NCBI RefSeq assembly: GCF_015775515.1
Contig: NZ_CP065383.1
Location: 868,001 to 932,000, forward strand
Source of the DNA: Atribacter laminatus
GTDB lineage: Bacteria; Atribacterota; Atribacteria; Atribacterales; Atribacteraceae
Length of the DNA: 64,000 nt
Direction of reading: 5' to 3'
Below the pieces are notes generated by a model. The model ran no database searches. It had not been told where the DNA came from and saw only the letters and a list, made by a program, of their open reading frames with translations. Both the position numbers and the translations under genes were made by a program. This document shows, one piece after another, positions 1-64,000 of the stretch (position 1 is its first letter; every line of letters begins with the position of its first letter).

Positions 1-609
1 GCCATTGATGAGGCCGATATTATTATTTTAGGGCCAGGCAGTCTTTATACAAGTGTCTTATGTAATTTGGTGGTAAACGAAGTGAGAGAAGCGGTATTGC
101 ATTCCCCCGCTCCGGTTGTTTTTGTTTGTAATGTGACAACCCAACCGGGCGAAACTGACCATTATAAGTTTGCTGATCATTTGAAGGCAATCTTTCAATT
201 TATTCCACCAGAACGATTAAATTATATTTTAGTCAACAATGAAAAACCCGACTCTGATAGGATGAATGAACTAAATCAGAAAGGAATTGAAATGGTTAAC
301 ATTGCAGAAATCAACACCTATGATTCAATAAAAATTTATGAAGCCCCCCTACTTTCTCTTGAGCAGCCAACACGTCATGATTCGGATAAATTAGCCCGGG
401 CACTCATACAGATCTTAACCAATGAAAAGCCTTCCTGGAAATTTTATTTTACTCTTTATACAGAAGACGGATTTAAGAATTTAAAATTAGTTCAAATGAT
501 GAATAAATATAAAAAAAAGAAAATATTAGACCAAGAAATTATGTTGCAAGTTGAAAAAAATCAGACTGGTAATATGAAAGAAAATATATTTGCAGAAAAA
601 AAGAAATAA
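1..609 (+). CDS. yvcK: YvcK/CofD-like gluconeogenesis factor, C-terminal part
   Basis: The open frame runs in from the left edge, so the true start lies outside the window and only about 202 codons are visible. The peptide begins with the family's GPGSLYTSV motif and soon has VCNVTTQPGET, both typical of the 2-phospho-lactate-transferase-like (CofD) fold of the YvcK family. YvcK proteins are needed for growth on gluconeogenic carbon and for envelope homeostasis in Firmicutes and bind UDP-sugars there. The last 50 residues are lysine-rich and look lineage-specific. In Bacillus the next gene is whiA, but here a 356-bp gap and an unrelated ABC operon follow. Confidence 0.85.
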   Translation, partial: AIDEADIIILGPGSLYTSVLCNLVVNEVREAVLHSPAPVVFVCNVTTQPGETDHYKFADHLKAIFQFIPPERLNYILVNNEKPDSDRMNELNQKGIEMVNIAEINTYDSIKIYEAPLLSLEQPTRHDSDKLARALIQILTNEKPSWKFYFTLYTEDGFKNLKLVQMMNKYKKKKILDQEIMLQVEKNQTGNMKENIFAEKKK

Positions 610-965
610 GATTTTTTGCGAGGCTTTGAGTGAATTCTTATCAAAAGCTTAGGATAAAAAAAAATTTTAAATTTTTTTAAAAAGACACTTCCAAGAAAAA
701 TGATAAAGTTTTTTATAAATTATAATTGGATAATTTGGATATGTAATCACAGGATGGAAATTTATACCCAATTACAACCAAGGTTATTATTTTGAAAACT
801 CAATAATTTGTGATAATATTGAGGTTGAGATGAAAAGAGGTATCGTCATAAGAAAATTCCAAAGCCATTCTTTCAAGATAAAGTTTTCGATAAATTGCTG
901 AAAATATTGATTAATTATTTTTCCAAGCATTTATCAAAGAATTGAACGAAGGGGACAGGTGAACA
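610..965. other. AT-rich intergenic region
   Basis: There is no ORF, tRNA or convincing terminator. The stretch is strongly A+T-rich and separates the YvcK gene from the ABC operon, so the operon promoter is probably here, but no clear -35/-10 pair stands out. Confidence 0.5.
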
Positions 966-1817
966 ATGCGATACTTTTTTTATTATTTACTGTTTGCAAT
1001 CATTGTTATAGTTATTCTTTTCCCAATGTTGTGGACCTTTTCTCTTTCTATTAAAACCCATGGCGATATTACTTCTTCGGTACCAAAATTTATTTTTGAA
1101 CCTACTACGAACAATTATCGGGGTTTATTTACCGGAGAAACAGGTACAACATCACTTCCTTCTTCAAAACCAAATTTTCCACGTTATTTCCTAAATGGAA
1201 TCGTCATCAGCGGAGGAGCGACTTTACTTGCGTTGTTATTGGGCATTCCTGCAGCCTATGCATTGACCCGGGCTCGTTTTAAAAAGGAATCCTCACGAGA
1301 AAACATTGCTTTTACCATATTAAGTTTTTGGTTTGGCCCAGAATTGGCGATTGTTCTCCCCCTCTATCAAATCTACCAGCGAGCAGGGCTCATCGATACC
1401 TATTGGGGGCTGATTTTGGTTTATCAATTAATCGCTGTTCCTTTCGTGGTTTGGATGTGTCGAAGTTACTTTCTTGATATCCCGGTATCAATTGAAGAAG
1501 CATCAAGAGTAGATGGGTGCAGTCAACCCCAAACCTTTTTTCGGGTTGTTCTTCCTTTGGCCAAGGGAGGTATAGCTGCCACCGCCCTCCTTGCATTTAT
1601 CTTTTGCTGGAATAGCTTTGTTTTCGCTTTGGTGGTTGGTGGAGAAAAAACCATGCCAGTCACTACCGGATCCTTAGGATTTATCCGTTATCAAGCGGTA
1701 TTATGGGGACAAATGAGCGCAGCGATTATTATATCTGCCCTTCCCGCCATTGTGCTGGCCATTTTACTTCAAAAACATATTGTTCGTGGATTGACTTTCG
1801 GTTCGGTAAAAGAATAA
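966..1817 (+). CDS. Sugar ABC transporter permease, MalG type
   Basis: This 283-aa inner-membrane protein has about six hydrophobic segments, the first at residues 5-27. The cytoplasmic EAA loop that docks on the ATPase is visible as EEASRVDGCSQPQTFFRVVLP near residue 180. The C-terminal KHIVRGLTFGSVKE is the usual MalG-family ending. The ATG is preceded by a purine-rich AAGGGGACAGGTG. It is the first of three co-directional genes (permease, permease, binding protein), with 12 bp to the next gene. The order is unusual because the binding protein comes last. No ATPase gene is present, so a shared MsmK-type ATPase elsewhere is presumed. Confidence 0.9.
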   Translation: MRYFFYYLLFAIIVIVILFPMLWTFSLSIKTHGDITSSVPKFIFEPTTNNYRGLFTGETGTTSLPSSKPNFPRYFLNGIVISGGATLLALLLGIPAAYALTRARFKKESSRENIAFTILSFWFGPELAIVLPLYQIYQRAGLIDTYWGLILVYQLIAVPFVVWMCRSYFLDIPVSIEEASRVDGCSQPQTFFRVVLPLAKGGIAATALLAFIFCWNSFVFALVVGGEKTMPVTTGSLGFIRYQAVLWGQMSAAIIISALPAIVLAILLQKHIVRGLTFGSVKE

Positions 1818-1829
1818 AGGGGGACTATA

Positions 1830-2681
1830 ATGAAAAAATGGATTATTGCTCCAGCAATCATTATACCAATCTTAGTTGGCGTCATTCCTTTTGGGTATGG
1901 AGTTTATCTTTCTTTTACCAATTGGCGGTTGGCCAATCCCGGGATCAGTTTTATTGGACTCGAGAATTATTTCTTTTTATTTAAAGACGGGAATTTTTGG
2001 AAGGCAGTTGTTATTTCTTTTGAATATGTCGGATTGGCGATTTCGATCGAGCTTCTTTTAGGAAGCTTAATTGCTTACTTGCTCACGAAAAATCGGCGTG
2101 GTCAGTGGTTTTTTCGCTCAATTATTATCATTCCTCTAACGGTTGCCCCAATTCTTTTAGCTTTGATGTGGAAACTGATGCTTTCTACCTCGGGCGGAGT
2201 AGTGAACTATTTGTTGGGTTTCCTTGGTGTACCGCAAATTGCCTGGTTGGCTGATCCAAGATTTGCACTGACAACTTTAGCCTTTATTGATGCCTATATT
2301 TATACCCCGTTTGTTGCTTTAATCCTATTTGCTGGACTCCAAAGTCTCCCTCGCGATCCCTATGAAGCGGCTATGGTTGATGGAGCATCCGGTTTTGACA
2401 ATTTTCGATATATTACCTGGCCTCTGATGAGACCCTTGGTTTTAGTATCGGTCATGTTTCGATTGGTGATTTCTTTTAAAATTTTTGATACCATTTATGC
2501 AACGACAAGCGGTGGACCTGGAACTGCCACGACCAACCTTCACCTCTGGGTTTATCTAAACGCGTTCCGTTATGGAGACATGGCTTATGCTATGGCCGGA
2601 GCGGTTATTCTTTTTGTTATTATCTATATTTTAGTGTTCGTCTTTGTCCGAATGTGGAAAAATGCTACAGCATATATTTAA
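1830..2681 (+). CDS. Sugar ABC transporter permease, MalF type
   Basis: This 283-aa membrane protein starts with a hydrophobic segment, continues with the MalF-like LSFTNW and GLENYFFLF region, and carries the EAA loop YEAAMVDGASGFDNFRYITW at about residues 185-204. It is the partner of the preceding MalG-type permease and should form the heterodimeric channel of a carbohydrate importer. The start is well supported by AAAGGGGGACTATAATG. The spacing of 12 bp to the upstream gene indicates one transcript. The substrate cannot be read from sequence. Confidence 0.9.
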   Translation: MKKWIIAPAIIIPILVGVIPFGYGVYLSFTNWRLANPGISFIGLENYFFLFKDGNFWKAVVISFEYVGLAISIELLLGSLIAYLLTKNRRGQWFFRSIIIIPLTVAPILLALMWKLMLSTSGGVVNYLLGFLGVPQIAWLADPRFALTTLAFIDAYIYTPFVALILFAGLQSLPRDPYEAAMVDGASGFDNFRYITWPLMRPLVLVSVMFRLVISFKIFDTIYATTSGGPGTATTNLHLWVYLNAFRYGDMAYAMAGAVILFVIIYILVFVFVRMWKNATAYI

Positions 2682-2924
2682 TACTCCAATATTTATTTTT
2701 AAAAAGGCAATGGAAATTATTTTCTAGAATGCGTTTTTAAAAGGCTAAACCGAAGAAAAAAATTCAAAAAACTTTCCTAATAGAATTTAAGTCGATTTTC
2801 TAAGACAAAGAGTAATGATATGTAATATTGAGGATTAGAAATAATCAATTGGAGGTGATAGTTAAATTCTTTTGGTGTTAAGAAAATTATATTTAAAAAA
2901 TTTACAAAGTGAGGTGGCAAGTTT

Positions 2925-4292
2925 ATGATGAAAAAACCGTATTTTGCAATCGTTACTTTTGTGGTCGTTTTGTTTATGTTTTTGGGAGTTGCTTTTGCCC
3001 AAGCATTTGAAAATACCAGTGTAAATTGGAAACAATTTGAAGGCGAGTCTATTAATCTTCTTCTCTGTAATCACCCGATGCAGGCAACATTTGAAGCCCT
3101 GATTGATGATTTTGAAGCGTTAACCGGGATCGATGTGAATGTTCTGACTCTTCCTGAACAACAATTTTTTGAAAGACAAACCGTGGTTCTAACTGGAAAA
3201 TCCCCGGAATTCGATATTGTCATGTCTTCACCAATGCTCAATTGGAAATTCATCCCTGGTGGATTTTTAGAACCTCTTAATGCTTACCTTGAGGATCCAG
3301 CTTTAACTGATGCTGAATTTTATGATATCGACGACTTCTTCCCTATGACCATCGAAGCCAGTAAGGTTGCCGGAAAACTGTATGCAATACCATACCAGGT
3401 TGAAGCCTATACTCTTTATTATCGTTCTGACTTTTTAGACAAATATGGTGTAGCGGAACCAAAAACCCTTGATGAATTATATGAAGCTGCTAAAAAAGTC
3501 AAAGCTGGTTTTGATGCCGATGGTATCACCGATATCCTTCCTTTCACCTGCCGTGGTATCAAGGGAGCTGGAACTGCGAACTCAGCATATATCAGCCTAG
3601 TTGCATCCTATGGTGCCAAAGATTTTGACGAAGAAGGCAATCCTGCAATGTATACCCCAGAAATTGTTGCCATGTCCGACCTCTGGACCAAGCTTATTCG
3701 TGATTTCGGACCGAAAGACTGGTCAGCCTTAGACTGGTACGACGTGAAGGACGCTTTCATAGCTGGAAGGGCAGCCATGATCATTGATGCCGACCATTGG
3801 GGCGCCGAACTTGATGATCCAGCTATTGCCCAAGAGATTATTGGAAAATGGAAAGCCGTTCACGTTCCAGAAGGACCTGCTGGAATCAAGTCCAATATCT
3901 GGGCTTGGTCAATTGCTATGAACGCTGCTTCTGAAAACAAGAAGCCGGCCTGGTTATTCATGGAATGGGCTTCCAGCAAACCAATTATGTTAGAAGCTTC
4001 CTTGAAATACAATAATCAGACTCCAGTACGTAATTCAGTATGGAATAACGAAGAAATTATAAAACGGACTTCAGAGTGGGGTCAGGGAACTTGTCGTCCA
4101 CTGGTTACCAAAAACTTAGAAGAATATGCTGCATTACAATGGACTCCAAATCCCAATACTTTCGCTCTGAGTGAATTATGGCAGGAACAACTCCAGAGAA
4201 TTTGGACCCAGGAAGTCTCAGCTGATGATGCTATTAAAGAAGTACAGAATCGTGCGATGAGACTTATGCCTCCCAAAGATTGGTTGCAATAA
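2925..4292 (+). CDS. Extracellular sugar-binding protein of ABC importer
   Basis: This 455-aa family 1 extracellular solute-binding protein has a classical signal peptide of about 25 residues with an AFA-QA cleavage site. The mature region has the two-lobed binding-protein pattern, including IPYQVEAYTLYYRSDFLDKYG at about residue 150. GAGGTGGCAAGTTT lies before the ATG. It follows the two permeases after a 243-bp gap that could hold its own promoter, as binding proteins are often made in excess. A strong terminator follows at 4335-4368. The ligand is unknown, with plant- or polysaccharide-derived sugars the usual range of the family. Confidence 0.9.
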   Translation: MMKKPYFAIVTFVVVLFMFLGVAFAQAFENTSVNWKQFEGESINLLLCNHPMQATFEALIDDFEALTGIDVNVLTLPEQQFFERQTVVLTGKSPEFDIVMSSPMLNWKFIPGGFLEPLNAYLEDPALTDAEFYDIDDFFPMTIEASKVAGKLYAIPYQVEAYTLYYRSDFLDKYGVAEPKTLDELYEAAKKVKAGFDADGITDILPFTCRGIKGAGTANSAYISLVASYGAKDFDEEGNPAMYTPEIVAMSDLWTKLIRDFGPKDWSALDWYDVKDAFIAGRAAMIIDADHWGAELDDPAIAQEIIGKWKAVHVPEGPAGIKSNIWAWSIAMNAASENKKPAWLFMEWASSKPIMLEASLKYNNQTPVRNSVWNNEEIIKRTSEWGQGTCRPLVTKNLEEYAALQWTPNPNTFALSELWQEQLQRIWTQEVSADDAIKEVQNRAMRLMPPKDWLQ

Positions 4293-4334
4293 TAAAAAAA
4301 GCCATAACCATAAACCATAAATAAGATTAAAAAA

Positions 4335-4368
4335 GGGAGCTCTGCTTTGGCAGGGCTCCCTTTTTTTT
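4335..4368 (+). terminator. Rho-independent terminator of the first ABC operon
   Basis: An 11-bp stem (GGGAGCTCTGC with GCAGGGCTCCC, one G-T pair) and a TTTG loop are followed directly by eight T. It lies 43 bp after the stop of the binding-protein gene. Confidence 0.93.
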
Positions 4369-4446
4369 GTGGGTGGCTATAATTAATTTATCTCCATTTA
4401 AGAACAATCGCAGCTAAATATGGGATATTGTATTTTAATTAATGAG

Positions 4447-4761
4447 TTATTTGGGCATTTTAATAACTAAAAACTTAAAAGGTTTGTCAGTGTTATTGAT
4501 GAGACGGTGAGGGATATCTTTAGGACTCTCGATGCAAGTACTTGAATTTACTGGAACGTTTTCGTCACCAATTTCAACTAATCCACTTCCTTCAAGAATG
4601 TAGAAAGCGACATCAACCGGAGTGGTGTGTGGTTTTAAAGACTCACCTGGGTGTAAAGTCATATGGATAATCTGGGCATGGTTGTAGTCATATATCCTGC
4701 GAGCATCGATATTATGGTTATTAACAAAGGGTTGGGTTTTATCAACTTCCAAAATTTTCAT
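4447..4761 (-). CDS. Small single-domain cupin protein
   Basis: This 104-aa protein is a one-domain beta-barrel cupin. Cupin motif 1 is recognisable (PGESLKPHTTPVDVAFYILE) but its second histidine is replaced (HTT instead of HxH). Motif 2, SPKDIPHRLINN, keeps P, H and N. The metal site is thus incomplete or unusual. It is the last gene of the Rrf2-hcp-cupin unit, 84 bp after the hcp stop, with a hairpin in that gap. Co-location suggests a role in redox or nitrosative stress, which is inference from context only. The start is ATG with AAGGGAGGACTGTA upstream on the minus strand. Confidence 0.8.
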   Translation of the reverse strand: MKILEVDKTQPFVNNHNIDARRIYDYNHAQIIHMTLHPGESLKPHTTPVDVAFYILEGSGLVEIGDENVPVNSSTCIESPKDIPHRLINNTDKPFKFLVIKMPK

Positions 4762-4809
4762 TACAGTCCTCCCTTAAATTTTATATAACTGGGGATGGCA
4801 GGTATTCAG

Positions 4810-4831
4810 GGGAGGGTTTACCAACCCTCCC
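4810..4831. other. Perfect hairpin between hcp and cupin gene
   Basis: A 9-bp perfect inverted repeat (GGGAGGGTT and AACCCTCCC, four-base loop) lies just after the hcp stop. There is no T-run, so it is more likely an RNA-stabilising or partial termination hairpin than a full terminator. Confidence 0.6.
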
Positions 4832-4845
4832 TCATTTAGAGTTTA

Positions 4846-6489
4846 CTATCCAAGAATAGCCTGAAGGTCGGCTTCAGGAGTAGTTATGGTCATAAGATTG
4901 AAATTGTCTTGGAGAACTTTTAACGCTGCTGGAGTAACAAAAGCAGGCAAGCTGGGGCCGAGCCTCATGTTTTTAATTCCTAGGCATAGAAGAGAAAGGA
5001 GAATGCAAACCGCTTTTTGCTCATACCAGGAAAGGATAAAAGAGAGGGGCAAACCGTTAACATCGGTGTTAAAAGCGTTAGCAAGAGCAACTGCTATCTG
5101 TATTGCCGAATAGGCATCGTTACATTGTCCAACATCAAGCAAACGAGGAATACCTCCAATATCACCAAATTCAAGCTTATTGAAACGATATTTCCCACAA
5201 GCTAAGGTAAGAATAACCGAGTCTTGTGGTACCATTTGGGCTAATTGGGTGTAGTAATTTCTTCCTGTCTTTGCACCGTCACAGCCGCCAATGAGGAAGA
5301 AATGGCGTATGGCACCCGACTTAACTGCATTGATTACCTGATCTGCGACTCCCATTACAGCATTATGACCAAAACCTACCATGATAGTTTTTTCTGGTTC
5401 GTCTTCTGGGAATCCCGGGGCAGCTAAAGCAGCTTCAATAACCGGTGCAAAATTACGATCGGAAATATGGGTTACTCCTGGCCAGGCCACTAAACCAGAT
5501 GTGAAGATTCGATTCTTATAGCTTTCTTTCGGTTTTTGAATACAATTCGTGGTCATGAGAATGGCACCAGGAAACGCATCGAATTCTTTTTGTTGATCCT
5601 GCCAGGCACCACCATAATTCCCAACGAAGTGAGGATATTTTTTCAGTTCTGGATAGGCATGGGTCGGAAGCATCTCCCCATGAGTGTAAATATTAATTCC
5701 TTTGCCCTCGGTTTGTTTTAAAAGCTCATCTAAATCTTTTAGGTCATGACCGGAAACAACAATTGCCTTTCCTTTTTTGGCAGTTATTGGAACTGCAGTT
5801 GGAACCGGATGACCATAAGTGCCAGTATTGGCTTTATCAAGGAGCTCCATAATCCGAATATTAACCTCACCGCATTTTAAGGCAGTTTTCAGCAGTTCAT
5901 CAAGAGTAAATTGTCCTTTGGTAAGAAAATTAAGAGTTTCATGGAAAAAGGCATAAACGTTGTCATCTTCTTGGCCAAGGATTTGAGCATGGTCTACATA
6001 GGCAGCCATTCCTTTTAGACCATAAAGGATGAGATGCATCAAACCAGCTATATCTTCACCATATTCTTTAATGTTGTTTTCAAGAGATACTGCTTCTCCT
6101 TGACGTACCAGTTCGTCTAAACTGGTAGCTGGTTTCCAGGTTGCTGGACCACTCAACTCTTCTGGGGTTTTTTCCGATTGACGGCAGGCATCGAGGTATT
6201 GCTGTTTAACCTTTTCTTTGATGTTGTAGGCTTTATGAAGTAAAGATTTTAAGCGTTCAGGATCAAAATCAACATTGGTAATTGTAGTAAAAAGAGCTTC
6301 AGTAACAAAGATATCGGCATCATGGTTTTTAGAGCCAAATTGACGTGCCCGATGGGCATATTGGCCAATTCCCAAGGTGGCATAAATTAATAGATCTTGA
6401 AGTGCGGAAGTTTCTGGATCTTTACCGCACACTCCAAAGGCAGTACAACCAGTTCCTTTGGCAGTTTGTTCACATTGATAACAGAACAT
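4846..6489 (-). CDS. hcp: Hybrid-cluster protein (hydroxylamine reductase)
   Basis: This 547-aa full-length class I hybrid-cluster protein is cytoplasmic. The N-terminal cysteines C3, C6, C15 and C21 (Cx2Cx8Cx5C) match the anaerobe-type [4Fe-4S] site. The ligands of the 4Fe-2S-2O hybrid cluster are all visible in order: SGHDLK (His), THGEM (Glu), TTNC, IGGCDGA, ACGKYRF and VGQCND (Cys), and WYEQKA (Glu). Hcp acts in nitric-oxide/hydroxylamine detoxification and protein S-nitrosylation. It lies 119 bp downstream of an Rrf2 regulator on the same strand. That arrangement recalls NsrR/Rrf2 control of hcp in other bacteria, though the sensor here has its own cysteine spacing. Confidence 0.97.
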   Translation of the reverse strand: MFCYQCEQTAKGTGCTAFGVCGKDPETSALQDLLIYATLGIGQYAHRARQFGSKNHDADIFVTEALFTTITNVDFDPERLKSLLHKAYNIKEKVKQQYLDACRQSEKTPEELSGPATWKPATSLDELVRQGEAVSLENNIKEYGEDIAGLMHLILYGLKGMAAYVDHAQILGQEDDNVYAFFHETLNFLTKGQFTLDELLKTALKCGEVNIRIMELLDKANTGTYGHPVPTAVPITAKKGKAIVVSGHDLKDLDELLKQTEGKGINIYTHGEMLPTHAYPELKKYPHFVGNYGGAWQDQQKEFDAFPGAILMTTNCIQKPKESYKNRIFTSGLVAWPGVTHISDRNFAPVIEAALAAPGFPEDEPEKTIMVGFGHNAVMGVADQVINAVKSGAIRHFFLIGGCDGAKTGRNYYTQLAQMVPQDSVILTLACGKYRFNKLEFGDIGGIPRLLDVGQCNDAYSAIQIAVALANAFNTDVNGLPLSFILSWYEQKAVCILLSLLCLGIKNMRLGPSLPAFVTPAALKVLQDNFNLMTITTPEADLQAILG

Positions 6490-6535
6490 ATAATGAACCC
6501 CCTTTTTTAATAATTATTGTTATAAACCAACGTTT

Positions 6536-6554
6536 AGTTCTTACAAAAAGAACT
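6536..6554. promoter_or_regulatory. Inverted repeat upstream of hcp, possible operator
   Basis: A perfect 7-bp inverted repeat, AGTTCTT-5-AAGAACT, is centred about 56 bp upstream of the hcp start in the rrf2-hcp gap. It does not share the GGTAT half-site seen before rrf2. It could be an operator for another factor or a mRNA hairpin. Confidence 0.4.
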
Positions 6555-6608
6555 TGAATGGTTTGAAAGTTGTTTATTCAATAAAATTTCAGTTCTTTGC
6601 TTGGTCTA

Positions 6609-7037
6609 TCAATCTGATTGCGATGTTTCAACTAAATCTTTCAAAGTTTTTGAAGACAAATATTGTTTAAACTCGTGTCGCATCTTGTCGATAAGTCCTC
6701 CAAAAATGCATTTTTTAAAAGGACAAATCCCATTTTTATTGAAACAAATGCCTTCTTCCAGGGGACCCTCGATGGCTTGGTAAATGTCCAAAAGCGTAAC
6801 TAACTCAATGGGATTTTTTAAGAAAAAACCACCATTGGGACCTCGAATGGAGTCAACCAAATTAATTTTAGCTAGCCTTTGCATTACTTTTGATAGATGA
6901 GCTTCTGAGGATGCAGTTTTTTCTGCCATTTGTTTTATAGTTAAAGGCTCACGGTCATGTTGAGCCAAAAGGACCATACTGTGTAAGGCCAATAAACTAG
7001 CTTCGGACAGATTCACTATACCCTTCAATTGTTTCAC
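6609..7037 (-). CDS. Rrf2-family redox-sensing transcriptional regulator
   Basis: This 142-aa protein has an N-terminal winged helix-turn-helix (residues 10-72, with KQMAEKTASSEAHLSKVMQRL as recognition region and the wing GPNGGFFL). Three cysteines, C98, C105 and C110, are candidates for Fe-S ligation. The C-x6-C-x4-C spacing is not the one I know for IscR or NsrR, so the cofactor is uncertain. It heads the unit rrf2-hcp-cupin. Its own promoter carries a palindrome over the -10, which suggests autorepression relieved when the cluster reacts with NO or oxidants. That last step is inference. Confidence 0.9.
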   Translation of the reverse strand: MKQLKGIVNLSEASLLALHSMVLLAQHDREPLTIKQMAEKTASSEAHLSKVMQRLAKINLVDSIRGPNGGFFLKNPIELVTLLDIYQAIEGPLEEGICFNKNGICPFKKCIFGGLIDKMRHEFKQYLSSKTLKDLVETSQSD

Positions 7038-7048
7038 CTCTTTATATA

Positions 7049-7083
7049 GGTATTACGATACCAAAATACCATATATATGTCAA
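7049..7083 (-). promoter_or_regulatory. rrf2 promoter with overlapping palindromic operator
   Basis: On the minus strand a consensus -35 TTGACA (7083-7078) is followed after 17 bp by TATCGT (7060-7055). The perfect palindrome GGTAT-4-ATACC (7049-7062) covers this -10, and an extra direct GGTAT lies in the spacer. A repressor bound there would block RNA polymerase. It is about 20-45 bp upstream of the rrf2 start. Confidence 0.7.
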
Positions 7084-7189
7084 GAGAAAAACTTTATAAT
7101 CTTTTTATTTTTAAAGAAAAAAAAGCTATGTCCTGAAAATACCGGAATGGTTTTTAAGATGATTCTTTTAGAGCAACTAACCAAAATAT

Positions 7190-7800
7190 CATTATGGCTT
7201 TCACCCTCAGCCTCACCTTCTCCCATCAAGGAAGAAGGAACTCTGACTCGTCATTGCGAGGAACGAAGTGACGTGGCAATCTCATGAGTTTAATCTTTTT
7301 TATTCCTCTCTCTTTAGAGAAATGAAGTTTGATAAGGATTGGTTTTTTTTAGTACTTTCAAATTCCTCCAACCCCCTTTTCTAAAGGGGGAGATTGGTTT
7401 TTGAGTATATATTTTCATCCTCATCAGGCGCCGTTTATCGGTATGGCGGTCTCCCTATCAAATTATCATTGTTATTTGAAATTTCATTATTTTCATTCTC
7501 AAATGGGCGGACACACAGTTCTGCCCGTCTATGATCGCCCAACTGATTTTTTCCATATTCTTATGGATGGGATCAATTTCACCAATTTTTTCATTTTTTT
7601 AATTCTGCTATCATCCTTTTTTGAGGTATTCATTTCCTTTTGTCGGAACGAAACCATATATGATCTATTTTTGTATGTTTGTTTCGTTTTTATTGGTTGG
7701 GTTTCCATCCATATTGTTACAATAGATTCTGAATCTGTCCTGAAACCAATTTGCGGGCTTGATAAATCAAGTCCCTACAAAAGAATATTATCCATGGGAG
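7190..7800. repeat. Cluster of interspersed palindromic repeats, non-coding
   Basis: The 1-kb gap between rrf2 and tRNA-Lys holds several hairpin-forming units of the dispersed type. 7249-7283 (CGTCATTGCGAGG...GGCAAT) contains nested inverted arms. 7372-7390 has CCCCCTTT/AAAGGGGG. 7505-7527 has GGGCGGA/TCTGCCC. The motif CACCTTCTCCCATCAAGG near 7213 recurs with small changes at 59204. An open frame at 7401-7916 runs through these units, has no ribosome-binding site and looks accidental. Confidence 0.6.
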
Positions 7801-8038
7801 CCAATAAATTGCACCACAGTAACGACAAGTCATGTCAAGCCCATTGCCTCATTTACGTCCTCTTCGTGTCTGCCATGCAGCAAGGGGGTTTAGCCTGCAA
7901 ATACAGCAAATGGTAAGTTGCGAATAGTAATGAGAGTAAAAACTAAGATTTTATAGAATCTGAGAAATCAGGGTTAAAAAAAAATAGAGAAATACAAGGA
8001 AAGTAAACGATAAGGATTTTAAAACGAGGGGGAATGGC

Positions 8039-8114
<76 letters not shown>

Positions 8115-8255
8115 ACCTTATTGCAGTGAAAATATACAATGAAACACCAATAATTGTCAAGGTATGAATTTATATGTGGCAAGGACCTACACCTATGTAA
8201 ATGACACCTCTATTCTTGGTTTTTTATTCTACCTTGCATTAATACGCTAAAATGC

Positions 8256-8283
8256 TTGACTCTACGGATTTTCCTGCTAAAAT
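8256..8283 (+). promoter_or_regulatory. Promoter of the tRNA-Leu/tRNA-fMet unit
   Basis: TTGACT and TAAAAT are separated by 16 bp and end 36 bp before the tRNA-Leu gene. No ORF lies between, so the pair fits a stable-RNA promoter. Confidence 0.7.
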
Positions 8284-8319
8284 AAATAAGGCGTGGTCAG
8301 AAAGGTTTCCTTTCGCCGT

Positions 8320-8408
8320 GCCGGAGTGGCGGAACAGGAAGACGCAACGGACTTAAAATCCGTTGGGGTGTAAGCCCCGTGCCGGTTCGATTCCGGCCTT
8401 CGGCACCA
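8320..8408 (+). tRNA. tRNA-Leu (TAA)
   Basis: This 89-nt class II tRNA has acceptor GCCGGAG/CTTCGGC, a long variable arm (TTGGGGTGTAAGCCCCG) and encoded CCA. The anticodon stem ACGGA/TCCGT encloses CTTAAAA, giving anticodon TAA. An out-of-register GCCGTGC just before it is not the acceptor. Confidence 0.95.
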
Positions 8409-8420
8409 GTTTATAAATAT

Positions 8421-8497
8421 CGCGGGGTGGAGCAGTCAGGAAGCTCGTCGGGCTCATAACCCGGAGGTCGTCGGTTCGAATCCGGCCCCCGCTACCA
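8421..8497 (+). tRNA. Initiator tRNA-fMet (CAT)
   Basis: This 77-nt tRNA starts CGCGGGG and has CAT as anticodon with three consecutive G-C pairs closing the anticodon stem, the initiator hallmark. The first acceptor position is unpaired (C1 opposite T72), as needed for formylation. Escherichia coli has C1-A72. CCA is encoded. It is 12 bp after tRNA-Leu, probably co-transcribed. Confidence 0.95.
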
Positions 8498-8512
8498 AGT
8501 TTGCTATATTTT

Positions 8513-8570
8513 CCCCTCTAATCAGAGAATTTCAGCTTAGTCTGGTTTTCTGAAGAGGGGTTTTTTATTT
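8513..8570 (+). terminator. Terminator of the tRNA-Leu/fMet transcript
   Basis: The outer stem CCCCTCT/AGAGGGG, with a possible inner TCAGA/TCTGA stem, is followed by TTTTTTATTTT. It lies 15 bp after tRNA-fMet. Confidence 0.85.
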
Positions 8571-8738
8571 TCTGAGCCTTTATTGAGGAAACTCGTTTTT
8601 CCTTTTTAAGCATTGATTCTTCGCGAAATAAAAAGCTACGATTTATAAAAAAGCATGAATGGGAATAATCTTGAATTGGAATACCTTCTCTCTCAACTAT
8701 ATCCGCCTACATAAAATATTCATCCCTATCGGTTTTTT

Positions 8739-9623
8739 TTATTGAGTTTGATCATTTCCACACATAAAACAACGACCAAGGACTTCATAAGCATCAGATT
8801 CTGAGAGAGAATTGGGGAGGATAAGAAGGGGGGTAAGAGTTAGAGCGGATTTGTTGGCATTATTGGAGAGAAAATCCGAGATTTGAGCAGCAAGCCGTGA
8901 AGGCTTGAAGTCAATAGCGGCTAAGACATGACCGGCTTGTATTTCAGACAAGGTTAAAGTAGAGGAATCAAAACAAATAATATCATGAGAATAGGACAGG
9001 TATTCTTTCATAATATCTTCATGACTGGTAAGATAAACCATTTGAGAAGATGGTGAATGGTAAGGCTTATTGTCATCAAAAATCAATTGATATTGAAGAT
9101 GGTTCTGTGAGGACATAAGAAAGTCTTGAATATAGGATTCATTGCGATGGACAATAAAAACCGGCGATTGATAACCAGACAGGAGGGATTGAAGTTTTTT
9201 CGACACCAGTTCCCAGTGAATGATAATCGGAACTGGATGAAAATAATTAGGAAATTTGGTTAGGGCGCAATTCCAAGTTATAAGAAAAGGTGTTTCTTGA
9301 AATTCGATATTTTTACACTTTTGAAAAAAAACATCGGTTAATTCTTCGGAAAAATCCATTATGATGATGATTCGAGCTAGGCTCATTTTTGAATTAATGT
9401 TTTTTTCGAGTTCGCCAGGATGTTTGGAATAGAGATTGATGGTTTGAAGCTGCGAAACCGATAATATTCTTTTTAAATGAATTTCAAAAAAAGCCGGGAA
9501 GTAACGCTCAGGCTGAGCAGCAAAAAGCCAGACTGCCGGTCCCTCTTCAATAGAACAAGAGGGACCGGAGGAAAAAAGGAGGATAACTAATACTACAATG
9601 CATTTTAATAAATTTCTTTCCAT
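8739..9623 (-). CDS. Exported protein of unknown function in RbsABC-type operon
   Basis: This 294-aa protein has an N-terminal hydrophobic segment (residues 4-23) ending in SGPSC, either a signal peptide or a weak lipobox. The rest alternates predicted strands and helices, with FIVHRNESYIQDFL, MVYLTSHEDI and QAGHVLAAIDFKPSRLAAQISDFL. The last phrase recalls the hinge and C-lobe pattern of sugar-binding proteins of the ribose/LacI fold. I do not recognise a named family. It is the last gene of the importer operon, 2 bp after a permease gene, so a job in the same uptake or sensing system is likely. A diverged second ligand-binding protein is one possibility. Confidence 0.65.
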   Translation of the reverse strand: MERNLLKCIVVLVILLFSSGPSCSIEEGPAVWLFAAQPERYFPAFFEIHLKRILSVSQLQTINLYSKHPGELEKNINSKMSLARIIIIMDFSEELTDVFFQKCKNIEFQETPFLITWNCALTKFPNYFHPVPIIIHWELVSKKLQSLLSGYQSPVFIVHRNESYIQDFLMSSQNHLQYQLIFDDNKPYHSPSSQMVYLTSHEDIMKEYLSYSHDIICFDSSTLTLSEIQAGHVLAAIDFKPSRLAAQISDFLSNNANKSALTLTPLLILPNSLSESDAYEVLGRCFMCGNDQTQ

Positions 9624-9625
9624 AG

Positions 9626-10609
9626 CTAAAATTTACGACGGTTGTATAAAATTTGATTCAGCAGGACGCTTCCCACCAAAACCAAACCAAGAGAGCCCAA
9701 CTGCCAGATCTGGTGAATTCCTGCGAGCTGCATTCCATTATAGAGCATGGTGATGATGGCGATACTTAATACCACCCCGCCGGCTGTCCCTTCTCCGCCC
9801 TTGATGCTGACACCTCCTAATACAGCTATGGTGATGGCTTGGAGTTCATAGCCCGTACCAATATCAGGGCGAGCACTGGCAATCCGCGAGGTTATTACCC
9901 AACCAGCTAAGGCGCTCAGGAGGCCGGAAAGAGTGTAAACGATAACTCGAATTTTTTTGACGTTAATCCCAGAAAATATCGCCGCTGTTTCATTGCTCCC
10001 CACACCATAGAGATGTCTTCCAAGCACGGTTCGATTCATGAGGAACATGAGGATTAAAACCACTGGGATAAAAATGAACAGCACCTGAAAGGGTAAGCCG
10101 CCGATGCGATGTTGTCCGATATAATAGAAAGACTCAGGAAAGTTGGAAACTGGCATCGGATTAGGGCCAAAACGAGGATCAACCGAAATAATCATGGCTA
10201 ATGATTTGTAGACGTAAAGGCTGGCAAGAGTGACTATAAAAGGAGGGATCTTGGGATAAGCAACCAGGAAACCATTGGCATATCCCATCGCACTGCCGGC
10301 GATAAGTCCAATGATGATGGCAAAAGACGGGCTAAAACCAGCTCGGCCGATAAGAACTCCAATAATCATAGCGACAATGGTCAGCATGGAACCAACGGAA
10401 AGGTCAATGCCGGCACCTCCCGATAGGATAACCAGCATTTCTGCTAAGGCTAATAGCCCCAGCTCCACACCGTATTGGGTCATATTGGTGAGATTATAGA
10501 AAGTAAAGAAACCTTTTACGGAAAAAGCAAACACCCCAAAGAGGATGAGGAATAATACCAAAAGAAAAAGTACCCGATTTTCAACAATGTGACTACCTAT
10601 GTTTTTCAT
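9626..10609 (-). CDS. Ribose-type ABC transporter permease (second)
   Basis: This 327-aa protein has 8-10 hydrophobic segments and the BPD_transp_2 signature GGAGIDLSVGSMLTIVAM near residue 65, plus GGVSIKGGEGTAGGV near residue 265. It is an RbsC/LsrD-like inner-membrane channel subunit. It overlaps the upstream permease by 4 bp (translational coupling) and precedes the unknown exported protein. Two different permeases point to a heterodimeric channel, as in Lsr or Rha importers, rather than the RbsC homodimer. Confidence 0.92.
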   Translation of the reverse strand: MKNIGSHIVENRVLFLLVLFLILFGVFAFSVKGFFTFYNLTNMTQYGVELGLLALAEMLVILSGGAGIDLSVGSMLTIVAMIIGVLIGRAGFSPSFAIIIGLIAGSAMGYANGFLVAYPKIPPFIVTLASLYVYKSLAMIISVDPRFGPNPMPVSNFPESFYYIGQHRIGGLPFQVLFIFIPVVLILMFLMNRTVLGRHLYGVGSNETAAIFSGINVKKIRVIVYTLSGLLSALAGWVITSRIASARPDIGTGYELQAITIAVLGGVSIKGGEGTAGGVVLSIAIITMLYNGMQLAGIHQIWQLGSLGLVLVGSVLLNQILYNRRKF

Positions 10610-11556
10610 AGCGATTCTCCCCTGGATCGGACGAGGTCAATCATAACCGAAATCAAAATCAGTACTCCAATAACCAAACCTTCGCTGAGGGCGGGAACAT
10701 TCATGAGAACCATCCCATTTTTAATGATTCCTACCAAAACTGCCCCCAGTAAGCTCCCAATCGCCGTTCCTTTTCCTCCAAAGACACTGGTGCCACCCAA
10801 CATTACTGCCGCGATGACTTCGAGTTCGAAACCAGAACCAGTATTGGTTTGTACAATTCCGGTGCGGGCTACGTAAATGAGCCCGGCAAAACCAACCAAA
10901 AGACCAGTTAGGGAATAGACAATTATGATGGTTCGTGAGAGGCTTACACCAGAAACTCGGGCAGCTTCAGGATTGTTTCCAATGGCATAAATTGCCCGTC
11001 CGGTTGGTCGGGAACTGAGAAAATAGCTGAAAAGGATGATCAAGACAGCGGTAATCCACATTGACAAGGGGATACCCAGCCATTTTCCTAAGCCAATGAT
11101 CCGTATATCAGGTGGAATTCCCGAGACCCACCGACCACCAAGCACTTGATACATTAAAGCTCGCATCATGCTCATCATCCCTAAGGTGACAATTATGGGC
11201 GGGACATTCCCATAAGAGATGATGATCCCATTGAGAATACCAATCCCAAAACCGGTAGCAATTGCCGAAAGGATAACGATAATAAAGGATGAACCAGCCA
11301 TGAGAAGTTTTCCGGCAACCACTGAAGCCATACCTAAGATTGAACCCACCGAAACATCGATACCACCGGTAATGATGACCATAGTCATTCCAATAGCCGA
11401 TATGGCGACTCCGGAAAGCTGTAAGAGCAAATTGGAAAGGTTACTGACTGACATAAATTTCTCAGTACCCAGAGAAAAAATGACCATTAATACCACGATA
11501 AGACCCAAAACTGTAAATTCTCTGCGTTTCATTATAATTTGGAGGTTCGCAGTCAT
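10606..11556 (-). CDS. Ribose-type ABC transporter permease (first)
   Basis: This 316-aa BPD_transp_2 membrane protein has the motif TGGIDVSVGSILGMASV near residue 63 and GGTSVFGGKGTAIGS near residue 252, both standard for RbsC/LsrC-type permeases. It overlaps the ATPase gene and the next permease gene by 4 bp each, so the three are a tightly coupled unit. It should pair with the second permease in the inner membrane. Confidence 0.92.
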   Translation of the reverse strand: MTANLQIIMKRREFTVLGLIVVLMVIFSLGTEKFMSVSNLSNLLLQLSGVAISAIGMTMVIITGGIDVSVGSILGMASVVAGKLLMAGSSFIIVILSAIATGFGIGILNGIIISYGNVPPIIVTLGMMSMMRALMYQVLGGRWVSGIPPDIRIIGLGKWLGIPLSMWITAVLIILFSYFLSSRPTGRAIYAIGNNPEAARVSGVSLSRTIIIVYSLTGLLVGFAGLIYVARTGIVQTNTGSGFELEVIAAVMLGGTSVFGGKGTAIGSLLGAVLVGIIKNGMVLMNVPALSEGLVIGVLILISVMIDLVRSRGESL

Positions 11557-13088
11557 AGGTTTTTCTCCTCAATTGATAAGCCCTTGGTTTTCAACATTCT
11601 CTCTCCAGTTGCGGCACGAATCAGGTTTTCTGAGGTGATATCTTGATCTTCAAAAGCCCCGGTGATACGACCTTCATGCATAACAATCACTCGGTCAGCT
11701 AGTTTCAGGATTTCAGGAAGTTCACTGGAGATGATGATCACTGCGATCCCTTTCTCAGCTAAAGAAGCAATCATATGGTGGATTTCTGATTTAGAGGCAA
11801 CATCTACTCCCCGAGTGGGTTCATCGAGCATGAGAATTTGTGGGTTTACCCCCAACCACTTGGCTAAGACTACTTTTTGCTGGTTGCCCCCGCTAAGGCT
11901 AAAGACTTTTGAATCAAGGCTAGGAGTCTTAATGGCCAGCTCTTTCACATACTTCTTTCCCAGCTCTTTTTCTTGTTGGTTATGAACAATACCCATTCTT
12001 GAAGAAATTTCTTTGAGCACGGTTACGCTCATATTAAAAGCGGTACTTAAAATGGGAAAAAGACCTTGGGCTTTTCGATCTTCAGGAAGATAGGCAATTC
12101 CATTGGCCATAGCCTCCTCAGAAGAAGAAAAGCTTACCTTTTTCCCTTGGTAAATAATCTCACCACTGTCGGGCTTAATCAGTCCGAAGAGGGTTTGAGC
12201 GATGTCAGTTCGCCCTGATCCAACCAACCCAGAAAAACCTAAAATTTCTCCAGGGTAAACATCAAAATGAATATCGTAATAGCGACCTTTCCGGGTAAGG
12301 TTTTTGAGGGTGAGTACCGGTTTTTCTCCTTTTTTTCCCAGATGATTGATTTCTTCCACCAACAATCGTCCGGCCATGAGTTCGATTATTTTATTACGAT
12401 TAATTTCACCGATGGGATATTCACCAACCACTTCACCATCTCGCATAATAGTAACCCGATCAGCAATACGGAATATTTCTTCTAAGCGATGGCTAATGTA
12501 GATAATGCCAACCTTTCTCTCCTTTAATTTCTGAATAATTTCAAAAAGTCTTTCGGTTTCATGTTCGGTCAGGATCGCGGTTGGTTCGTCAAAGATAATC
12601 AGCTTGGCTTCGTAAACCAAGGCTTTGGCGATGAGTGCCAACTGTTGCAGCCCAACACTGAGGTCTCGCATGGGTTGTTTAATAAAATGAGGAGATATTT
12701 GAAGGGATTCAAATAACGATCGAGCCTTTTTTTCTTCTTCAGCCCAATCGATATTACCTCTCCGGGTTTTTATTTCCCGGCCTAAGAAAATATTTTCTAA
12801 GACACTCAATTCTCTATAAATGAGTGGTTCTTGATAGACAGTAGATATGCCTATATCTTGAGCTTTTCTTGGAGAACCAATGATAACTGGTTTTTCAAGA
12901 TAGAAGATTTCGCCTCGATCCTGAGATAGGGCTCCAGAAATAATTTTTATGAGAGTTGATTTCCCTGCTCCATTTTCGCCAACCAAGGCATGAACTTCCC
13001 CAGGATTTAAAGAAAAATTAACTTTTTTTAAGGCATGAACTCCTCCAAAAGATTTTTCTATTCCACGACATTCGAGAATGGTATCCAT
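11553..13088 (-). CDS. RbsA/LsrA-type ABC transporter ATPase with two NBDs
   Basis: This 511-aa fused dimer energises the importer. NBD1 (residues 1-240) has Walker A GENGAGKST, signature LSVGLQQ and Walker B LIIFDEPTA. NBD2 (260-500) has the usual degenerate Walker A SGLVGSGRT, signature LSGGNQQKV and Walker B ILMLDEPTRGVD. This asymmetry is normal for the RbsA family. The start ATG is followed by DTILECRGIEKSFGG. It begins 173 bp after the binding-protein gene, with a terminator-like hairpin between them. Confidence 0.95.
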   Translation of the reverse strand: MDTILECRGIEKSFGGVHALKKVNFSLNPGEVHALVGENGAGKSTLIKIISGALSQDRGEIFYLEKPVIIGSPRKAQDIGISTVYQEPLIYRELSVLENIFLGREIKTRRGNIDWAEEEKKARSLFESLQISPHFIKQPMRDLSVGLQQLALIAKALVYEAKLIIFDEPTAILTEHETERLFEIIQKLKERKVGIIYISHRLEEIFRIADRVTIMRDGEVVGEYPIGEINRNKIIELMAGRLLVEEINHLGKKGEKPVLTLKNLTRKGRYYDIHFDVYPGEILGFSGLVGSGRTDIAQTLFGLIKPDSGEIIYQGKKVSFSSSEEAMANGIAYLPEDRKAQGLFPILSTAFNMSVTVLKEISSRMGIVHNQQEKELGKKYVKELAIKTPSLDSKVFSLSGGNQQKVVLAKWLGVNPQILMLDEPTRGVDVASKSEIHHMIASLAEKGIAVIIISSELPEILKLADRVIVMHEGRITGAFEDQDITSENLIRAATGERMLKTKGLSIEEKNL

Positions 13089-13221
13089 GGTGAGCTCCTA
13101 ACTCTTGACCCTCCCTATAGAGGTTAGGGAATAATTGGTACAAAACTAATACTTACCATTTAAGAATATTTTAAAAACAACGTATATATTCAACTTCATG
13201 TATAAAATATTATAGATAAAT

Positions 13222-13248
13222 AAAGAAAAAGGCGTCCCGAAGGACGCC
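13222..13248 (-). terminator. Intra-operon terminator/attenuator after binding-protein gene
   Basis: On the minus strand the perfect 7-bp stem GGCGTCC-TTCG-GGACGCC is followed by TTTTTCTTTA. It lies 14 bp after the binding-protein stop and before the ATPase gene. Such partial terminators let the binding protein be made in excess. Confidence 0.88.
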
Positions 13249-13261
13249 TTAGAGAAAATTT

Positions 13262-14251
13262 TTAGAAATTGAATTGATCGACATTGCTGGCGTCGAAAAC
13301 CTTAGGAGGACCAAGAACCAGCATTTTGTCTTGTGCTAAAAATACCGGTTTGGTTTCTATCCCTGAAACATCATATTCTTTCCCATCTTCGAAAGTATTT
13401 TTATCCAGCAGGTATTTTGCCGCCCAAACAGTTAGATAGCCTAAGTCAACTGGGTTCCAGAGAACAAAGGACTTCACTGCGCCACTCTTCACATATTTTG
13501 CCATCATCGAGGGAACGGAAATACCAGTAGCAAAGATTTGGTCAATTTTCCCAGCTTGTTCGACAGCTTCTGCAACTCCAGGCGCCGAAGTGCTGCACTG
13601 ACCGATAACTCCTTTTAAGTTGGGGAAAGCATTGATCAAATCAAGCATGACATTAATAGCCATTTGAACATCTTCTTCGGCGTAACGAATGGTTACTAAT
13701 TTCATATTGGGATATTCGGCTAACTTTTGCAGTTCATAGAGAATCCAGGTATTCAAATTCCAAGCAGTAGGACCGCAAGAAACAATAGCGAATTCACCCT
13801 CATAATTCATGGCCTTGGCTAATTCATCTAAGGTGGTGTACCCAATAGCATCTTGGAGAGCTTGGTTGACGAATACCTCTCGTACATCCTGAGCTCCATC
13901 AGTATCGCTGGTTAATACTATGATACCTTTTTCTTGAGCCTTTTTGAGTACTGGAGTGATGGCAGCTGGGTCGTTAGGAGCAACAGCAATGGCATCTACC
14001 CCCTGAGTGATGAGGTTATCAACGATTTCACTTTGTTTGGCAACATCAGCCGTTACCGGACCTGTGTAAATAAATTCAACATCCAAGTCCTCAGCTGCTT
14101 TTTTCCCACCTTCTTCCATGGCATTGAAATAAGGAATTCCAATTAGTTTGGGAACAAAAGCTATTTTGTACTTTGCTTCAGCAAAGGCTGGAACTAGAAG
14201 AACCGCTACCATTAACAACACCATTACTGCTAAAATATAGGTTTTTTTCAT
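13262..14251 (-). CDS. Periplasmic sugar-binding protein, LsrB/RhaS-like
   Basis: This 329-aa protein has a signal peptide cleaved at AFA-EA (about residue 25). The mature part is a type I periplasmic binding protein. IPYFNAMEEGGKKAAEDL, TGPVTADVAKQSEIVDNLI, VLTSDTDG and FVNQALQDAIG are laid out as in LsrB (autoinducer-2) and RhaS (rhamnose) proteins rather than classical RbsB. The ligand cannot be fixed, and rhamnose, AI-2 or another small sugar are the candidates. GGAGGGGTTAAT precedes the ATG. First gene of the five-gene importer operon. Confidence 0.88.
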   Translation of the reverse strand: MKKTYILAVMVLLMVAVLLVPAFAEAKYKIAFVPKLIGIPYFNAMEEGGKKAAEDLDVEFIYTGPVTADVAKQSEIVDNLITQGVDAIAVAPNDPAAITPVLKKAQEKGIIVLTSDTDGAQDVREVFVNQALQDAIGYTTLDELAKAMNYEGEFAIVSCGPTAWNLNTWILYELQKLAEYPNMKLVTIRYAEEDVQMAINVMLDLINAFPNLKGVIGQCSTSAPGVAEAVEQAGKIDQIFATGISVPSMMAKYVKSGAVKSFVLWNPVDLGYLTVWAAKYLLDKNTFEDGKEYDVSGIETKPVFLAQDKMLVLGPPKVFDASNVDQFNF

Positions 14252-14717
14252 ATTAACCCCTCCAAAATATAATTTATATTAGAGATTATAATTAAATATT
14301 ACCTATTTCAAGTATTAAATTCAAGTTTCTTTTGGAAAAATGATGAATTTTAAATAAAAGAGGAACAAAAAGGTATTACAATAATATAAATAACCGAATA
14401 GGTAAATTAATTGGAGGTAACACTTTAAAAGGCAGGTTCATCGGAAAGATAAGAAGAAGAAAGAGAATAAAAATAATATCATCTCACCCCCGCTGTGGTT
14501 GAGAAATTAAGCAAAGACGAGTCGCAGGGCTATAATGATGAGAATATTTTCTTTTCACGAGGATAGTATTTATAAATTAGATGTAATCATTGGTGAATGT
14601 AACGGCTAATGAATTAGCTATTAATAGTTCATAAAAAAAACAAACCGGTTGTTTATGAGCAACAGACTCGTCAACTTTTACACCGGATTTAAAAGCAGGA
14701 ATCGCTCTATAAGGCGG
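14252..14717. other. Non-coding leader region of the importer operon
   Basis: There is no ORF. The part near 14252-14340 must contain the promoter for the binding-protein gene. On the minus strand TTGAAA and TATAAT occur there with a short 15-bp spacer. The remainder is unassigned A+T-rich DNA. Confidence 0.45.
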
Positions 14718-14794
14718 TGGCGCGCCCGGAGGGATTCGAACCCCCAACCGACAGATCCGTAGTCTGTTGCTCTATCCAATTGAGCCACGGGCGC
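14718..14794 (-). tRNA. tRNA-Arg (ACG)
   Basis: The cloverleaf reads on the minus strand with acceptor GCGCCCG/CGGGCGC, discriminator G and encoded CCA (14718-14720). Anticodon stem ACAGA/TCTGT encloses CTACGGA, giving anticodon ACG. Length is 77 nt. Confidence 0.95.
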
Positions 14795-14937
14795 ATAAAA
14801 GAATGCGATACTATTTTAAGGAGTAATTTAGTGCTCGTCAAGGCATGATTTAAATTCGGGAGGGTTATCTTGTTTCCAATAAACTGGGCTCTTAAATTTT
14901 TTGAAAAAAGAGTATAATTATGGAAGGAGGTGAGAGA

Positions 14938-15819
14938 TTGAAAAAAGTTGTATTTATAGTAGTTTTGCTTGTGTTGGTTTTGTCTTTACCGGTTTGTGCT
15001 GAAGAAAGAATAGAAATAATTCATTCTGAAATAGCTCGAATTGCTTCTGCTTTAAAAGGTGAATATGCCCTGGGAAAACCTGTTATTATTGGGGAACTGA
15101 CAATTATCCCAGTAGTAAAAACCAATGTCTTGTCTTTTGGCAGCGATAAAAGCTCTTCTTTTCAAATGATTTTTGGTGGAATAAGTCTTGAACCAGTTGC
15201 TATATTAGTGATTAAAGACGGGAAATTTCAGATTTATAATATTGGTGAGCCCGATGCCGGTGTTGGTGAAATATTTGAAACTCTTCCAGGGTTATTACCC
15301 CAAACTCAAACCCTTTCTGAGGATGCGAAACAGGAATTGATTAAAAAAGGGAGGGAAAGTCTTCAAAAAAAGGATTTTGAGAAAGCAAAAAAAATTTTTG
15401 AAGATCTTCTAGAAAATAATCCAGAACTTGCCGATGCTCATGCTCTCTTAGGACAAGCATTAGGAGAACTTGCTCAGTCTACCGCAGATCTTAACAAGAA
15501 AATTCAATATGGGATGGAAGCCTTTCGGGAGTTTGCTCGTGCCTTAGAAATTGAACCAGATAATCCTTATGCTTTAGTTGCCAGGGGATATGCTCGATTG
15601 ATGGTTCCCCCTCCTTTGGGGGGAGTTGATGCTGCCATCGAAGATTTTAATCTGGTGATCAATAGTCACCCTGAATTTATTGACGCCTATATTGGTTTAG
15701 CTAAAGCGTATAGCAAAAAGGGAGATCAGAATAAAGCCAAGGAATATTTTAATAAAGTCCTTGAACTAGACCCCGAGAATGCTCAAGCTATTGAGGGTTT
15801 GTCAAGAGTGGGTGAGTAA
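14938..15819 (+). CDS. Secreted YtfJ/GerW-like domain protein with TPR repeats
   Basis: A frame is open from ATG 14920, but GGAGGTGAGAGA sits 7 bp before TTG 14938. That start gives the signal peptide KKVVFIVVLLVLVLSLPVCA and about 293 aa. Residues 35-105 match the YtfJ/GerW pattern (LGKPVIIGELTIIPVVKT, then GGISLEPVAILVIKDGKFQI). Residues 140-290 hold at least three tetratricopeptide repeats, including DAYIGLAKAYSKKGDQNKAK. The family is best known as sporulation protein YtfJ, but this one is exported and fused to a protein-interaction domain. The next gene has the same domain alone, so they probably interact. Function unknown. Confidence 0.75.
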   Translation: MKKVVFIVVLLVLVLSLPVCAEERIEIIHSEIARIASALKGEYALGKPVIIGELTIIPVVKTNVLSFGSDKSSSFQMIFGGISLEPVAILVIKDGKFQIYNIGEPDAGVGEIFETLPGLLPQTQTLSEDAKQELIKKGRESLQKKDFEKAKKIFEDLLENNPELADAHALLGQALGELAQSTADLNKKIQYGMEAFREFARALEIEPDNPYALVARGYARLMVPPPLGGVDAAIEDFNLVINSHPEFIDAYIGLAKAYSKKGDQNKAKEYFNKVLELDPENAQAIEGLSRVGE

Positions 15820-15922
15820 AGGATAATTATTTGAAAAAATTCATAGATTGAAAACAACTTTATTATAAAAAAATGATACGTTAAATGGATTCTAATTAGA
15901 AAGTAATTTGGAGGTGATAGGT

Positions 15923-16426
15923 GTGAGAAAAGCAGTTTTAATAAGTTTAATTGGGTTGATGGTTTTGGTTTTGGGAAGTTTGGGATGGTCTCAAGAAAGC
16001 GTATCTAACGATATCATAACTTTAATGGATGCGGTATTATCAAAAATGACTCAAATGGTTCAACCCAATACCCTCATTGGAGCACCAATTCAAGTGGGAG
16101 ACGTGACAGTGGTACCAGTGATTAAGGTTGATGTTGGATTTGGTGGAGGTGGTGGCCTTGGTATGCCAGCTGGTCAACCTTCCGGTGGAGGGACTGGTGG
16201 GGGCATTACCATGGAACCAGTTTCATTTTTAGTTATTCAAGAAGGCAAAGTTACTCTGCTTTCAGCAACTACTCCGGTTTCGCCCTGGAAGGACATTATT
16301 GAAACAGCAATGCCCATGATAATGCAGGGCGTACAGGGAATGTCTGGGATGTCAGCGGCGGATATGTATGATTATGAATATGAACCAACAGAAGAACCGA
16401 TAATGAGTCCAGTACCAGAAGAATAA
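15923..16426 (+). CDS. Secreted YtfJ/GerW-domain protein
   Basis: The start is GTG 15923, placed by TTGGAGGTGATAG just upstream. The frame is open earlier, from TTG 15908. The 167-aa product has a signal peptide ending near GWSQ. It then carries the full family core: LIGAPIQVGDVTVVPVIKVD, a glycine-rich stretch with four GGG groups, and TMEPVSFLVIQEGKVTLL. The C-terminal tail is rich in M, P and E. It lies 103 bp after its TPR-fused paralogue, and a strong terminator closes the pair. Whether the host sporulates cannot be told here. Confidence 0.8.
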   Translation: MRKAVLISLIGLMVLVLGSLGWSQESVSNDIITLMDAVLSKMTQMVQPNTLIGAPIQVGDVTVVPVIKVDVGFGGGGGLGMPAGQPSGGGTGGGITMEPVSFLVIQEGKVTLLSATTPVSPWKDIIETAMPMIMQGVQGMSGMSAADMYDYEYEPTEEPIMSPVPEE

Positions 16427-16474
16427 TAACTCTTTGATAAACTTAACAAACTTAGAAGCTTAAAGTGTTATTGT

Positions 16475-16507
16475 GGCGGGTATGTAATACCCGCCATCCT
16501 TTTTTTG
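16475..16507 (+). terminator. Terminator of the GerW-domain gene pair
   Basis: A perfect 9-bp stem GGCGGGTAT-GTA-ATACCCGCC is followed after ATC by CTTTTTTTG. It is 48 bp after the stop codon. Confidence 0.92.
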
Positions 16508-16644
16508 TTCCAAGTTAATTTTTAAAATCTTCCTATAATCCCCTTTTAAGAAGAGGATTGATTCCAAAGTAAGTATTTTTAAAAGTCATCTAAAATGACG
16601 AAAATAGTATGGAGATCTTTCCTGATTAGGAGCACAAAATCAAG

Positions 16645-17886
16645 ATGAATTTGTCTTATACAAAAAAAGTATTTCCATCGGGCTTGAAAGTCGTATTTCG
16701 TCGGATGAAATCACCTTTAGTGACTTTGAATCTTTGGGCAAGAGTTGGAGTTAAGGATGAAGAACCAGTGCAAATTGGAATCTCTCATTTTTTTGAGCAT
16801 ATGGTTTTTAAGGGTACGACCAATTACCCGGGATTAGAACTATCAAGGCAGGTTCAAGCCATTGGTGGCAATATTAATGCTGGCACTTCCTTGGACACCA
16901 CGGATTTTTATATTGTTGTCCCTTATAATCATTGGGAGAAATCATTAGAGCTAATTATCGATTTAGTTCGCAATCCACTTTTTGATCCTATTGAAATCGA
17001 ACGTGAGAAAAAAGTAATCATTCAGGAAATACATATAGATGAAGACGACCCGGAAGAAAAACTCGCTATCACTCTTTATCATGAAGTTTTTTCCGGAACT
17101 CCTTATGAACGTTCAATATTGGGGTCAAAGGATACCATTGCTCACTTGAAAAGGGAGAACTTCATATGCCACCAGGAATCCTTTTACCACCCCTCAAATC
17201 TTACCTTGGTAGTCTGTGGAGACCTATCTGAAAACCAGTTGTTCGAGAAAATAGATCTATTTTTCAAAAATGGGGGAAAACCACTACAGAATTTGTTTAA
17301 CTCCTTTCCTCCCCTTCCTAAGGTACAAAGAAAAAGAATCGAAATCAACATGGACATTCACCATCATTATGGAGCTATTGGATTTTTAGGCCCAGGTATT
17401 CGGCAAGATGATTTTTGCCTGCTCAAACTTTTATCGATTATCCTTGGAGATGGAATCGACTCCCGTCTCAATGCCCGACTGAGGGAAAGAGAACAGTTGG
17501 TTGACTCAATTCATACCAACTTTTCTTTTTATCAAGAATCTGGAATTTTCAGCATCATATTCACCTTTGCCAATAGCGACCCAAAAATAATTGAAGCAAC
17601 AATTCAAGAAGAATGTGAGCTGTTATTAAATTATACCCCTCAAGATATTGAAATAAATCGAGCTAAAAACCTTTTATTGAGCGGCTTTTATCATTCTATT
17701 GAAACGACCTTAGGAAGCGCCGAATTATTGGGACGTTTAGATACTATTGATACCATTGATACCATTTTTCGGTATTTGAAGAATATACAAAATATTCAGA
17801 CCAAACAGATAATTGATGTTTTAAAAAAGTATCTTGATTTTAATTTTGCAATCAGTGTTATTATCAATCCCGAGGATCATCGATGA
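16645..17886 (+). CDS. M16-family zinc peptidase, catalytic subunit
   Basis: This 413-aa M16B peptidase (pitrilysin/processing-peptidase superfamily) has the inverted zinc motif HFFEH (H48, E51, H52). The third ligand E128 lies 77 residues beyond E51 in VIIQEIHIDE, exactly the family spacing. No signal peptide is seen. The second half (about 180-410) is the non-catalytic lobe. It overlaps the following homologue by 4 bp (ATGA). Two half-size subunits, one catalytic and one without the zinc motif, form the active clamshell in known bacterial M16B heterodimers. Substrates are probably small peptides. Confidence 0.93.
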   Translation: MNLSYTKKVFPSGLKVVFRRMKSPLVTLNLWARVGVKDEEPVQIGISHFFEHMVFKGTTNYPGLELSRQVQAIGGNINAGTSLDTTDFYIVVPYNHWEKSLELIIDLVRNPLFDPIEIEREKKVIIQEIHIDEDDPEEKLAITLYHEVFSGTPYERSILGSKDTIAHLKRENFICHQESFYHPSNLTLVVCGDLSENQLFEKIDLFFKNGGKPLQNLFNSFPPLPKVQRKRIEINMDIHHHYGAIGFLGPGIRQDDFCLLKLLSIILGDGIDSRLNARLREREQLVDSIHTNFSFYQESGIFSIIFTFANSDPKIIEATIQEECELLLNYTPQDIEINRAKNLLLSGFYHSIETTLGSAELLGRLDTIDTIDTIFRYLKNIQNIQTKQIIDVLKKYLDFNFAISVIINPEDHR

Positions 17887-19130
17887 ACGAATTACAACAG
17901 CAGGTAGAAAAAGTGCGCTTGAAAAACGGTTTAACCCTCTTATTTCTCTCTATTCCTGATTCTTTGTTGTGCTCAATCCATCTTTGCTTGGCTATGGGAA
18001 ATTTATTCGAAAACGAAAAAGAAAGAGGCCTTTCAGCGCTTTTACAGGAAGCATTTGTAAAAGGGACCCTAACTAAAGATGCGATTACTTTCAATCGTGA
18101 AATTGAATCTCTTGGCGCATCAATAGAAAGCTCATCAAATAGTTTTGTTGGAAAGATTGCCATTGAAGGACCAAACGAGCAAATATTTGCTATTCTTGCT
18201 CTTTTCTTCGAATTAATTAAGAGTCCAGCTCTGAGAAAAGAGGAAATAGAAAAAGAAAAAAGATTTTTAATCGAGCAGCTTGCTGCTCTTGACGACGATC
18301 CTCTCAAGGCGGCTCTTCTCCGCTTCAAAAAAGGTTTTTATGGAACTCACCCTTATGGATCATCAACCCTTGGAGAACCTGATTGTCTGAAAACCTTTAC
18401 TGAAAAAAAAGTATTGGATTGGCATCGTCGCTGGTATGTTCCCAATAATATGGTTATTGCAGTAGTAGGTAATTTTGATCTTAGCAAGATGAAGGATGTA
18501 TTTCTGCATCAAATGGGAGATCTCATACCTCAAGAGATAAAGTCTTTCAAGGAAGAAAACTTTTATCCTTTATCTTTACGAATTGTAGAACAAAAGGATA
18601 TTCAGGATAATTGGATGGTTATTGGTTACCGAGCACCTTCCCTTTTTGATGTTCGGGGAAGAATAGCTTTTGAACTTTTGTCGAACTGCTTAGGAGGAAG
18701 CATGTATTCCCGGCTTTTTTTAAAAGTTCGCGAAGAATTAGGGTTAAGTTACCAAGTCGGTTCAGTTTATGTTCCTTTTATTGGGCCTTCATTTATTTGC
18801 GCTTACGCCGGCTTTTCTTATCCACACTTTGAAGAGATTGTTCAGATTTTGCGAAAGGAGTTCCATAATTTAATGTTTATGAATTCAATAGAACTGGAAG
18901 AAACAAAAAATTACACACTTGGTATGTATTTGAGTCGTTTTGAAACTGTATATTCACTCTCTTCAATGATATCTTTTTTTGAAAGAATTGGTTTAGGATG
19001 GGATTTTCCTTTTAAATATCAAGAATTAATACAGAGTATGTCCCTGGAAGAGGCCTTAAGTATATATAATAAGTATGAGGGTGAGGGAGAAACCTTGGGA
19101 GCAGTGGTTTCTTCTCGATTGGAAAAATAA
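17883..19130 (+). CDS. M16-family peptidase-like, non-catalytic subunit
   Basis: This 415-aa homologue of the upstream peptidase lacks the zinc site. The region where HxxEH should be reads GLSALLQEAFVKG, with both histidines gone. It keeps the RY-type region (GGSMYSRLFLKVREELGLSY, about residues 270-289) that shapes the substrate pocket from the partner subunit. Together with the 4-bp overlap this indicates an obligate heterodimer in which the first gene gives zinc chemistry and this one gives substrate contacts. A 19-bp-stem terminator follows. Confidence 0.9.
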   Translation: MNELQQQVEKVRLKNGLTLLFLSIPDSLLCSIHLCLAMGNLFENEKERGLSALLQEAFVKGTLTKDAITFNREIESLGASIESSSNSFVGKIAIEGPNEQIFAILALFFELIKSPALRKEEIEKEKRFLIEQLAALDDDPLKAALLRFKKGFYGTHPYGSSTLGEPDCLKTFTEKKVLDWHRRWYVPNNMVIAVVGNFDLSKMKDVFLHQMGDLIPQEIKSFKEENFYPLSLRIVEQKDIQDNWMVIGYRAPSLFDVRGRIAFELLSNCLGGSMYSRLFLKVREELGLSYQVGSVYVPFIGPSFICAYAGFSYPHFEEIVQILRKEFHNLMFMNSIELEETKNYTLGMYLSRFETVYSLSSMISFFERIGLGWDFPFKYQELIQSMSLEEALSIYNKYEGEGETLGAVVSSRLEK

Positions 19131-19259
19131 TTTAAAATATTTTTAGAAGAGCCCTTGACTTTCTTTAAAATAATTATATAATGCTTTTTGGAACAAGGCC
19201 GAGAAATCATAAATTAAAAAATAAAGATTTAAAAATATAAAGAATCTTTCCCCTCCTTG

Positions 19260-19306
19260 CACTTATGGGGAGTTGGACGCCAGTCCAACTCCCCATAAGT
19301 GTTTTT
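19260..19306 (+). terminator. Long perfect-stem terminator after M16 pair
   Basis: A perfect 19-bp stem (19260-19278 with 19283-19301), a GCCA loop and then TTTTT. The stem is unusually long for a simple terminator. Confidence 0.88.
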
Positions 19307-19368
19307 AGGGCTTTTTTTCTTCAACATTATTGTTATTCACGTCAGATTTTGTTATAATCCATGATTGT

Positions 19369-19447
19369 CGGGGCGTAGCGCAGTTTGGTTTAGCGCACCT
19401 GCCTTGGGCGCAGGGGGCCGGAGGTTCAAATCCTCTCGCCCCGACCA
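19369..19447 (+). tRNA. tRNA-Pro (TGG), copy 1
   Basis: This 79-nt tRNA has acceptor CGGGGCG/CGCCCCG, discriminator A and encoded CCA. Anticodon stem CCTGC/GCAGG encloses CTTGGGC, giving anticodon TGG. TATAAT lies 11 bp upstream. An identical copy lies at 54938-55016, and the identity extends over 97 bp (19356-19452 and 54925-55021). Confidence 0.95.
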
Positions 19448-19745
19448 GGTTTAAAAAAGCCTTCATAGAGCGATTTCTTCTCTTAATAAAAGAATTATAA
19501 CGTAACTTCCTTTGTATTTTTTTAAAAAAAATACTTCCTATTAATAGCCTCAAAACCCTATATACCTCTCAATATTCTATTTCGATTTGAGAAGAAATCA
19601 TGGATAACGTATACTAAAGTTCGCAATTTCGCACCTTGAAAAAAGCCACCGGAGACTCCAAAATGAAGGTTGCATATAATACAAAACTTCATCGAGGAGG
19701 AATATCCGATGGCTCAAAATAATCATACACCATATCTTTTAAAAA

Positions 19746-20903
19746 ATGCTCATTGGTTTCATGACTGAACCTGATCCACTCTATGCCATGTTAGAATGGC
19801 TGACCAATGAACTCATGAAACTGGAAGCTGAAAACAAAGTTGGAGCTCACAAGGGAGAACATTGTCCCACCCGAACCACTCATTTCTCTGGAACCCGAGT
19901 CAGACGATTTGATACGAGGTTAGGAACCATCTACCTTCTAGTTCCAAAACTCCGTAAAGGAGGCTATATTCCTTTTTTTGTGACCGAAAGGAAACGCTCG
20001 GAGCAAGCCCTCCTCCAGGTGGTTCAAGAAGCCTTTATCAATGGTGTCTCCACCCGAAAGATGGAGCGCCTTGCTCAAAGCTTAGGGATTGAGTCCCTCT
20101 CTGCTGGTCAAGTATCAGAAATCACCAAAGACCTCAATGAACAAGTGGAATGGTTCCGTACCCGTCCTCTGGAAAAAGAGTACCCAGTCATTTGGGTTGA
20201 TGCCCTCTACGAAAAGGTTCGCTGTGAAAGACACATCATCAGCATGGCCATTGCTGTCGTTCAGGGTCTGACAAGTGAGGGAAACCGAGAGATCCTGGCG
20301 GTCGAACCCATGTTTGCTGAATCAGAAGACACCTACACTCATCTCTTTGAACAGCTTAAAAGACGAGGAGTGGAAACAGTCTGGCTGTGCATCTCCGATG
20401 CTCATACTGGACTGAAAAATGCCATTCAGAAATGTTTCCTAGGATCAAGTTGGCAACGGTGTAAAGTACACTTTATGCGAAATATATTAGTCCATATCCC
20501 TCATAAAGAAAAAGAATCTTTTGCCGCGAAACTGAAACAAATATGGTACCAGCCTGACCAAGAGTGTGCCAAGCAATATGCCCATTTAATCATCCAGGAA
20601 TACCAAGACCGTTTCCCCCAGGCCATTGCTCTTTTAGAGGAAGGACTGGAAGACTCGTTACAATTCCTGGCTTTCCCTCACCTTGACCAACGAAAGATCT
20701 CTTCAACCAATTCGCTCGAACGAGTTCATAAAGAGATTCGTCGCCGCACCCGAGTGGTAGGGATCTTTCCTACCACTGATTCCTATCTCCGGTTGGTCAC
20801 CAGTTATCTCATTGAGTATACTGAAGATTGGGTGAGTAGTAAAAAGTATATCAGCTCTGAGGCGATTACCGAGCAACAAGCAGAGCTTCTAAAGATAGCC
20901 TAA
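19746..20903 (+). CDS. IS256-family (mutator-type) transposase
   Basis: This 385-aa DDE transposase has the acidic residues in WVDALYEK, ISDAHTGLKNA and NSLERVHKEIRRRTR, the order and spacing of the IS256/Mutator family. The best ribosome-binding site (CGAGGAGGAATATCCG) lies before ATG 19709. That frame, beginning MAQNNHTPYLLK, stops at 19768 after 19 codons. Removing one A from the run at 19741-19746 would join MAQNN... to this frame, so the present copy seems to carry a homopolymer frameshift or to be read by re-initiation. The DDE core is intact. Confidence 0.92.
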   Translation: MLIGFMTEPDPLYAMLEWLTNELMKLEAENKVGAHKGEHCPTRTTHFSGTRVRRFDTRLGTIYLLVPKLRKGGYIPFFVTERKRSEQALLQVVQEAFINGVSTRKMERLAQSLGIESLSAGQVSEITKDLNEQVEWFRTRPLEKEYPVIWVDALYEKVRCERHIISMAIAVVQGLTSEGNREILAVEPMFAESEDTYTHLFEQLKRRGVETVWLCISDAHTGLKNAIQKCFLGSSWQRCKVHFMRNILVHIPHKEKESFAAKLKQIWYQPDQECAKQYAHLIIQEYQDRFPQAIALLEEGLEDSLQFLAFPHLDQRKISSTNSLERVHKEIRRRTRVVGIFPTTDSYLRLVTSYLIEYTEDWVSSKKYISSEAITEQQAELLKIA

Positions 20904-20933
20904 GGAAAAAAAGAAAGTCAAAAGAAAAAAAGA

Positions 20934-20982
20934 GGCTGTGGATAGATGGACAACCCTGCGGGTTGACCACGGATCCACAGCC
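20934..20982 (+). other. Two-stem palindrome inside the IS256 element
   Basis: The outer stem GGCTGTGGAT/ATCCACAGCC encloses an inner stem CAACCC-TGC-GGGTTG. It lies 31 bp after the transposase stop. There is no T-run, so it could be a subterminal structure of the element or an mRNA 3' end. Confidence 0.55.
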
Positions 20983-21382
20983 CGACGACTCATGAATAGT
21001 TATTCACTAAAATACCAGAAAGAATTGACCAAATAGAAAGATTGTATTCTTCTCTTTGTTTATTTTCCATATTCATAAAAAGGAGGTGAATAAATCGAGT
21101 CATTTTTCAAAGAGAGATGGCTTTTCATTCAAGTAAGGTCATCTCTGTGTTTAAAAAGAGTCTCCGGTGTTTGCTAAGAGTAAATTGCGAACATTATTTG
21201 ACACATACAAATCATGCCAGTTTATATTCTTTAAATAGCTTTCTCATGGCTTTTTATTAGTTAAAGGAAGAATCCGTTCAACCACAATAAAATTACTGAA
21301 TCCTAAGACCCAAGGTTAAATCTTTAATGATTTACTATGAGGGGTATCTTGGGGTGAATTGATAGATATTGCAAGAGAAAGG

Positions 21383-21444
21383 AAATCAGTGAGTCATTTC
21401 TCTTCCTGCTAAGTTTTATGGGTAGGGAAATGACTCACTGATTT
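21383..21444 (-). terminator. 18-bp-stem hairpin after lipoprotein gene 1
   Basis: Perfect arms at 21383-21400 and 21427-21444 flank a 26-base loop, just after the stop of the lipoprotein gene. On the minus strand a pyrimidine-rich CCTTTCTCTT follows. The paralogue at 40974-41036 has the same arms with paired substitutions, so base pairing has been kept. Confidence 0.7.
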
Positions 21445-21451
21445 ATCGAAC

Positions 21452-23386
21452 CTAATTCACAAAATAGACATTTGCACCGTTATTTTCGTCACCACCACCA
21501 TGAATATTTCCAGAGATAGTGTTGCCAGCTATGGGTGATACATCAGGAGGTAAGTTCTCACGACCAACTCCCCAGCCTCCAGGTCGAACATCATTTGGTA
21601 GAAGATTGCAGTTAGGGATTACGAAAATCCCACCACCTAACCCAGCTGTTATGTTGTTGTTGATGAAGTTATTCATAATTAATGGGTTAGAGTTATTATA
21701 AACTCGAATTCCACCGCCACCATTAATATTACTCGCTATGTTGTTGCTAATTACGTTGGACTCGATTATGGGGTTGCAACAATTATTTACATCAATCCCA
21801 CCACCGCCACCATTTATTGCTGTGTTGCCCGTGATGGTATTGTTAGAAATTAATGGAGAACAAACATAATAAACTCGAATTCCACCGCCAGATCGTGCTG
21901 TGTTGTCTGTGATGGTGTTATAAGAAATAGTTGGAGAACAAGAACCATAATAACCATCCATACCGATTCCCCCTCCCCCTCCCCCGGCAGATCCATTTGC
22001 ACTGTTACCAGTGATAGTATTATTTTTAATATCTGGGTGGGAATAATTCTTAACGAAAATCCCGCCACCACTATCTGTTGCTGTATTATTTATAATTTTG
22101 TTGTTTTCGATAGTGGGGGAACTAGCATTAACATAAATCCCACCACCATTATCTGCAGATCCATTTTGAATGGTAAATCCTTGCAGGGATGAGGTATCAC
22201 CTCCGGTGAACTGAACGACAGAACCACTATTACCACCATCGATAATCGTAGCAGTAACAATAGTAGGGTTAGAAGGATCAGTGCTTCGAAGGGTAATGTT
22301 TTTATTATTAATTATGAGGTTTTCAGAGTAGGTTCCCGGACAGACGATGATGGTATCCCCGGTTGATGCAGCATCAATAGCCGCCTGGATGGTATCGTAA
22401 TCGGTACCTGTAGTAGCATTGTATGCTTTTCTTGCTGAAAAATTAGCTGTTACCGTTTTATCGCCATCCATGGTGATCGTGGTAGAAGAAATGTTGGGAT
22501 TAGCCGCTTCACCGGTCCAGTCAACAAACTGGTAACAACCTGCCGGAGTGGCATTGATGTCGACAACGGTATTCTCATCATAGGTATGGTCACCTACAGC
22601 GGGAGTGGTTGTCCCTCCTCCTTGGGGGTTCACCGCCATCGTGAGGGTGTACTGGGTTGGTGGTGTTGGAGTCGGAGTCGGTGTCGGTGTTGGAGTCGGA
22701 GTCGGTGTCGGTGTTGGAGTCGGAGTTGGAGTCGGTGTCGGTGTTGGTGTAACAATTACACTTGGAGCAATGGGAATATGAAAATGAATTTTGACATAAT
22801 TCTTTGCCAGTTGGATGACTGCACTATCTTTTTGGGCATCTCGACAGTTAGAAAGAACAGCTTTCACCGCATCGAGGAGATTTTGAGGAATGGTCTCAAT
22901 GGGAATGGCAGTCAAGATATCTTTGATGGGGATCAAACCGGATTGTAAGGATTCAACAACTTCCCAGATAATCACTTGAGTGGTGGTTATGGAGTTGGTT
23001 TCCCCTCCATCACTGGTAGTTGGGGAGATGGCTATCTTGATCCAAACCTCTCCACGGTTAGCATAGAGAAGATAAGCCTCATCGGTGAGTCCAGAGATCT
23101 CATATTCACCTTGGCAGTTGGTTTTGCCGGTGAGGATTTGGCCATTATTGCCTTTGAGAAGAATATCGGCATTGGGAAGAGGCTCTCCTTCGGTGATTGA
23201 GGAATTATTACAAATATCGGTGAAGCATTCATTATCAGGGGTTACCACGACTCCTTTGATGGTGAAGGTGTTATCGGTTGTTCCGGTTGATGAAGTTCCA
23301 GAATGAAAACCTCTGGTACAGCTACTAATGAAAACTATCAAAACGAGTACGGTCAAAACTACCAGCCAAATCCTAAACCTTTTCAA
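21452..23386 (-). CDS. Surface lipoprotein with PT linker and beta-helix, copy 1
   Basis: The 644-aa product starts at TTG with AGGGAGGGAC upstream. Residues 1-23 are a signal with lipobox ISSC. Residues 35-125 look like a carboxypeptidase-regulatory/SdrD-B-type beta-sandwich (IKGVVV, GEYEISGL). A Pro-Thr linker of about 15 units (residues 212-241) leads to one bacterial repeat domain (YTLTMAVNPQGGG to KTVTANF). Residues about 320-640 form a right-handed parallel beta-helix with recurring NNTITGN and GGGI units, as in DUF1565/NosD-type adhesins or polysaccharide-binding proteins. No catalytic residues are evident. A longer paralogue lies at 41045-43363. IS elements sit on both sides of this copy. 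Confidence 0.8.
   Translation of the reverse strand: MKRFRIWLVVLTVLVLIVFISSCTRGFHSGTSSTGTTDNTFTIKGVVVTPDNECFTDICNNSSITEGEPLPNADILLKGNNGQILTGKTNCQGEYEISGLTDEAYLLYANRGEVWIKIAISPTTSDGGETNSITTTQVIIWEVVESLQSGLIPIKDILTAIPIETIPQNLLDAVKAVLSNCRDAQKDSAVIQLAKNYVKIHFHIPIAPSVIVTPTPTPTPTPTPTPTPTPTPTPTPTPTPTPPTQYTLTMAVNPQGGGTTTPAVGDHTYDENTVVDINATPAGCYQFVDWTGEAANPNISSTTITMDGDKTVTANFSARKAYNATTGTDYDTIQAAIDAASTGDTIIVCPGTYSENLIINNKNITLRSTDPSNPTIVTATIIDGGNSGSVVQFTGGDTSSLQGFTIQNGSADNGGGIYVNASSPTIENNKIINNTATDSGGGIFVKNYSHPDIKNNTITGNSANGSAGGGGGGIGMDGYYGSCSPTISYNTITDNTARSGGGIRVYYVCSPLISNNTITGNTAINGGGGGIDVNNCCNPIIESNVISNNIASNINGGGGIRVYNNSNPLIMNNFINNNITAGLGGGIFVIPNCNLLPNDVRPGGWGVGRENLPPDVSPIAGNTISGNIHGGGDENNGANVYFVN
22661..22750 (-). 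repeat. Pro-Thr-coding microsatellite of lipoprotein 1
   Basis: Tandem GGTGT(C/T)/GGAGT(C/T)-type hexamers encode alternating Thr-Pro. Units are multiples of 3, so slippage changes linker length without shifting the frame. Confidence 0.85.
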
Positions 23387-23474
23387 AATAGTCCCTCCCT
23401 TATTATAAAAACCAATTTTTCCTATTATAGTTAATAAAATTACAAATAGAAAAGTAGAAAGAAGATTATTTAAC

Positions 23475-24413
23475 TCAACTTTCGCAGTTCAATACTAGCA
23501 CTTTTCCTTTCAACCATGCTGGAAGACTATTTACAAAATAGATGAGTAGCTCTTTGACTTTTTCTTCTGAAAGGACGAAAACCTGTTTCATGGTTGATTT
23601 GAAAAGCTCAAGAAGTAACGCCAGAGCTTCCATGAGTGTCATATCCTGAATTTCATCATAGCAGGCATAGAAAAGCTCGCCAAAAGTTCGGGGATCGGTG
23701 TTCCTTCGGGCAATGACTGCGAGCATGATATACCGGATAAAAACGATACTGGTATGAGATACCAAAGCGTCATAGGATCGAACCTGGAATTCCCGAGTGA
23801 GTTTTAAGACCGATTTCACCATCTTGAAGAAGACTTCAATATCCCAGCGTTTTCCATAGAGGGTGACGATCTCTTCTTCCGAAAGAGTGAGATCGGTTGA
23901 AAGAAGCGCCAACCATTGAGATTTTTGTTTTTCACTTCGGACAAAAACAATCCGGGCATAGAGAGGTTTCCCGGTGAGATTGAGATTCACGACACCTGAT
24001 CCAATGATGTTGCCGCAGGGTCTTTTCTGAATTCGGTTGAAAAGAGAGGAAAGAGCACGAGCTTTTCCACCGAATGAGTAGTAAATCTTGGGCGTGTTTT
24101 TGAGCATGCACACCACCGATAGACCCCGATGAGCACATTGGCGGATGAGGGCTGGAAAACTAAACCAGCTATCAAAAAGAATAGTTGAGATCAAAGGACA
24201 GTGTTTTAAGGCTCCATCCAGTAGGTTGAAGAAGACTTCTGGAGTTTTTTCTTGGGATTCTTTCCGAAGGTGAGCTCTTTTGCTCCGCCCATCAACGGAG
24301 GCATCCATGGGACAGAGCTGGTTTTCTTTGCGGTGAGAACTTAACAATGAAAAAGCAAAGGGAATGAAGGTAGCACCATCGGTGAGTCCTAAAGTGAGCA
24401 TTCTGAAACCCAC
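23475..24413 (-). CDS. IS4-family transposase, C-terminal frame
   Basis: This 312-aa frame holds most of the DDE domain: STILFDSWFSFP with the second Asp, then LYGKRWDIEVFFKMVKSVLKL, the Y-(2)-R-(3)-E-(6)-K signature of IS4 transposases. The GTG at its 5' end is only the first possible start, since the homology continues from the N-terminal frame just upstream. The two frames are offset so that a -1 shift at GATTTTAG would restore one protein. The 3' end runs into the terminal inverted repeat. Confidence 0.85.
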   Translation of the reverse strand: MGFRMLTLGLTDGATFIPFAFSLLSSHRKENQLCPMDASVDGRSKRAHLRKESQEKTPEVFFNLLDGALKHCPLISTILFDSWFSFPALIRQCAHRGLSVVCMLKNTPKIYYSFGGKARALSSLFNRIQKRPCGNIIGSGVVNLNLTGKPLYARIVFVRSEKQKSQWLALLSTDLTLSEEEIVTLYGKRWDIEVFFKMVKSVLKLTREFQVRSYDALVSHTSIVFIRYIMLAVIARRNTDPRTFGELFYACYDEIQDMTLMEALALLLELFKSTMKQVFVLSEEKVKELLIYFVNSLPAWLKGKVLVLNCES

Positions 24414-24415
24414 GA

Positions 24416-24856
24416 CTAAAATCGTCCTTGGGCGTGATCATAGAATCGAGAGAGCCCTTCAACTTTCAAGCTCCGAGGTCGTTCATAGGGGGAATCATCC
24501 ACCACCCAGGTGTAGCGTTTCAAACTGGTAAAAGGAAGGAGCGCTTCAGAGACTACTTTGGTACTCAAAAGAAAGAGCAATTTTCGCCAGCTCCCACTGG
24601 TCTTGTGGAGGAAACGGTAAAGAGTGTCTTTCTTTCCTTGGAAAAGGGGATGTCGAGATTGGAGAAGACCAGCAACGTTTTTCTGAGTAAAGACTAGGAG
24701 AAAGATCATCTGAAAGACGTCTTTGACTGGGAACCCTTTCTTTTTGTTCATATGGCATTTTCGAAACAGTTGGTTCACTTTAAACTCCTTCATAAAGGAG
24801 GAAAACATGGGTAACAAGGTCCTTTCATTTTTCAAATTTTCTGGTAGGATAGTCAT
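24416..24856 (-). CDS. IS4-family transposase, N-terminal frame
   Basis: The frame is open from 24952, but AAAGAGAGGTGTCTTC places the start at ATG 24856, giving 146 aa. It contains the N-terminal helical part and the first catalytic Asp region (YTWVVDDSPYERPRS). It ends with DHAQGRF and a TAG, exactly where full-length relatives continue into GFRMLTLG, which begins the other frame. It is either a programmed -1 site or, more likely, a decay mutation. Confidence 0.8.
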   Translation of the reverse strand: MTILPENLKNERTLLPMFSSFMKEFKVNQLFRKCHMNKKKGFPVKDVFQMIFLLVFTQKNVAGLLQSRHPLFQGKKDTLYRFLHKTSGSWRKLLFLLSTKVVSEALLPFTSLKRYTWVVDDSPYERPRSLKVEGLSRFYDHAQGRF

Positions 24857-24995
24857 GAAGACACCTCTCTCTTTGTGGTGATTGGTTTTTTTCCTTAAGT
24901 CAATTCTACCAGAAAGGAGGGGTGTTTTCATTAAAAAACCCTTTAAAATCAAGGTTTTTCAGCATTTATTTTAGTGCGAAAGTTGAGTTAATAAT

Positions 24996-25139
24996 TTATT
25001 CTATATCACTGTAATTACTCTCTTTCTTCCAATCTTTACTGGGGATGAACTGTGCTTCATCGCCTATTTTTAATTCAACAATAACATTTAAAAAATGGTA
25101 ACTACTTTTCTGATCCCAAATTACTTCCTTTAAGATTTT
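24996..25139 (-). pseudogene. Degenerate gene 3' end, dispersed repeat copy 1
   Basis: On the minus strand an open stretch reads GDEAQFIPSKDWKKESNYSD and then IE-stop. The same 60-80 bp recurs at 38427-38500 and 40589-40650 with base changes that keep HFIPSKDWKK. No start or ribosome-binding site is seen. Family not recognised. Confidence 0.45.
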
Positions 25140-25488
25140 ATAGAGAATTAAATATAAAGATATAATTTATTCAACTTTCTTGCTATATATTACCAAAAGA
25201 GAATGGAGTGAGGGTTAGCTTAATCCTCTTTTAAAAGTCTTTCATCGTTTATTCTACTCAGGGATGTTCTAGCCTTGCCTCAATACTTCTTCTGAAGCTT
25301 ATGTTGTATGATATATTGGATATATTGAGGAACCGACAAACTCTCACAAACCTTTCTTTCTTTTAACATTGAAGCTTAACTACTTCGTTCAAACACTCTA
25401 TATTTTTAATTAATAATTAAATAGTGAGTTAATACCAGCAATCTGTTGCAGACATAATATTTAATTAAAATTCTATTTTTATTCAACG
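25140..25488. other. AT-rich region downstream of the catabolic operon
   Basis: There is no ORF and no tRNA. A clear terminator for the operon ending at 25489 is not visible. Confidence 0.4.
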
Positions 25489-26889
25489 CTAATAACAAAC
25501 CTTGCCAGGATTTAGAATATTCTTAGGATCAAATACTTTTTTGATAGACTTATTCAACTCCATGGATCTGTTTCCAAGTGATTCAGCCAAAAAAGCTCTT
25601 TTTGCATGCCCAATTCCGTGTTCACCAGATACCTGACCACCGAGCTCAAGTGCTTTTTTATACATTTTTTGCATGACTTTATCTTTTTTTATCTGCCATT
25701 CATCATTTGATAAAGAGTCTTTACATAAGTAAATATGGATATTACCATCACCTGCATGACCAAAATTTACAATTCTGATTTTTTCCTTATCATCTAATCG
25801 ATCAACGTAATTTATAAACTCTCTCATCTGGTCTAGTGGCACTACTACATCACACTCATCTATTTGGGAGGTTGAAGTTTTGATTGCTTCCAAAAAAGCT
25901 CCCCTTGCTGTCCAAATTGCATCTAACCGTTCTTCCGTATCAGCAATGAAAACATCGATTGCTTTTTCATTGAGAAGAACTTGAGCTGCCTGGTCAGAAG
26001 AATTTTCAACCTCTCCAATTGCATTACCGTCGAAGGAAAGTAATAGATAGGAATCGGCCGATTTATCGGGGAAAAATTTTCCTAAATATTTTTCTGTTGC
26101 TTCAATAATTTCTTTTTGCATTAATTCTATCGCTGTCGGAATGATCTTAGCTTTAAATAAGATTGGAATAATATTAAGGCAGTCGTTTAATGATTGGAAA
26201 GGTGCTAATAGGCTAATAGTTTTCTTTGGTAAAGGAAGTAATTTTAGCGTTATTTTGGTGGCAATCCCTAAAGTTCCTTCTGAGCCAATAAACAGATCCT
26301 TTAAACTATATCCAGAGGAATTTTTCGCGATTTTTCCTCCTACTTTAATCATTTCTCCATCGGGCAATACTATATCCATTCCTCGTACATAATCACGTGT
26401 CACCCCATACTTAACCGCTCGCATTCCTCCAGCGTTGGTCATAACATTCCCGCCAATTGTAGCAGTCTTTTCTCCTGGATCTGGAGGATAAAAAAGCTCT
26501 TTTCCAGCTAATGCCTTCACCAAATCCATTAATAGAACACCAGGCTCAACTGTAACAGTTAAATTAGTTTCATCAATCTCTAAAATCTGATTCATTTTTG
26601 CTAAAGAGATCAATATCCCTCCATACAGAGCCACAGATCCTCCGCATAATCCAGTCCCAGAGCCTCTTGGAGTTACAGGTATGTTTTTTTCATAGGCATA
26701 GCGCATGATTAAAGAAATTTCATGGCTATTAATAACTTCTATCACTGCTTCTGGGGAAAATTTTCCATACTCCATCATCTCATCATGGGTAAAGTCATCA
26801 TTAATATCTTGATTTGTATAAACTCGTTCAGGTGCGGTAGTTTTCTTTAAAAATGTTATGTCATTTTCGGATATTTTTTTATATGCCAT
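25489..26889 (-). CDS. FAD-linked 2-hydroxyacid dehydrogenase (GlcD/LDH type)
   Basis: This 466-aa enzyme belongs to the VAO/PCMH flavoprotein family. The FAD-binding half (residues 40-220) shows TPRGSGTGLCGGSVALYGG, VEPGVLL, GGNVMTNAGGMRAVKYGVTR and GSEGTLGIATKITLKLLP. The C-terminal FAD-oxidase half has NFGHAGDGNIHIYL and GGQVSGEHGIGHAK. Such proteins oxidise D-lactate, glycolate or related 2-hydroxyacids. The start overlaps the EtfA gene by 11 bp. Coupling to EtfB and a ferredoxin-bearing EtfA is the arrangement of the electron-confurcating lactate dehydrogenase of Acetobacterium woodii (LctBCD). The substrate here may differ because the operon also encodes sugar catabolism. Confidence 0.9.
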   Translation of the reverse strand: MAYKKISENDITFLKKTTAPERVYTNQDINDDFTHDEMMEYGKFSPEAVIEVINSHEISLIMRYAYEKNIPVTPRGSGTGLCGGSVALYGGILISLAKMNQILEIDETNLTVTVEPGVLLMDLVKALAGKELFYPPDPGEKTATIGGNVMTNAGGMRAVKYGVTRDYVRGMDIVLPDGEMIKVGGKIAKNSSGYSLKDLFIGSEGTLGIATKITLKLLPLPKKTISLLAPFQSLNDCLNIIPILFKAKIIPTAIELMQKEIIEATEKYLGKFFPDKSADSYLLLSFDGNAIGEVENSSDQAAQVLLNEKAIDVFIADTEERLDAIWTARGAFLEAIKTSTSQIDECDVVVPLDQMREFINYVDRLDDKEKIRIVNFGHAGDGNIHIYLCKDSLSNDEWQIKKDKVMQKMYKKALELGGQVSGEHGIGHAKRAFLAESLGNRSMELNKSIKKVFDPKNILNPGKVCY

Positions 26890-28087
26890 TTGTATCCCTC
26901 GTTTTTTTAATCTTTTCTATTAATAAAGGGACCACTTCATAGATATCTCCAATTACTGCATAATGAGCTTGACCGAATATTGGGGCATTTCGATCCTTAT
27001 TGATTGCAATAATGCATTCAGAAGCACTCATTCCTGCCATGAATTGTACAGCTCCTGATATTCCGCAAGTAATAATTAATTTCGGTTTTACAGTTCTTCC
27101 TGAAAGTCCAATTTGTTTTGAATAATGAACCCAACCCATTTCTACTAACGGTCTAGTGGTAGCCAATTGACCCCCTAGCAAAGTTGCTAATTCTTCAAAT
27201 AATGATAAATCTTTTAATCCTCGCACTCCCCTACCTGCAGCTATTAATACCTCAACGTCTGAAATGCTGGGTAGTTCTTCTTTAATCATTACTTTACGAA
27301 TTGTGATCTTTGAATTGAGCTTTTCAGGTGTGACAAAGCACCTTTCAACTTTTCCTAAAGGAAAATCCGCCTGCTTGGTTGGAGTCATGACTTTATGCCT
27401 AACCGTTGCAATCTGAGGTCTTGAATAAGGAGTAATTATCTGAGCCATTATATTCCCACCAAAAGCCGGACGTATTTGAACAAGATCAGTATTTTCTCTA
27501 ACTTCGAGCGATGTACAATCAGCAGTTAAACCAGTTCTGAAGCGGGCAGCTACACGTGGTGCTAAGGATCTTCCAATTAAAGTAGCACCAACTAATATAA
27601 CAGAAGGTTTAACAGTACGGATACAATCTTCAAAAATGTTTGTATAGGTATCAACACGAAAATGTTTTAATTCTTTGTCTTCATAGAGGAAAACTTTATT
27701 TACTGGATATTTTAATAATTTATTAGTTTGATGGCTAATCTGATCTCCAATAATCAGACAATAAATTGGATGATTGATAGATTTAGCTATCTCATTAGCT
27801 TTCCCGATTAATTCAAAAGTTACTGGATGGATATTGCCTTCAAAATTCTCAACAAATACCAAGATACCTTTCCATTCTTCTTTATTAACCACTGTTCTTT
27901 TTTTATCAATAAAGTCGATTGCTTGTTCAGGGCAGTTTTTCGAACAAAGCTTGCACATTTTACAACCAGCGCTTATCTCAATCTTACCGCCATGCATTGA
28001 TATGGCATTAAATGGACAAACTGTTATACATTTTCCACATAAATTACATCTGTTATGGTTTATTACTAGTTCTGCCAATGCTGCCAC
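26879..28087 (-). CDS. etfA: Electron transfer flavoprotein alpha with 2[4Fe-4S] domain
   Basis: This 402-aa protein carries an N-terminal ferredoxin domain with two full Fe-S motifs: C14-C17-C20-C24P and C42-C45-C48-C52P. A standard EtfA follows, with the FAD-binding C-terminal region GRGVRGLKDL, GATRP-like TTRPLVEMGWV, KQIGLSGRTVKPKL and GISGAVQFMAGM. Extra Fe-S clusters on EtfA are the hallmark of the LctC-type bifurcating complexes, which exchange electrons with ferredoxin. It lies 3 bp after EtfB and overlaps the FAD dehydrogenase gene. It acts in the cytoplasm. Confidence 0.95.
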   Translation of the reverse strand: MAALAELVINHNRCNLCGKCITVCPFNAISMHGGKIEISAGCKMCKLCSKNCPEQAIDFIDKKRTVVNKEEWKGILVFVENFEGNIHPVTFELIGKANEIAKSINHPIYCLIIGDQISHQTNKLLKYPVNKVFLYEDKELKHFRVDTYTNIFEDCIRTVKPSVILVGATLIGRSLAPRVAARFRTGLTADCTSLEVRENTDLVQIRPAFGGNIMAQIITPYSRPQIATVRHKVMTPTKQADFPLGKVERCFVTPEKLNSKITIRKVMIKEELPSISDVEVLIAAGRGVRGLKDLSLFEELATLLGGQLATTRPLVEMGWVHYSKQIGLSGRTVKPKLIITCGISGAVQFMAGMSASECIIAINKDRNAPIFGQAHYAVIGDIYEVVPLLIEKIKKTRDTNGI

Positions 28088-28090
28088 CTC

Positions 28091-28888
28091 TTAGATAAAA
28101 TTTTTCCTCTTAACTAGTGTATAAATTTTCTCTGCTATTATTGGTACTTCATCATCCCAAAAAATCTGGTCCTTGCAAACTGTTGGTGGAAATATTCTTT
28201 CCACCTGCGTTGCTGAACCTTTCAAACCATATTTCTGTTCATCATTATCGATAAAATCGAGTAGGGTAAACTTTTTAACTTGTTGATTGGCTGTTTGCAT
28301 TTTTCGGCGATATGAAGGGAGCCTTGGCTGGTAAATATTCTTTTCTACTGTTATCAGTGCAGGTAAAGGTAACTCCAGAACTACCGAGCTATTCCCCAGA
28401 TCCTGTTCTACAACTATACTTTTTTCAGTAACCTCTGCAATTTCTTTTACCCAGGTTACATGAGGTATCTCTAAAAACTCAGCCAGTTCTGGTCCAATCT
28501 GTGCTGTATCACCATCAGTTGTTTGTTTGCCACAAATAATTAAATCAAAATTTCCAAGTAGTCTAATTCCTTGTGATAAGGTAAAAGCAGTGGCTAATAC
28601 ATCCGAACCAGCAAATTTTCTGTCTGAGAAAATATAACCCTCATCGGCACCCAAAGCAAAGGATTCCTTGATCACTGATTCAGCTTGTGGTGGTCCCATG
28701 GTTATCGTGGTTAGGTTCCCTCCATTTTTTTCCTTTAATCGCATGGCGGTTTCTAGAGCATATAAATCGTAAGGATTCATTTTGCTTTCCACGCCTTCTC
28801 GCTTTAATACCCCAGTAATAGAATCAATTTCTACATTGCTTGTTGCAGGGACTTGCTTAATGCAGACAATTATTTTCAGTTGAGACAC
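28091..28888 (-). CDS. etfB: Electron transfer flavoprotein beta
   Basis: This 265-aa EtfB has the AMP/FAD-site signature VCIKQVPATSNVEID at the start, NPYDLYALETAMRLKEK, and the conserved DRKFAGSDVLATAFTLSQGI and CGKQTTDGDTAQIGPELAE. The GTG start is set by AAGGAGGTTTATTATAG. It is the first of the three-gene EtfB-EtfA-dehydrogenase set that ends the operon, 57 bp after an ABC permease gene on the same strand. Confidence 0.95.
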   Translation of the reverse strand: MSQLKIIVCIKQVPATSNVEIDSITGVLKREGVESKMNPYDLYALETAMRLKEKNGGNLTTITMGPPQAESVIKESFALGADEGYIFSDRKFAGSDVLATAFTLSQGIRLLGNFDLIICGKQTTDGDTAQIGPELAEFLEIPHVTWVKEIAEVTEKSIVVEQDLGNSSVVLELPLPALITVEKNIYQPRLPSYRRKMQTANQQVKKFTLLDFIDNDEQKYGLKGSATQVERIFPPTVCKDQIFWDDEVPIIAEKIYTLVKRKNFI

Positions 28889-28945
28889 ACCTATAATAAA
28901 CCTCCTTAAAGTGGATTATCAAATTGTCAATTTAACATTTATTAT

Positions 28946-29773
28946 TTATCCTTTGATTGAACCTGCGGTAAGGCCACTGACCAAATGTTTTTGGATGAAC
29001 ATGAAAAGCACTGTTGGTGGAATAGTAAACAAAACTGTAGCAGCCATTAAGTCTGTCCATTGGAGAGTAAATTCTTCCTTAAATGAGCTTAATCCGATCG
29101 ACATTACCCAGGTACCTTCACTACTAATAAGCGTTCTCGCAAAGAAAAACTCATCCCAAGCGAGTATAAAACTGAAAATTGACATCGCAACTATTCCTGG
29201 AATTATGAGCGGTAATACAATCCTATAAAATGTTTGAAATACATTACACCCATCAATCATTGCTGCTTCATCTAGTTCTTTTGGAATTCCATCAAAGAAG
29301 CCCTTCAATACCCATATACTAAAAGGAAGAGTAAAAGCCATGTTTGCAACTATTAATCCACTCAGTTTATTTAATAACCCTGTTTGCCTAAAAAGCACAT
29401 ATATTGGTATCGCTAATAGAGACGCTGAAAGCATTTGGGTTGATAAAATAGCAAGCTCAGTAATAGAATTAAGTTTTGTTTTAAAACGAGAAAGACTAAA
29501 AGCTGCCGCGCATGCAATTGGCATAGATAGAACAAGACAACCAATAGCAACCAAAAGAGTGTTAATAAACCACTGACCAATTGGTTTTGCTTCAATTATC
29601 CGGATATATGAATTCAATGAAGGATCCTTAGGTAACAAGCTAGGGTTATTCGTAAACATGCTTTCTCCAGTAACTGATTGTACGAACATCCAATATATTG
29701 GGAAATTGAGAACAATAACCACAAGTGTCGCAATTATTAAAATTAAAAAACCATTAAGCTTAGAAATACGCAT
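28946..29773 (-). CDS. Sugar ABC transporter permease, MalG type
   Basis: This 275-aa membrane protein has six hydrophobic segments and the EAA loop LDEAAMIDGCNVFQTFYRIV at about residues 178-197. It has the typical C-terminal KHLVSGLTAGSIKG. It pairs with the MalF-type permease 6 bp upstream, and the cognate binding protein precedes both. No ATPase gene is in this operon. Confidence 0.92.
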   Translation of the reverse strand: MRISKLNGFLILIIATLVVIVLNFPIYWMFVQSVTGESMFTNNPSLLPKDPSLNSYIRIIEAKPIGQWFINTLLVAIGCLVLSMPIACAAAFSLSRFKTKLNSITELAILSTQMLSASLLAIPIYVLFRQTGLLNKLSGLIVANMAFTLPFSIWVLKGFFDGIPKELDEAAMIDGCNVFQTFYRIVLPLIIPGIVAMSIFSFILAWDEFFFARTLISSEGTWVMSIGLSSFKEEFTLQWTDLMAATVLFTIPPTVLFMFIQKHLVSGLTAGSIKG

Positions 29774-29779
29774 GTTATT

Positions 29780-30691
29780 CTAAGCCTCCCCTCTTGTAAC
29801 CATTTTTGAATAAATGAATGTAATTACTAATGTTAATATTAAAGATAAAATTCCAACCGCAGAAGCTGAACCTAAACGAAAATATTTAAAAGCCTCAAGA
29901 TATGTAGTCACTGGGAGTATTTCTGTTGCTCTAGCAGGACCTCCTCCAGTGAGAAGATATACAATAGTTACTCTTTTAAATGTATACAATATCAACATCA
30001 TTATAAGTACAATATTAACCGACTTAAGTCCTGGTATTGTTATATTAAAAAATTTTTGAAATGAGTTTGCACCATCAACCTCTGCAGCTTCATAACGCTC
30101 TATTGGAATGGCTTGCAAACCAGCAAGTATTATTACAGTTGCAAGAGGAAACTGTTTCCAAATAGTTACAACTGTAACTGTCCAAGGTGCGGCAGCTGCA
30201 TCAAGAACCCAACCTATCGGAGAGCTTAGCAAGCTATTGACAATTCCAAACTGGTAATCAAACATCCAATTCCAAACCATTACAGCAGCTACTTCGGGCA
30301 CAGCCCATGGGATTAATATTAATCCTCGTAAAATAGCTCGACCTGGAAAATTTAAATTTAATAGTAATGCTGTTAATAAGCCGATTATATATGAACCAAT
30401 AGTAACGCCAAAAGTATAAAGCAAAGTAATCCAGAACGATCGCCAAAAATCCAAATTCATTAACCAATTTGAATAATTGAACATACCCACAAAGGATGGC
30501 TTGCTAAGAGAAACTAATGGAGCATCTGTAAAACTCATTAAAACAGTTGTGATTATCGGATAAATTACAACTATACCCATAATGATAGTAGCAGGAATTA
30601 TTAAAACAGCTGATGATGATTTTATCGATAAAGTTGACCTTTTATTTCTAAATCCGACAATCTTATTAGTTAAACTATTTTCCCTGCTCAC
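29780..30691 (-). CDS. Sugar ABC transporter permease, MalF type
   Basis: This 303-aa membrane protein has a basic N-terminal extension before the first segment at about residue 27. It shows SFTDAPLVSLSKPSFVGMFN and the EAA loop RYEAAEVDGANSFQKFFNIT near residue 200. It is the second gene of the binding protein-permease-permease set. An upstream hairpin (30725-30779) separates it from the binding-protein gene, consistent with lower expression of the channel. Confidence 0.92.
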   Translation of the reverse strand: MSRENSLTNKIVGFRNKRSTLSIKSSSAVLIIPATIIMGIVVIYPIITTVLMSFTDAPLVSLSKPSFVGMFNYSNWLMNLDFWRSFWITLLYTFGVTIGSYIIGLLTALLLNLNFPGRAILRGLILIPWAVPEVAAVMVWNWMFDYQFGIVNSLLSSPIGWVLDAAAAPWTVTVVTIWKQFPLATVIILAGLQAIPIERYEAAEVDGANSFQKFFNITIPGLKSVNIVLIMMLILYTFKRVTIVYLLTGGGPARATEILPVTTYLEAFKYFRLGSASAVGILSLILTLVITFIYSKMVTRGEA

Positions 30692-30724
30692 GAAGAGTTG
30701 CCTCCTAAAATATAATTAAAGAAG

Positions 30725-30779
30725 GGAAAGGGTAGAGAAAATAACAAGGACTAAAGTTCTACCCTTTCCAAAAATTATT
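30725..30779 (-). terminator. Intercistronic stem-loop after binding-protein gene
   Basis: A perfect 12-bp stem (30725-30736 with 30768-30779) and a 31-base loop lie directly after the binding-protein stop. On the minus strand CTTCTTTAATT follows. It probably acts as a partial terminator or 3'-end stabiliser. Confidence 0.65.
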
Positions 30780-30780
30780 T

Positions 30781-32037
30781 CTAACGCTTTAATGTAGAAG
30801 TCCAGTCCATCATTCTTTTCTGAACATCATTCATGGCTTCTTCCACAGTAGTCTGTCCACCCCACACACGAGCTATTCCGTCAACAACCATTCGTTGGAC
30901 CTCACCTGCTTGTTCTTCAAATCCTGGAGCAGCATATCCAAAGCCTGCTGGATACTTAGCAGCTACATCTACCATATCATTAATCCAAGGATGCTTTTGA
31001 AGAAATTCAGAACTAGCTTCTACTGCTTGTCCTGGGATTTGAAGTAGTTCTTCAAGCCATCTACGTTGCATTTCTGTTTGGTTGTAAATTGAAATGAGTG
31101 CAAATGCTTCTTTCTTATTTTTGGCATTGACTGGAATGGTATAAAAAGCACCACCTGTGATTGCGGCATGGGTTGGTGTTGGTGGGGCTGCAAATCCAAT
31201 ATAGGGGTAAAGTTCCGGAACTTCTCCTTGAACATATGTCATAGCCCAAGGTCCATCAATTAACATGGCAATTTTCTCTTCAACGAACATCTTCCGAAGC
31301 ATAGGACCATCAAGGCCTTTTGGAGTCAGGTCTTCATCGTAAAAACGCTTTAGAAATGTGAGCCCTTCAATTGTTTTAGGATCATTAGCTGTAGGTACTC
31401 CGTCCTTTGAGAAATCACCACCAAATCCAATTGCCCATTGCATTAATGGTATATATGCTTCAAGAACATCTGCTGTTCTTGTTGCAAATCCATAACCAAA
31501 CTCACCCGTAACTTCTTTAATCTTCTTTGCTGCAAGATACATCTCCTCAGGAGTAGTAGGAACTCCAACTCCAGCTTTTTCGAGAAGTTTCTTATTATAA
31601 ATTAATCCGTTTGGTGAAGCAGTCAGTGGAATGCCGTAGATTTTACCTTCATATTGCGCAACACTTTTAACCGGTAGTAAATTATTTGCCCATTCAACAT
31701 TTGCAAGGTAATCATCTAATGGTTCCAGCAAGCCAAGCCGAATTAATTTGGGCATCATATTGGTAAACACTGGAGCGAGATCTGGTGCACCCCCACCTGC
31801 CATATCAATGAGAAGTTTTTCCTCGTATTGTCCAGCGGGAATAAGCGTATCTACCACTTTTATATCAGTAAATTGAGTTTCAAATTGAGCAACACCATCT
31901 TTAAACCAATCACCAGTTCCAACTTCACCCCACATCCAACTAGGAAATTGTATTTCTTTTTCAGCACTATTTGCAACACCAATAGGAGTGAGAATTAGAA
32001 TAGCTAATAGAATATTAACAAATATTATTCGTTTCAT
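30781..32037 (-). CDS. Extracellular sugar-binding protein of ABC importer
   Basis: This 418-aa family 1 solute-binding protein has a signal peptide cleaved near ANSA-EK (about residue 25). The two-lobe pattern is clear: SWMWGEVGTGDWFKDGVAQF, GKIYGIPLTASPNGLIYNKK and MLIDGPWAMTYVQGEVPE. Upstream on the minus strand lies AAAGGAGGTAATTTAAATTT before the ATG. Neighbours are a class I aldolase gene upstream (289-bp gap) and permease genes downstream. The ligand should be the carbohydrate or polyol that the operon degrades. Confidence 0.92.
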   Translation of the reverse strand: MKRIIFVNILLAILILTPIGVANSAEKEIQFPSWMWGEVGTGDWFKDGVAQFETQFTDIKVVDTLIPAGQYEEKLLIDMAGGGAPDLAPVFTNMMPKLIRLGLLEPLDDYLANVEWANNLLPVKSVAQYEGKIYGIPLTASPNGLIYNKKLLEKAGVGVPTTPEEMYLAAKKIKEVTGEFGYGFATRTADVLEAYIPLMQWAIGFGGDFSKDGVPTANDPKTIEGLTFLKRFYDEDLTPKGLDGPMLRKMFVEEKIAMLIDGPWAMTYVQGEVPELYPYIGFAAPPTPTHAAITGGAFYTIPVNAKNKKEAFALISIYNQTEMQRRWLEELLQIPGQAVEASSEFLQKHPWINDMVDVAAKYPAGFGYAAPGFEEQAGEVQRMVVDGIARVWGGQTTVEEAMNDVQKRMMDWTSTLKR

Positions 32038-32326
32038 AAATTTAAATTACCTCCTTTAATTTGTTTCTTTACTGGCTTGGGAACTAAATTTTTTATTTCT
32101 TTAAGCATTTAATTTTTACACGATTAATTATGTTTACTTCTAGTATTAGTTCTAAGCTAGAAACTTTTAATAAATTTTGTTTCTTATTAAGCCTTTTCTA
32201 AATCATCACATCACCTCTTTTCTTTTCAAATTACTTTATTGTTTAAGGATTACAAAAATTTTTATTAGTAGAAATGGCACATTTGTTAATAAGCTAAGTC
32301 GAAAATAGACTGTTTAAAAATCTTTG

Positions 32327-33124
32327 TTATGAGCTATGGACTGCAATTTGTAGAGCTTTTACAGCTTCTTTCAGATCGTCTCGCTGCCAAACATTTCTAC
32401 CGAACACAATGCCACAGGCTCCTGCTTTAATTGTTTTTTTAACACCTTCAATCACGCATTTGAAATCAGGATGAGTTTGACCTCCTAAAACTGTTACAGG
32501 AACTGGTGACCATTGAATCATTTGTGCCATTTCTTCATAGGTTCCCAATGAAGGTAATTTCAAAATATCTGCTCCCAACTCTACAGCTATCCGCATCATA
32601 TCTCGAAGTACTTGTATGCTCCCGAGCTCTTCTTTAGTTGAAGTTATGCCCCATAGTACCGTTTCTAACATCACGGGTAATCCGAAACAACGATGTGCTT
32701 TTTGTATTGCAGCGGCTACGATTTCCAGGTTGTATGCATAAAGTTTCAGGTCACGCTGACCAAAAACCAAGATCATTTTTATGGCGTCCGCACCAAGTTG
32801 TATTGCATCCTCTATTTCTAAAATCTTACGATATTCTTCTGCTTCCGCTTTTCTACCTGGAACGGTTGTAGATATAAAATAGTCAGCAGCTAGTATGACT
32901 CCAGGATCATTCCTACGTTTCCAGAATTTACATACACGTCTAAATAAGCCTGGATTAAGTAACAAAGCATCAATTCCCGATTGTAAAAGTTCTTCAGTTT
33001 TTGCCATTGGATCCTCAAGACCCTTAGGAACACCCTCGATTCCGTGGTCGATTGCAATAATTACTGATTTACCAGTATCAGCATTAAACAGTCTGCTCAT
33101 CCGAAGTTTAATCCCTGCATCCAT
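32327..33124 (-). CDS. Class I aldolase of the DeoC/FbaB/LsrF family
   Basis: This 265-aa TIM-barrel Schiff-base aldolase has the early IIAIDHGIEGVPKGLEDP loop, GADAIKMILVFG in the middle, and GADILKLPSLG, where the lysine is the probable Schiff-base residue. GGQTHPDFKCVIEGVKKTIKAGACGIVFGRN forms the C-terminal phosphate-binding part. Relatives include archaeal-type fructose-bisphosphate aldolase, LsrF and sulfofructose-phosphate aldolase. With a kinase and dehydrogenase next door, the likely reaction is cleavage of a phosphorylated ketose into DHAP and an aldehyde. That is inference. Confidence 0.85.
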   Translation of the reverse strand: MDAGIKLRMSRLFNADTGKSVIIAIDHGIEGVPKGLEDPMAKTEELLQSGIDALLLNPGLFRRVCKFWKRRNDPGVILAADYFISTTVPGRKAEAEEYRKILEIEDAIQLGADAIKMILVFGQRDLKLYAYNLEIVAAAIQKAHRCFGLPVMLETVLWGITSTKEELGSIQVLRDMMRIAVELGADILKLPSLGTYEEMAQMIQWSPVPVTVLGGQTHPDFKCVIEGVKKTIKAGACGIVFGRNVWQRDDLKEAVKALQIAVHSS

Positions 33125-33155
33125 TCACTTATTGACCCCCTTTTGACACGTTGTA

Positions 33156-34136
33156 TTATTGTTTATTCATTTGAAGAATGACTTTCATGGCTTGTCCACT
33201 CATTATTAATTTATAGGCATTATGTATCTCGTTCATTGGAAAACGATGTGAAATTAATTGGTTCACAGAGATTTTTCCTTCGGATATCCACTCAGTAGCG
33301 ATTCGATATAAATCTTTCTCTTCTTTTCCGCCTACACCAATCCACTCGCTACCTATAACCGATATTTCTTTATAATGGATCCAATTTGGGTCTATATTTA
33401 TGGTTTGCCCAGCACCACCACCACCAAAAAGCACAACTCTTCCGCGCTCTCCAACCAGCTTTATACATGATTCTATAACATGGGGTATTCCCACTGTAGC
33501 AAGGCACACATCGGCTCTTCGACCATTTGTCCAAGCTAAAACTGAATTCTCTATTGAATCAGAATTAGGATCAATAACCACTTCAGCTCCAAATTCATGG
33601 GCAAAATTACGTCTTATTTTGACTGGTTCTATCGCCATAACATTGCCTCCAGAGCGTGCGGCTACCGCTATTATGCTTAGCCCCATCGGGCCAGCTCCCA
33701 CAACAACCACTTTGTCTCCCGCTATAACTTTGGCACGCTCTCTAACCGCATGAAGGCAATCTGCAAGAGGCTCAACAAAAGTTCCTTCTTCGTAACTGAC
33801 ATTATCTGGCAATTGTTGAGTATATTTAAGGTTTGAAGCTGTAATCTTGGCAAATTCTGCATATCCGCCTTCACCTTCTGCAACTATACGCGAACCAACC
33901 TTGAAATCCTCAACCTTAGATCCAACTTCAACAATATCTCCTGTCCATTCATGGCCAGGATTTACTGGGAAAGGAATTGGTTTATAGTTAGGCGTTGTAA
34001 ATTTTCTTATTTCAGTTGGACATATTCCACATGCACGAACCCTTACGAGGATTTCATCAGGTTCGATAATTGGAATAGGTGATTCGACTATTCGTAAGTC
34101 TTTTATTCCAAAAAGCTTTACTTCCTTCATGGTCAC
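33156..34136 (-). CDS. Zinc-type medium-chain alcohol/polyol dehydrogenase
   Basis: The product is about 326 aa with the start at GTG, 7 bp after GAGGAGTGG. The frame is open from a TTG at 34154. The MDR fold shows the catalytic zinc elements ACGICPTEI (Cys) and NPGHEWTGDIVEVG (His-Glu), then the Rossmann motif VVVVGAGPMGLSIIA. The four-cysteine structural zinc loop is missing: after GSRIVAEGE the chain goes straight to GGYAEF. Relatives are sorbitol, threonine and related polyol dehydrogenases. It probably oxidises the imported polyol or an aldonate to the keto form, using NAD(P). Confidence 0.88.
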   Translation of the reverse strand: MTMKEVKLFGIKDLRIVESPIPIIEPDEILVRVRACGICPTEIRKFTTPNYKPIPFPVNPGHEWTGDIVEVGSKVEDFKVGSRIVAEGEGGYAEFAKITASNLKYTQQLPDNVSYEEGTFVEPLADCLHAVRERAKVIAGDKVVVVGAGPMGLSIIAVAARSGGNVMAIEPVKIRRNFAHEFGAEVVIDPNSDSIENSVLAWTNGRRADVCLATVGIPHVIESCIKLVGERGRVVLFGGGGAGQTINIDPNWIHYKEISVIGSEWIGVGGKEEKDLYRIATEWISEGKISVNQLISHRFPMNEIHNAYKLIMSGQAMKVILQMNKQ

Positions 34137-34176
34137 TTCAAAACCACTCCTCAAAAAATTAATTGGTTTTTAATTA

Positions 34177-35655
34177 TTAAATATTTTGAGCTAGAAGACC
34201 CAAGTATTTCATAAACAGACCATAAGAATGATCATAAATATCCGCCATATTTTTTTGAACTCTTATTGTTTTTTGGTAAGTTACCCATTTTTTTAAGTTT
34301 TCAGACGAAAATATTCCCACAGCTTTTCCAGCTAAAAATGCTGATCCGATTGGGGCTTGTACTGATCCAGAAATAAGTTTTTGCTCACGTCGACATACGT
34401 TGGTAACTATTTGTGTCCAAAGTTCGCTCTTACTGCCCCCACCTCCAGCAACAATCTCATAATCCTTAAGCAATCCTGCTTTTTCTAGTTTAGAAAGACT
34501 ATAGCGTAGAGCAAATGCCATTCCTTCCAGTGATGCGCGGTATAAATGTCCAAAGGTATGGCTTTGATTGATTCCTAGGATCGCACCAAACATGTTAGGA
34601 TTTACTTCAGGGCTTCTCTGTCCAGTCAAATAGGGGATGATTATCAAATCATTACTACCAGGCTTAACAAGCATAGCTTCATTTTCTAATAAATCATAAT
34701 CAGGTACACGATCATTCCAATTGAGAACATTTCTCAACCATTCGATTAATGCACATCCAGTTCCGAGTACACTACTTACAAAATAATTATCTGGTTCTAA
34801 CCCTGGTGTTAATATGAAACCCGAAGAAACATATGGTTTCCGTACCGAGGACATCGTCACCAAAGAAGAACCATACAAAAGTACGAGGGATCCATCTTCT
34901 ATGACTCCTGTGCTTACCATTTCAGCTGCTGCATCCCCAACGCCAGCAATAACAGGAGTTCCTTCTGGTAAACCTGTTTCACGAGCGGCATCACTTATTA
35001 CGGTACCAACCAATTCTGTAGACCAACGCAATTGTGGAAGTAAGGAGAAGTCAATGCCCATTCTGTTGAGAGCATCGACATCCCACTTACAATTACTAAA
35101 ATCATACCCATAGCCGCCATCACCAGCAGAGAAGTGATCCCAACAAGCCACTCCAGTTAAACGCAAAACAACATAACCATTTGTCCCTAAGAACCATTTT
35201 GTTCTTTTGTATAACTGAGGTTCATGACGCATTAACCACAACATTTTTGGCCCAATACATTGAGTGGATAAAACATTGCCACTACTTTCTAAGATTTCCT
35301 TTGGACCAACTTTTGAATTAATCTCATTGATTTCTTCAATAGCACGGCGATCAATACTATAGAGAATTCCTGGACGAAGTGGTTTTCCGTTGTAATCTAC
35401 GGGTAACAGTGTAGGGCATGTTCCGCTAACACCTATACCGGCAATTTTCGATCGCTTAGGAGCTTGAGACATAAGAGAACGCACAACAGCTACAAAACCA
35501 CCCCACCAAACTTGATCGGCGTCCTGTTCCGCCCAAGTCGGTTGAGGTCTATTTACACTATGGAATACAAGATGAGATGCAATTATTCTTCCACTTTCGT
35601 CAACCAAGACTCCCTTGGTTGACGATGTGCCTATGTCTACTCCAATCAGAAGCAA
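34177..35655 (-). CDS. FGGY-family carbohydrate kinase
   Basis: This 492-aa protein has the actin-like ATPase fold of FGGY kinases. The N-terminal phosphate-1 motif is IGVDIGTSSTKGVLVDESGR. Residues 70-90 contain PTWAEQDADQVWW. The C-terminal adenosine motif GGGGSKSELWTQIVTNVCRR is near residue 405. Xylulokinase-like members of this length phosphorylate ketoses or polyols. The exact sugar is not readable. It lies between the GHL10-like protein and the dehydrogenase gene, with short gaps, in one operon. Confidence 0.9.
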   Translation of the reverse strand: MLLIGVDIGTSSTKGVLVDESGRIIASHLVFHSVNRPQPTWAEQDADQVWWGGFVAVVRSLMSQAPKRSKIAGIGVSGTCPTLLPVDYNGKPLRPGILYSIDRRAIEEINEINSKVGPKEILESSGNVLSTQCIGPKMLWLMRHEPQLYKRTKWFLGTNGYVVLRLTGVACWDHFSAGDGGYGYDFSNCKWDVDALNRMGIDFSLLPQLRWSTELVGTVISDAARETGLPEGTPVIAGVGDAAAEMVSTGVIEDGSLVLLYGSSLVTMSSVRKPYVSSGFILTPGLEPDNYFVSSVLGTGCALIEWLRNVLNWNDRVPDYDLLENEAMLVKPGSNDLIIIPYLTGQRSPEVNPNMFGAILGINQSHTFGHLYRASLEGMAFALRYSLSKLEKAGLLKDYEIVAGGGGSKSELWTQIVTNVCRREQKLISGSVQAPIGSAFLAGKAVGIFSSENLKKWVTYQKTIRVQKNMADIYDHSYGLFMKYLGLLAQNI

Positions 35656-35692
35656 GTGCCCAATCCTCCCTTATAAATGTGAAATAATATAT

Positions 35693-36886
35693 TCAGTTAG
35701 CGTGAGCCGGTATCGCCTTTTCAACAAATCGCTGACGGAGTAATTGGAGATCGCCAACCACAGGGGTTCCCCATTTTTTTCCCGTATAAGCTCCGGGTTT
35801 ATGATCAAAAATTGTGCCATATTGGAAAATTGCAATCCCAGGTGTATTAACTTCACGAGCAATATCAATTAGTTTGGCTACATAATTCATATCTGGTGCT
35901 TTTGATAGAAAATTAATATTTTCTCCCGCTAAAGGATGTGGTATGCCAAGTGCAGATATCCCTGGATACAATTTAGTTCTTTCGGGTATTGAAGCTCGGA
36001 GTCTTTCAATTGTTTGTCTATAATATTCTGGTGAGTACCAATAAACCATTGGACACACGAAATCAAGAAACTTCGAGAATCCAATCCAGTCACAGTAAAC
36101 TTGGCTTGGAGCAGTTCTAGGATTTGGGAATACTGCAGCAGATAATTTAACATTAATTGAATTAGCTTTAACCACATTATGAAGGTATTCCACAGTATCA
36201 TGAACATTCTGGTTGTAATAATTAATTACCGATCCAGCCCTATCTAAAGCAGTTGCCAAAGCCTCAGGATCCAAGGAGTCAAAACCTTTAGCATTAAGCA
36301 AATCAACCGTCTGGTCCATGGTTAGGTTGAATCGCTCTTTAATGTTTTTCCTGCAGTTGTCACAGAAACATACTGAACGAGGATAACGAATGAAGTCAAT
36401 ATTAATTCCATCAACTGGGTACTTTTCGATGACTTCCTGAACGAGTGAACCAAGATATTCACGATATCCCAAATGACTTGCACAAACGAACTCGCTACGA
36501 CGTCCTTTTCTATCTACGACAGCCCATTCAGGGTGCTGGGCTAATTGAGGTAATTTGCCCCTTACGGCTTTTGCCCCAATATCACCCTCGGTAAATATTG
36601 AAAAATAAGCGTGAACCTCAATTCCAACATCATGTGACATCTTAATTACATCACCAAAGCTGTCGTAATCATAACAGGCTTCATGACTTAAACCGATTTC
36701 GCTAGGATACCATAACGCAGGAGCGGTGTTTGCCATACGAGCTTTTACAAGCCAGAGGAGCATATTTACTCCCAAGTATTTTGAGTCATCAACAATCTGC
36801 TTTACGCCTTTAGCATTAAAGCCTCCTTTTAAAATTTCATCTTGCTGTGTTTCAACCCATAAAGCTCGTCCTTCTTTAAGTGACAT
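35693..36886 (-). CDS. GHL10/DUF187-type glycoside hydrolase-like protein
   Basis: The start at ATG 36886 follows AAAGGAGATGG. The frame is open from TTG 36907. The 397-aa protein is a TIM barrel with VDGINIDFIRYPRSVCFCDNC after strand 4, where the Asp is the likely catalytic or binding acid. FCDNCRKNIKERF and FVCPMVYWYSPEYY are typical of the glycosyl-hydrolase-like 10 family. No signal peptide is present, so it works in the cytoplasm, unlike many family members. It is the first structural gene after the regulator, so it may hydrolyse the imported glycoside or lactone. Confidence 0.8.
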   Translation of the reverse strand: MSLKEGRALWVETQQDEILKGGFNAKGVKQIVDDSKYLGVNMLLWLVKARMANTAPALWYPSEIGLSHEACYDYDSFGDVIKMSHDVGIEVHAYFSIFTEGDIGAKAVRGKLPQLAQHPEWAVVDRKGRRSEFVCASHLGYREYLGSLVQEVIEKYPVDGINIDFIRYPRSVCFCDNCRKNIKERFNLTMDQTVDLLNAKGFDSLDPEALATALDRAGSVINYYNQNVHDTVEYLHNVVKANSINVKLSAAVFPNPRTAPSQVYCDWIGFSKFLDFVCPMVYWYSPEYYRQTIERLRASIPERTKLYPGISALGIPHPLAGENINFLSKAPDMNYVAKLIDIAREVNTPGIAIFQYGTIFDHKPGAYTGKKWGTPVVGDLQLLRQRFVEKAIPAHAN

Positions 36887-37003
36887 AAAATTTCCATCTC
36901 CTTTCAAAATAATTAGTCGTAAAAATATTCTTAGGTGAGATAATTTTACTTAATGGCCAGTCTTTTATCCCAATTAAAATCATTCCAATTCACTTGTGTT
37001 TAT

Positions 37004-37732
37004 TTAAAGAAATCTATTAATATGAAAACTAATAACATCACTACGGTGAAATGTACGAGAATACCAAATAGGTCGTCCGTTCTGAGTATAATAAGTATGT
37101 TCTATTAGCATTACATGATTTCCAATTGGAATATTAAGTTTTTCACTTATCATTTCATCAGCTGTGTGGGAATATAAATATGCTAACGCACGGACTATCG
37201 GTCCATGTTTTAATGAAAGGTATTGAAGCAGAGATTCAGTAAATTTATTTTTATCCTTTTCATTAATGTACTTATTTGGGATAAAATTTATATCATAGCA
37301 AATACGAATGTCATTAGCTGTACGGACTCTTTCGATCACAGTAATTTCATCCCCAACATTAATCTTTAACATCTGCGCAATCAAATTGTTCGCAGGCTCA
37401 CATCTCCAGTGTCTAAAAGCAGTACCAGGTTCCATTCCGGCACTTTCTATAATTTGAGTTATGGAGTTTAATCTTTCGAGTCCAGCATCTAAGTTTAGTC
37501 TTTTAGCTAAAACTATTGTGCCCACCTTTCGTCGCCTAGATATATAGCCTTCTGATTCTAGGCGTAAAAGAGCTTCTCTTAGAGCAGTTCTACTAACACC
37601 AAGCTGTTTTGCCAGAACCATCTCCGGAGGAAGCTTGTCTCCAACAATGTCTTCCTCGGAAATAAATTCCAGAATTCGCTCATACACACGAGTTGAGACT
37701 GGTTGATTTAGTAAAGGTTTCATTTTCTTCAT
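37004..37732 (-). CDS. GntR/HutC-family transcriptional regulator
   Basis: This 242-aa regulator has an N-terminal GntR winged helix (residues 12-78, with LPPEMVLAKQLGVSRTALRE as helix-turn-helix and RRRKVGTIV as wing). A C-terminal UTRA ligand domain follows (residues 95-240, with the ending PIWYSRTFHRSDVISFHINR). GGGGATGAAAGATTTTT precedes the ATG. It heads the long minus-strand catabolic operon. Two palindromes 40-150 bp upstream (37770-37785 and 37867-37882) are probable operators for autoregulation. The ligand would be a phosphorylated sugar of the pathway. Confidence 0.92.
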   Translation of the reverse strand: MKKMKPLLNQPVSTRVYERILEFISEEDIVGDKLPPEMVLAKQLGVSRTALREALLRLESEGYISRRRKVGTIVLAKRLNLDAGLERLNSITQIIESAGMEPGTAFRHWRCEPANNLIAQMLKINVGDEITVIERVRTANDIRICYDINFIPNKYINEKDKNKFTESLLQYLSLKHGPIVRALAYLYSHTADEMISEKLNIPIGNHVMLIEHTYYTQNGRPIWYSRTFHRSDVISFHINRFL

Positions 37733-37769
37733 AAAAATCTTTCATCCCCTTCTAATTGTTAAAATAAAT

Positions 37770-37785
37770 GATAATACGTATTACC
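37770..37785. promoter_or_regulatory. Probable GntR operator, proximal
   Basis: GATAATACGTATTACC contains the perfect 12-bp palindrome TAATACGTATTA. It is centred 45 bp upstream of the regulator start and overlaps a possible -10 (TATTAT on the minus strand). It matches the distal site at 13 of 16 positions. Confidence 0.7.
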
Positions 37786-37866
37786 ATATGTAAAACATAA
37801 CTTATCCTATTTAGATTACATCTACAAATCAATATTTTTATATTGGATGTAACTTTTGAATTATAT

Positions 37867-37882
37867 GGTATTACGTATAACC
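37867..37882. promoter_or_regulatory. Probable GntR operator, distal
   Basis: GGTATTACGTATAACC is a near-palindrome centred 97 bp from the proximal site. The similarity continues past both sites (ACCAT..TAAAACA.AA), so the pair looks like a local duplication of about 33 bp. Confidence 0.68.
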
Positions 37883-39133
37883 ATTTATAAAACACAAACC
37901 AACCTTGTACGAAAACATGTTGGTTTAAACTAAGCTATCATAAAATACTTAATTTATCAATACTTAAAATTAATTTATTAAATCTCAATTAAAATTAGAT
38001 CATACGTTGAGATAAAATTTTTGCTTTTTATTGTTCATCACTAATAAAGGATCCATCTTTTAAATGATGGATATGGCTAAAATCCATTCTAATAGTTAGA
38101 CTAACCTGGTGAATTCTCTAAAAAACTATCAACAATAATTTCTTGTAATTTTCACCCTATTTTCCTTAAAAGATTAATAATATAAGCGTTTTTTTGCTAA
38201 CATTTTAAGCAATCACACGCTAAAAGTATTCTGTTTTTGAAATACTTTCTCTGGCTGTAAATTATGTGAATCTTACTAAACAGAACAAGCTTATTCATGA
38301 TAAGCTTCAAAAATAATTGTATTCGGTTTAAAGACCAGATGAGGCTTGAAATGTATTTTATTAACGATAAAAGATAATGTGATAAAACCTGGTAATCAAG
38401 TAAGGGAATTTAATTTTTTTAATAAATTACTCAATATCTCTGTATTTACTCTCTTTCTTCCAATCTTTGCTAGGGATGAAATGTACTTCATCTCTCCATA
38501 TTGAGCTAACAACTGCATTATTACAATAGCAACATTCAAGAATAAGCTGGATTGAGATGTTATTCCAAGATCATGCTAATTAGTTATGTGGATTGTATTA
38601 ACGGATCAAAAACATAGAGATCCCTCAAATTATTTCTTCCTGTAAATGATGGACAATTAATTCCAGGTATTAAAAGCAGACGCGATAATGTAAAACTAAT
38701 TCAATTTTGTTGTATATAAGAAAGGTATTTAACAATTGAATTTGTTTTATGTCTAACTATATCTGTGAGACTTTGTTATATATAGGTTATGAGTTATGTA
38801 ATTAGTTCATCAATTGTGCTCTGAATTTATTCAATAACCCTTTCTTCTCTTCTGCTAGTCCAGGGGTAATCCAAAATTGTGCTTTTTGTGCATTGTACAA
38901 GCATTACCCTCTTGTATATATCTACTATAAAACTTATTGAAACTATTACAGCCAAAAGGGTTTAAGTATTAAAGTACTTCATAAACTGGTATTGGTGTTT
39001 TTGCAGGAAGTTTCGCAATTACCGAGTATATAAATGAGTAAATAAACCCGTATTGCCAGCAAGAATTATCTTGTAATTGTTGGATATGTATGACGTATAT
39101 GCTGGTCTTTTATCAAGACACCAGACTAACCCT
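37883..39133. other. Long AT-rich non-coding stretch
   Basis: There is no supported gene in about 1.25 kb. It contains dispersed repeat copy 2 (38427-38500) and a small hairpin ATCCATC/GATGGAT near 38050. The rest looks like decayed DNA. Confidence 0.5.
38427..38500 (-). pseudogene. Degenerate gene 3' end, dispersed repeat copy 2
   Basis: The minus-strand frame reads WRDEVHFIPSKDWKKESKYR and then DIE-stop, nearly the same as copy 1 near 25000. Upstream of W the similarity continues but shifts frame, so it is a remnant. Confidence 0.45.
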
Positions 39134-39487
39134 CTATTCTTTCAAATCCTCTTTTATCTTCAGAAATTCGTCCCGTGAAATTTCTCCTTTGGCATACCGT
39201 TTCTGTAAAACCTCCATAGGGGTATCACCCGTTCGTTTCACCGGCTCGGGTGAAATCCGATAACGTTGAAACACCACGAATATCAAAGCTAAGATAACGA
39301 TCAATGCTAATAGTCCTATTCCAAACATGCCACCCCACCTCCAACTCATCCAATCCCAGGACATCATATGTGGCCAACCCCATCCTGGATATCGGTATCT
39401 GTCATAAGCAAAAGCTTCTCTGGGGATTATTCCGGAGATTACAAACATTAACGCTAACCATATTATTTTATATCTCATGTCATTCAC
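39134..39487 (-). CDS. Membrane protein with C-terminal SHOCT domain
   Basis: This 117-aa protein has an N-terminal signal-like segment (residues 7-27), a Trp/Met-rich stretch (GWGWPHMMSWDWMSWRWGGM) and one transmembrane helix (residues 55-73). It ends in a SHOCT domain (MEVLQKRYAKGEISRDEFLK). The Met/Trp/His cluster could bind a metal ion. A second ATG three codons in (39478) is better spaced from the GGGTG box and may be the start. It lies 66 bp after the DUF305 gene on the same strand. Confidence 0.8.
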   Translation of the reverse strand: MNDMRYKIIWLALMFVISGIIPREAFAYDRYRYPGWGWPHMMSWDWMSWRWGGMFGIGLLALIVILALIFVVFQRYRISPEPVKRTGDTPMEVLQKRYAKGEISRDEFLKIKEDLKE

Positions 39488-39553
39488 CCGCTTTTAATCA
39501 ATAGAATTTTTCATCAAGTAAAACTATGAAACGTCATCAAGTGGTATCTCCTC

Positions 39554-40135
39554 TCAATAGTTGTTCAGTTTGATAAGCCAAAGTCGGAACTGGTAGATCT
39601 CCTCGGTTTGGGTAGCTATGATATCCCGGGCTAAATTGAGAAGTTTTGGATCCTCCCCCTGCATAAGGATTGGAATTGCCATCTCAATCGCACTCAGATG
39701 GTGATCGACCATGAGTTCAACGAAAGCACGCTCAGGATTGGTAGCTTCTTGAAGGAGTTTGAGCATGGTTTCCATTTCATGTGCCATTGTTGTTTGAGCT
39801 GAGGTATCATTTGCAACCCATTCAGTAATCCAACTCTTCATGAGGGCGATTTCTTCTTTCTGATTATTAATAATCGACTCTGCCCAGCTGAGAACCTGCG
39901 GGTCTTTAGCAAGAGGAATAACATACTGGCTCATTTCCACTGCTCCCTCATGATGGGCGATCATCATCGATAAAAACTTTACATTCAACTCTTCTCCGGG
40001 AATATTAACCATCATACCGGTTCCATGTTCCATCTCTTCATCGCCATGATTGGTTTGGGCAAAAGCTCCACCAATGAGAAGAAAAACCAAGAAAATGCTT
40101 AATAATAGAGAAATAAATTTATTTTTAATCTTCAT
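39554..40135 (-). CDS. Exported DUF305 (CopM-like) protein
   Basis: The start is placed at the second ATG of an ATGATG pair after GAGGTGATA, giving 193 aa. A signal peptide ends at GAFA-QT. The mature part has two copies of the DUF305 signature, FLSMMIAHHEGAVEMSQYVI and FVELMVDHHLSAIEMAIPIL, each with a His-His pair and Met/Glu suited to metal binding. Family members include the periplasmic copper-binding CopM. With the Met-rich SHOCT protein downstream it may form a small metal-handling unit. Confidence 0.87.
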   Translation of the reverse strand: MKIKNKFISLLLSIFLVFLLIGGAFAQTNHGDEEMEHGTGMMVNIPGEELNVKFLSMMIAHHEGAVEMSQYVIPLAKDPQVLSWAESIINNQKEEIALMKSWITEWVANDTSAQTTMAHEMETMLKLLQEATNPERAFVELMVDHHLSAIEMAIPILMQGEDPKLLNLARDIIATQTEEIYQFRLWLIKLNNY

Positions 40136-40588
40136 CATTATCACCTCACTCATATTACTAATATAACATTTGTCTGATAGAAGTTATTCCTTAATGGAAA
40201 ATGGCAAGGGATTTATTTATATTAATGGTTCGGGGATAATTTTTCTTAGTCTTTAACAAAGAAAATCCACATCGAATAAAGGCGGATCTCATTGGAAAAG
40301 AAGGGAGAGGTACGAGTCGAAAATCGCTGGAGAAAGAATATACAATGAAAACCAAGGAGCTTAACGAACCTTTTTTCTACAGGATATAGATTCTTACTTC
40401 GAATCCCTTAGCCTTTAAGTTTCTCAGATTCCTTGGCAATTATTATATTTCCGACACTTTTTTCATTTGTTATGATGAGCAAAGACGATAAAATATTTAT
40501 CTGTGAAGTGTTCTTAGAAAATTCGATTTTAGTAATAACAGAAAAATGAGTAATTCCATTTAAGGTCTTGATACGAAAATTCTCTCGA

Positions 40589-40650
40589 TTTACTATCTTT
40601 CTTCCAATCTTTGCTAGGGATGAAATGTAGTTCATCACTTCATATTGTTC
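40589..40650 (-). pseudogene. Dispersed repeat copy 3 (gene remnant)
   Basis: The nucleotide sequence matches copy 2 over about 55 bp. In the homologous minus-strand frame it reads SDELHFIPSKDWKKDSKSRE, preceded by a stop. The open frame at 40408-40677 reads this DNA in another phase and is not a gene. Confidence 0.4.
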
Positions 40651-40973
40651 TAATGACAGTATTTTCAACAATAGCAAGCTCCTTTCTACTTCTTAATTAC
40701 TTCCTTTGTAGCTTTAAAGATAGTAAATACCAGGAACACTTCCTACTGATGACCTTTTAATTCTATTCACCAGTTTAAAAATTCTATTTCGATTTGAGAA
40801 GAAATCATGCCAGTTTATATTCTTTAAATAGCTTTCTCATGGCTCAACAGTAGCTGAGAGAAAACCGTTTAGTAACTCTAAGATTACTGAATCCTCAGAA
40901 CTTTAGGTTAAATCTCAAGTGATTTACTATGAGGGTCTCTTGGGGTGAATTAATATCTATTACAAGAGAAAGA

Positions 40974-41036
40974 AAATCTGTGAGTCATTCCCATGCCCAC
41001 TAGACAAGGCAGGAAGGGGGAATGACTCACAGATTT
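40974..41036 (-). terminator. 19-bp-stem hairpin after lipoprotein gene 2
   Basis: Perfect arms at 40974-40992 and 41018-41036 lie next to the stop of the gene. Compared with the hairpin at 21383-21444, the arms differ at several positions and every change is matched on the opposite arm. Confidence 0.7.
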
Positions 41037-41044
41037 ATTGAACT

Positions 41045-43363
41045 TTATTGGAAAAAGACGTGAGCACCTTCGGTATATGCTGGGGGAGAACCATGTCGAT
41101 TTCCTAGTAATTCATTGCCAGCAATGTTATATGATACTCCTTCTGCTGGATCCAGCGGACTTCCGGTTGGTATATCATTTGTACTCCAGTCGCTTACAGG
41201 CAGAAGACTGCTGTTCGAAATCACCCAAATTCCTCCACCGAAGTAATCCGCAGTGTTATAAATAATTTCATTATTTGTAATAGTAGGAAAACTATAATTA
41301 TTAACAGCAATTCCACCACCGTTACTGTTGTTATCACCAGATACTATGTTGTAGCTAATAGTATTGCCGGAAACGTTGAGATAAGTCGCCCCAAATGACA
41401 TACCGGCAATACTAATCCCGCCGCCGTTACTATTTTTTGCTTCGTTGTAGCTGATATCGTTATTTGTGATTTCATTGCCACTTACATTCCCAGATGAATT
41501 AACATAAATCCCACCACCACCACTACCAGAACCATCTACTGTGTTATATTCTATAGTGTTACCGGTAACGATAAAAATCCTATTAAATATGTAAATTCCG
41601 CCCCCACAGACTGCCGTGTTCCCGGTGATTGTGTTGTTTCTAATGGTAGTGATCTCATCAGGACTACCATTATTAAGCAGACAAATCCCTCCGCCAAAAT
41701 AGCTTGTTGTGCTATTCCCGCTGATGGTATTTCCAGTGATAATGGCAGAGCAATAATTCCCAACATAAATCCCTCCCCCCATCATCCCCCAATTGAATGC
41801 CGTGTTCCCAGTGATAGTATTTCCGGTAATGGTGGTGACGGTATAAGGATAATTGCCCTCAACACTAATTCCAGCACCTGTGCTAGTTGCTGTATTATTT
41901 ATGATTTTGTTGTTTTCGATAAAGGGAGAACTTTCGAAAACATATATACCTCCACCATCATTTGCAGATCCATTTTGAATGGTAAATCCTTGCAGGGATG
42001 AGGTATCACGTCCGGTAAACTGAACGACAGAACCACTATTTCCACCATCGATAATTGTGGCAGCAACAATACTCAAGTTTGAAGGATCAGTGCTTCGAAG
42101 GGTAATGTTTTTATTATTAATTATGAGGTTTTCAGGGTAGGTTCCCGGACAGACGATGATGGTATCCTCGGTTGATGCAGCATCAATAGCCGCCTGGATG
42201 GTATCGTAATCGGTACCAGTAGTAGCATTGTATGCTTTTTTAGCTGTGAAATGAGCTGTTACCGTTTTATCGCCATCCATGGTGACAGTAGTCGTGGCGC
42301 TGTTGGGATCAGCCACATCACCGGCCCAGTTCTCGAACTTGTAACAATTCAATGGAGTGGCAGTGATCGTGACTGGAGGAGTACCATCATCATAGAGGTG
42401 ATCACCCACTGCGGGGCTGGTCGTCCCTCCTCCTTGCGGGCTCACTTCCATTGTCAGAGTATGCTTCTGGACGTAGGTCACGGTGACGGTCACATCGCTG
42501 GCTGGCATAGCACCGGAAACCGTCGCCTGGTCGGGAGTGAATCCAGGAATGGTTGGTGAAGTGACATTATAGGAAGCGCCTTCAGCAAGGGTATCCGTGT
42601 GACTGGGAGCCGCTTCGCCACCACCTTGATAGACATAGTTAATGGTCAGAGTATACAGCGTTGGTGTCGGAGTCGGGGTTGGTGTCGGGGTTGGTGTTGG
42701 TGTTGGTGTCGGAGTTGGTGTTGGTGTCGGGGTTGGTGTTGGAGCAATGGGAATATGAAAATGAGTTTTGGCATAGTTCTTTGCCAGTTGGATGACTACA
42801 CTATCTTTTTGGGCATCTCGACAGTCGGAAAGAACGACTTTCACCGTATCGAGGAGCTCTTGAGGAATGGTCTCAATGGGAATGGAGATTAATATATCTT
42901 TAATGGGGATCAAGCCTGACTGCAAGGATTCAACCACTTCCCAGAGAATCACCTGAGCGGTGGTGATAGAGTTGGCTTCCCCTCCATCGCTGGTAGTTGG
43001 AGAGATGGCTATCTTGATCCAAACCTCTCCATGGTTAGCATAGAGAAGATAAGCCTCATCGGTGAGTCCGGAGATCTCGTACTCACCCTGGCAGTTGGTT
43101 TTGCCGGTGAGGATTTGGCCATTATTGCCTTTGAGAAGAATATCGGCATTGGGAAAAGGTTCTCCATCAGTGATTGAAGAATTATTACAAACATCGGTGA
43201 AACATTCATTATCTGGGATTACCACGACTCCTTTGAGAGTGAAGGTGTTATCGGTTGTTCCGGTTGATGAAGTTCCTGAATGAAAACCCCTGGTACAGCT
43301 ACTGATGAAAACAATCAAAACGAGTACGGTCAAAACTTCCAGCCAAATCCTAAACCTTTTCAA
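41045..43363 (-). CDS. Surface lipoprotein with PT linker and beta-helix, copy 2
   Basis: Start TTG 43363 corresponds exactly to the start of copy 1 (GGGAGGGAC upstream), giving 772 aa. An upstream open extension to 43627 is decayed foreign DNA. Domains are a lipobox at ISSC, the regulatory-like beta-sandwich, a Thr-Pro linker (about residues 208-234), and then two repeat domains where copy 1 has one (YTLTINYVYQGGG to VTVTYV, and HTLTMEVSPQGGG to KTVTAHF). A longer beta-helix with many NTITGN and GGGI turns follows. The first 200 residues and the start of the helix are nearly identical to copy 1, while the distal helix differs, which suggests exchange of the exposed part. Confidence 0.8.
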   Translation of the reverse strand: MKRFRIWLEVLTVLVLIVFISSCTRGFHSGTSSTGTTDNTFTLKGVVVIPDNECFTDVCNNSSITDGEPFPNADILLKGNNGQILTGKTNCQGEYEISGLTDEAYLLYANHGEVWIKIAISPTTSDGGEANSITTAQVILWEVVESLQSGLIPIKDILISIPIETIPQELLDTVKVVLSDCRDAQKDSVVIQLAKNYAKTHFHIPIAPTPTPTPTPTPTPTPTPTPTPTPTPTPTLYTLTINYVYQGGGEAAPSHTDTLAEGASYNVTSPTIPGFTPDQATVSGAMPASDVTVTVTYVQKHTLTMEVSPQGGGTTSPAVGDHLYDDGTPPVTITATPLNCYKFENWAGDVADPNSATTTVTMDGDKTVTAHFTAKKAYNATTGTDYDTIQAAIDAASTEDTIIVCPGTYPENLIINNKNITLRSTDPSNLSIVAATIIDGGNSGSVVQFTGRDTSSLQGFTIQNGSANDGGGIYVFESSPFIENNKIINNTATSTGAGISVEGNYPYTVTTITGNTITGNTAFNWGMMGGGIYVGNYCSAIITGNTISGNSTTSYFGGGICLLNNGSPDEITTIRNNTITGNTAVCGGGIYIFNRIFIVTGNTIEYNTVDGSGSGGGGIYVNSSGNVSGNEITNNDISYNEAKNSNGGGISIAGMSFGATYLNVSGNTISYNIVSGDNNSNGGGIAVNNYSFPTITNNEIIYNTADYFGGGIWVISNSSLLPVSDWSTNDIPTGSPLDPAEGVSYNIAGNELLGNRHGSPPAYTEGAHVFFQ
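42661..42740 (-). repeat. Thr-Pro-coding microsatellite of lipoprotein 2
   Basis: Tandem GGTGT(T/C)GG-type hexamers encode alternating Thr-Pro between the first domain and the repeat domains. The unit number differs from copy 1. Confidence 0.8.
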
Positions 43364-46037
43364 AATAGTCCCTCCCATATTATAAAAACCAATTTCTACT
43401 ATTATAGTTAATAAAATTACAAATAGAAAAGTAGAAAGAAGATTATTTAAGCAAATCAGAAGGATTAATTTCTGATCAATAATATCTAAGGATGATACAA
43501 TTGTCATGACTTTGTGGTTCATTTTATTCTCTGATGAGTTATTTATGTCTTTTGATACAACAAATTCGAAGCTCTTGTTGGTTATCTCCTCGCTTTCATT
43601 CCAATAAAAATGGTGGGCTTTCAACAATTTTTAGATATAGTTTTGCGGTTAAGGAAGAAATATCAACAGTCCAAGAGACTTTGGTTTTAGCTATTTTCTT
43701 TCTGATCATTGCCTCCATGTCGAGAAAGTTTATATCGTTGGGGAATAATTGGTAAGGCTTCTTGGGACAGATGCCGGCATCTAGAGTTAAGAGAATGAAG
43801 CAAGAATTGAGAAGACCGATAAAGGTTTTTTTATCAGGCAAGATGAGAAGTTTTTGATAAGCTCTTCTGTTAGATTTTTATCTTTTCCTTCATCCTTTCT
43901 CTAGAAAAAGTGAATAGGATTCCTGGAAAGGACTCCTGTTTTTACCAAGCAAGAGAAGAATGAAATCAAATAGGTTCTCTGGACGTTAAGGGGAGCTGGG
44001 GGCAATTTCTGAAGTTGAGAAATACTCGTTGACCCTTTCCCAGAGTGATAGCTCGTCGTCAATATCATCTTGGTAACTTTGGAAAAAGAGGTTGATATGT
44101 AATTTACAATCCCGAATGGTTCTTTTCTCGTAATCCTTGAATTTTCTTATCTGTAGTAAAATCTGAGAGACATTTATTCCAGTTTATTGTATTTAAGAGT
44201 TGAATGGCTCTTGCCATTTATAAAAACCTCTTTCTGAAGAACGCTGGATTCAAAATTTTTATTAAAAGGAAGAGTTTAAAATATGGCTTTATAAAGCGAA
44301 TAAGCTTAATAGGTCAGAGCGCTGGACTGTGGACTGTGGCTCCAGGGGTTGGGGGTTCAAGTCTCCTTCACGAACCCCACTTGTTATTCAGCTTCATAGA
44401 GCTAAATATACGTTTATTTTTATTCGTATTGCACACTCCAAAACTTACGAATCCATGATAGCCTCTTCAAATGATTCGTGATATTCGAACGCTAAGTATA
44501 TAATTCAGCTAACCAAATTAAATGCCTTCATAGGGTCATTAATTGAGAATTAACATATAAATAGCCTCCATTCTAAGAGATATTAAACAAAGAGAGTTTT
44601 AGGAAAGTAATGTTAAATCATAATCTATAAAACCATAGAATTATTGACATCAAGATTGATTAGTTAAGGTAACTGTAGGAGTGGATTAAGGTTTGAGATG
44701 ATTGCATTAGGATGGTTGGCCGGTTTAAAGATGAAAAATGTGGGAAAAGTTAATTCGTCTCATCCATTTAAACCAACGAAGACATTGTCCTAAAATATAT
44801 TGAGATAAAGGAAAAGGAAGATTCAGGAGGAGTGTAATTTAAATTATTTCAAGTATCCTGCAGGTTAATGCAGCGGGTATCTATTCATGCAGAACTCATT
44901 TTCAAGGGACAATTTAATTGAATAAGAACCATATAGTAGTGTATAGTATAATAAATTTGAGATAAGAAGGGCTGTTTTGCTGGATGATTTTGGTTCAAAA
45001 GCTATCTTTTAGACGAAAATATCCACACTTGTTTACTAAACATTTGAATATTAGGTTTTGGTTCTTTGGTGTGGGTCATATCTCCATTAAATCAGACAAA
45101 AATGCTTATGTTTTACCAGATGAAATCACTAACAAGATTTAGAAATTTATTGTTTTGGGTTCTCGTAAAGCCGGATTTTTTAATAAAGAATTGGTATGTT
45201 CACGATTTGCTTATCTCTAGATGTGTTTTGCAAAAGAACTTCTTTCAAAAAGTTCATTTCTAAAAAACCATCCTTTGGGATTGAATTTCCAAATGATTAA
45301 CGATATGAAACTATGATTCAAGTTTTGTAATCTTTAATAGATAATTTGAAGGTATAACATAGCACTCCTCAGTTTTTTAGGTATGAAAAATTTAATGTTG
45401 GCATTTTAAATGATACTCATTACCATGGTATAAAAGTTCAATCAACTTTGAGAAGATATCTCGTTTTAGATATTGCCGTAATTATAGAGTTGAACACTTA
45501 GAATTAATCAATAAACGAAAATACGAAATGAAGATTTCAATACATGGTTAATTGTTAACGAGTGAAATATAGATACAATTTAGAAAATAATTACTGAGTA
45601 GATGAAAAGAATTGTATAATTTTACTTAGTCCCTTGATCGTGTGATTTGTAAAGAAAGGTATCTCATTCTGATTATCAAGATTTTAGAACTCATTCGGTT
45701 TAAAGATCTCATATACCAGCAGGTGTTGCTCATAACAACCATGCCTCGGTGTTTAATGAGTTCCCCCATGGCTTCCTTCCTATTTTTTAAGATATTTTCA
45801 AAGTTAAAAACGGAAACTGTACCAACACCTTTTATAAAAAGCAGTTCATGAGCAGCCACTTTTGCCAACGGTTAATCTACTCCATAACAGCGGGTAATGG
45901 CAATATATTAGAGATTATTGTAGAGAAAGGATTGGCTTGAGCCCTTAATCAACGCGTTTACTTTTTAGATAAACGGACATTTTTATATATAAATAAAACA
46001 GGCTAATCGAAATGACCTTATAAAAAGGAGATTGAAA
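43364..46037. other. 2.7-kb degenerate region with gene remnants
   Basis: There is no complete gene. At 43500-43841 the minus strand holds two abutting open frames in different phases that look like one frameshifted protein (SSLTAKLYLK continuing as LKAHHFYWNESEEITN). A broken tRNA-His lies at 44294-44382. Short frames at 44204, 45066 and 45626 have no ribosome-binding sites. The last 10 bp carry AAGGAG for the following gene. Confidence 0.5.
44294..44382 (+). pseudogene. tRNA-His pseudogene with 7-bp tandem duplication
   Basis: The D-arm (AGCTTAATAGGTCAGAGC), anticodon arm and T-arm (GGGGGTTCAAGTCTCCT) of a tRNA are present. GGACTGT is repeated in tandem (44324-44330 and 44331-44337). With one copy removed the anticodon arm is CTGGA-CTGTGGC-TCCAG, a perfect His (GTG) arm. 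The acceptor arms no longer pair. A CCCCA is present at the 3' side. Confidence 0.7.
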
Positions 46038-49000
46038 ATGAAGGTGGGTAATAAAGCAAACCGGTCATCCTTTCGCCGTCTAAGGGATCGTTTTTTGGAT
46101 AAAGGTCTGACGAGAAAAACCATCGGCGAAGAAGTGCCATTACGATCTGAATTACTCAGCAGTGATCAAATGAAACAGCATGGCAAAAGACTCGCCGCCT
46201 CACACACTATAAGTCCAGAACGAATTCCTGACCAGCATCTGAAACGCTTAGCCGAAAATGAAAGGGTCCTGATTGAGACATATAATCTGCTGGTAGCAGC
46301 GGTCAAGAAAAATCCCCGGATTGCTCCCGCCGAGGAATGGCTCCTCGATAATTTCTATCTCATTGAAGAACAGATTCGTACCGCCAAAAAATATTTACCC
46401 AAAAAATATAGCCAAGAATTACCACGCTTGCTCAATGGTCCATCGGCTAGGCTTCCTCGGGTGTACGATATTGCTTTGGAAATCATCCTACATGGCGATG
46501 GACGGGTAGACATGGAAAGTCTCGTTAATTTCGTCACTGCCTACCAGACCGTTAATGAATTATATTTAGGCGAGTTATGGGCAATTCCTATAATGCTTCG
46601 TCTGACCTTGATCGAGAATCTACGACGAGTTGCGGCTCGAATCAGCGCTCGTAGGATCAACCTGGATCTGGCAAATTATTGGGCTGACCGCATGATGGAG
46701 ATTTCGGAGAAAGATCCGAAGAATCTAATTCTGGTGATCGCAGATATGGCTCGGTCGAACCCACCGATGGATAGCTCTTTTGTCGCGGAATTCACTCATC
46801 GATTGCAAGGCCAAAGCCCCGCTCTCGCATTGCCTCTCACCTGGATTGAACAACGGCTTACTGAATCTGGGTTAACTATAGAGCTGTTAGTGCGATCAGA
46901 AAATCAACAACAAGCCGCTGACCAGGTGTCTATGAGTAACAGCATTGGTTCTCTACGATTGTTAGGAGCAATGGACTGGCGCGAGTTCGTCGAGACTATG
47001 AGTATAGTAGATCGGGTGTTGTGGGAGGATCCGAGTGGAGTCTATGGAAAAATGGACTTTAACACCCGCGATCATTACCGTCATGTCGTGGAGAAGATTG
47101 CTAAAAGCAGCCATTGCTCCGAGAGCGAGGTGGCGCGCAAAACAATACAACTGGCACAAAAGGGTGCTTCCAAGAAAGATAAAGACGATCAAACGGCTCA
47201 TGTTGGGTACTACTTAATCGATAAGGGGTTACCGCAGCTCGAACGGATAATGGGAGTGCACTTATCCCTCCCGGTAGTTTTTGGGCGGATAATCCGTCGG
47301 TTTTCGTTATTCTTCTATCTTGGAACCATCATCCTAATGACAGGAATTTTTACCTGGTGCTTATTGTATCTTACACATGCCAATGTACTAACCGGCTGGC
47401 TCCTTTCGTTGACCGGAGTTCTCTCTCTCTTGGGCACCAGTCAACTCGGGATAGCCTTGACGAACTGGTTAATTTCCTTGCTGGTGAAGCCCCATTCATT
47501 ACCACGAATGGATTTTTCGAAAGGAATCCCACCGGAATCATGTACTCTGGTGGTTATTCCCACCATGCTCACTAGCGTCCACAATATCGAGGATCTCATC
47601 GAGGCACTCGAGGTCCGATATTTAGCCAACTTTGACCAAAATATTCACTTTTGTCTGTTAACCGATTTTCTTGACGCAAAAGAGGAAACCATGCCGGATG
47701 ATAAAGCGTTGCTGCAAGCAGCTCGGCAGGGAATCGAAGCATTGATTGAAAAATATCGTGATACAAAAGGCGGTCACTTTTTCCTTCTCCATCGCCCCCG
47801 ACGGTGGAATCCTACTGAAAAGATATGGATGGGTTACGAACGGAAACGGGGGAAGCTCATAGCATTGAACTCGTTTCTGCGAGGTGGAGCAAAAGACCGT
47901 TTCTCAATGATTATTGGTAGAATTGAAATCTTACATAAAATAAAATATGTCATTACCCTTGACACTGATACCCAACTCCCTCGCGATTCGGCACGACAGT
48001 ATGTAGGTACTATGACACATCCACTGAATTGTGCCCAATACAATGAAGAAAGACGGCTTATCACCAGGGGGTACGGAGTTCTTCAACCGCGGGTAGATCC
48101 AAGTTTGCCTGGTTCGAGTCGGTCATGGTATGCGCGATTCTGCTCCAGCGAACCGGGTATTGATCCCTATACTCGTGTTGTTTCCGACATTTACCAAGAT
48201 TTGTTCGGTGAAGGCTCATTCATTGGCAAGGGGATCTATGATGTCGATGTGTTCAATCAAGTGTTCGATGGTCGCTTTCCTGAAAACCGGATTCTGAGCC
48301 ACGACCTCTTAGAAGGTTGCTACGCGCGGGCGGGTTTATTAAGTGATGTGCAGTTGTATGAAGAATATCCATCACGCTATAGCTCGGACGTGAGCCGGCG
48401 GCATCGTTGGATTCGTGGCGATTGGCAGATTGCCTCGTGGCTGCTGCCACACGTCCCCAGCTTCGGCAACCACCGAGAGAAAAATCCGCTCTCGAGACTT
48501 TCCCGGTGGAAAATCCTCGACAATCTTCGTCGCAGTCTCATCCCCTCAACCATGATGCTGTTATTCCTTCTTGGCTGGACAGTCTTGTCGCTATCCTGGT
48601 TTTGGTCTTTGGCAATTATCGGGATTTTTTTAATTCCGTCTTTGGTTTCATCGGTTTTTGAAATATTCCGAAAACCAAAGGATGTGCTCTTTCTGCAGCA
48701 TCTCATTTCCACCTTCTATTTGACTGTTAAACGCTTCACCCAGGCAACATTTACATTCATTTTTTTACCATACGAAGCTTTTTTCAGTCTGGATGCGATT
48801 TTACGTACTGCCTGGCGGTTGCTGGTCACCCATCAAAAGCTCCTTGAATGGAATCCATCGAGCAATCCACATCTCAATACGTCAAATCTAACTAGCCATT
48901 ACCGGGAAATGTGGGTCGCTCCGATCAGTGCCTTTGCCATAGCGACCTACCTGGTGCTTTCTAAGCCAACTATGTTGTTAGTAGCCGGGCCTATACTGAC

Positions 49001-52000
49001 ACTCTGGTTTGTTTCCCCGATTATTGCCTGGTGGATCAGCCAACCTTTTGTTCCCCGCTCACATCAGCTCACAACCAAACAAACCTTATTTCTCCGAAAG
49101 CTTTCTAGAAAAACCTGGGCGTTTTTCGAAAATTACGTTGGTATTGAAGATCATTGGCTACCGCCAGATAATTATCAGGAGCATCTCACTGCGGAGGTTG
49201 CACACCGCACATCACCAACCAACATAGGGCTCGCACTTCTTGCGAATTTAGCCGCATATGACTTTGGTTATCTTCCGACTGGGCAACTCATAGGCCGTAT
49301 AGAAAGCACTTTCATCACCATGGAATCCCTGGAACGTTACCGGGGTCACTTTTATAACTGGTACGACACCCTGTCCCTTCAACCACTTCCTCCACTCTAT
49401 ATTTCAACCGTTGATAGTGGAAACCTCGCTGGTCATCTATTGACGTTGCGTTCAGGCCTATCCACTCTTCCCGATCATAAGATACTAAGCACCCAATGGT
49501 TAGATGGTCTCAATGACACGCTCAATGTTTTAATGGACATCGGGGGTGAGTTGGTCTCCCATCAGTTTACAGAATTTAAGGGGAATTTAACCTCAGTGTC
49601 TGATCTATCAACCATGACGCTCACATCAGCTTGGCATTGTATTGATCGACTGGCGGAATCAGCGACTGAGGCAATTAATCATTTGGAGATAGACTCAGAA
49701 AACGAGATAATGTGGTGGGCAAATGCTTTAGTCCGTCAATGTCGAAACCTCCTTGATGAGTTGACATATTTTGTTCCCTGGATATTGATTCCGTCAGTAT
49801 TCAAAAAGTTTAGCAACATTTCTGGTTTGAATGAAATCCCAACACTTCGTGAATTAACCAGCTTCCCGGCAAAGTATTCGAAAGCAATCGAAAACCAATA
49901 CGTCTTGATTAACACTCTCGAGGAACGTAAATGGCTTGATGAGCTTCAAAGGCTCATAATAGAATCAAGCGAACGTGCTAGGGCAAGAATGAATAGTATT
50001 GATCGTCTGGTTCGACAATCCAGCGAGCTCGCCCACATGGAATATGACTTCCTGTACGACAAGGACCGGCATTTATTAGCAATTGGGTATAGTGTAAGCG
50101 AACATCGACAGGATTCGAGTTTTTATGATCTGCTGGCTTCTGAAGCCAGATTGGGAAATTTCGTGGCAATTGCCCAGGGACAATTGCCACAGGAGAGCTG
50201 GTTCGCTCTGGGACGCCTTCTTACTAACACCGGAAGAGAACCGGTTCTCGTTTCATGGAGTGGTTCAATGTTCGAATACCTCATGCCGCTCCTGGTTATG
50301 CCGACTTATGAAAACACCTTACTCGACCAAACCTACCGGGGAGCCGTTGAAAGACAAATTCAATATGGAAAAAAACGGGGAGTTCCATGGGGTATTTCGG
50401 AGTCATGTTACAATTCAATTGACGCTCGTCTCAACTATCAGTACCGTGCGTTTGGTGTCCCCGGTCTGGGTCTCAAGCGTGGTCTCGTTGATGATTTGGT
50501 TATTGCACCCTATGCATCTATTCTTGCGTTAATGGTTGCACCAGAGGAGGCTTGTCTGAACCTCGAGCAGCTCGCTACCAAAGGGTTTTTAGGAAAATTC
50601 GGTTTTTATGAAGCCATCGACTACACACCTTCTCGTCAACATCCCGGTCAATCAAGTACCGCAGTCCGTTCCTTCATGACCCATCATCTGGGTATGAGTA
50701 TCCTCTCTCTGTCCAATACACTCCTCGATCGTCCGATGCAGAAGCGATTTGAGTCGGACCCAATGTTCCAGGCCACAATGCTTCTGCTCCAAGAACGTGT
50801 TCCAAAGGCCTCAGCTGTCTATAGCCATACCACCGGCTTATCCGATTTATTAGCAACCTCCAGTAGCATGGAAGCACCGATACGTGTTTTTGATAGTCCC
50901 GATACACCATTTCCAGAAGTGCAGTTGTTGTCGAACGGCAGATACCATGTGATGGTTACCAATGCCGGTGGCGGTTACAGCCGCTGGAATGACATAACCG
51001 TCACCCGCTGGCGTGAAGACGTCACCCGCGATAATTGGGGTACGTTCTGCTACATCCGTGATGTAGCCAGTGGAGATTTCTGGTCAGCTACCTTTCAACC
51101 GACACTGAAACGAGCGAAGAATTATGAAGTTATTTTTTCTGATGCCCGGGCAGAGTTCCGCTGCCTTAATCGAACTTTCGAAACCCATACTGAAATCACA
51201 GTTTCACCGGAGGATGATATCGAGCTGAGACGAATCCGCATCACCAACCGTTCCCGGATGCGAAAATCAATCGATGTCACCAGTTATGCTGAGGTTGTTC
51301 TCGCGTCGGCTGCAGCTGATGAGTTGCACCCGGCATTTAGTAATCTTTTTGTTCAGACAGAGATTAACCACCCACAGCAAGCTATTTTATGTACACGGAG
51401 ACCTCGCTCAACCGACGAACATCCTCCCTGGATGTTTCACCTGATGGTCGTACATGGGGCAGAAGTCGGAGATATATCCTATGAAACCGATCGTATGCGA
51501 TTTATTGGACGTGGAAACACCATCGTTGATCCAGCGGCGATGCACGATTTATCGGCACTTTCGAATAGCCAGGGTTCTGTCATCGACCCGATTGTCGCAA
51601 TCCGGCATGGGATTATGCTCGATCCAGGAGAATCGGTAATGATATATATTATAACTGGAGTCGGGGAAACCCGTGATGAAGTTTTAAGCTTGGTAGAAAA
51701 ATACCAGGACCAGTCTCTCGCCGACCGTGCTTTTGACCTTGCCTGGACCCATAGTCAGGTGGTTCTGCGGCAAATCAATGCTACTGAGTCCGACGCTCAA
51801 ATTTATGGGCACCTTGCCAGCTCCATAATCTACGCTAATTCCTCCTTACGTGCCGATCCGAGCATTCTCAGCAAAAATCACCGCGGTCAATCCGGTTTGT
51901 GGGGTTACTCCATATCCGGGGATTTACCCATTGTGCTAGTACGGATTGGAGATCCGGCACATATTGAACTGGTACGTCAACTTGTCCAAGCCCATGCGTA

Positions 52001-54767
52001 TTGGCGATTAAAGGGATTAGTAGTGGATCTGGTGATCTGGAATGAAGATCACTCTGGTTACCGGCAACTGCTTCACGATCAGATCATGGGTCTGATTGCT
52101 GCCGGTCTCGAAGCTAATTTAACCGATCGTCCGGGTGGTATTTTTGTTAGAATCACCGACCAATTATCGAATGAAGATCGTATCATGTTCCAAACGGTTG
52201 CTCGCGTTATTATCAACGATGATCGTGGGACACTGGCAGAGCAAATCAACCGTTACCGATTTGTAGAATCGATCATTCCTCCATTCTCGAGAGTGAAACG
52301 ACCTACCGTCAAATCCTCTCCATCGGCTGAATTGCCTCACCGAGATCTGATCTTCTTCAATGGGTTTGGAGGGTTCACTCCCGATGGTCGCGAATATATT
52401 ATTACCACCAAGCATAAACGATTAACACCAGCACCTTGGGTGAATGTACTGTCAAATCCCACTTTTGGAACTGTTATTTCCGAAAGTGGTTCATCCTATA
52501 CCTGGGGCGAGAACGCTCATGAATTTCGGCTCAGTCCCTGGCACAACGATCCGGTGGTTGATGCAAGTGGAGAAGCCTGGTATATTCGTGATGAAGAAAG
52601 CGGACGCTTCTGGTCACCCACACCACTTCCCAGTCGGGGCACTAGACCGTATATCAGCCGTCATGGTTTTGGTTACTGTGTCTTCGAACATATTGAAAGA
52701 GGCATCCACTCCGAGATGTGGGTTTACGTGGCGCTGAATGCACCAATCAAGTTCACGGTGTTGAAAATTCGGAACAAATCAGGTCGAAACCGGCGTCTTT
52801 CTGCTACCGGATTTGTAGAATGGGTTTTGGGAGATCTGAAGACGAAAACGACCATGCATCTGATCACTGAAGTTGATCCCAGTAGCGGAGCACTCTTTGC
52901 CCGTAACCCTTACCATACCGAGTTCGCTGAACGAGTTGCCTTTTTCAGTGTGGACGATTCATCTCGGACATTTACTTGTGATCGTAATGAATTTCTGGGA
53001 CGGAATGGTACCTATCAAAATCCTGCAGCCATGAACCGAAAAAGACTTTCTGGAAAAGTGGGAGCTGCACTGGATCCATGTGCTGCTATTCAGGTAACTT
53101 TCGAGCTGATAGACGGACAAGAGCGTGAATTTGTCTTCACATTGGGAATGGGACAGGATGCCAATGATGCCAGCCAATTAGTACAACGTTTTCGGGAATC
53201 TGACGCTGCACGAGGCGAACTCGAATCAGTATGGCAGTATTGGAATCACACTCTGGGAGCAATTAACGTAAATACGCCTGATCCAGCTCTCAATATCCTG
53301 ACTAATGGCTGGCTCTTATACCAGACCGTAGCTTGTCGGTTATGGGCGCGTACCGGTTATTATCAGTCAGGGGGAGCCTTTGGCTTTCGTGATCAACTCC
53401 AGGATGTGATGGCGCTCATTCACACTGAGCCAGGTTTGGTTCGTGAACACTTGCTTCGTTGTGCGGCTCGACAATTCCGGGAGGGAGATGTCCAGCACTG
53501 GTGGCACCCCCCCTCAGGCCGAGGTGTTCGAACCCATTGTTCAGACGATTATCTCTGGTTACCACTGGTAACCAGCCGTTATGTTTTGAACACGGGAGAC
53601 ATAGGCGTGCTGGATGAATCTCTCCCCTTCATCGAAGGCCGCCCAGTAAAAGATGAGGAAGATTCCTATTATGATCTGCCCGAACGATCTGAGGAAACCG
53701 CCAGCCTATACGAACATTGTGTGCGAGCTATCCTGAGAGGTTTACGTTTTGGTGAACATGGATTACCACTGATTGGTTCCGGTGATTGGAACGATGGCAT
53801 GAACCTAGTAGGTATTCAAGGGAAAGGTGAAAGCGTCTGGCTCGGATTTTTTCTATATGATGTGCTCACTCAGTTCGCCGAGGTTGCCCGCAGGCATAAC
53901 GACATCTCCTTTGCCGAACGTTGTAGGAGCGAGGCGATTCGTGTACGTTTGAATATCGAACAACATGGCTGGGATGGACAATGGTACCGTCGTGCATTCT
54001 TTGACGATGGAACAGTGCTTGGTTCATCAAACAGCCTTGAATGCCAGATTGATTCGATTGCACAAAGTTGGTCTGTTCTCTCTGGAGCGGGTGATGTTGA
54101 GCGGTCACAGACTGCTATGAAATCGGTAAACCAGCGTCTGGTTCACCGTGACCAAGCTCTGATACAACTTTTGAACCCCCCGTTTGATAAATCGAATTTA
54201 AATCCTGGTTACATAAAAGGGTACGTTCCGGGAGTGAGGGAAAATGGCGGGCAATACACTCATGGAGCAATCTGGGTGGTTATGGCATTCGCTGCCATGG
54301 GTGACCAACAACATACTTGGGAATTATTTTCTATCATCAATCCCATAAACCACGGAAAAACTCAGGATGAAATAAATATATACAAAGTAGAACCTTATGC
54401 GGTAGCTGCTGACGTTTATGCGCTCCCACCTCATGCTGGCCGAGGGGGTTGGTCGTGGTACACGGGTTCAGCAGGTTGGATGTATCAGTTGATAGTGGAG
54501 TCAATCTTAGGGTTGAGGCTTGATGCGGATAAACTTCGCTTTGTACCCTGTTTCCCGGTAGATTGGAAACAATTTATAGTCCATTATAGGTATCGAGAAA
54601 CGGTTTATCATATCACCATAATATGTTCTTCAGGCGAAATGAGGGTGATAGTTGACGGTATTGAGCAACCCGACCAATTTATTCTCTTGATTGACGACCA
54701 CCAAGAGCATTCGGTTGAGGTAATGGTTCCCGGATCAAAAGATAGAGAAGATTGCACTATCCAATAA
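46038..54767 (+). CDS. Cyclic beta-1,2-glucan synthase-like protein (GT84-GH94)
   Basis: ATG 46038 is 7 bp after AAGGAG, giving 2,909 aa, close to NdvB/ChvB length. Residues 411-484 contain membrane helices. GT84 follows with the acidic motif VITLDTDTQLPRD (about 638) and RHRWIRGDWQ (about 790). More helices lie at 838-870 and 966-999. A glycoamylase-like domain (GVPWGISESCYNSID to YTPSR) is at about 1450-1535. Two GH94-type beta-sandwich halves (about 1620-1900 and 2100-2350) and the GH94 (alpha/alpha)6 barrel follow, with the catalytic acid in GSGDWNDGMN (about 2580). It would make or trim cyclic beta-1,2-glucan, a periplasmic or surface osmo-protectant. G+C is visibly higher than in flanking DNA. 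Confidence 0.9.
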   Translation: MKVGNKANRSSFRRLRDRFLDKGLTRKTIGEEVPLRSELLSSDQMKQHGKRLAASHTISPERIPDQHLKRLAENERVLIETYNLLVAAVKKNPRIAPAEEWLLDNFYLIEEQIRTAKKYLPKKYSQELPRLLNGPSARLPRVYDIALEIILHGDGRVDMESLVNFVTAYQTVNELYLGELWAIPIMLRLTLIENLRRVAARISARRINLDLANYWADRMMEISEKDPKNLILVIADMARSNPPMDSSFVAEFTHRLQGQSPALALPLTWIEQRLTESGLTIELLVRSENQQQAADQVSMSNSIGSLRLLGAMDWREFVETMSIVDRVLWEDPSGVYGKMDFNTRDHYRHVVEKIAKSSHCSESEVARKTIQLAQKGASKKDKDDQTAHVGYYLIDKGLPQLERIMGVHLSLPVVFGRIIRRFSLFFYLGTIILMTGIFTWCLLYLTHANVLTGWLLSLTGVLSLLGTSQLGIALTNWLISLLVKPHSLPRMDFSKGIPPESCTLVVIPTMLTSVHNIEDLIEALEVRYLANFDQNIHFCLLTDFLDAKEETMPDDKALLQAARQGIEALIEKYRDTKGGHFFLLHRPRRWNPTEKIWMGYERKRGKLIALNSFLRGGAKDRFSMIIGRIEILHKIKYVITLDTDTQLPRDSARQYVGTMTHPLNCAQYNEERRLITRGYGVLQPRVDPSLPGSSRSWYARFCSSEPGIDPYTRVVSDIYQDLFGEGSFIGKGIYDVDVFNQVFDGRFPENRILSHDLLEGCYARAGLLSDVQLYEEYPSRYSSDVSRRHRWIRGDWQIASWLLPHVPSFGNHREKNPLSRLSRWKILDNLRRSLIPSTMMLLFLLGWTVLSLSWFWSLAIIGIFLIPSLVSSVFEIFRKPKDVLFLQHLISTFYLTVKRFTQATFTFIFLPYEAFFSLDAILRTAWRLLVTHQKLLEWNPSSNPHLNTSNLTSHYREMWVAPISAFAIATYLVLSKPTMLLVAGPILTLWFVSPIIAWWISQPFVPRSHQLTTKQTLFLRKLSRKTWAFFENYVGIEDHWLPPDNYQEHLTAEVAHRTSPTNIGLALLANLAAYDFGYLPTGQLIGRIESTFITMESLERYRGHFYNWYDTLSLQPLPPLYISTVDSGNLAGHLLTLRSGLSTLPDHKILSTQWLDGLNDTLNVLMDIGGELVSHQFTEFKGNLTSVSDLSTMTLTSAWHCIDRLAESATEAINHLEIDSENEIMWWANALVRQCRNLLDELTYFVPWILIPSVFKKFSNISGLNEIPTLRELTSFPAKYSKAIENQYVLINTLEERKWLDELQRLIIESSERARARMNSIDRLVRQSSELAHMEYDFLYDKDRHLLAIGYSVSEHRQDSSFYDLLASEARLGNFVAIAQGQLPQESWFALGRLLTNTGREPVLVSWSGSMFEYLMPLLVMPTYENTLLDQTYRGAVERQIQYGKKRGVPWGISESCYNSIDARLNYQYRAFGVPGLGLKRGLVDDLVIAPYASILALMVAPEEACLNLEQLATKGFLGKFGFYEAIDYTPSRQHPGQSSTAVRSFMTHHLGMSILSLSNTLLDRPMQKRFESDPMFQATMLLLQERVPKASAVYSHTTGLSDLLATSSSMEAPIRVFDSPDTPFPEVQLLSNGRYHVMVTNAGGGYSRWNDITVTRWREDVTRDNWGTFCYIRDVASGDFWSATFQPTLKRAKNYEVIFSDARAEFRCLNRTFETHTEITVSPEDDIELRRIRITNRSRMRKSIDVTSYAEVVLASAAADELHPAFSNLFVQTEINHPQQAILCTRRPRSTDEHPPWMFHLMVVHGAEVGDISYETDRMRFIGRGNTIVDPAAMHDLSALSNSQGSVIDPIVAIRHGIMLDPGESVMIYIITGVGETRDEVLSLVEKYQDQSLADRAFDLAWTHSQVVLRQINATESDAQIYGHLASSIIYANSSLRADPSILSKNHRGQSGLWGYSISGDLPIVLVRIGDPAHIELVRQLVQAHAYWRLKGLVVDLVIWNEDHSGYRQLLHDQIMGLIAAGLEANLTDRPGGIFVRITDQLSNEDRIMFQTVARVIINDDRGTLAEQINRYRFVESIIPPFSRVKRPTVKSSPSAELPHRDLIFFNGFGGFTPDGREYIITTKHKRLTPAPWVNVLSNPTFGTVISESGSSYTWGENAHEFRLSPWHNDPVVDASGEAWYIRDEESGRFWSPTPLPSRGTRPYISRHGFGYCVFEHIERGIHSEMWVYVALNAPIKFTVLKIRNKSGRNRRLSATGFVEWVLGDLKTKTTMHLITEVDPSSGALFARNPYHTEFAERVAFFSVDDSSRTFTCDRNEFLGRNGTYQNPAAMNRKRLSGKVGAALDPCAAIQVTFELIDGQEREFVFTLGMGQDANDASQLVQRFRESDAARGELESVWQYWNHTLGAINVNTPDPALNILTNGWLLYQTVACRLWARTGYYQSGGAFGFRDQLQDVMALIHTEPGLVREHLLRCAARQFREGDVQHWWHPPSGRGVRTHCSDDYLWLPLVTSRYVLNTGDIGVLDESLPFIEGRPVKDEEDSYYDLPERSEETASLYEHCVRAILRGLRFGEHGLPLIGSGDWNDGMNLVGIQGKGESVWLGFFLYDVLTQFAEVARRHNDISFAERCRSEAIRVRLNIEQHGWDGQWYRRAFFDDGTVLGSSNSLECQIDSIAQSWSVLSGAGDVERSQTAMKSVNQRLVHRDQALIQLLNPPFDKSNLNPGYIKGYVPGVRENGGQYTHGAIWVVMAFAAMGDQQHTWELFSIINPINHGKTQDEINIYKVEPYAVAADVYALPPHAGRGGWSWYTGSAGWMYQLIVESILGLRLDADKLRFVPCFPVDWKQFIVHYRYRETVYHITIICSSGEMRVIVDGIEQPDQFILLIDDHQEHSVEVMVPGSKDREDCTIQ

Positions 54768-54937
54768 GCATGATGAAAATTAGTCGTGAAGAATAAATGA
54801 ATAGCAGGTTACGTTTATATTCAAATTACTATTTGTTTTGCTATTATTAAGTGTGATTTTTTAACGGGTATTCTGAAAATATTTTATAGAGACAGGGGAA
54901 CAATTCTCTATATAAAACTCAAGAAATCCATGATTGT

Positions 54938-55016
54938 CGGGGCGTAGCGCAGTTTGGTTTAGCGCACCTGCCTTGGGCGCAGGGGGCCGGAGGTTCAAAT
55001 CCTCTCGCCCCGACCA
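54938..55016 (+). tRNA. tRNA-Pro (TGG), copy 2
   Basis: Identical in all 79 nt to the copy at 19369-19447, with 13 identical bases upstream and 5 downstream (97-bp identical block). Anticodon TGG, CCA encoded. Confidence 0.95.
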
Positions 55017-55137
55017 GGTTTCTTAAGATACGGATTAATGTCGTCAGGCTAAAATGAAAATCTACAGATATAAAACGGTATACCATTCTTTTATGCAGTT
55101 CGAAAAGGTCGAAAAGGAATCTCATAGAGACTCCCCC

Positions 55138-56253
55138 CTATTTTACTTCCTTCAACGAATAATCGGTGCTCCCTAAACCAATAGACTGAGCATAATCAAT
55201 CTGAGTCCGCCAATTCGCAATAGGGTGGACGTCGAGGAACTTATCCTGACCACCTTGAAATGCATGGCTAAGCGATGAATCTCGAAGTCCTATCGAGCGG
55301 TTAATGAGATCGGCTGAAGCCAGATCGATAGCCACCAAATCATGACTCCCTAAAATACCGATATCGGGAACCAAACTAGCATCATGCCAATCACAGCAAT
55401 CACAATCGGGGCTAATATCAGTTAAAAAATTAATAAAGAGACACTTGGTCATTTTATCTTTTAAGACCCCAAAGGCATGCTCAACCATTCTTTCTTGCAA
55501 AAGAGATGCTGACGATGTCCAGGAGATAGCGATGGCACCAGTTGGACAGTAAACAACACATTCAGCACAACCAATACAAAGGTCTTTTTGAACTTTTGCT
55601 TTATGATTTTTATCAAGGGAAAGAGCTTGGGTTGGACAATGAGTGATACAGCGCCGACACCCAATGCATTTTTGCGGATCGGGATCAGGAATGAAAGTTT
55701 CTCCATGTTGCATCTGCTTTCCGGAACGAGCAACACAACCCATCCCGATGTTCTTGATGGATCCACCTAATCCGGCTTCAACATGTCCTTTTACATGGGT
55801 TACAACCAGCAAAAAATCAGCTTCATGGACTGCCGAAGCAATCTTAACTTTTTTAAAGAGTTTTTGATTAATTTCAATTTCAGAATAATCACTTCCGCGG
55901 AGACCGTCAGCGATGATAAGGGGAGCAGGAACTGTTGCATAATGGAATCCATGAAATGTTGCAGTTTCCAGGTGATCAACCGCATTATGACGAAAACCGG
56001 TATAAAGAGTATTGGTATCGGTAAGGAAAGGCTTCCCTCCCCTTTCTTTCACTTCTTCAACTATATAGCGTAAAAAAACCGGTTGGATAAAACCATGGTT
56101 TCCTCTTTCTCCAAAATGGAGCTTAACAGCAACCAAATCACCAGAATTTAAGCGTTTATCAAGGAGCTGACCGGTCATTTTCTTGACTTTCTTGAGAACC
56201 GAATTTCTTTCATTATCAGCTCTTAAACTAACAAACAGAACGGGAGACGACAT
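55138..56253 (-). CDS. DUF362 protein with 2[4Fe-4S] ferredoxin domain
   Basis: The start is ATG 56253, preceded by CTTGGAGGTGTTTCA (the frame is open to 56349). The 371-aa product has an N-terminal DUF362 part with VKLHFGERGNHGFIQP and THVKGHVEAGLGGSIKNIGM. Two ferredoxin motifs follow, CIGCRRCITHCP and CIGCAECVVYCP (about residues 190-245). The C-terminal part has CDCCDWHDASLVPDIGIL, an extra Cys/His cluster that could hold another cofactor. It is a cytoplasmic iron-sulfur protein widespread in anaerobes, with the electron-transfer role unknown. It stands alone on the minus strand. Confidence 0.9.
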   Translation of the reverse strand: MSSPVLFVSLRADNERNSVLKKVKKMTGQLLDKRLNSGDLVAVKLHFGERGNHGFIQPVFLRYIVEEVKERGGKPFLTDTNTLYTGFRHNAVDHLETATFHGFHYATVPAPLIIADGLRGSDYSEIEINQKLFKKVKIASAVHEADFLLVVTHVKGHVEAGLGGSIKNIGMGCVARSGKQMQHGETFIPDPDPQKCIGCRRCITHCPTQALSLDKNHKAKVQKDLCIGCAECVVYCPTGAIAISWTSSASLLQERMVEHAFGVLKDKMTKCLFINFLTDISPDCDCCDWHDASLVPDIGILGSHDLVAIDLASADLINRSIGLRDSSLSHAFQGGQDKFLDVHPIANWRTQIDYAQSIGLGSTDYSLKEVK

Positions 56254-56810
56254 TGAAACACCTCCAAGGATAATAGAACAGTAATCATCACTTTTTTCAG
56301 TATAACAGAAGGAACATTGATAAAAAACAATTTTCATCATTAATTTCATGTTGACTTATTTTGAGATATGATAGAATGAAAACCGATGTTTATTATTGAT
56401 CCGAACGAACTCGTCGGTTTTGGTTTGCCGTTGCTTAAAATTTAAACTCGGTCTTTTTAAAATCAAGCCAAGAAACCAATTGCCAAAAAACACAAAATAT
56501 ATACTTTAGAGTTAGTCAGATAAGAAAAATTTGTTAAACTAATATTCATGCCATTAAGCTTAAACCATACTGGTTTTAGAAGGCTCTCAGATTTTTTAAG
56601 TTAAAATTCATGAGATGTTTTTCTTTTTTTTAATTCCTTATTAGAGGATCAAATTGTTAAGAATTTTGTCATTAACTATAAATAGAAAATGAACTGGTTA
56701 ATTCGTTTTTTTCCTTGATTTAGTGAGTATTTTGTGTATGAGCAATTTTAAAAAATCTAAATGGAAAGCAGATACATCAATTAGTTAAAGCAAGAGAAAG
56801 GAGAAGCAGG
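56254..56810. other. Divergent intergenic region
   Basis: There is no ORF. It lies between the divergently transcribed DUF362 and YjbQ genes and must hold both promoters. TTGACT at 56351 with TAGAAT after 15 bp is a weak plus-strand candidate. Confidence 0.45.
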
Positions 56811-57203
56811 GTGTTTACCGAAATTCAACTGCAAACTCAGAGGCAAGAAGAATTTGTTTCCATAACAAGATTATTACGTGAAGTAGTAAAAAATTCGGGA
56901 ACTAAAGAGGGCATAGCAATTATTCAGATTCCCCACACAACAGCGGGAGTAACCATTAATGAAAGTGCCGACCCTGATGTAGTGAATGATATTGTAAGAA
57001 CGCTAAAAGTTATGGTTCCTGATCGCTTCGATTATTTACATCGAGAAGGAAATTCTCCAGCACACATAAAAGCCTCTTTAATGGGGTCTTCAGCGCTGGT
57101 TATTATAAAGGAGGGCGATTTAATGCTTGGAACTTGGCAAGGAGTATTTTTCTGTGAATTTGATGGTCCTCGTTCAAGGAAAATTTGGGTGAAAATAATA
57201 TGA
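56811..57203 (+). CDS. YjbQ/UPF0047 family protein
   Basis: This 130-aa protein starts at GTG after AAAGGAGAAGCAGG. It has the compact YjbQ fold with IPHTTAGVTINESADPDV, HREGNSPAHIKASLMGSS and GTWQGVFFCEFDGPRSRKI. The conserved His, Asp and Glu suggest a metal site. The family is described as secondary thiamine-phosphate synthase on the basis of suppression in Escherichia coli; its normal role is uncertain. The stop overlaps the next start (ATGA), so both proteins are translated together, unusual company for a thiamine enzyme. Confidence 0.93.
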   Translation: MFTEIQLQTQRQEEFVSITRLLREVVKNSGTKEGIAIIQIPHTTAGVTINESADPDVVNDIVRTLKVMVPDRFDYLHREGNSPAHIKASLMGSSALVIIKEGDLMLGTWQGVFFCEFDGPRSRKIWVKII

Positions 57204-57478
57204 CAGGACGAAGAGCCACACCTAATAAAAGTTTAAAATTATTGAATAATGCGCGAGGGCAACTCGATGCTGTTGTTCGTCTTATTCATGACGATGCAGC
57301 TCATGTTGATATTTTAAAACAAATATTGGCAACTATTTCACTGCTCCGTCGTTCTCACACTGAAATTTTAAAAAAATACCTGGAGGAATGTCTAGACGAA
57401 GATAACCCGAAGGGAAACGGTGAAAACCGAGCTAAAGTTTTGGCAGAAATTATGAAATACATGGAAAAGAATTTTTGA
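57200..57478 (+). CDS. CsoR/RcnR-like repressor with altered metal site
   Basis: The start at ATG 57200 overlaps the yjbQ stop by 4 bp, giving 92 aa (a TTG at 57185 is also in frame). The all-helical DUF156 core is clear: LLNNARGQLDAVVRLIHDD and ILKQILATISLL. At the three sensor positions it has H35, Y60 and C64, where CsoR has Cys, His, Cys and RcnR has Cys, His, His. The metal or ligand must therefore differ from copper, or the protein senses something else. It likely represses its own operon. DNA target not found. Confidence 0.85.
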   Translation: MTGRRATPNKSLKLLNNARGQLDAVVRLIHDDAAHVDILKQILATISLLRRSHTEILKKYLEECLDEDNPKGNGENRAKVLAEIMKYMEKNF

Positions 57479-57614
57479 TTCAATTGATATATATAAATGT
57501 TTAATAAATATATTCTAATAGGAAAAATGGCATATTTTATCCAAACAAAAAAGAGAAAATAATAAATGCCTTTATAGAGCAAATTAAATAATAAATAAAT
57601 AATTTATATAATTG

Positions 57615-57643
57615 TTGACAAAATCGTTAGCCGAGTATATAGT
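57615..57643 (+). promoter_or_regulatory. Consensus promoter of the URO-D/MtaA-like gene
   Basis: TTGACA and TATAGT are separated by exactly 17 bp, ending 38 bp before the start codon. Confidence 0.8.
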
Positions 57644-57681
57644 ATAAATATAGTTTATTGAATTATATATATGAGGTGAAG

Positions 57682-58728
57682 ATGATGTCAAAAAGAATGC
57701 AGGAGCGTTTCTCTCTATCATCGCTAACCAAAACGCTTTATGAACAAGGAAGGCGACCAATTGTTCCTTTAATTGGTTATCCAGGTCTTCAATTAACTAA
57801 AACCACCATTAAACAGAATCAGTTTAATCATATCGTCCAATTTCAGTCACTTAGCCGACTTTATGATCGTTTTCAACCAGATGCTATGTTTTTTATGATG
57901 GATCTTTCCGTTGAAGCAAGTGCGCTGGGGTTAGCTGTCCGTTTCCCCTTGGAGGAAACTCCATCGGTTGAACATCATCCGGTAAAAAACCATGAAGACT
58001 TAAAAGGGTTTCGTAAAATAGATATTTTAGGTGATGGTCGAGTTTCAGTGTTTATTGAGACACTCCACCATATGCGGAGCGCATTCCCCTGCCCGGTTGG
58101 AGCCTATGTTATTGGACCACTTACTCTGGCAGGCTTACTTATTGGAGCTAATGAATTAGCGCTTAAAAGCCTCATTGAACCTGAGCTGTTTCGCGAAACT
58201 GTCGAATTTTCTTTCCATGTTGTAATGAAGTATGTACAAGCTCTCCGGGATGCTGGTGCCGATATGATTATGGTATTAGAACCAACAGCAGTCATTTTTG
58301 GACCGGAACAATTCCGTCACAATTTAACCAGTCTATATAGGGAAATGGTAGGGATTTTTGATGATATTGAAATTATTCTCCATGTTTGTGGAGATAGTAC
58401 CCATTTATTAAAAGTAATGGCTGATACAGGTATTACCGGTTTGAGTTTAGACAGTATGGTTAATCTTAAAAAGGCAGCAGAAATTGTTGGGCCACAAGTG
58501 ATGTTAATGGGCAATCTGAGCCCCATAGAAATGCTTACTGCCAACCCCAACGAGGTTTACATCCAAACCATGAAAATTTTAGAGAATACGAAAAACCATC
58601 CACCCTTTGTTCTCAGCACAGGATGCGATCTTCCTCAGGATGTTCCTTTTGAAAATATTGATGCCTTTATCAAAGCAGGAAAAGACTGGAGACAAGAACC
58701 CATTTTAAAGAAAGTAAAAGCCAATTAG
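57682..58728 (+). CDS. Uroporphyrinogen decarboxylase/MtaA-like methyltransferase
   Basis: GAGGTGAAG precedes ATGATG at 57682, so the product is 348 aa. The URO-D TIM barrel has the features of cobamide methyltransferases (MtaA, CmuA type) rather than heme URO-D. The zinc ligand set is visible as ILHVCGD (His-x-Cys) and STGCDLPQDVPFENI (Cys), with GPLTLAGLLIG and MGNLSPIEML as barrel loops. It would move methyl groups between a corrinoid protein and coenzyme. No corrinoid protein gene is adjacent. The stop overlaps the convergent membrane-protein gene by 4 bp. Confidence 0.85.
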   Translation: MMSKRMQERFSLSSLTKTLYEQGRRPIVPLIGYPGLQLTKTTIKQNQFNHIVQFQSLSRLYDRFQPDAMFFMMDLSVEASALGLAVRFPLEETPSVEHHPVKNHEDLKGFRKIDILGDGRVSVFIETLHHMRSAFPCPVGAYVIGPLTLAGLLIGANELALKSLIEPELFRETVEFSFHVVMKYVQALRDAGADMIMVLEPTAVIFGPEQFRHNLTSLYREMVGIFDDIEIILHVCGDSTHLLKVMADTGITGLSLDSMVNLKKAAEIVGPQVMLMGNLSPIEMLTANPNEVYIQTMKILENTKNHPPFVLSTGCDLPQDVPFENIDAFIKAGKDWRQEPILKKVKAN

Positions 58729-59141
58729 AGGGCTTTTTTGATATTAATGAGGAAGATCAATAAGAGAGTCAAGCCGGTGAGAAAATTCATTATCATTCCG
58801 AGACGAGAATTAAGAATTCCATGCCAGGAAGGTAAATGGGAAGGGAAATAAACCCCTTTCCATTTACTATAGTAGCGAAACGCAACTTCGACATCTGGAA
58901 GAGTTGAAAAAAGAACTGACCAGACAAAAACAAAAGGAAGAGAAAAAACCTTCAGGCAAAAAAGTGAGATAGTAGCCGCAATTATAATGTCAATTATCAC
59001 TTGACTGACGGTTGTCAAGTCTCGATGAGGAATTGCATCGAGGAGGATGTGCCCTCCTAACCCTCCTAAAAGCAAAAAAATAATATTATGAGTTTGAGTT
59101 GCTAATGTTAAACCCCAAAGACTATGAACGATGATCAGCAT
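58725..59141 (-). CDS. YdjM/DUF457-type small membrane protein
   Basis: The start is put at ATG 59141 (MLIIVHSLWGLTLA). The upstream 26 codons to 59219 run through dispersed repeat DNA. The 138-aa product has three or four hydrophobic segments and the conserved GGHILLDAIPHRDLT near residue 31, plus SWHGILNSRLGM in the C-terminal half. These His/Asp signatures are typical of the membrane-bound hydrolase-like YdjM/DUF457 group. The function is unproven. It is convergent with the methyltransferase gene, with a 4-bp overlap of stops. Confidence 0.7.
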   Translation of the reverse strand: MLIIVHSLWGLTLATQTHNIIFLLLGGLGGHILLDAIPHRDLTTVSQVIIDIIIAATISLFCLKVFSLPFVFVWSVLFSTLPDVEVAFRYYSKWKGVYFPSHLPSWHGILNSRLGMIMNFLTGLTLLLIFLINIKKAL

Positions 59142-59159
59142 ATTTCGTCCTAAAAATTT

Positions 59160-59330
59160 AGTGAATAGCGAGTCGTGAATGGTAAAAATTCCACCCTCGT
59201 CTTCACCTTTTCCCATCAAGGGGAAAGGCCCTATTTGATTCTTTTAATTGGTTTTTCCCCTCGCCCCTCCGTAAAAGAGGGACAGGGCGAGGGGAAACTC
59301 ATTTTCATCCTTATTGAAAGTCACTTCCAA
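59160..59330. repeat. Interspersed repeat cluster
   Basis: Contains CACCTTTTCCCATCAAGG, similar to the copy near 7213. It also has a 10-bp hairpin CCCCTCGCCC/GGGCGAGGGG (59257-59294) and CTCATTTTCATCCTTATT, resembling 7409-7424. No gene. Confidence 0.6.
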
Positions 59331-59351
59331 GTACCTGAATCTATTCTGATG

Positions 59352-60218
59352 TTATGCCTTCCCGATTGATAGAGAAGATTCCATACATTCTCGAGCAGCA
59401 GCTTTTAGACTAGGAGAAATATCTCGGAATATTTTAGGTAAAAAGAGCTCATCAGGATGCAAATCAGTATACTCACGAATACTTTTTAAGAAAGCCACAC
59501 GCAATGTAGTGCTAAAGTTGATTTTTCTCACGCCAGCGTGAACTGCTTGTTGAAGCTGATTAACGGGAGTTCCGCTTCCACCATGAATGACTAAGGGTAT
59601 ATGCGCTTGTTTTTTTATTTCTCGTATACGATCAAATTGGAGTCGAGGAACCATACCATTATAAAGTCCGTGACGGGTTCCGACGGCAACCGCTAACATA
59701 TCAACACCAGTTTTATTAGCGAAAAAAGCAGCTTCTTCTGGAAGGGTGAAGAAATCATCAGATTCCGGATTCACTTCCCACTGTTCATCTCCTTCCAGGC
59801 CCCCTACTCGGCCAATTTCTCCTTCAACCATGACATCGGCAAGGTGAGAAATTTCAACCACTTTTTTGGTAATCTCTATATTTTTCTCAATTGGGTGTCT
59901 TGACCCATCGATCATGACCGAAGAAAAGCGATTGAGTATAGCATCCATGACTTCCTTGATTTCATGACTGTGATCAAGATGGAGAGAAAATGGAACCGAA
60001 AATTTTCGAGAAAGGGCATGGAGGGCTTCAGAAAGGGCAGCTATATCTAAAAAATAATGTTCTACCGGAGCGAACTGAATCATGACTGGTGAACGTAATT
60101 CTTCCGCCTCTTCCAATATCCAAGTCATGAATTCTAAATGGGGAGAATTAAAAGCAGGAAGTGCAAATTCCTTTTTTTCCGCTAATTCAATAAGATATTT
60201 CGTTGAAACCAGTGACAA
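59352..60218 (-). CDS. Class II ketose-bisphosphate aldolase
   Basis: This 288-aa TIM-barrel zinc aldolase of the FbaA/GatY/KbaY group starts at TTG after GGAAGGAG. Metal and substrate motifs are LHLDHSHEIKEV (Asp and His), VMVEGEIGRVGGLEGDE (Glu), AVAVGTRHGLYNG (His), IHGGSGTPVNQL (His and phosphate loop) and GVRKINFSTTLR. It cleaves fructose- or tagatose-1,6-bisphosphate. The GTRHG in place of the more common GT-x-HG keeps the His ligand. A terminator separates it from the citrate-synthase-like gene upstream. Confidence 0.9.
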   Translation of the reverse strand: MSLVSTKYLIELAEKKEFALPAFNSPHLEFMTWILEEAEELRSPVMIQFAPVEHYFLDIAALSEALHALSRKFSVPFSLHLDHSHEIKEVMDAILNRFSSVMIDGSRHPIEKNIEITKKVVEISHLADVMVEGEIGRVGGLEGDEQWEVNPESDDFFTLPEEAAFFANKTGVDMLAVAVGTRHGLYNGMVPRLQFDRIREIKKQAHIPLVIHGGSGTPVNQLQQAVHAGVRKINFSTTLRVAFLKSIREYTDLHPDELFLPKIFRDISPSLKAAARECMESSLSIGKA

Positions 60219-60312
60219 TTGTGATTACTCCTTCCTTTTAAGAGAAAAAATATAGTATTTTTGCAAACGGATATATAATACGAAGATAGAGAGAAAAATA
60301 CAAGTCAATTGT

Positions 60313-60355
60313 TAAAAAATAAAATTGAGCGGGATTAAAGGTTCAAACCCCGCTC
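60313..60355 (-). terminator. Terminator after citrate-synthase-like gene
   Basis: On the minus strand, stem GAGCGGG/CCCGCTC (60327-60333 with 60349-60355) is followed by AATTTTATTTTTT. It lies 12 bp after the stop at 60368. Confidence 0.85.
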
Positions 60356-60367
60356 TCAGTGGTTTTA

Positions 60368-61603
60368 TTAGGGGGCCAGGGTGAGAATTTTTCTTGCTTG
60401 TTCTGGATAGGAGGCTATAAATAACAACTCTTCTTCAACCAAGGGCTTTTGCTTTTCAACATTAGCAAATCGAGTTAGCTCGAGAATCTTCCTCGCTTCT
60501 TCCTCGTTTTTAAATTCAACTGCCAAATTATCATAAACATTGCGAAAACCACGAATACCGCTATATTCACCTACAACAATTTGACGACCAGTTTCAATCA
60601 ATTCCGGCTCTCCACGCCCTAATTCTTCATAATCATAAAGTTCATAATTTTTCCGATCTTTGATGACTCCATCAGCATGGATCCCAGAAGCATGGGCAAA
60701 AGCATTAGCCCCAACTCCTGGTTGAGTTATTGGGATGGGAACCTTAAATGCATATGAAGCGTATTTACAAGTTTTCCAAGCGGCTTTGAGGTTTACATTT
60801 TCAAGAAATGAGTAATTCTCATTGTCAAAATAGTTAGCATATTTAATCGCCAAAATGACAGTAATTAGATCGGCATTGCCAGCTCTCTCTCCTATTCCAT
60901 TAATAGTTGTGTTAATATAGACATCACATTCAGCATCTATTGCTGCTTTGGCTCCACTAATCGAATTGGCGACCGCCATTCCCAAATCGTTGTGACAATG
61001 AAGTTCGATAGGCATTTTAGAGGCCTCGGCAATTTTGAGAATTCTATCATAAATACTAAAAGGGCTATCATAACCAAGAGTGTCACAATAACGAAATCTC
61101 TCAGCCCCGGCTTCTTTTCCAGCTATGGCAAAATCGATAAGAAATTCAACATCGGTTCGGGAGGCATCTTCAGCATTCACTCCTACCCCGATAGCACCTA
61201 ATTGTATTGCAGTTTGTGCAGCTTCAGTCATAGAATGAATAATATCATCACGAGTCATTCGACCTTGAAATTTTCCGGAAAGCATTTGATCCGATGTAGA
61301 AATGGATAGGTTGAGATATTTTAACTTTGGGACGAGTTGGTATGCCGTTTCGACATCTGCCTTTATTGCCCTCATCCATCCGCTCAAACGGATAGGAGTC
61401 AGAACTCCCATTTCGGCTAATTCAAGATTGGCATTCAAATAATTGGTTTCATGATGGGTGGTTGGGAAACCAAATTCGCTTTGGGTAACACCCATCTCAT
61501 TGAGATACATATTAACTATAGTTTTTTCTATTTTAGCTAATCCTAAATGTGCAGTTTGCACCCCATCACGATTCGTTACATCAATTAAAAAGATTTTTGG
61601 CAT
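60368..61603 (-). CDS. Probable Re-citrate synthase (homocitrate synthase family)
   Basis: This 411-aa DRE-TIM metallolyase starts with DVTNRDGVQTAHLGL instead of the DTTLRDGEQ of isopropylmalate and homocitrate synthases. The metal motif is ELHCHNDLGMA, followed by INTTINGIGERAGNADL, PITQPGVGANAFAHASGIHADG and YDYEELGRGEPE. From memory these match the clostridial Re-citrate synthase group, which makes citrate from oxaloacetate and acetyl-CoA with opposite stereochemistry to GltA. It lies 17 bp after an aminotransferase gene, fitting citrate to 2-oxoglutarate to glutamate synthesis. A homocitrate synthase role is the main alternative. Confidence 0.8.
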   Translation of the reverse strand: MPKIFLIDVTNRDGVQTAHLGLAKIEKTIVNMYLNEMGVTQSEFGFPTTHHETNYLNANLELAEMGVLTPIRLSGWMRAIKADVETAYQLVPKLKYLNLSISTSDQMLSGKFQGRMTRDDIIHSMTEAAQTAIQLGAIGVGVNAEDASRTDVEFLIDFAIAGKEAGAERFRYCDTLGYDSPFSIYDRILKIAEASKMPIELHCHNDLGMAVANSISGAKAAIDAECDVYINTTINGIGERAGNADLITVILAIKYANYFDNENYSFLENVNLKAAWKTCKYASYAFKVPIPITQPGVGANAFAHASGIHADGVIKDRKNYELYDYEELGRGEPELIETGRQIVVGEYSGIRGFRNVYDNLAVEFKNEEEARKILELTRFANVEKQKPLVEEELLFIASYPEQARKILTLAP

Positions 61604-61620
61604 GTCGAACGATACCCCCT

Positions 61621-62811
61621 TTATGAAATGTTTTGTAAAAAATTTTTCAGTTGAACCATTCCTTTTTCTATATTTTGCTCAGAAGTAGCATAAGAAAAAC
61701 GTAGATATCCTTCCATTCCAAAAGCGCTGCCAGGTACAGCAGCAATAAGTGCTTTTTCTAGAAGGATCTCGGCAAGCTGAAGCGAAGTGTCTATTCGTTG
61801 GTTCTCAAATTTTTTCCCAATATAAGGAGAAAAGTCAGCGAAAACATAAAATGCACCTTGAGGAATTGGAAAAGTAACATCAGGAATTTTATTTAAGAGT
61901 TGCGTCATTAGTAATCTTCTTTGGTTGAAGGCATTTACCATATTTTGAATGATTTGCTGATCACACTGCAAGGCAGCAAGGGTAGCCTTTTGGCTAATAG
62001 ATGTTGGATTGGATGTAGAGTGGTCTTGTAAACGTCCCATGGATTGTATGGCTGCTTTTGGACCAGCCGCGTAACCAATCCTCCATCCTGTCATGGAGAA
62101 AGTTTTGGAAACACCATTAATAACGATGGTTTGCGATTGAACTTCTGGTGAAAAGGAGGCAATGCTTTTTATTTGAGCTCCATCGTATACCAAATTTTCG
62201 TAAATCTCATCGGAAATAATCATAATATTTTTTTCAACAGCAAGATCGGCTATTTTTTTCAAGATTTCAATGTCCCAGACTATTCCGCTAGGATTGGAAG
62301 GATTATTTAAAATGAATAATCGAGTTTTATCAGTTACTTTGTTGAGAATATCTTCCCAACTTATCCGGAGTGTTTTTGGTTCACAATGAATAAAAACCGG
62401 TTTCCCGCCTGCTAAACGGATTTGTTCGACATAGGTTACCCAATAGGGAACAGGAAGAAGGACTTCATCGCCTGCATCACATAGAGTGAGGATAGCATTA
62501 AAAAGTGAATGTTTGGCACCACAAGAAACAATCACTTCATCAGGATGGTAGGATAAACCATTCTCTTTGTTTAATTTACTACAAATCGCTTCTTTTAATT
62601 CGAGGGTTCCTGATGTCGGAGTATATTTGGTAAATCCCTGATCAATAGCTAATTTAGCTGCATCCTTAATACATTGGGGGGTATCAAAATCAGGTTCTCC
62701 AGCACTAAAGGATAGGACATCCAATCCGTTTTTCTTCATGGCTTTTGCTCGAGCTGATATCGTTAGAGTTGCCGATGGCTCAATCTGGTTGACTTTTTGA
62801 GATATTTTCAC
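61621..62811 (-). CDS. Class I aminotransferase, aspartate aminotransferase-like
   Basis: This 396-aa fold-type I PLP enzyme starts at GTG behind GGGGGTACACA. The PLP lysine is in NGVSKTFSMTGWRIGYAAG (about residue 236). The N-x-P loop is LFILNNPSNPSGIVW, and the substrate-carboxylate arginine is in LRFSYATSEQNIEKGM near the C-terminus. It transfers amino groups between aspartate (or alanine/aromatic acids) and 2-oxoglutarate. It shares a transcript with the citrate-synthase-like gene, which provides the precursor of 2-oxoglutarate. Confidence 0.92.
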   Translation of the reverse strand: MKISQKVNQIEPSATLTISARAKAMKKNGLDVLSFSAGEPDFDTPQCIKDAAKLAIDQGFTKYTPTSGTLELKEAICSKLNKENGLSYHPDEVIVSCGAKHSLFNAILTLCDAGDEVLLPVPYWVTYVEQIRLAGGKPVFIHCEPKTLRISWEDILNKVTDKTRLFILNNPSNPSGIVWDIEILKKIADLAVEKNIMIISDEIYENLVYDGAQIKSIASFSPEVQSQTIVINGVSKTFSMTGWRIGYAAGPKAAIQSMGRLQDHSTSNPTSISQKATLAALQCDQQIIQNMVNAFNQRRLLMTQLLNKIPDVTFPIPQGAFYVFADFSPYIGKKFENQRIDTSLQLAEILLEKALIAAVPGSAFGMEGYLRFSYATSEQNIEKGMVQLKNFLQNIS

Positions 62812-63139
62812 TGTGTACCCCCTATTTTTAGTTTAAATTTTTAGCGAGTGGTGGGTCACACTGGCATCGGAATCAAAAATAAAATTTATATTGATTCCAC
62901 GAAATCCATTTGGAGTTATTCTTTTCGGTGAATAAAAGCTGGATATTTTATTACGGGTTGGAAAGAACAAAAATCTGTTTAACCAGTTTTTCACTTTGAA
63001 AAGATTTTATTCACTCTTATATAGTAGTAAAAGGGAATTGTCAAGAACCTGAATATTTTTTTATTGAGAATCTTGAGGATATAAACCTTTATAAAGAAAA
63101 AAAATTCCTAGTTTTAAATTGTTTATATCGTTCAACTCC

Positions 63140-63223
63140 TTGACATGAATTGATAGAATATGGTAGAAATTTTGTCATAGCAATGAAGCTCTTCCTACGA
63201 TGTCGTGGGAGGAGCTTTTTTAG
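63140..63223 (+). ncRNA. Candidate small RNA or amt leader with terminator
   Basis: TTGACA (63140-63145) and TAGAAA after 18 bp form a plausible promoter. About 15 bp later a 14-bp stem (63186-63199 with 63204-63217, two G-T pairs) ends in TTTTTT. No ORF fits between. It would give an RNA of roughly 50 nt, or prematurely end an amt transcript starting here. Direction is plus, opposite to the aminotransferase gene. Confidence 0.45.
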
Positions 63224-63408
63224 TTTTTCAATTTAATCAAGGTAACGCAATGTTGAGTTACCAGATTAGCAGCTTCTTTTCTTCAAGGCTTGGAAGAAAA
63301 AGCTTCCTCACACCGCAGTGATTGTATTTATTCTTAAATTTTCTCAGCGAAGAGATTTTTAACTTTCCTATTATCTATTATTTTAAACATCGGCAGGGGG
63401 ATTTAAGA

Positions 63409-64000
63409 ATGGATTATAAGGTTATGCTGGATACTATTTGGGTAATCGTTGCTTCAATGTTGGTATTTTTCATGAATCTGGGATTCGCCATGGTAGAATC
63501 GGGTTTTAACCGGTCGAAAAATACTGTTAATATTCTTTCCAAAAATTTTATTGTTTTTGCGGTTTCAACTTTAGGGTATCTTATGCTTGGTTGGGGTTTA
63601 ATGTTTGGAGATGGCAACGCTTTTGTTGGACTTAAGGGTTGGTTTTTTCTAAATGGTTTAGATAATTCGCCGGCGGTTGGCCAGAGTTATCTAGGGGTTT
63701 ATTCAGCGCTTTCCTGGGCAAGTGTACCATTGTTGGCAAAGTTTTTTTTCCAATTAGTATTTTGTGGAACCGCTGCAACGATTGTTTCTGGTGCAGTTGC
63801 AGAAAGAATTAAATACCTTTCTTTTATTTTATTTTCATTTATTATGACTATTTTTATTTATCCAATTACTGGACATTGGATTTGGGGAGCAGGATGGTTG
63901 CAGAAGTTAGGAATGCTTGATTTTGCCGGATCAACAGTTGTACATTCCGTAGGCGGTTGGGCGGCAATGGCTGGAATAATGGTTTTAGGCCCTCGTTTTG
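63409..64000 (+). CDS. amt: Ammonium transporter (Amt), N-terminal part
   Basis: The ATG is preceded by GGCAGGGGGATTTAAGA and the frame is open to the right edge (197 codons). The peptide has five or six membrane helices with family motifs MLVFFMNLGFAMVESGFN, SKNFIVFAVSTLGYLMLGWG, QLVFCGTAATIVSGAVAER, YPITGHWIWG and the pore-proximal VVHSVGGWAAMAG (the first pore histidine lies further on). Amt proteins are trimeric NH4+ channels/transporters, usually followed by glnK. Whether that is true here lies outside the window. Confidence 0.95.
   Translation, partial: MDYKVMLDTIWVIVASMLVFFMNLGFAMVESGFNRSKNTVNILSKNFIVFAVSTLGYLMLGWGLMFGDGNAFVGLKGWFFLNGLDNSPAVGQSYLGVYSALSWASVPLLAKFFFQLVFCGTAATIVSGAVAERIKYLSFILFSFIMTIFIYPITGHWIWGAGWLQKLGMLDFAGSTVVHSVGGWAAMAGIMVLGPRF

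Follow-up and report, generated by a model that had tools for sequence, protein, structure and literature searches.

A conserved tandem pair of exported-looking GerW/YtfJ proteins, one fused to tetratricopeptide repeats, in Atribacter laminatus and its family

In Bacillus, GerW is reported to be a soluble protein expressed in the forespore (PMC4366231). What, then, might two neighbouring genes of the GerW/YtfJ family be doing in Atribacter laminatus RT761, which is described as a Gram-negative, non-spore-forming bacterium that is unusual in its signal peptides and has three membrane-like layers (PMC7736352)? The genes lie in the 64,000-nucleotide stretch of DNA analysed here (the window), which falls within a single contig of 3,101,225 bases; at 3.1 Mb, the RT761 genome is the largest of the Atribacterota in one survey (PMC11227167). 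A sequence-only reading of the window had proposed that both proteins are exported, that one of them is fused to tetratricopeptide repeats (TPRs), and that the two form an envelope complex outside the sporulation context. We find that the pair is genuine and represents a conserved variant within a known family, and that the wider pattern, comprising recurrent exported-looking pairs of a degenerate and a canonical GerW together with a linkage to M16 peptidase genes, is the more useful finding.

Both genes are present as that reading had placed them (Table 1), and each matches the Pfam family PF09579 (Spore_YtfJ) above its curated cut-off of 25 bits, gene 1 with 27.9 bits and gene 2 with 59 bits. 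Several Pfam TPR families match gene 1 above cut-off, the best with an E-value of 5e-15, confirming the proposed fusion. In a structure model of gene 1, the TPR part (pLDDT about 90) folds into helical repeats that matched solved TPR structures in a fold search, with TPR-type matches among the best 50 matches listed, and the GerW domain is modelled at a pLDDT of about 60. The model of gene 2 is poor (mean pLDDT 45.9), and a sequence search of the PDB for a solved GerW-domain structure returned no credible relative. Alignments show that gene 1 is without both of the Gly-rich loops that gene 2 has, GFGGGGG and GGGTGGG. This split extends to relatives: the 11 canonical exported-looking copies compared retain the loops, whereas in the 12 fused copies they have shrunk or disappeared. 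The TIGR02874 equivalog model scores gene 2 at 54.8 bits, below its required 116.3 bits, and is absent for gene 1 among the best 25 of the 41 family matches listed.

Table 1 Features of the GerW locus and the genes that follow it (positions in the window).
Feature	Position	Strand	Details
Ribosome-binding site of gene 1, AAGGAGGTGA	14924..14933	+	from sequence
Gene 1, exported-looking GerW-TPR fusion, TTG start, 293 aa	14938..15819	+	
Gene 1 putative Sec signal peptide, LKKVVFIVVLLVLVLSLPVCA	14938..15000	+	hydropathy
Gene 1 degenerate GerW domain, without Gly-rich loops	15091..15294	+	PF09579 residues 52-119, alignments
Gene 1 TPR region including invariant PPPLGG segment	15322..15810	+	
Ribosome-binding site of gene 2, GGAGGTGAT	15910..15918	+	from sequence
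Gene 2, exported-looking canonical GerW, GTG start, 167 aa	15923..16426	+	
Gene 2 putative Sec signal peptide	15923..15991	+	hydropathy
Gene 2 canonical GerW domain	16088..16309	+	PF09579 residues 56-129, 59 bits
Gene 2 Gly loops, GFGGGGG and GGGTGGG	16136-16156; 16184-16204	+	
Intrinsic terminator 3' of the GerW pair	16473..16507	+	11-bp stem 16473-16497 plus T run
M16 peptidase, catalytic subunit, HFFEH plus downstream E, no signal peptide seen	16645..17886	+	
M16 peptidase, non-catalytic subunit, R...Y motif, no HxxEH at site	17883..19130	+	

The N-termini of both proteins begin with K/R residues followed by a very hydrophobic core, as judged by hydropathy and by eye, and Ala-type cleavage sites can be seen by eye in relatives of both. 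Genes 1 and 2 thus encode putatively Sec-exported proteins, as had been proposed. The possibility that gene 1 encodes a lipoprotein was considered and rejected, since most relatives have Trp or a different residue in place of the Cys near its cleavage site.

The family name, and the fact that Bacillus expresses gerW specifically in the forespore (PMC4366231), might suggest that the locus is left over from sporulation or germination machinery. We consider this very improbable. Searches of the whole genome gave no match to the SpoIVA (ATPase), Spo0A_C or SASP families, each of which was detected in the B. subtilis control, and the hosts are described as non-spore-forming. There is also no forespore-type promoter directly upstream of gene 1, as judged with sigma-F-like and sigma-G-like consensus patterns; with the same patterns, one sigma-F-like match lies beyond a tRNA gene, ~500 bases before gene 1, and the sigma-G-like matches near the locus all fall inside the genes. 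Even in Bacillus, GerW is reported to be dispensable for germination, and its proposed role was not upheld (PMC4366231). The idea of a sporulation relic is therefore rejected, within the limits of a test with three hallmark families. Across the window, the sigma-F-like pattern is commoner than in shuffled sequence, occurring at 13 places against a mean of 5.6.

The claim that the pair stands outside sporulation holds in that the three hallmark families gave no match, but it singles out nothing special, as PF09579 matches occur in many bacteria and in Methanosarcina. A metaproteome of 'Ca. Methanoperedens' is reported to include a YtfJ protein (PMC11337218), and the regulated genes reported for Fibrobacter succinogenes include one for YtfJ (PMC5442110). 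Because the Methanoperedens and Fibrobacter examples are already published, GerW outside sporulation is not new. In B. subtilis, GerW has been listed as an RNA-binding protein (PMC12456014). Both Atribacter proteins resemble Bacillus subtilis GerW/YtfJ (PF09579, TIGR02874) in carrying a GerW domain, in which gene 2 keeps the Gly-rich loops; unlike the Bacillus protein, the Atribacter copies look exported, are paired, include one fused to TPRs, and reside in a host in which no sporulation hallmark was detected. Among the GerW/YtfJ papers listed, none dealt, by its title or abstract opening, with a GerW that is exported, paired or fused to TPRs.

The host genome contains a third GerW gene, L001 (G000:C1:14226-14465, minus strand), encoding a protein of 126 aa that scores 69 bits and lies beside a DUF2953 gene. 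This cytosolic DUF2953-YtfJ arrangement has the same GerW domain as the pair, but no signal peptide. The gene, which was possibly acquired, was not found in the other five genomes of the host's genus, all drafts, and a transposase-like frame lies near it. In plasmid searches, the cytosolic copy found matches in Ilyobacter and Subdoligranulum, and gene 2 found none.

The tandem arrangement is strongly conserved close to home. Among 50 Atribacterota genomes, 14 have PF09579 matches, and the GerW tandem pair, in the same order as in the window, is kept in all ten genomes of the host's family, counting G007, where a contig end cuts off the start of gene 1 (loci L022-L028 are the same records as G004, G003, G002, G005, G008, G007 and G009 and were counted once). 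Protein identity between the window copies and their family relatives ranges from 38 to 95%, so the two genes are not chance reading frames. In G006, G008 and G009 the two GerW genes overlap.

Beyond the host's family, a profile of gene 1 detected near-full-length fusions in two further families, f3 (G022) and f4 (G023 and G024). Among the matches listed, the remaining hits were TPR-only or GerW-only, and there was no fusion in the 12 genomes of family f2. Canonical GerW was not detected by PF09579 in the one f3 genome or the two f4 genomes, and the f3 fusion has no second exported GerW beside it. Since f3 and f4 keep gene 1 without a canonical partner, gene 1 can work without gene 2. In f4, the gene directly upstream of the fusion encodes an exported-looking DUF4097/Toastrack protein (L061:10105-10992; L060:6682-7569). 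Toastrack/DUF4097 proteins also occur in PSP-like envelope stress systems; there they are predicted to be intracellular (PMC11237479), whereas the f4 protein opens with a signal-like segment. A term search of the text of that paper found no occurrence of GerW or YtfJ. Conservation of the tandem pair across one Atribacterota family, and of the GerW-TPR fusion in two more, is new here.

Downstream of the pair, two genes that overlap by 4 bases encode a putative cytosolic two-subunit M16 peptidase. Mitochondrial MPP is a two-subunit M16 peptidase, and the genes at this locus resemble both the MPP type and Bacillus YfmF/YfmH in having HxxEH in one subunit and R...Y in the other. They nonetheless fall below the NCBIfam cut-offs for these Bacillus proteins, scoring 112 of the required 250 for YfmH and 91.6 of 285 for YfmF, and they differ from other two-subunit M16 peptidases in their linkage to an exported-looking GerW-TPR protein. 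The motifs are well kept: the first subunit has HxxEH in 16 of 16 copies, and the second lacks HxxEH at that site and has R...Y in all 15 that are readable, the sixteenth (G003) being cut by a contig end. The sequence-only reading made no mention of the M16 genes after the GerW pair, and we found no literature linking an M16 peptidase with Atribacter.

The M16 pair directly follows the fusion locus wherever contigs allow, in 12 of 12 readable genomes from three families, and this is new here. The fusion is carried by 13 genomes, of which G001 was excluded from the downstream comparison as its two gene pairs lie on different contigs. Neighbours on the other side vary among the loci compared, with a sugar ABC transporter upstream in the host's genus and NAD-biosynthesis-like genes in G006, as judged by eye.

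This linkage allows the locus to be read differently, with GerW-TPR and the two M16 genes as the conserved unit, an envelope or peptide quality-control module, with the second GerW as an accessory specific to one family. In such a module the TPR protein would capture exported proteins or peptides, and peptide degradation would fall to the cytosolic M16 dimer. As the second GerW is missing from f3 and f4, this is the main rival to an envelope complex of the two GerW proteins, although we still regard it as rather unlikely. It gains from the persistence of the M16 pair in 12 of 12 genomes despite differing upstream neighbours, from the retention of both M16 motifs, and from the f4 loci, in which another exported-looking protein, DUF4097/Toastrack, precedes gene 1. 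Three observations count against it. An orthologous M16 pair occurs without the fusion in the f2 loci examined, beside an aminotransferase or sugar-isomerase-like gene, so M16 does not need GerW-TPR. With no signal peptide seen on either M16 protein, the peptidase would sit on the opposite side of the membrane from GerW-TPR. Lastly, a terminator-like hairpin parts the two gene pairs in most of the host's family.

That hairpin, with its T run, occurs in the gap behind gene 2 in 7 of the 9 host-family genomes that can be read here (G001 is unreadable), its stem being near-identical in six of the seven, and in the window it occurs as a single copy. G008 and G009 have almost no gap at this point, the GerW gene running straight into the M16 genes, and no hairpin was found in the corresponding gaps of f3 and f4. 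The private terminator ascribed to the pair is hence a feature of the host and most of its family, not a general one. The M16 genes are evolutionarily linked to the GerW genes but probably transcribed apart from them in most of the host's family.

Further along the window lie two tRNA-Pro genes that share both anticodon (tgg) and score (19369-19447 and 54938-55016), and a partial tRNA-like match at 44303-44367 (30.9 bits, model positions 9-63), uncalled by ARAGORN, may be a tRNA remnant. The product of the minus-strand gene at 21452-23386, possibly a surface protein, looks exported by eye and carries a long Thr-Pro repeat as well as parallel-beta-helix-like repeats.

To place the pair in a broader setting, we examined GerW outside the phylum. 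Of 386 genomes sampled, 57 had PF09579 matches, and 43 of those were outside Atribacterota. Two surveys outside the phylum covered largely the same genomes, and their counts were not added. A tandem GerW pair was seen in 2 of the 43 genomes, G147 and G097, and also in G386, a close relative of G147 (2 of 4 genomes of that phylum). None of the 25 further GerW loci examined outside Atribacterota has a hydrophobic N-terminus, and GerW proteins sampled in other phyla thus appear to be mostly cytosolic.

The three outside pairs are built alike. The first gene encodes a protein with a hydrophobic N-terminus, a weak GerW domain scoring just under the cut-off of 25 on the protein (22.5 bits in G147, 22.3 in G097) and a C-terminal hydrophobic block of about five segments, as counted in G147 and G097; the second encodes a short, exported-looking canonical GerW (41.6 bits in G147, 57.3 in G097). 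They share with the Atribacter pair the order of a degenerate fused GerW followed by a short canonical one, but differ from it in that the extra module is multi-TM and not TPR. The neighbourhood differs as well, with rhomboid and SDH-type protease genes near the G147 pair, and the same frames in G386, in place of the M16 genes of Atribacter. The GerW-TPR fusion itself, sought in other phyla, was not seen outside Atribacterota, in a search that included a named-contig scan with two TPR-region peptide patterns, which distant fusions may escape; what does recur there is the similar paired logic. Its presence, as predicted from the proteins, in three genomes of two lineages outside the phylum is new here.

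In a tree of GerW domains with tails (48 sequences, 121 columns), members of the outside pairs group together with 97% support, apart from the Atribacterota copies, which suggests separate duplications. Six of the 25 outside loci (L100, L104, L107, L111, L112 and L114) were left out of this tree, as were the fused copies of G001, G003, G007 and G023 and the canonical copies of G001 and G003. With tails included, a single-duplication tree is rejected by the AU test (p 0.015) and not by the SH test (0.203); when the 88 columns of the domain are used by themselves, the AU test no longer rejects it (0.157). Given this disagreement and the domain-only result, we do not claim an independent origin, and the data suggest, at most, independent duplications of the outside and Atribacterota pairs.

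These comparisons also bear on the possibility that genes 1 and 2 are simply tandem duplicates whose products do different jobs and never bind each other, for which the M16 linkage would be neutral. The two GerW domains are still 71% identical in DNA over 55 nt, as this would allow. Yet the gene order, and the split between a loop-less fused copy and a short canonical one, have stayed stable over much divergence and recur outside the phylum, making an arrangement of this kind improbable in our view.

The reading we prefer, with a probability of about 45% and so a little short of even odds, is that the two proteins form a hetero-oligomeric complex in the envelope, with the degenerate GerW tethering the canonical GerW to a scaffold or membrane. 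Both proteins would leave the cytoplasm via the Sec route, as their N-termini suggest. The canonical, Gly-rich GerW of gene 2 would be the working subunit, the degenerate domain of gene 1 may pair with it, and the TPR array of gene 1 could offer an envelope docking surface for a client protein. Since other lineages carry a multi-pass membrane module at the same position, tethering GerW to something may be the general role of gene 1. Such a complex is supported by the tandem pair in 10 of 10 family genomes, the gene overlaps, the recurrence outside the phylum, the division of the Gly loops between the two copies, the modelled TPR fold and the lack of hydrophobic N-termini in the 25 other loci; it is weakened by the f3 and f4 genomes, which keep gene 1 without a canonical GerW, and by the low confidence of the GerW part in both structure models.

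A bolder reading, which we offer tentatively and think doubtful, is that GerW is, fundamentally, an assembly domain associated with the envelope or a membrane and not a spore protein, and that exported hetero-pairs of a canonical Gly-loop copy and a loop-less tether, by TPR or membrane, arose independently at least twice. For annotation, the automatic label 'sporulation protein' misleads at this locus. An exported-looking, paired and scaffold-fused form in a cultivable, non-sporulating host, described as having an unusual multilayered envelope (PMC7736352), may offer a handle on the function of the GerW domain.
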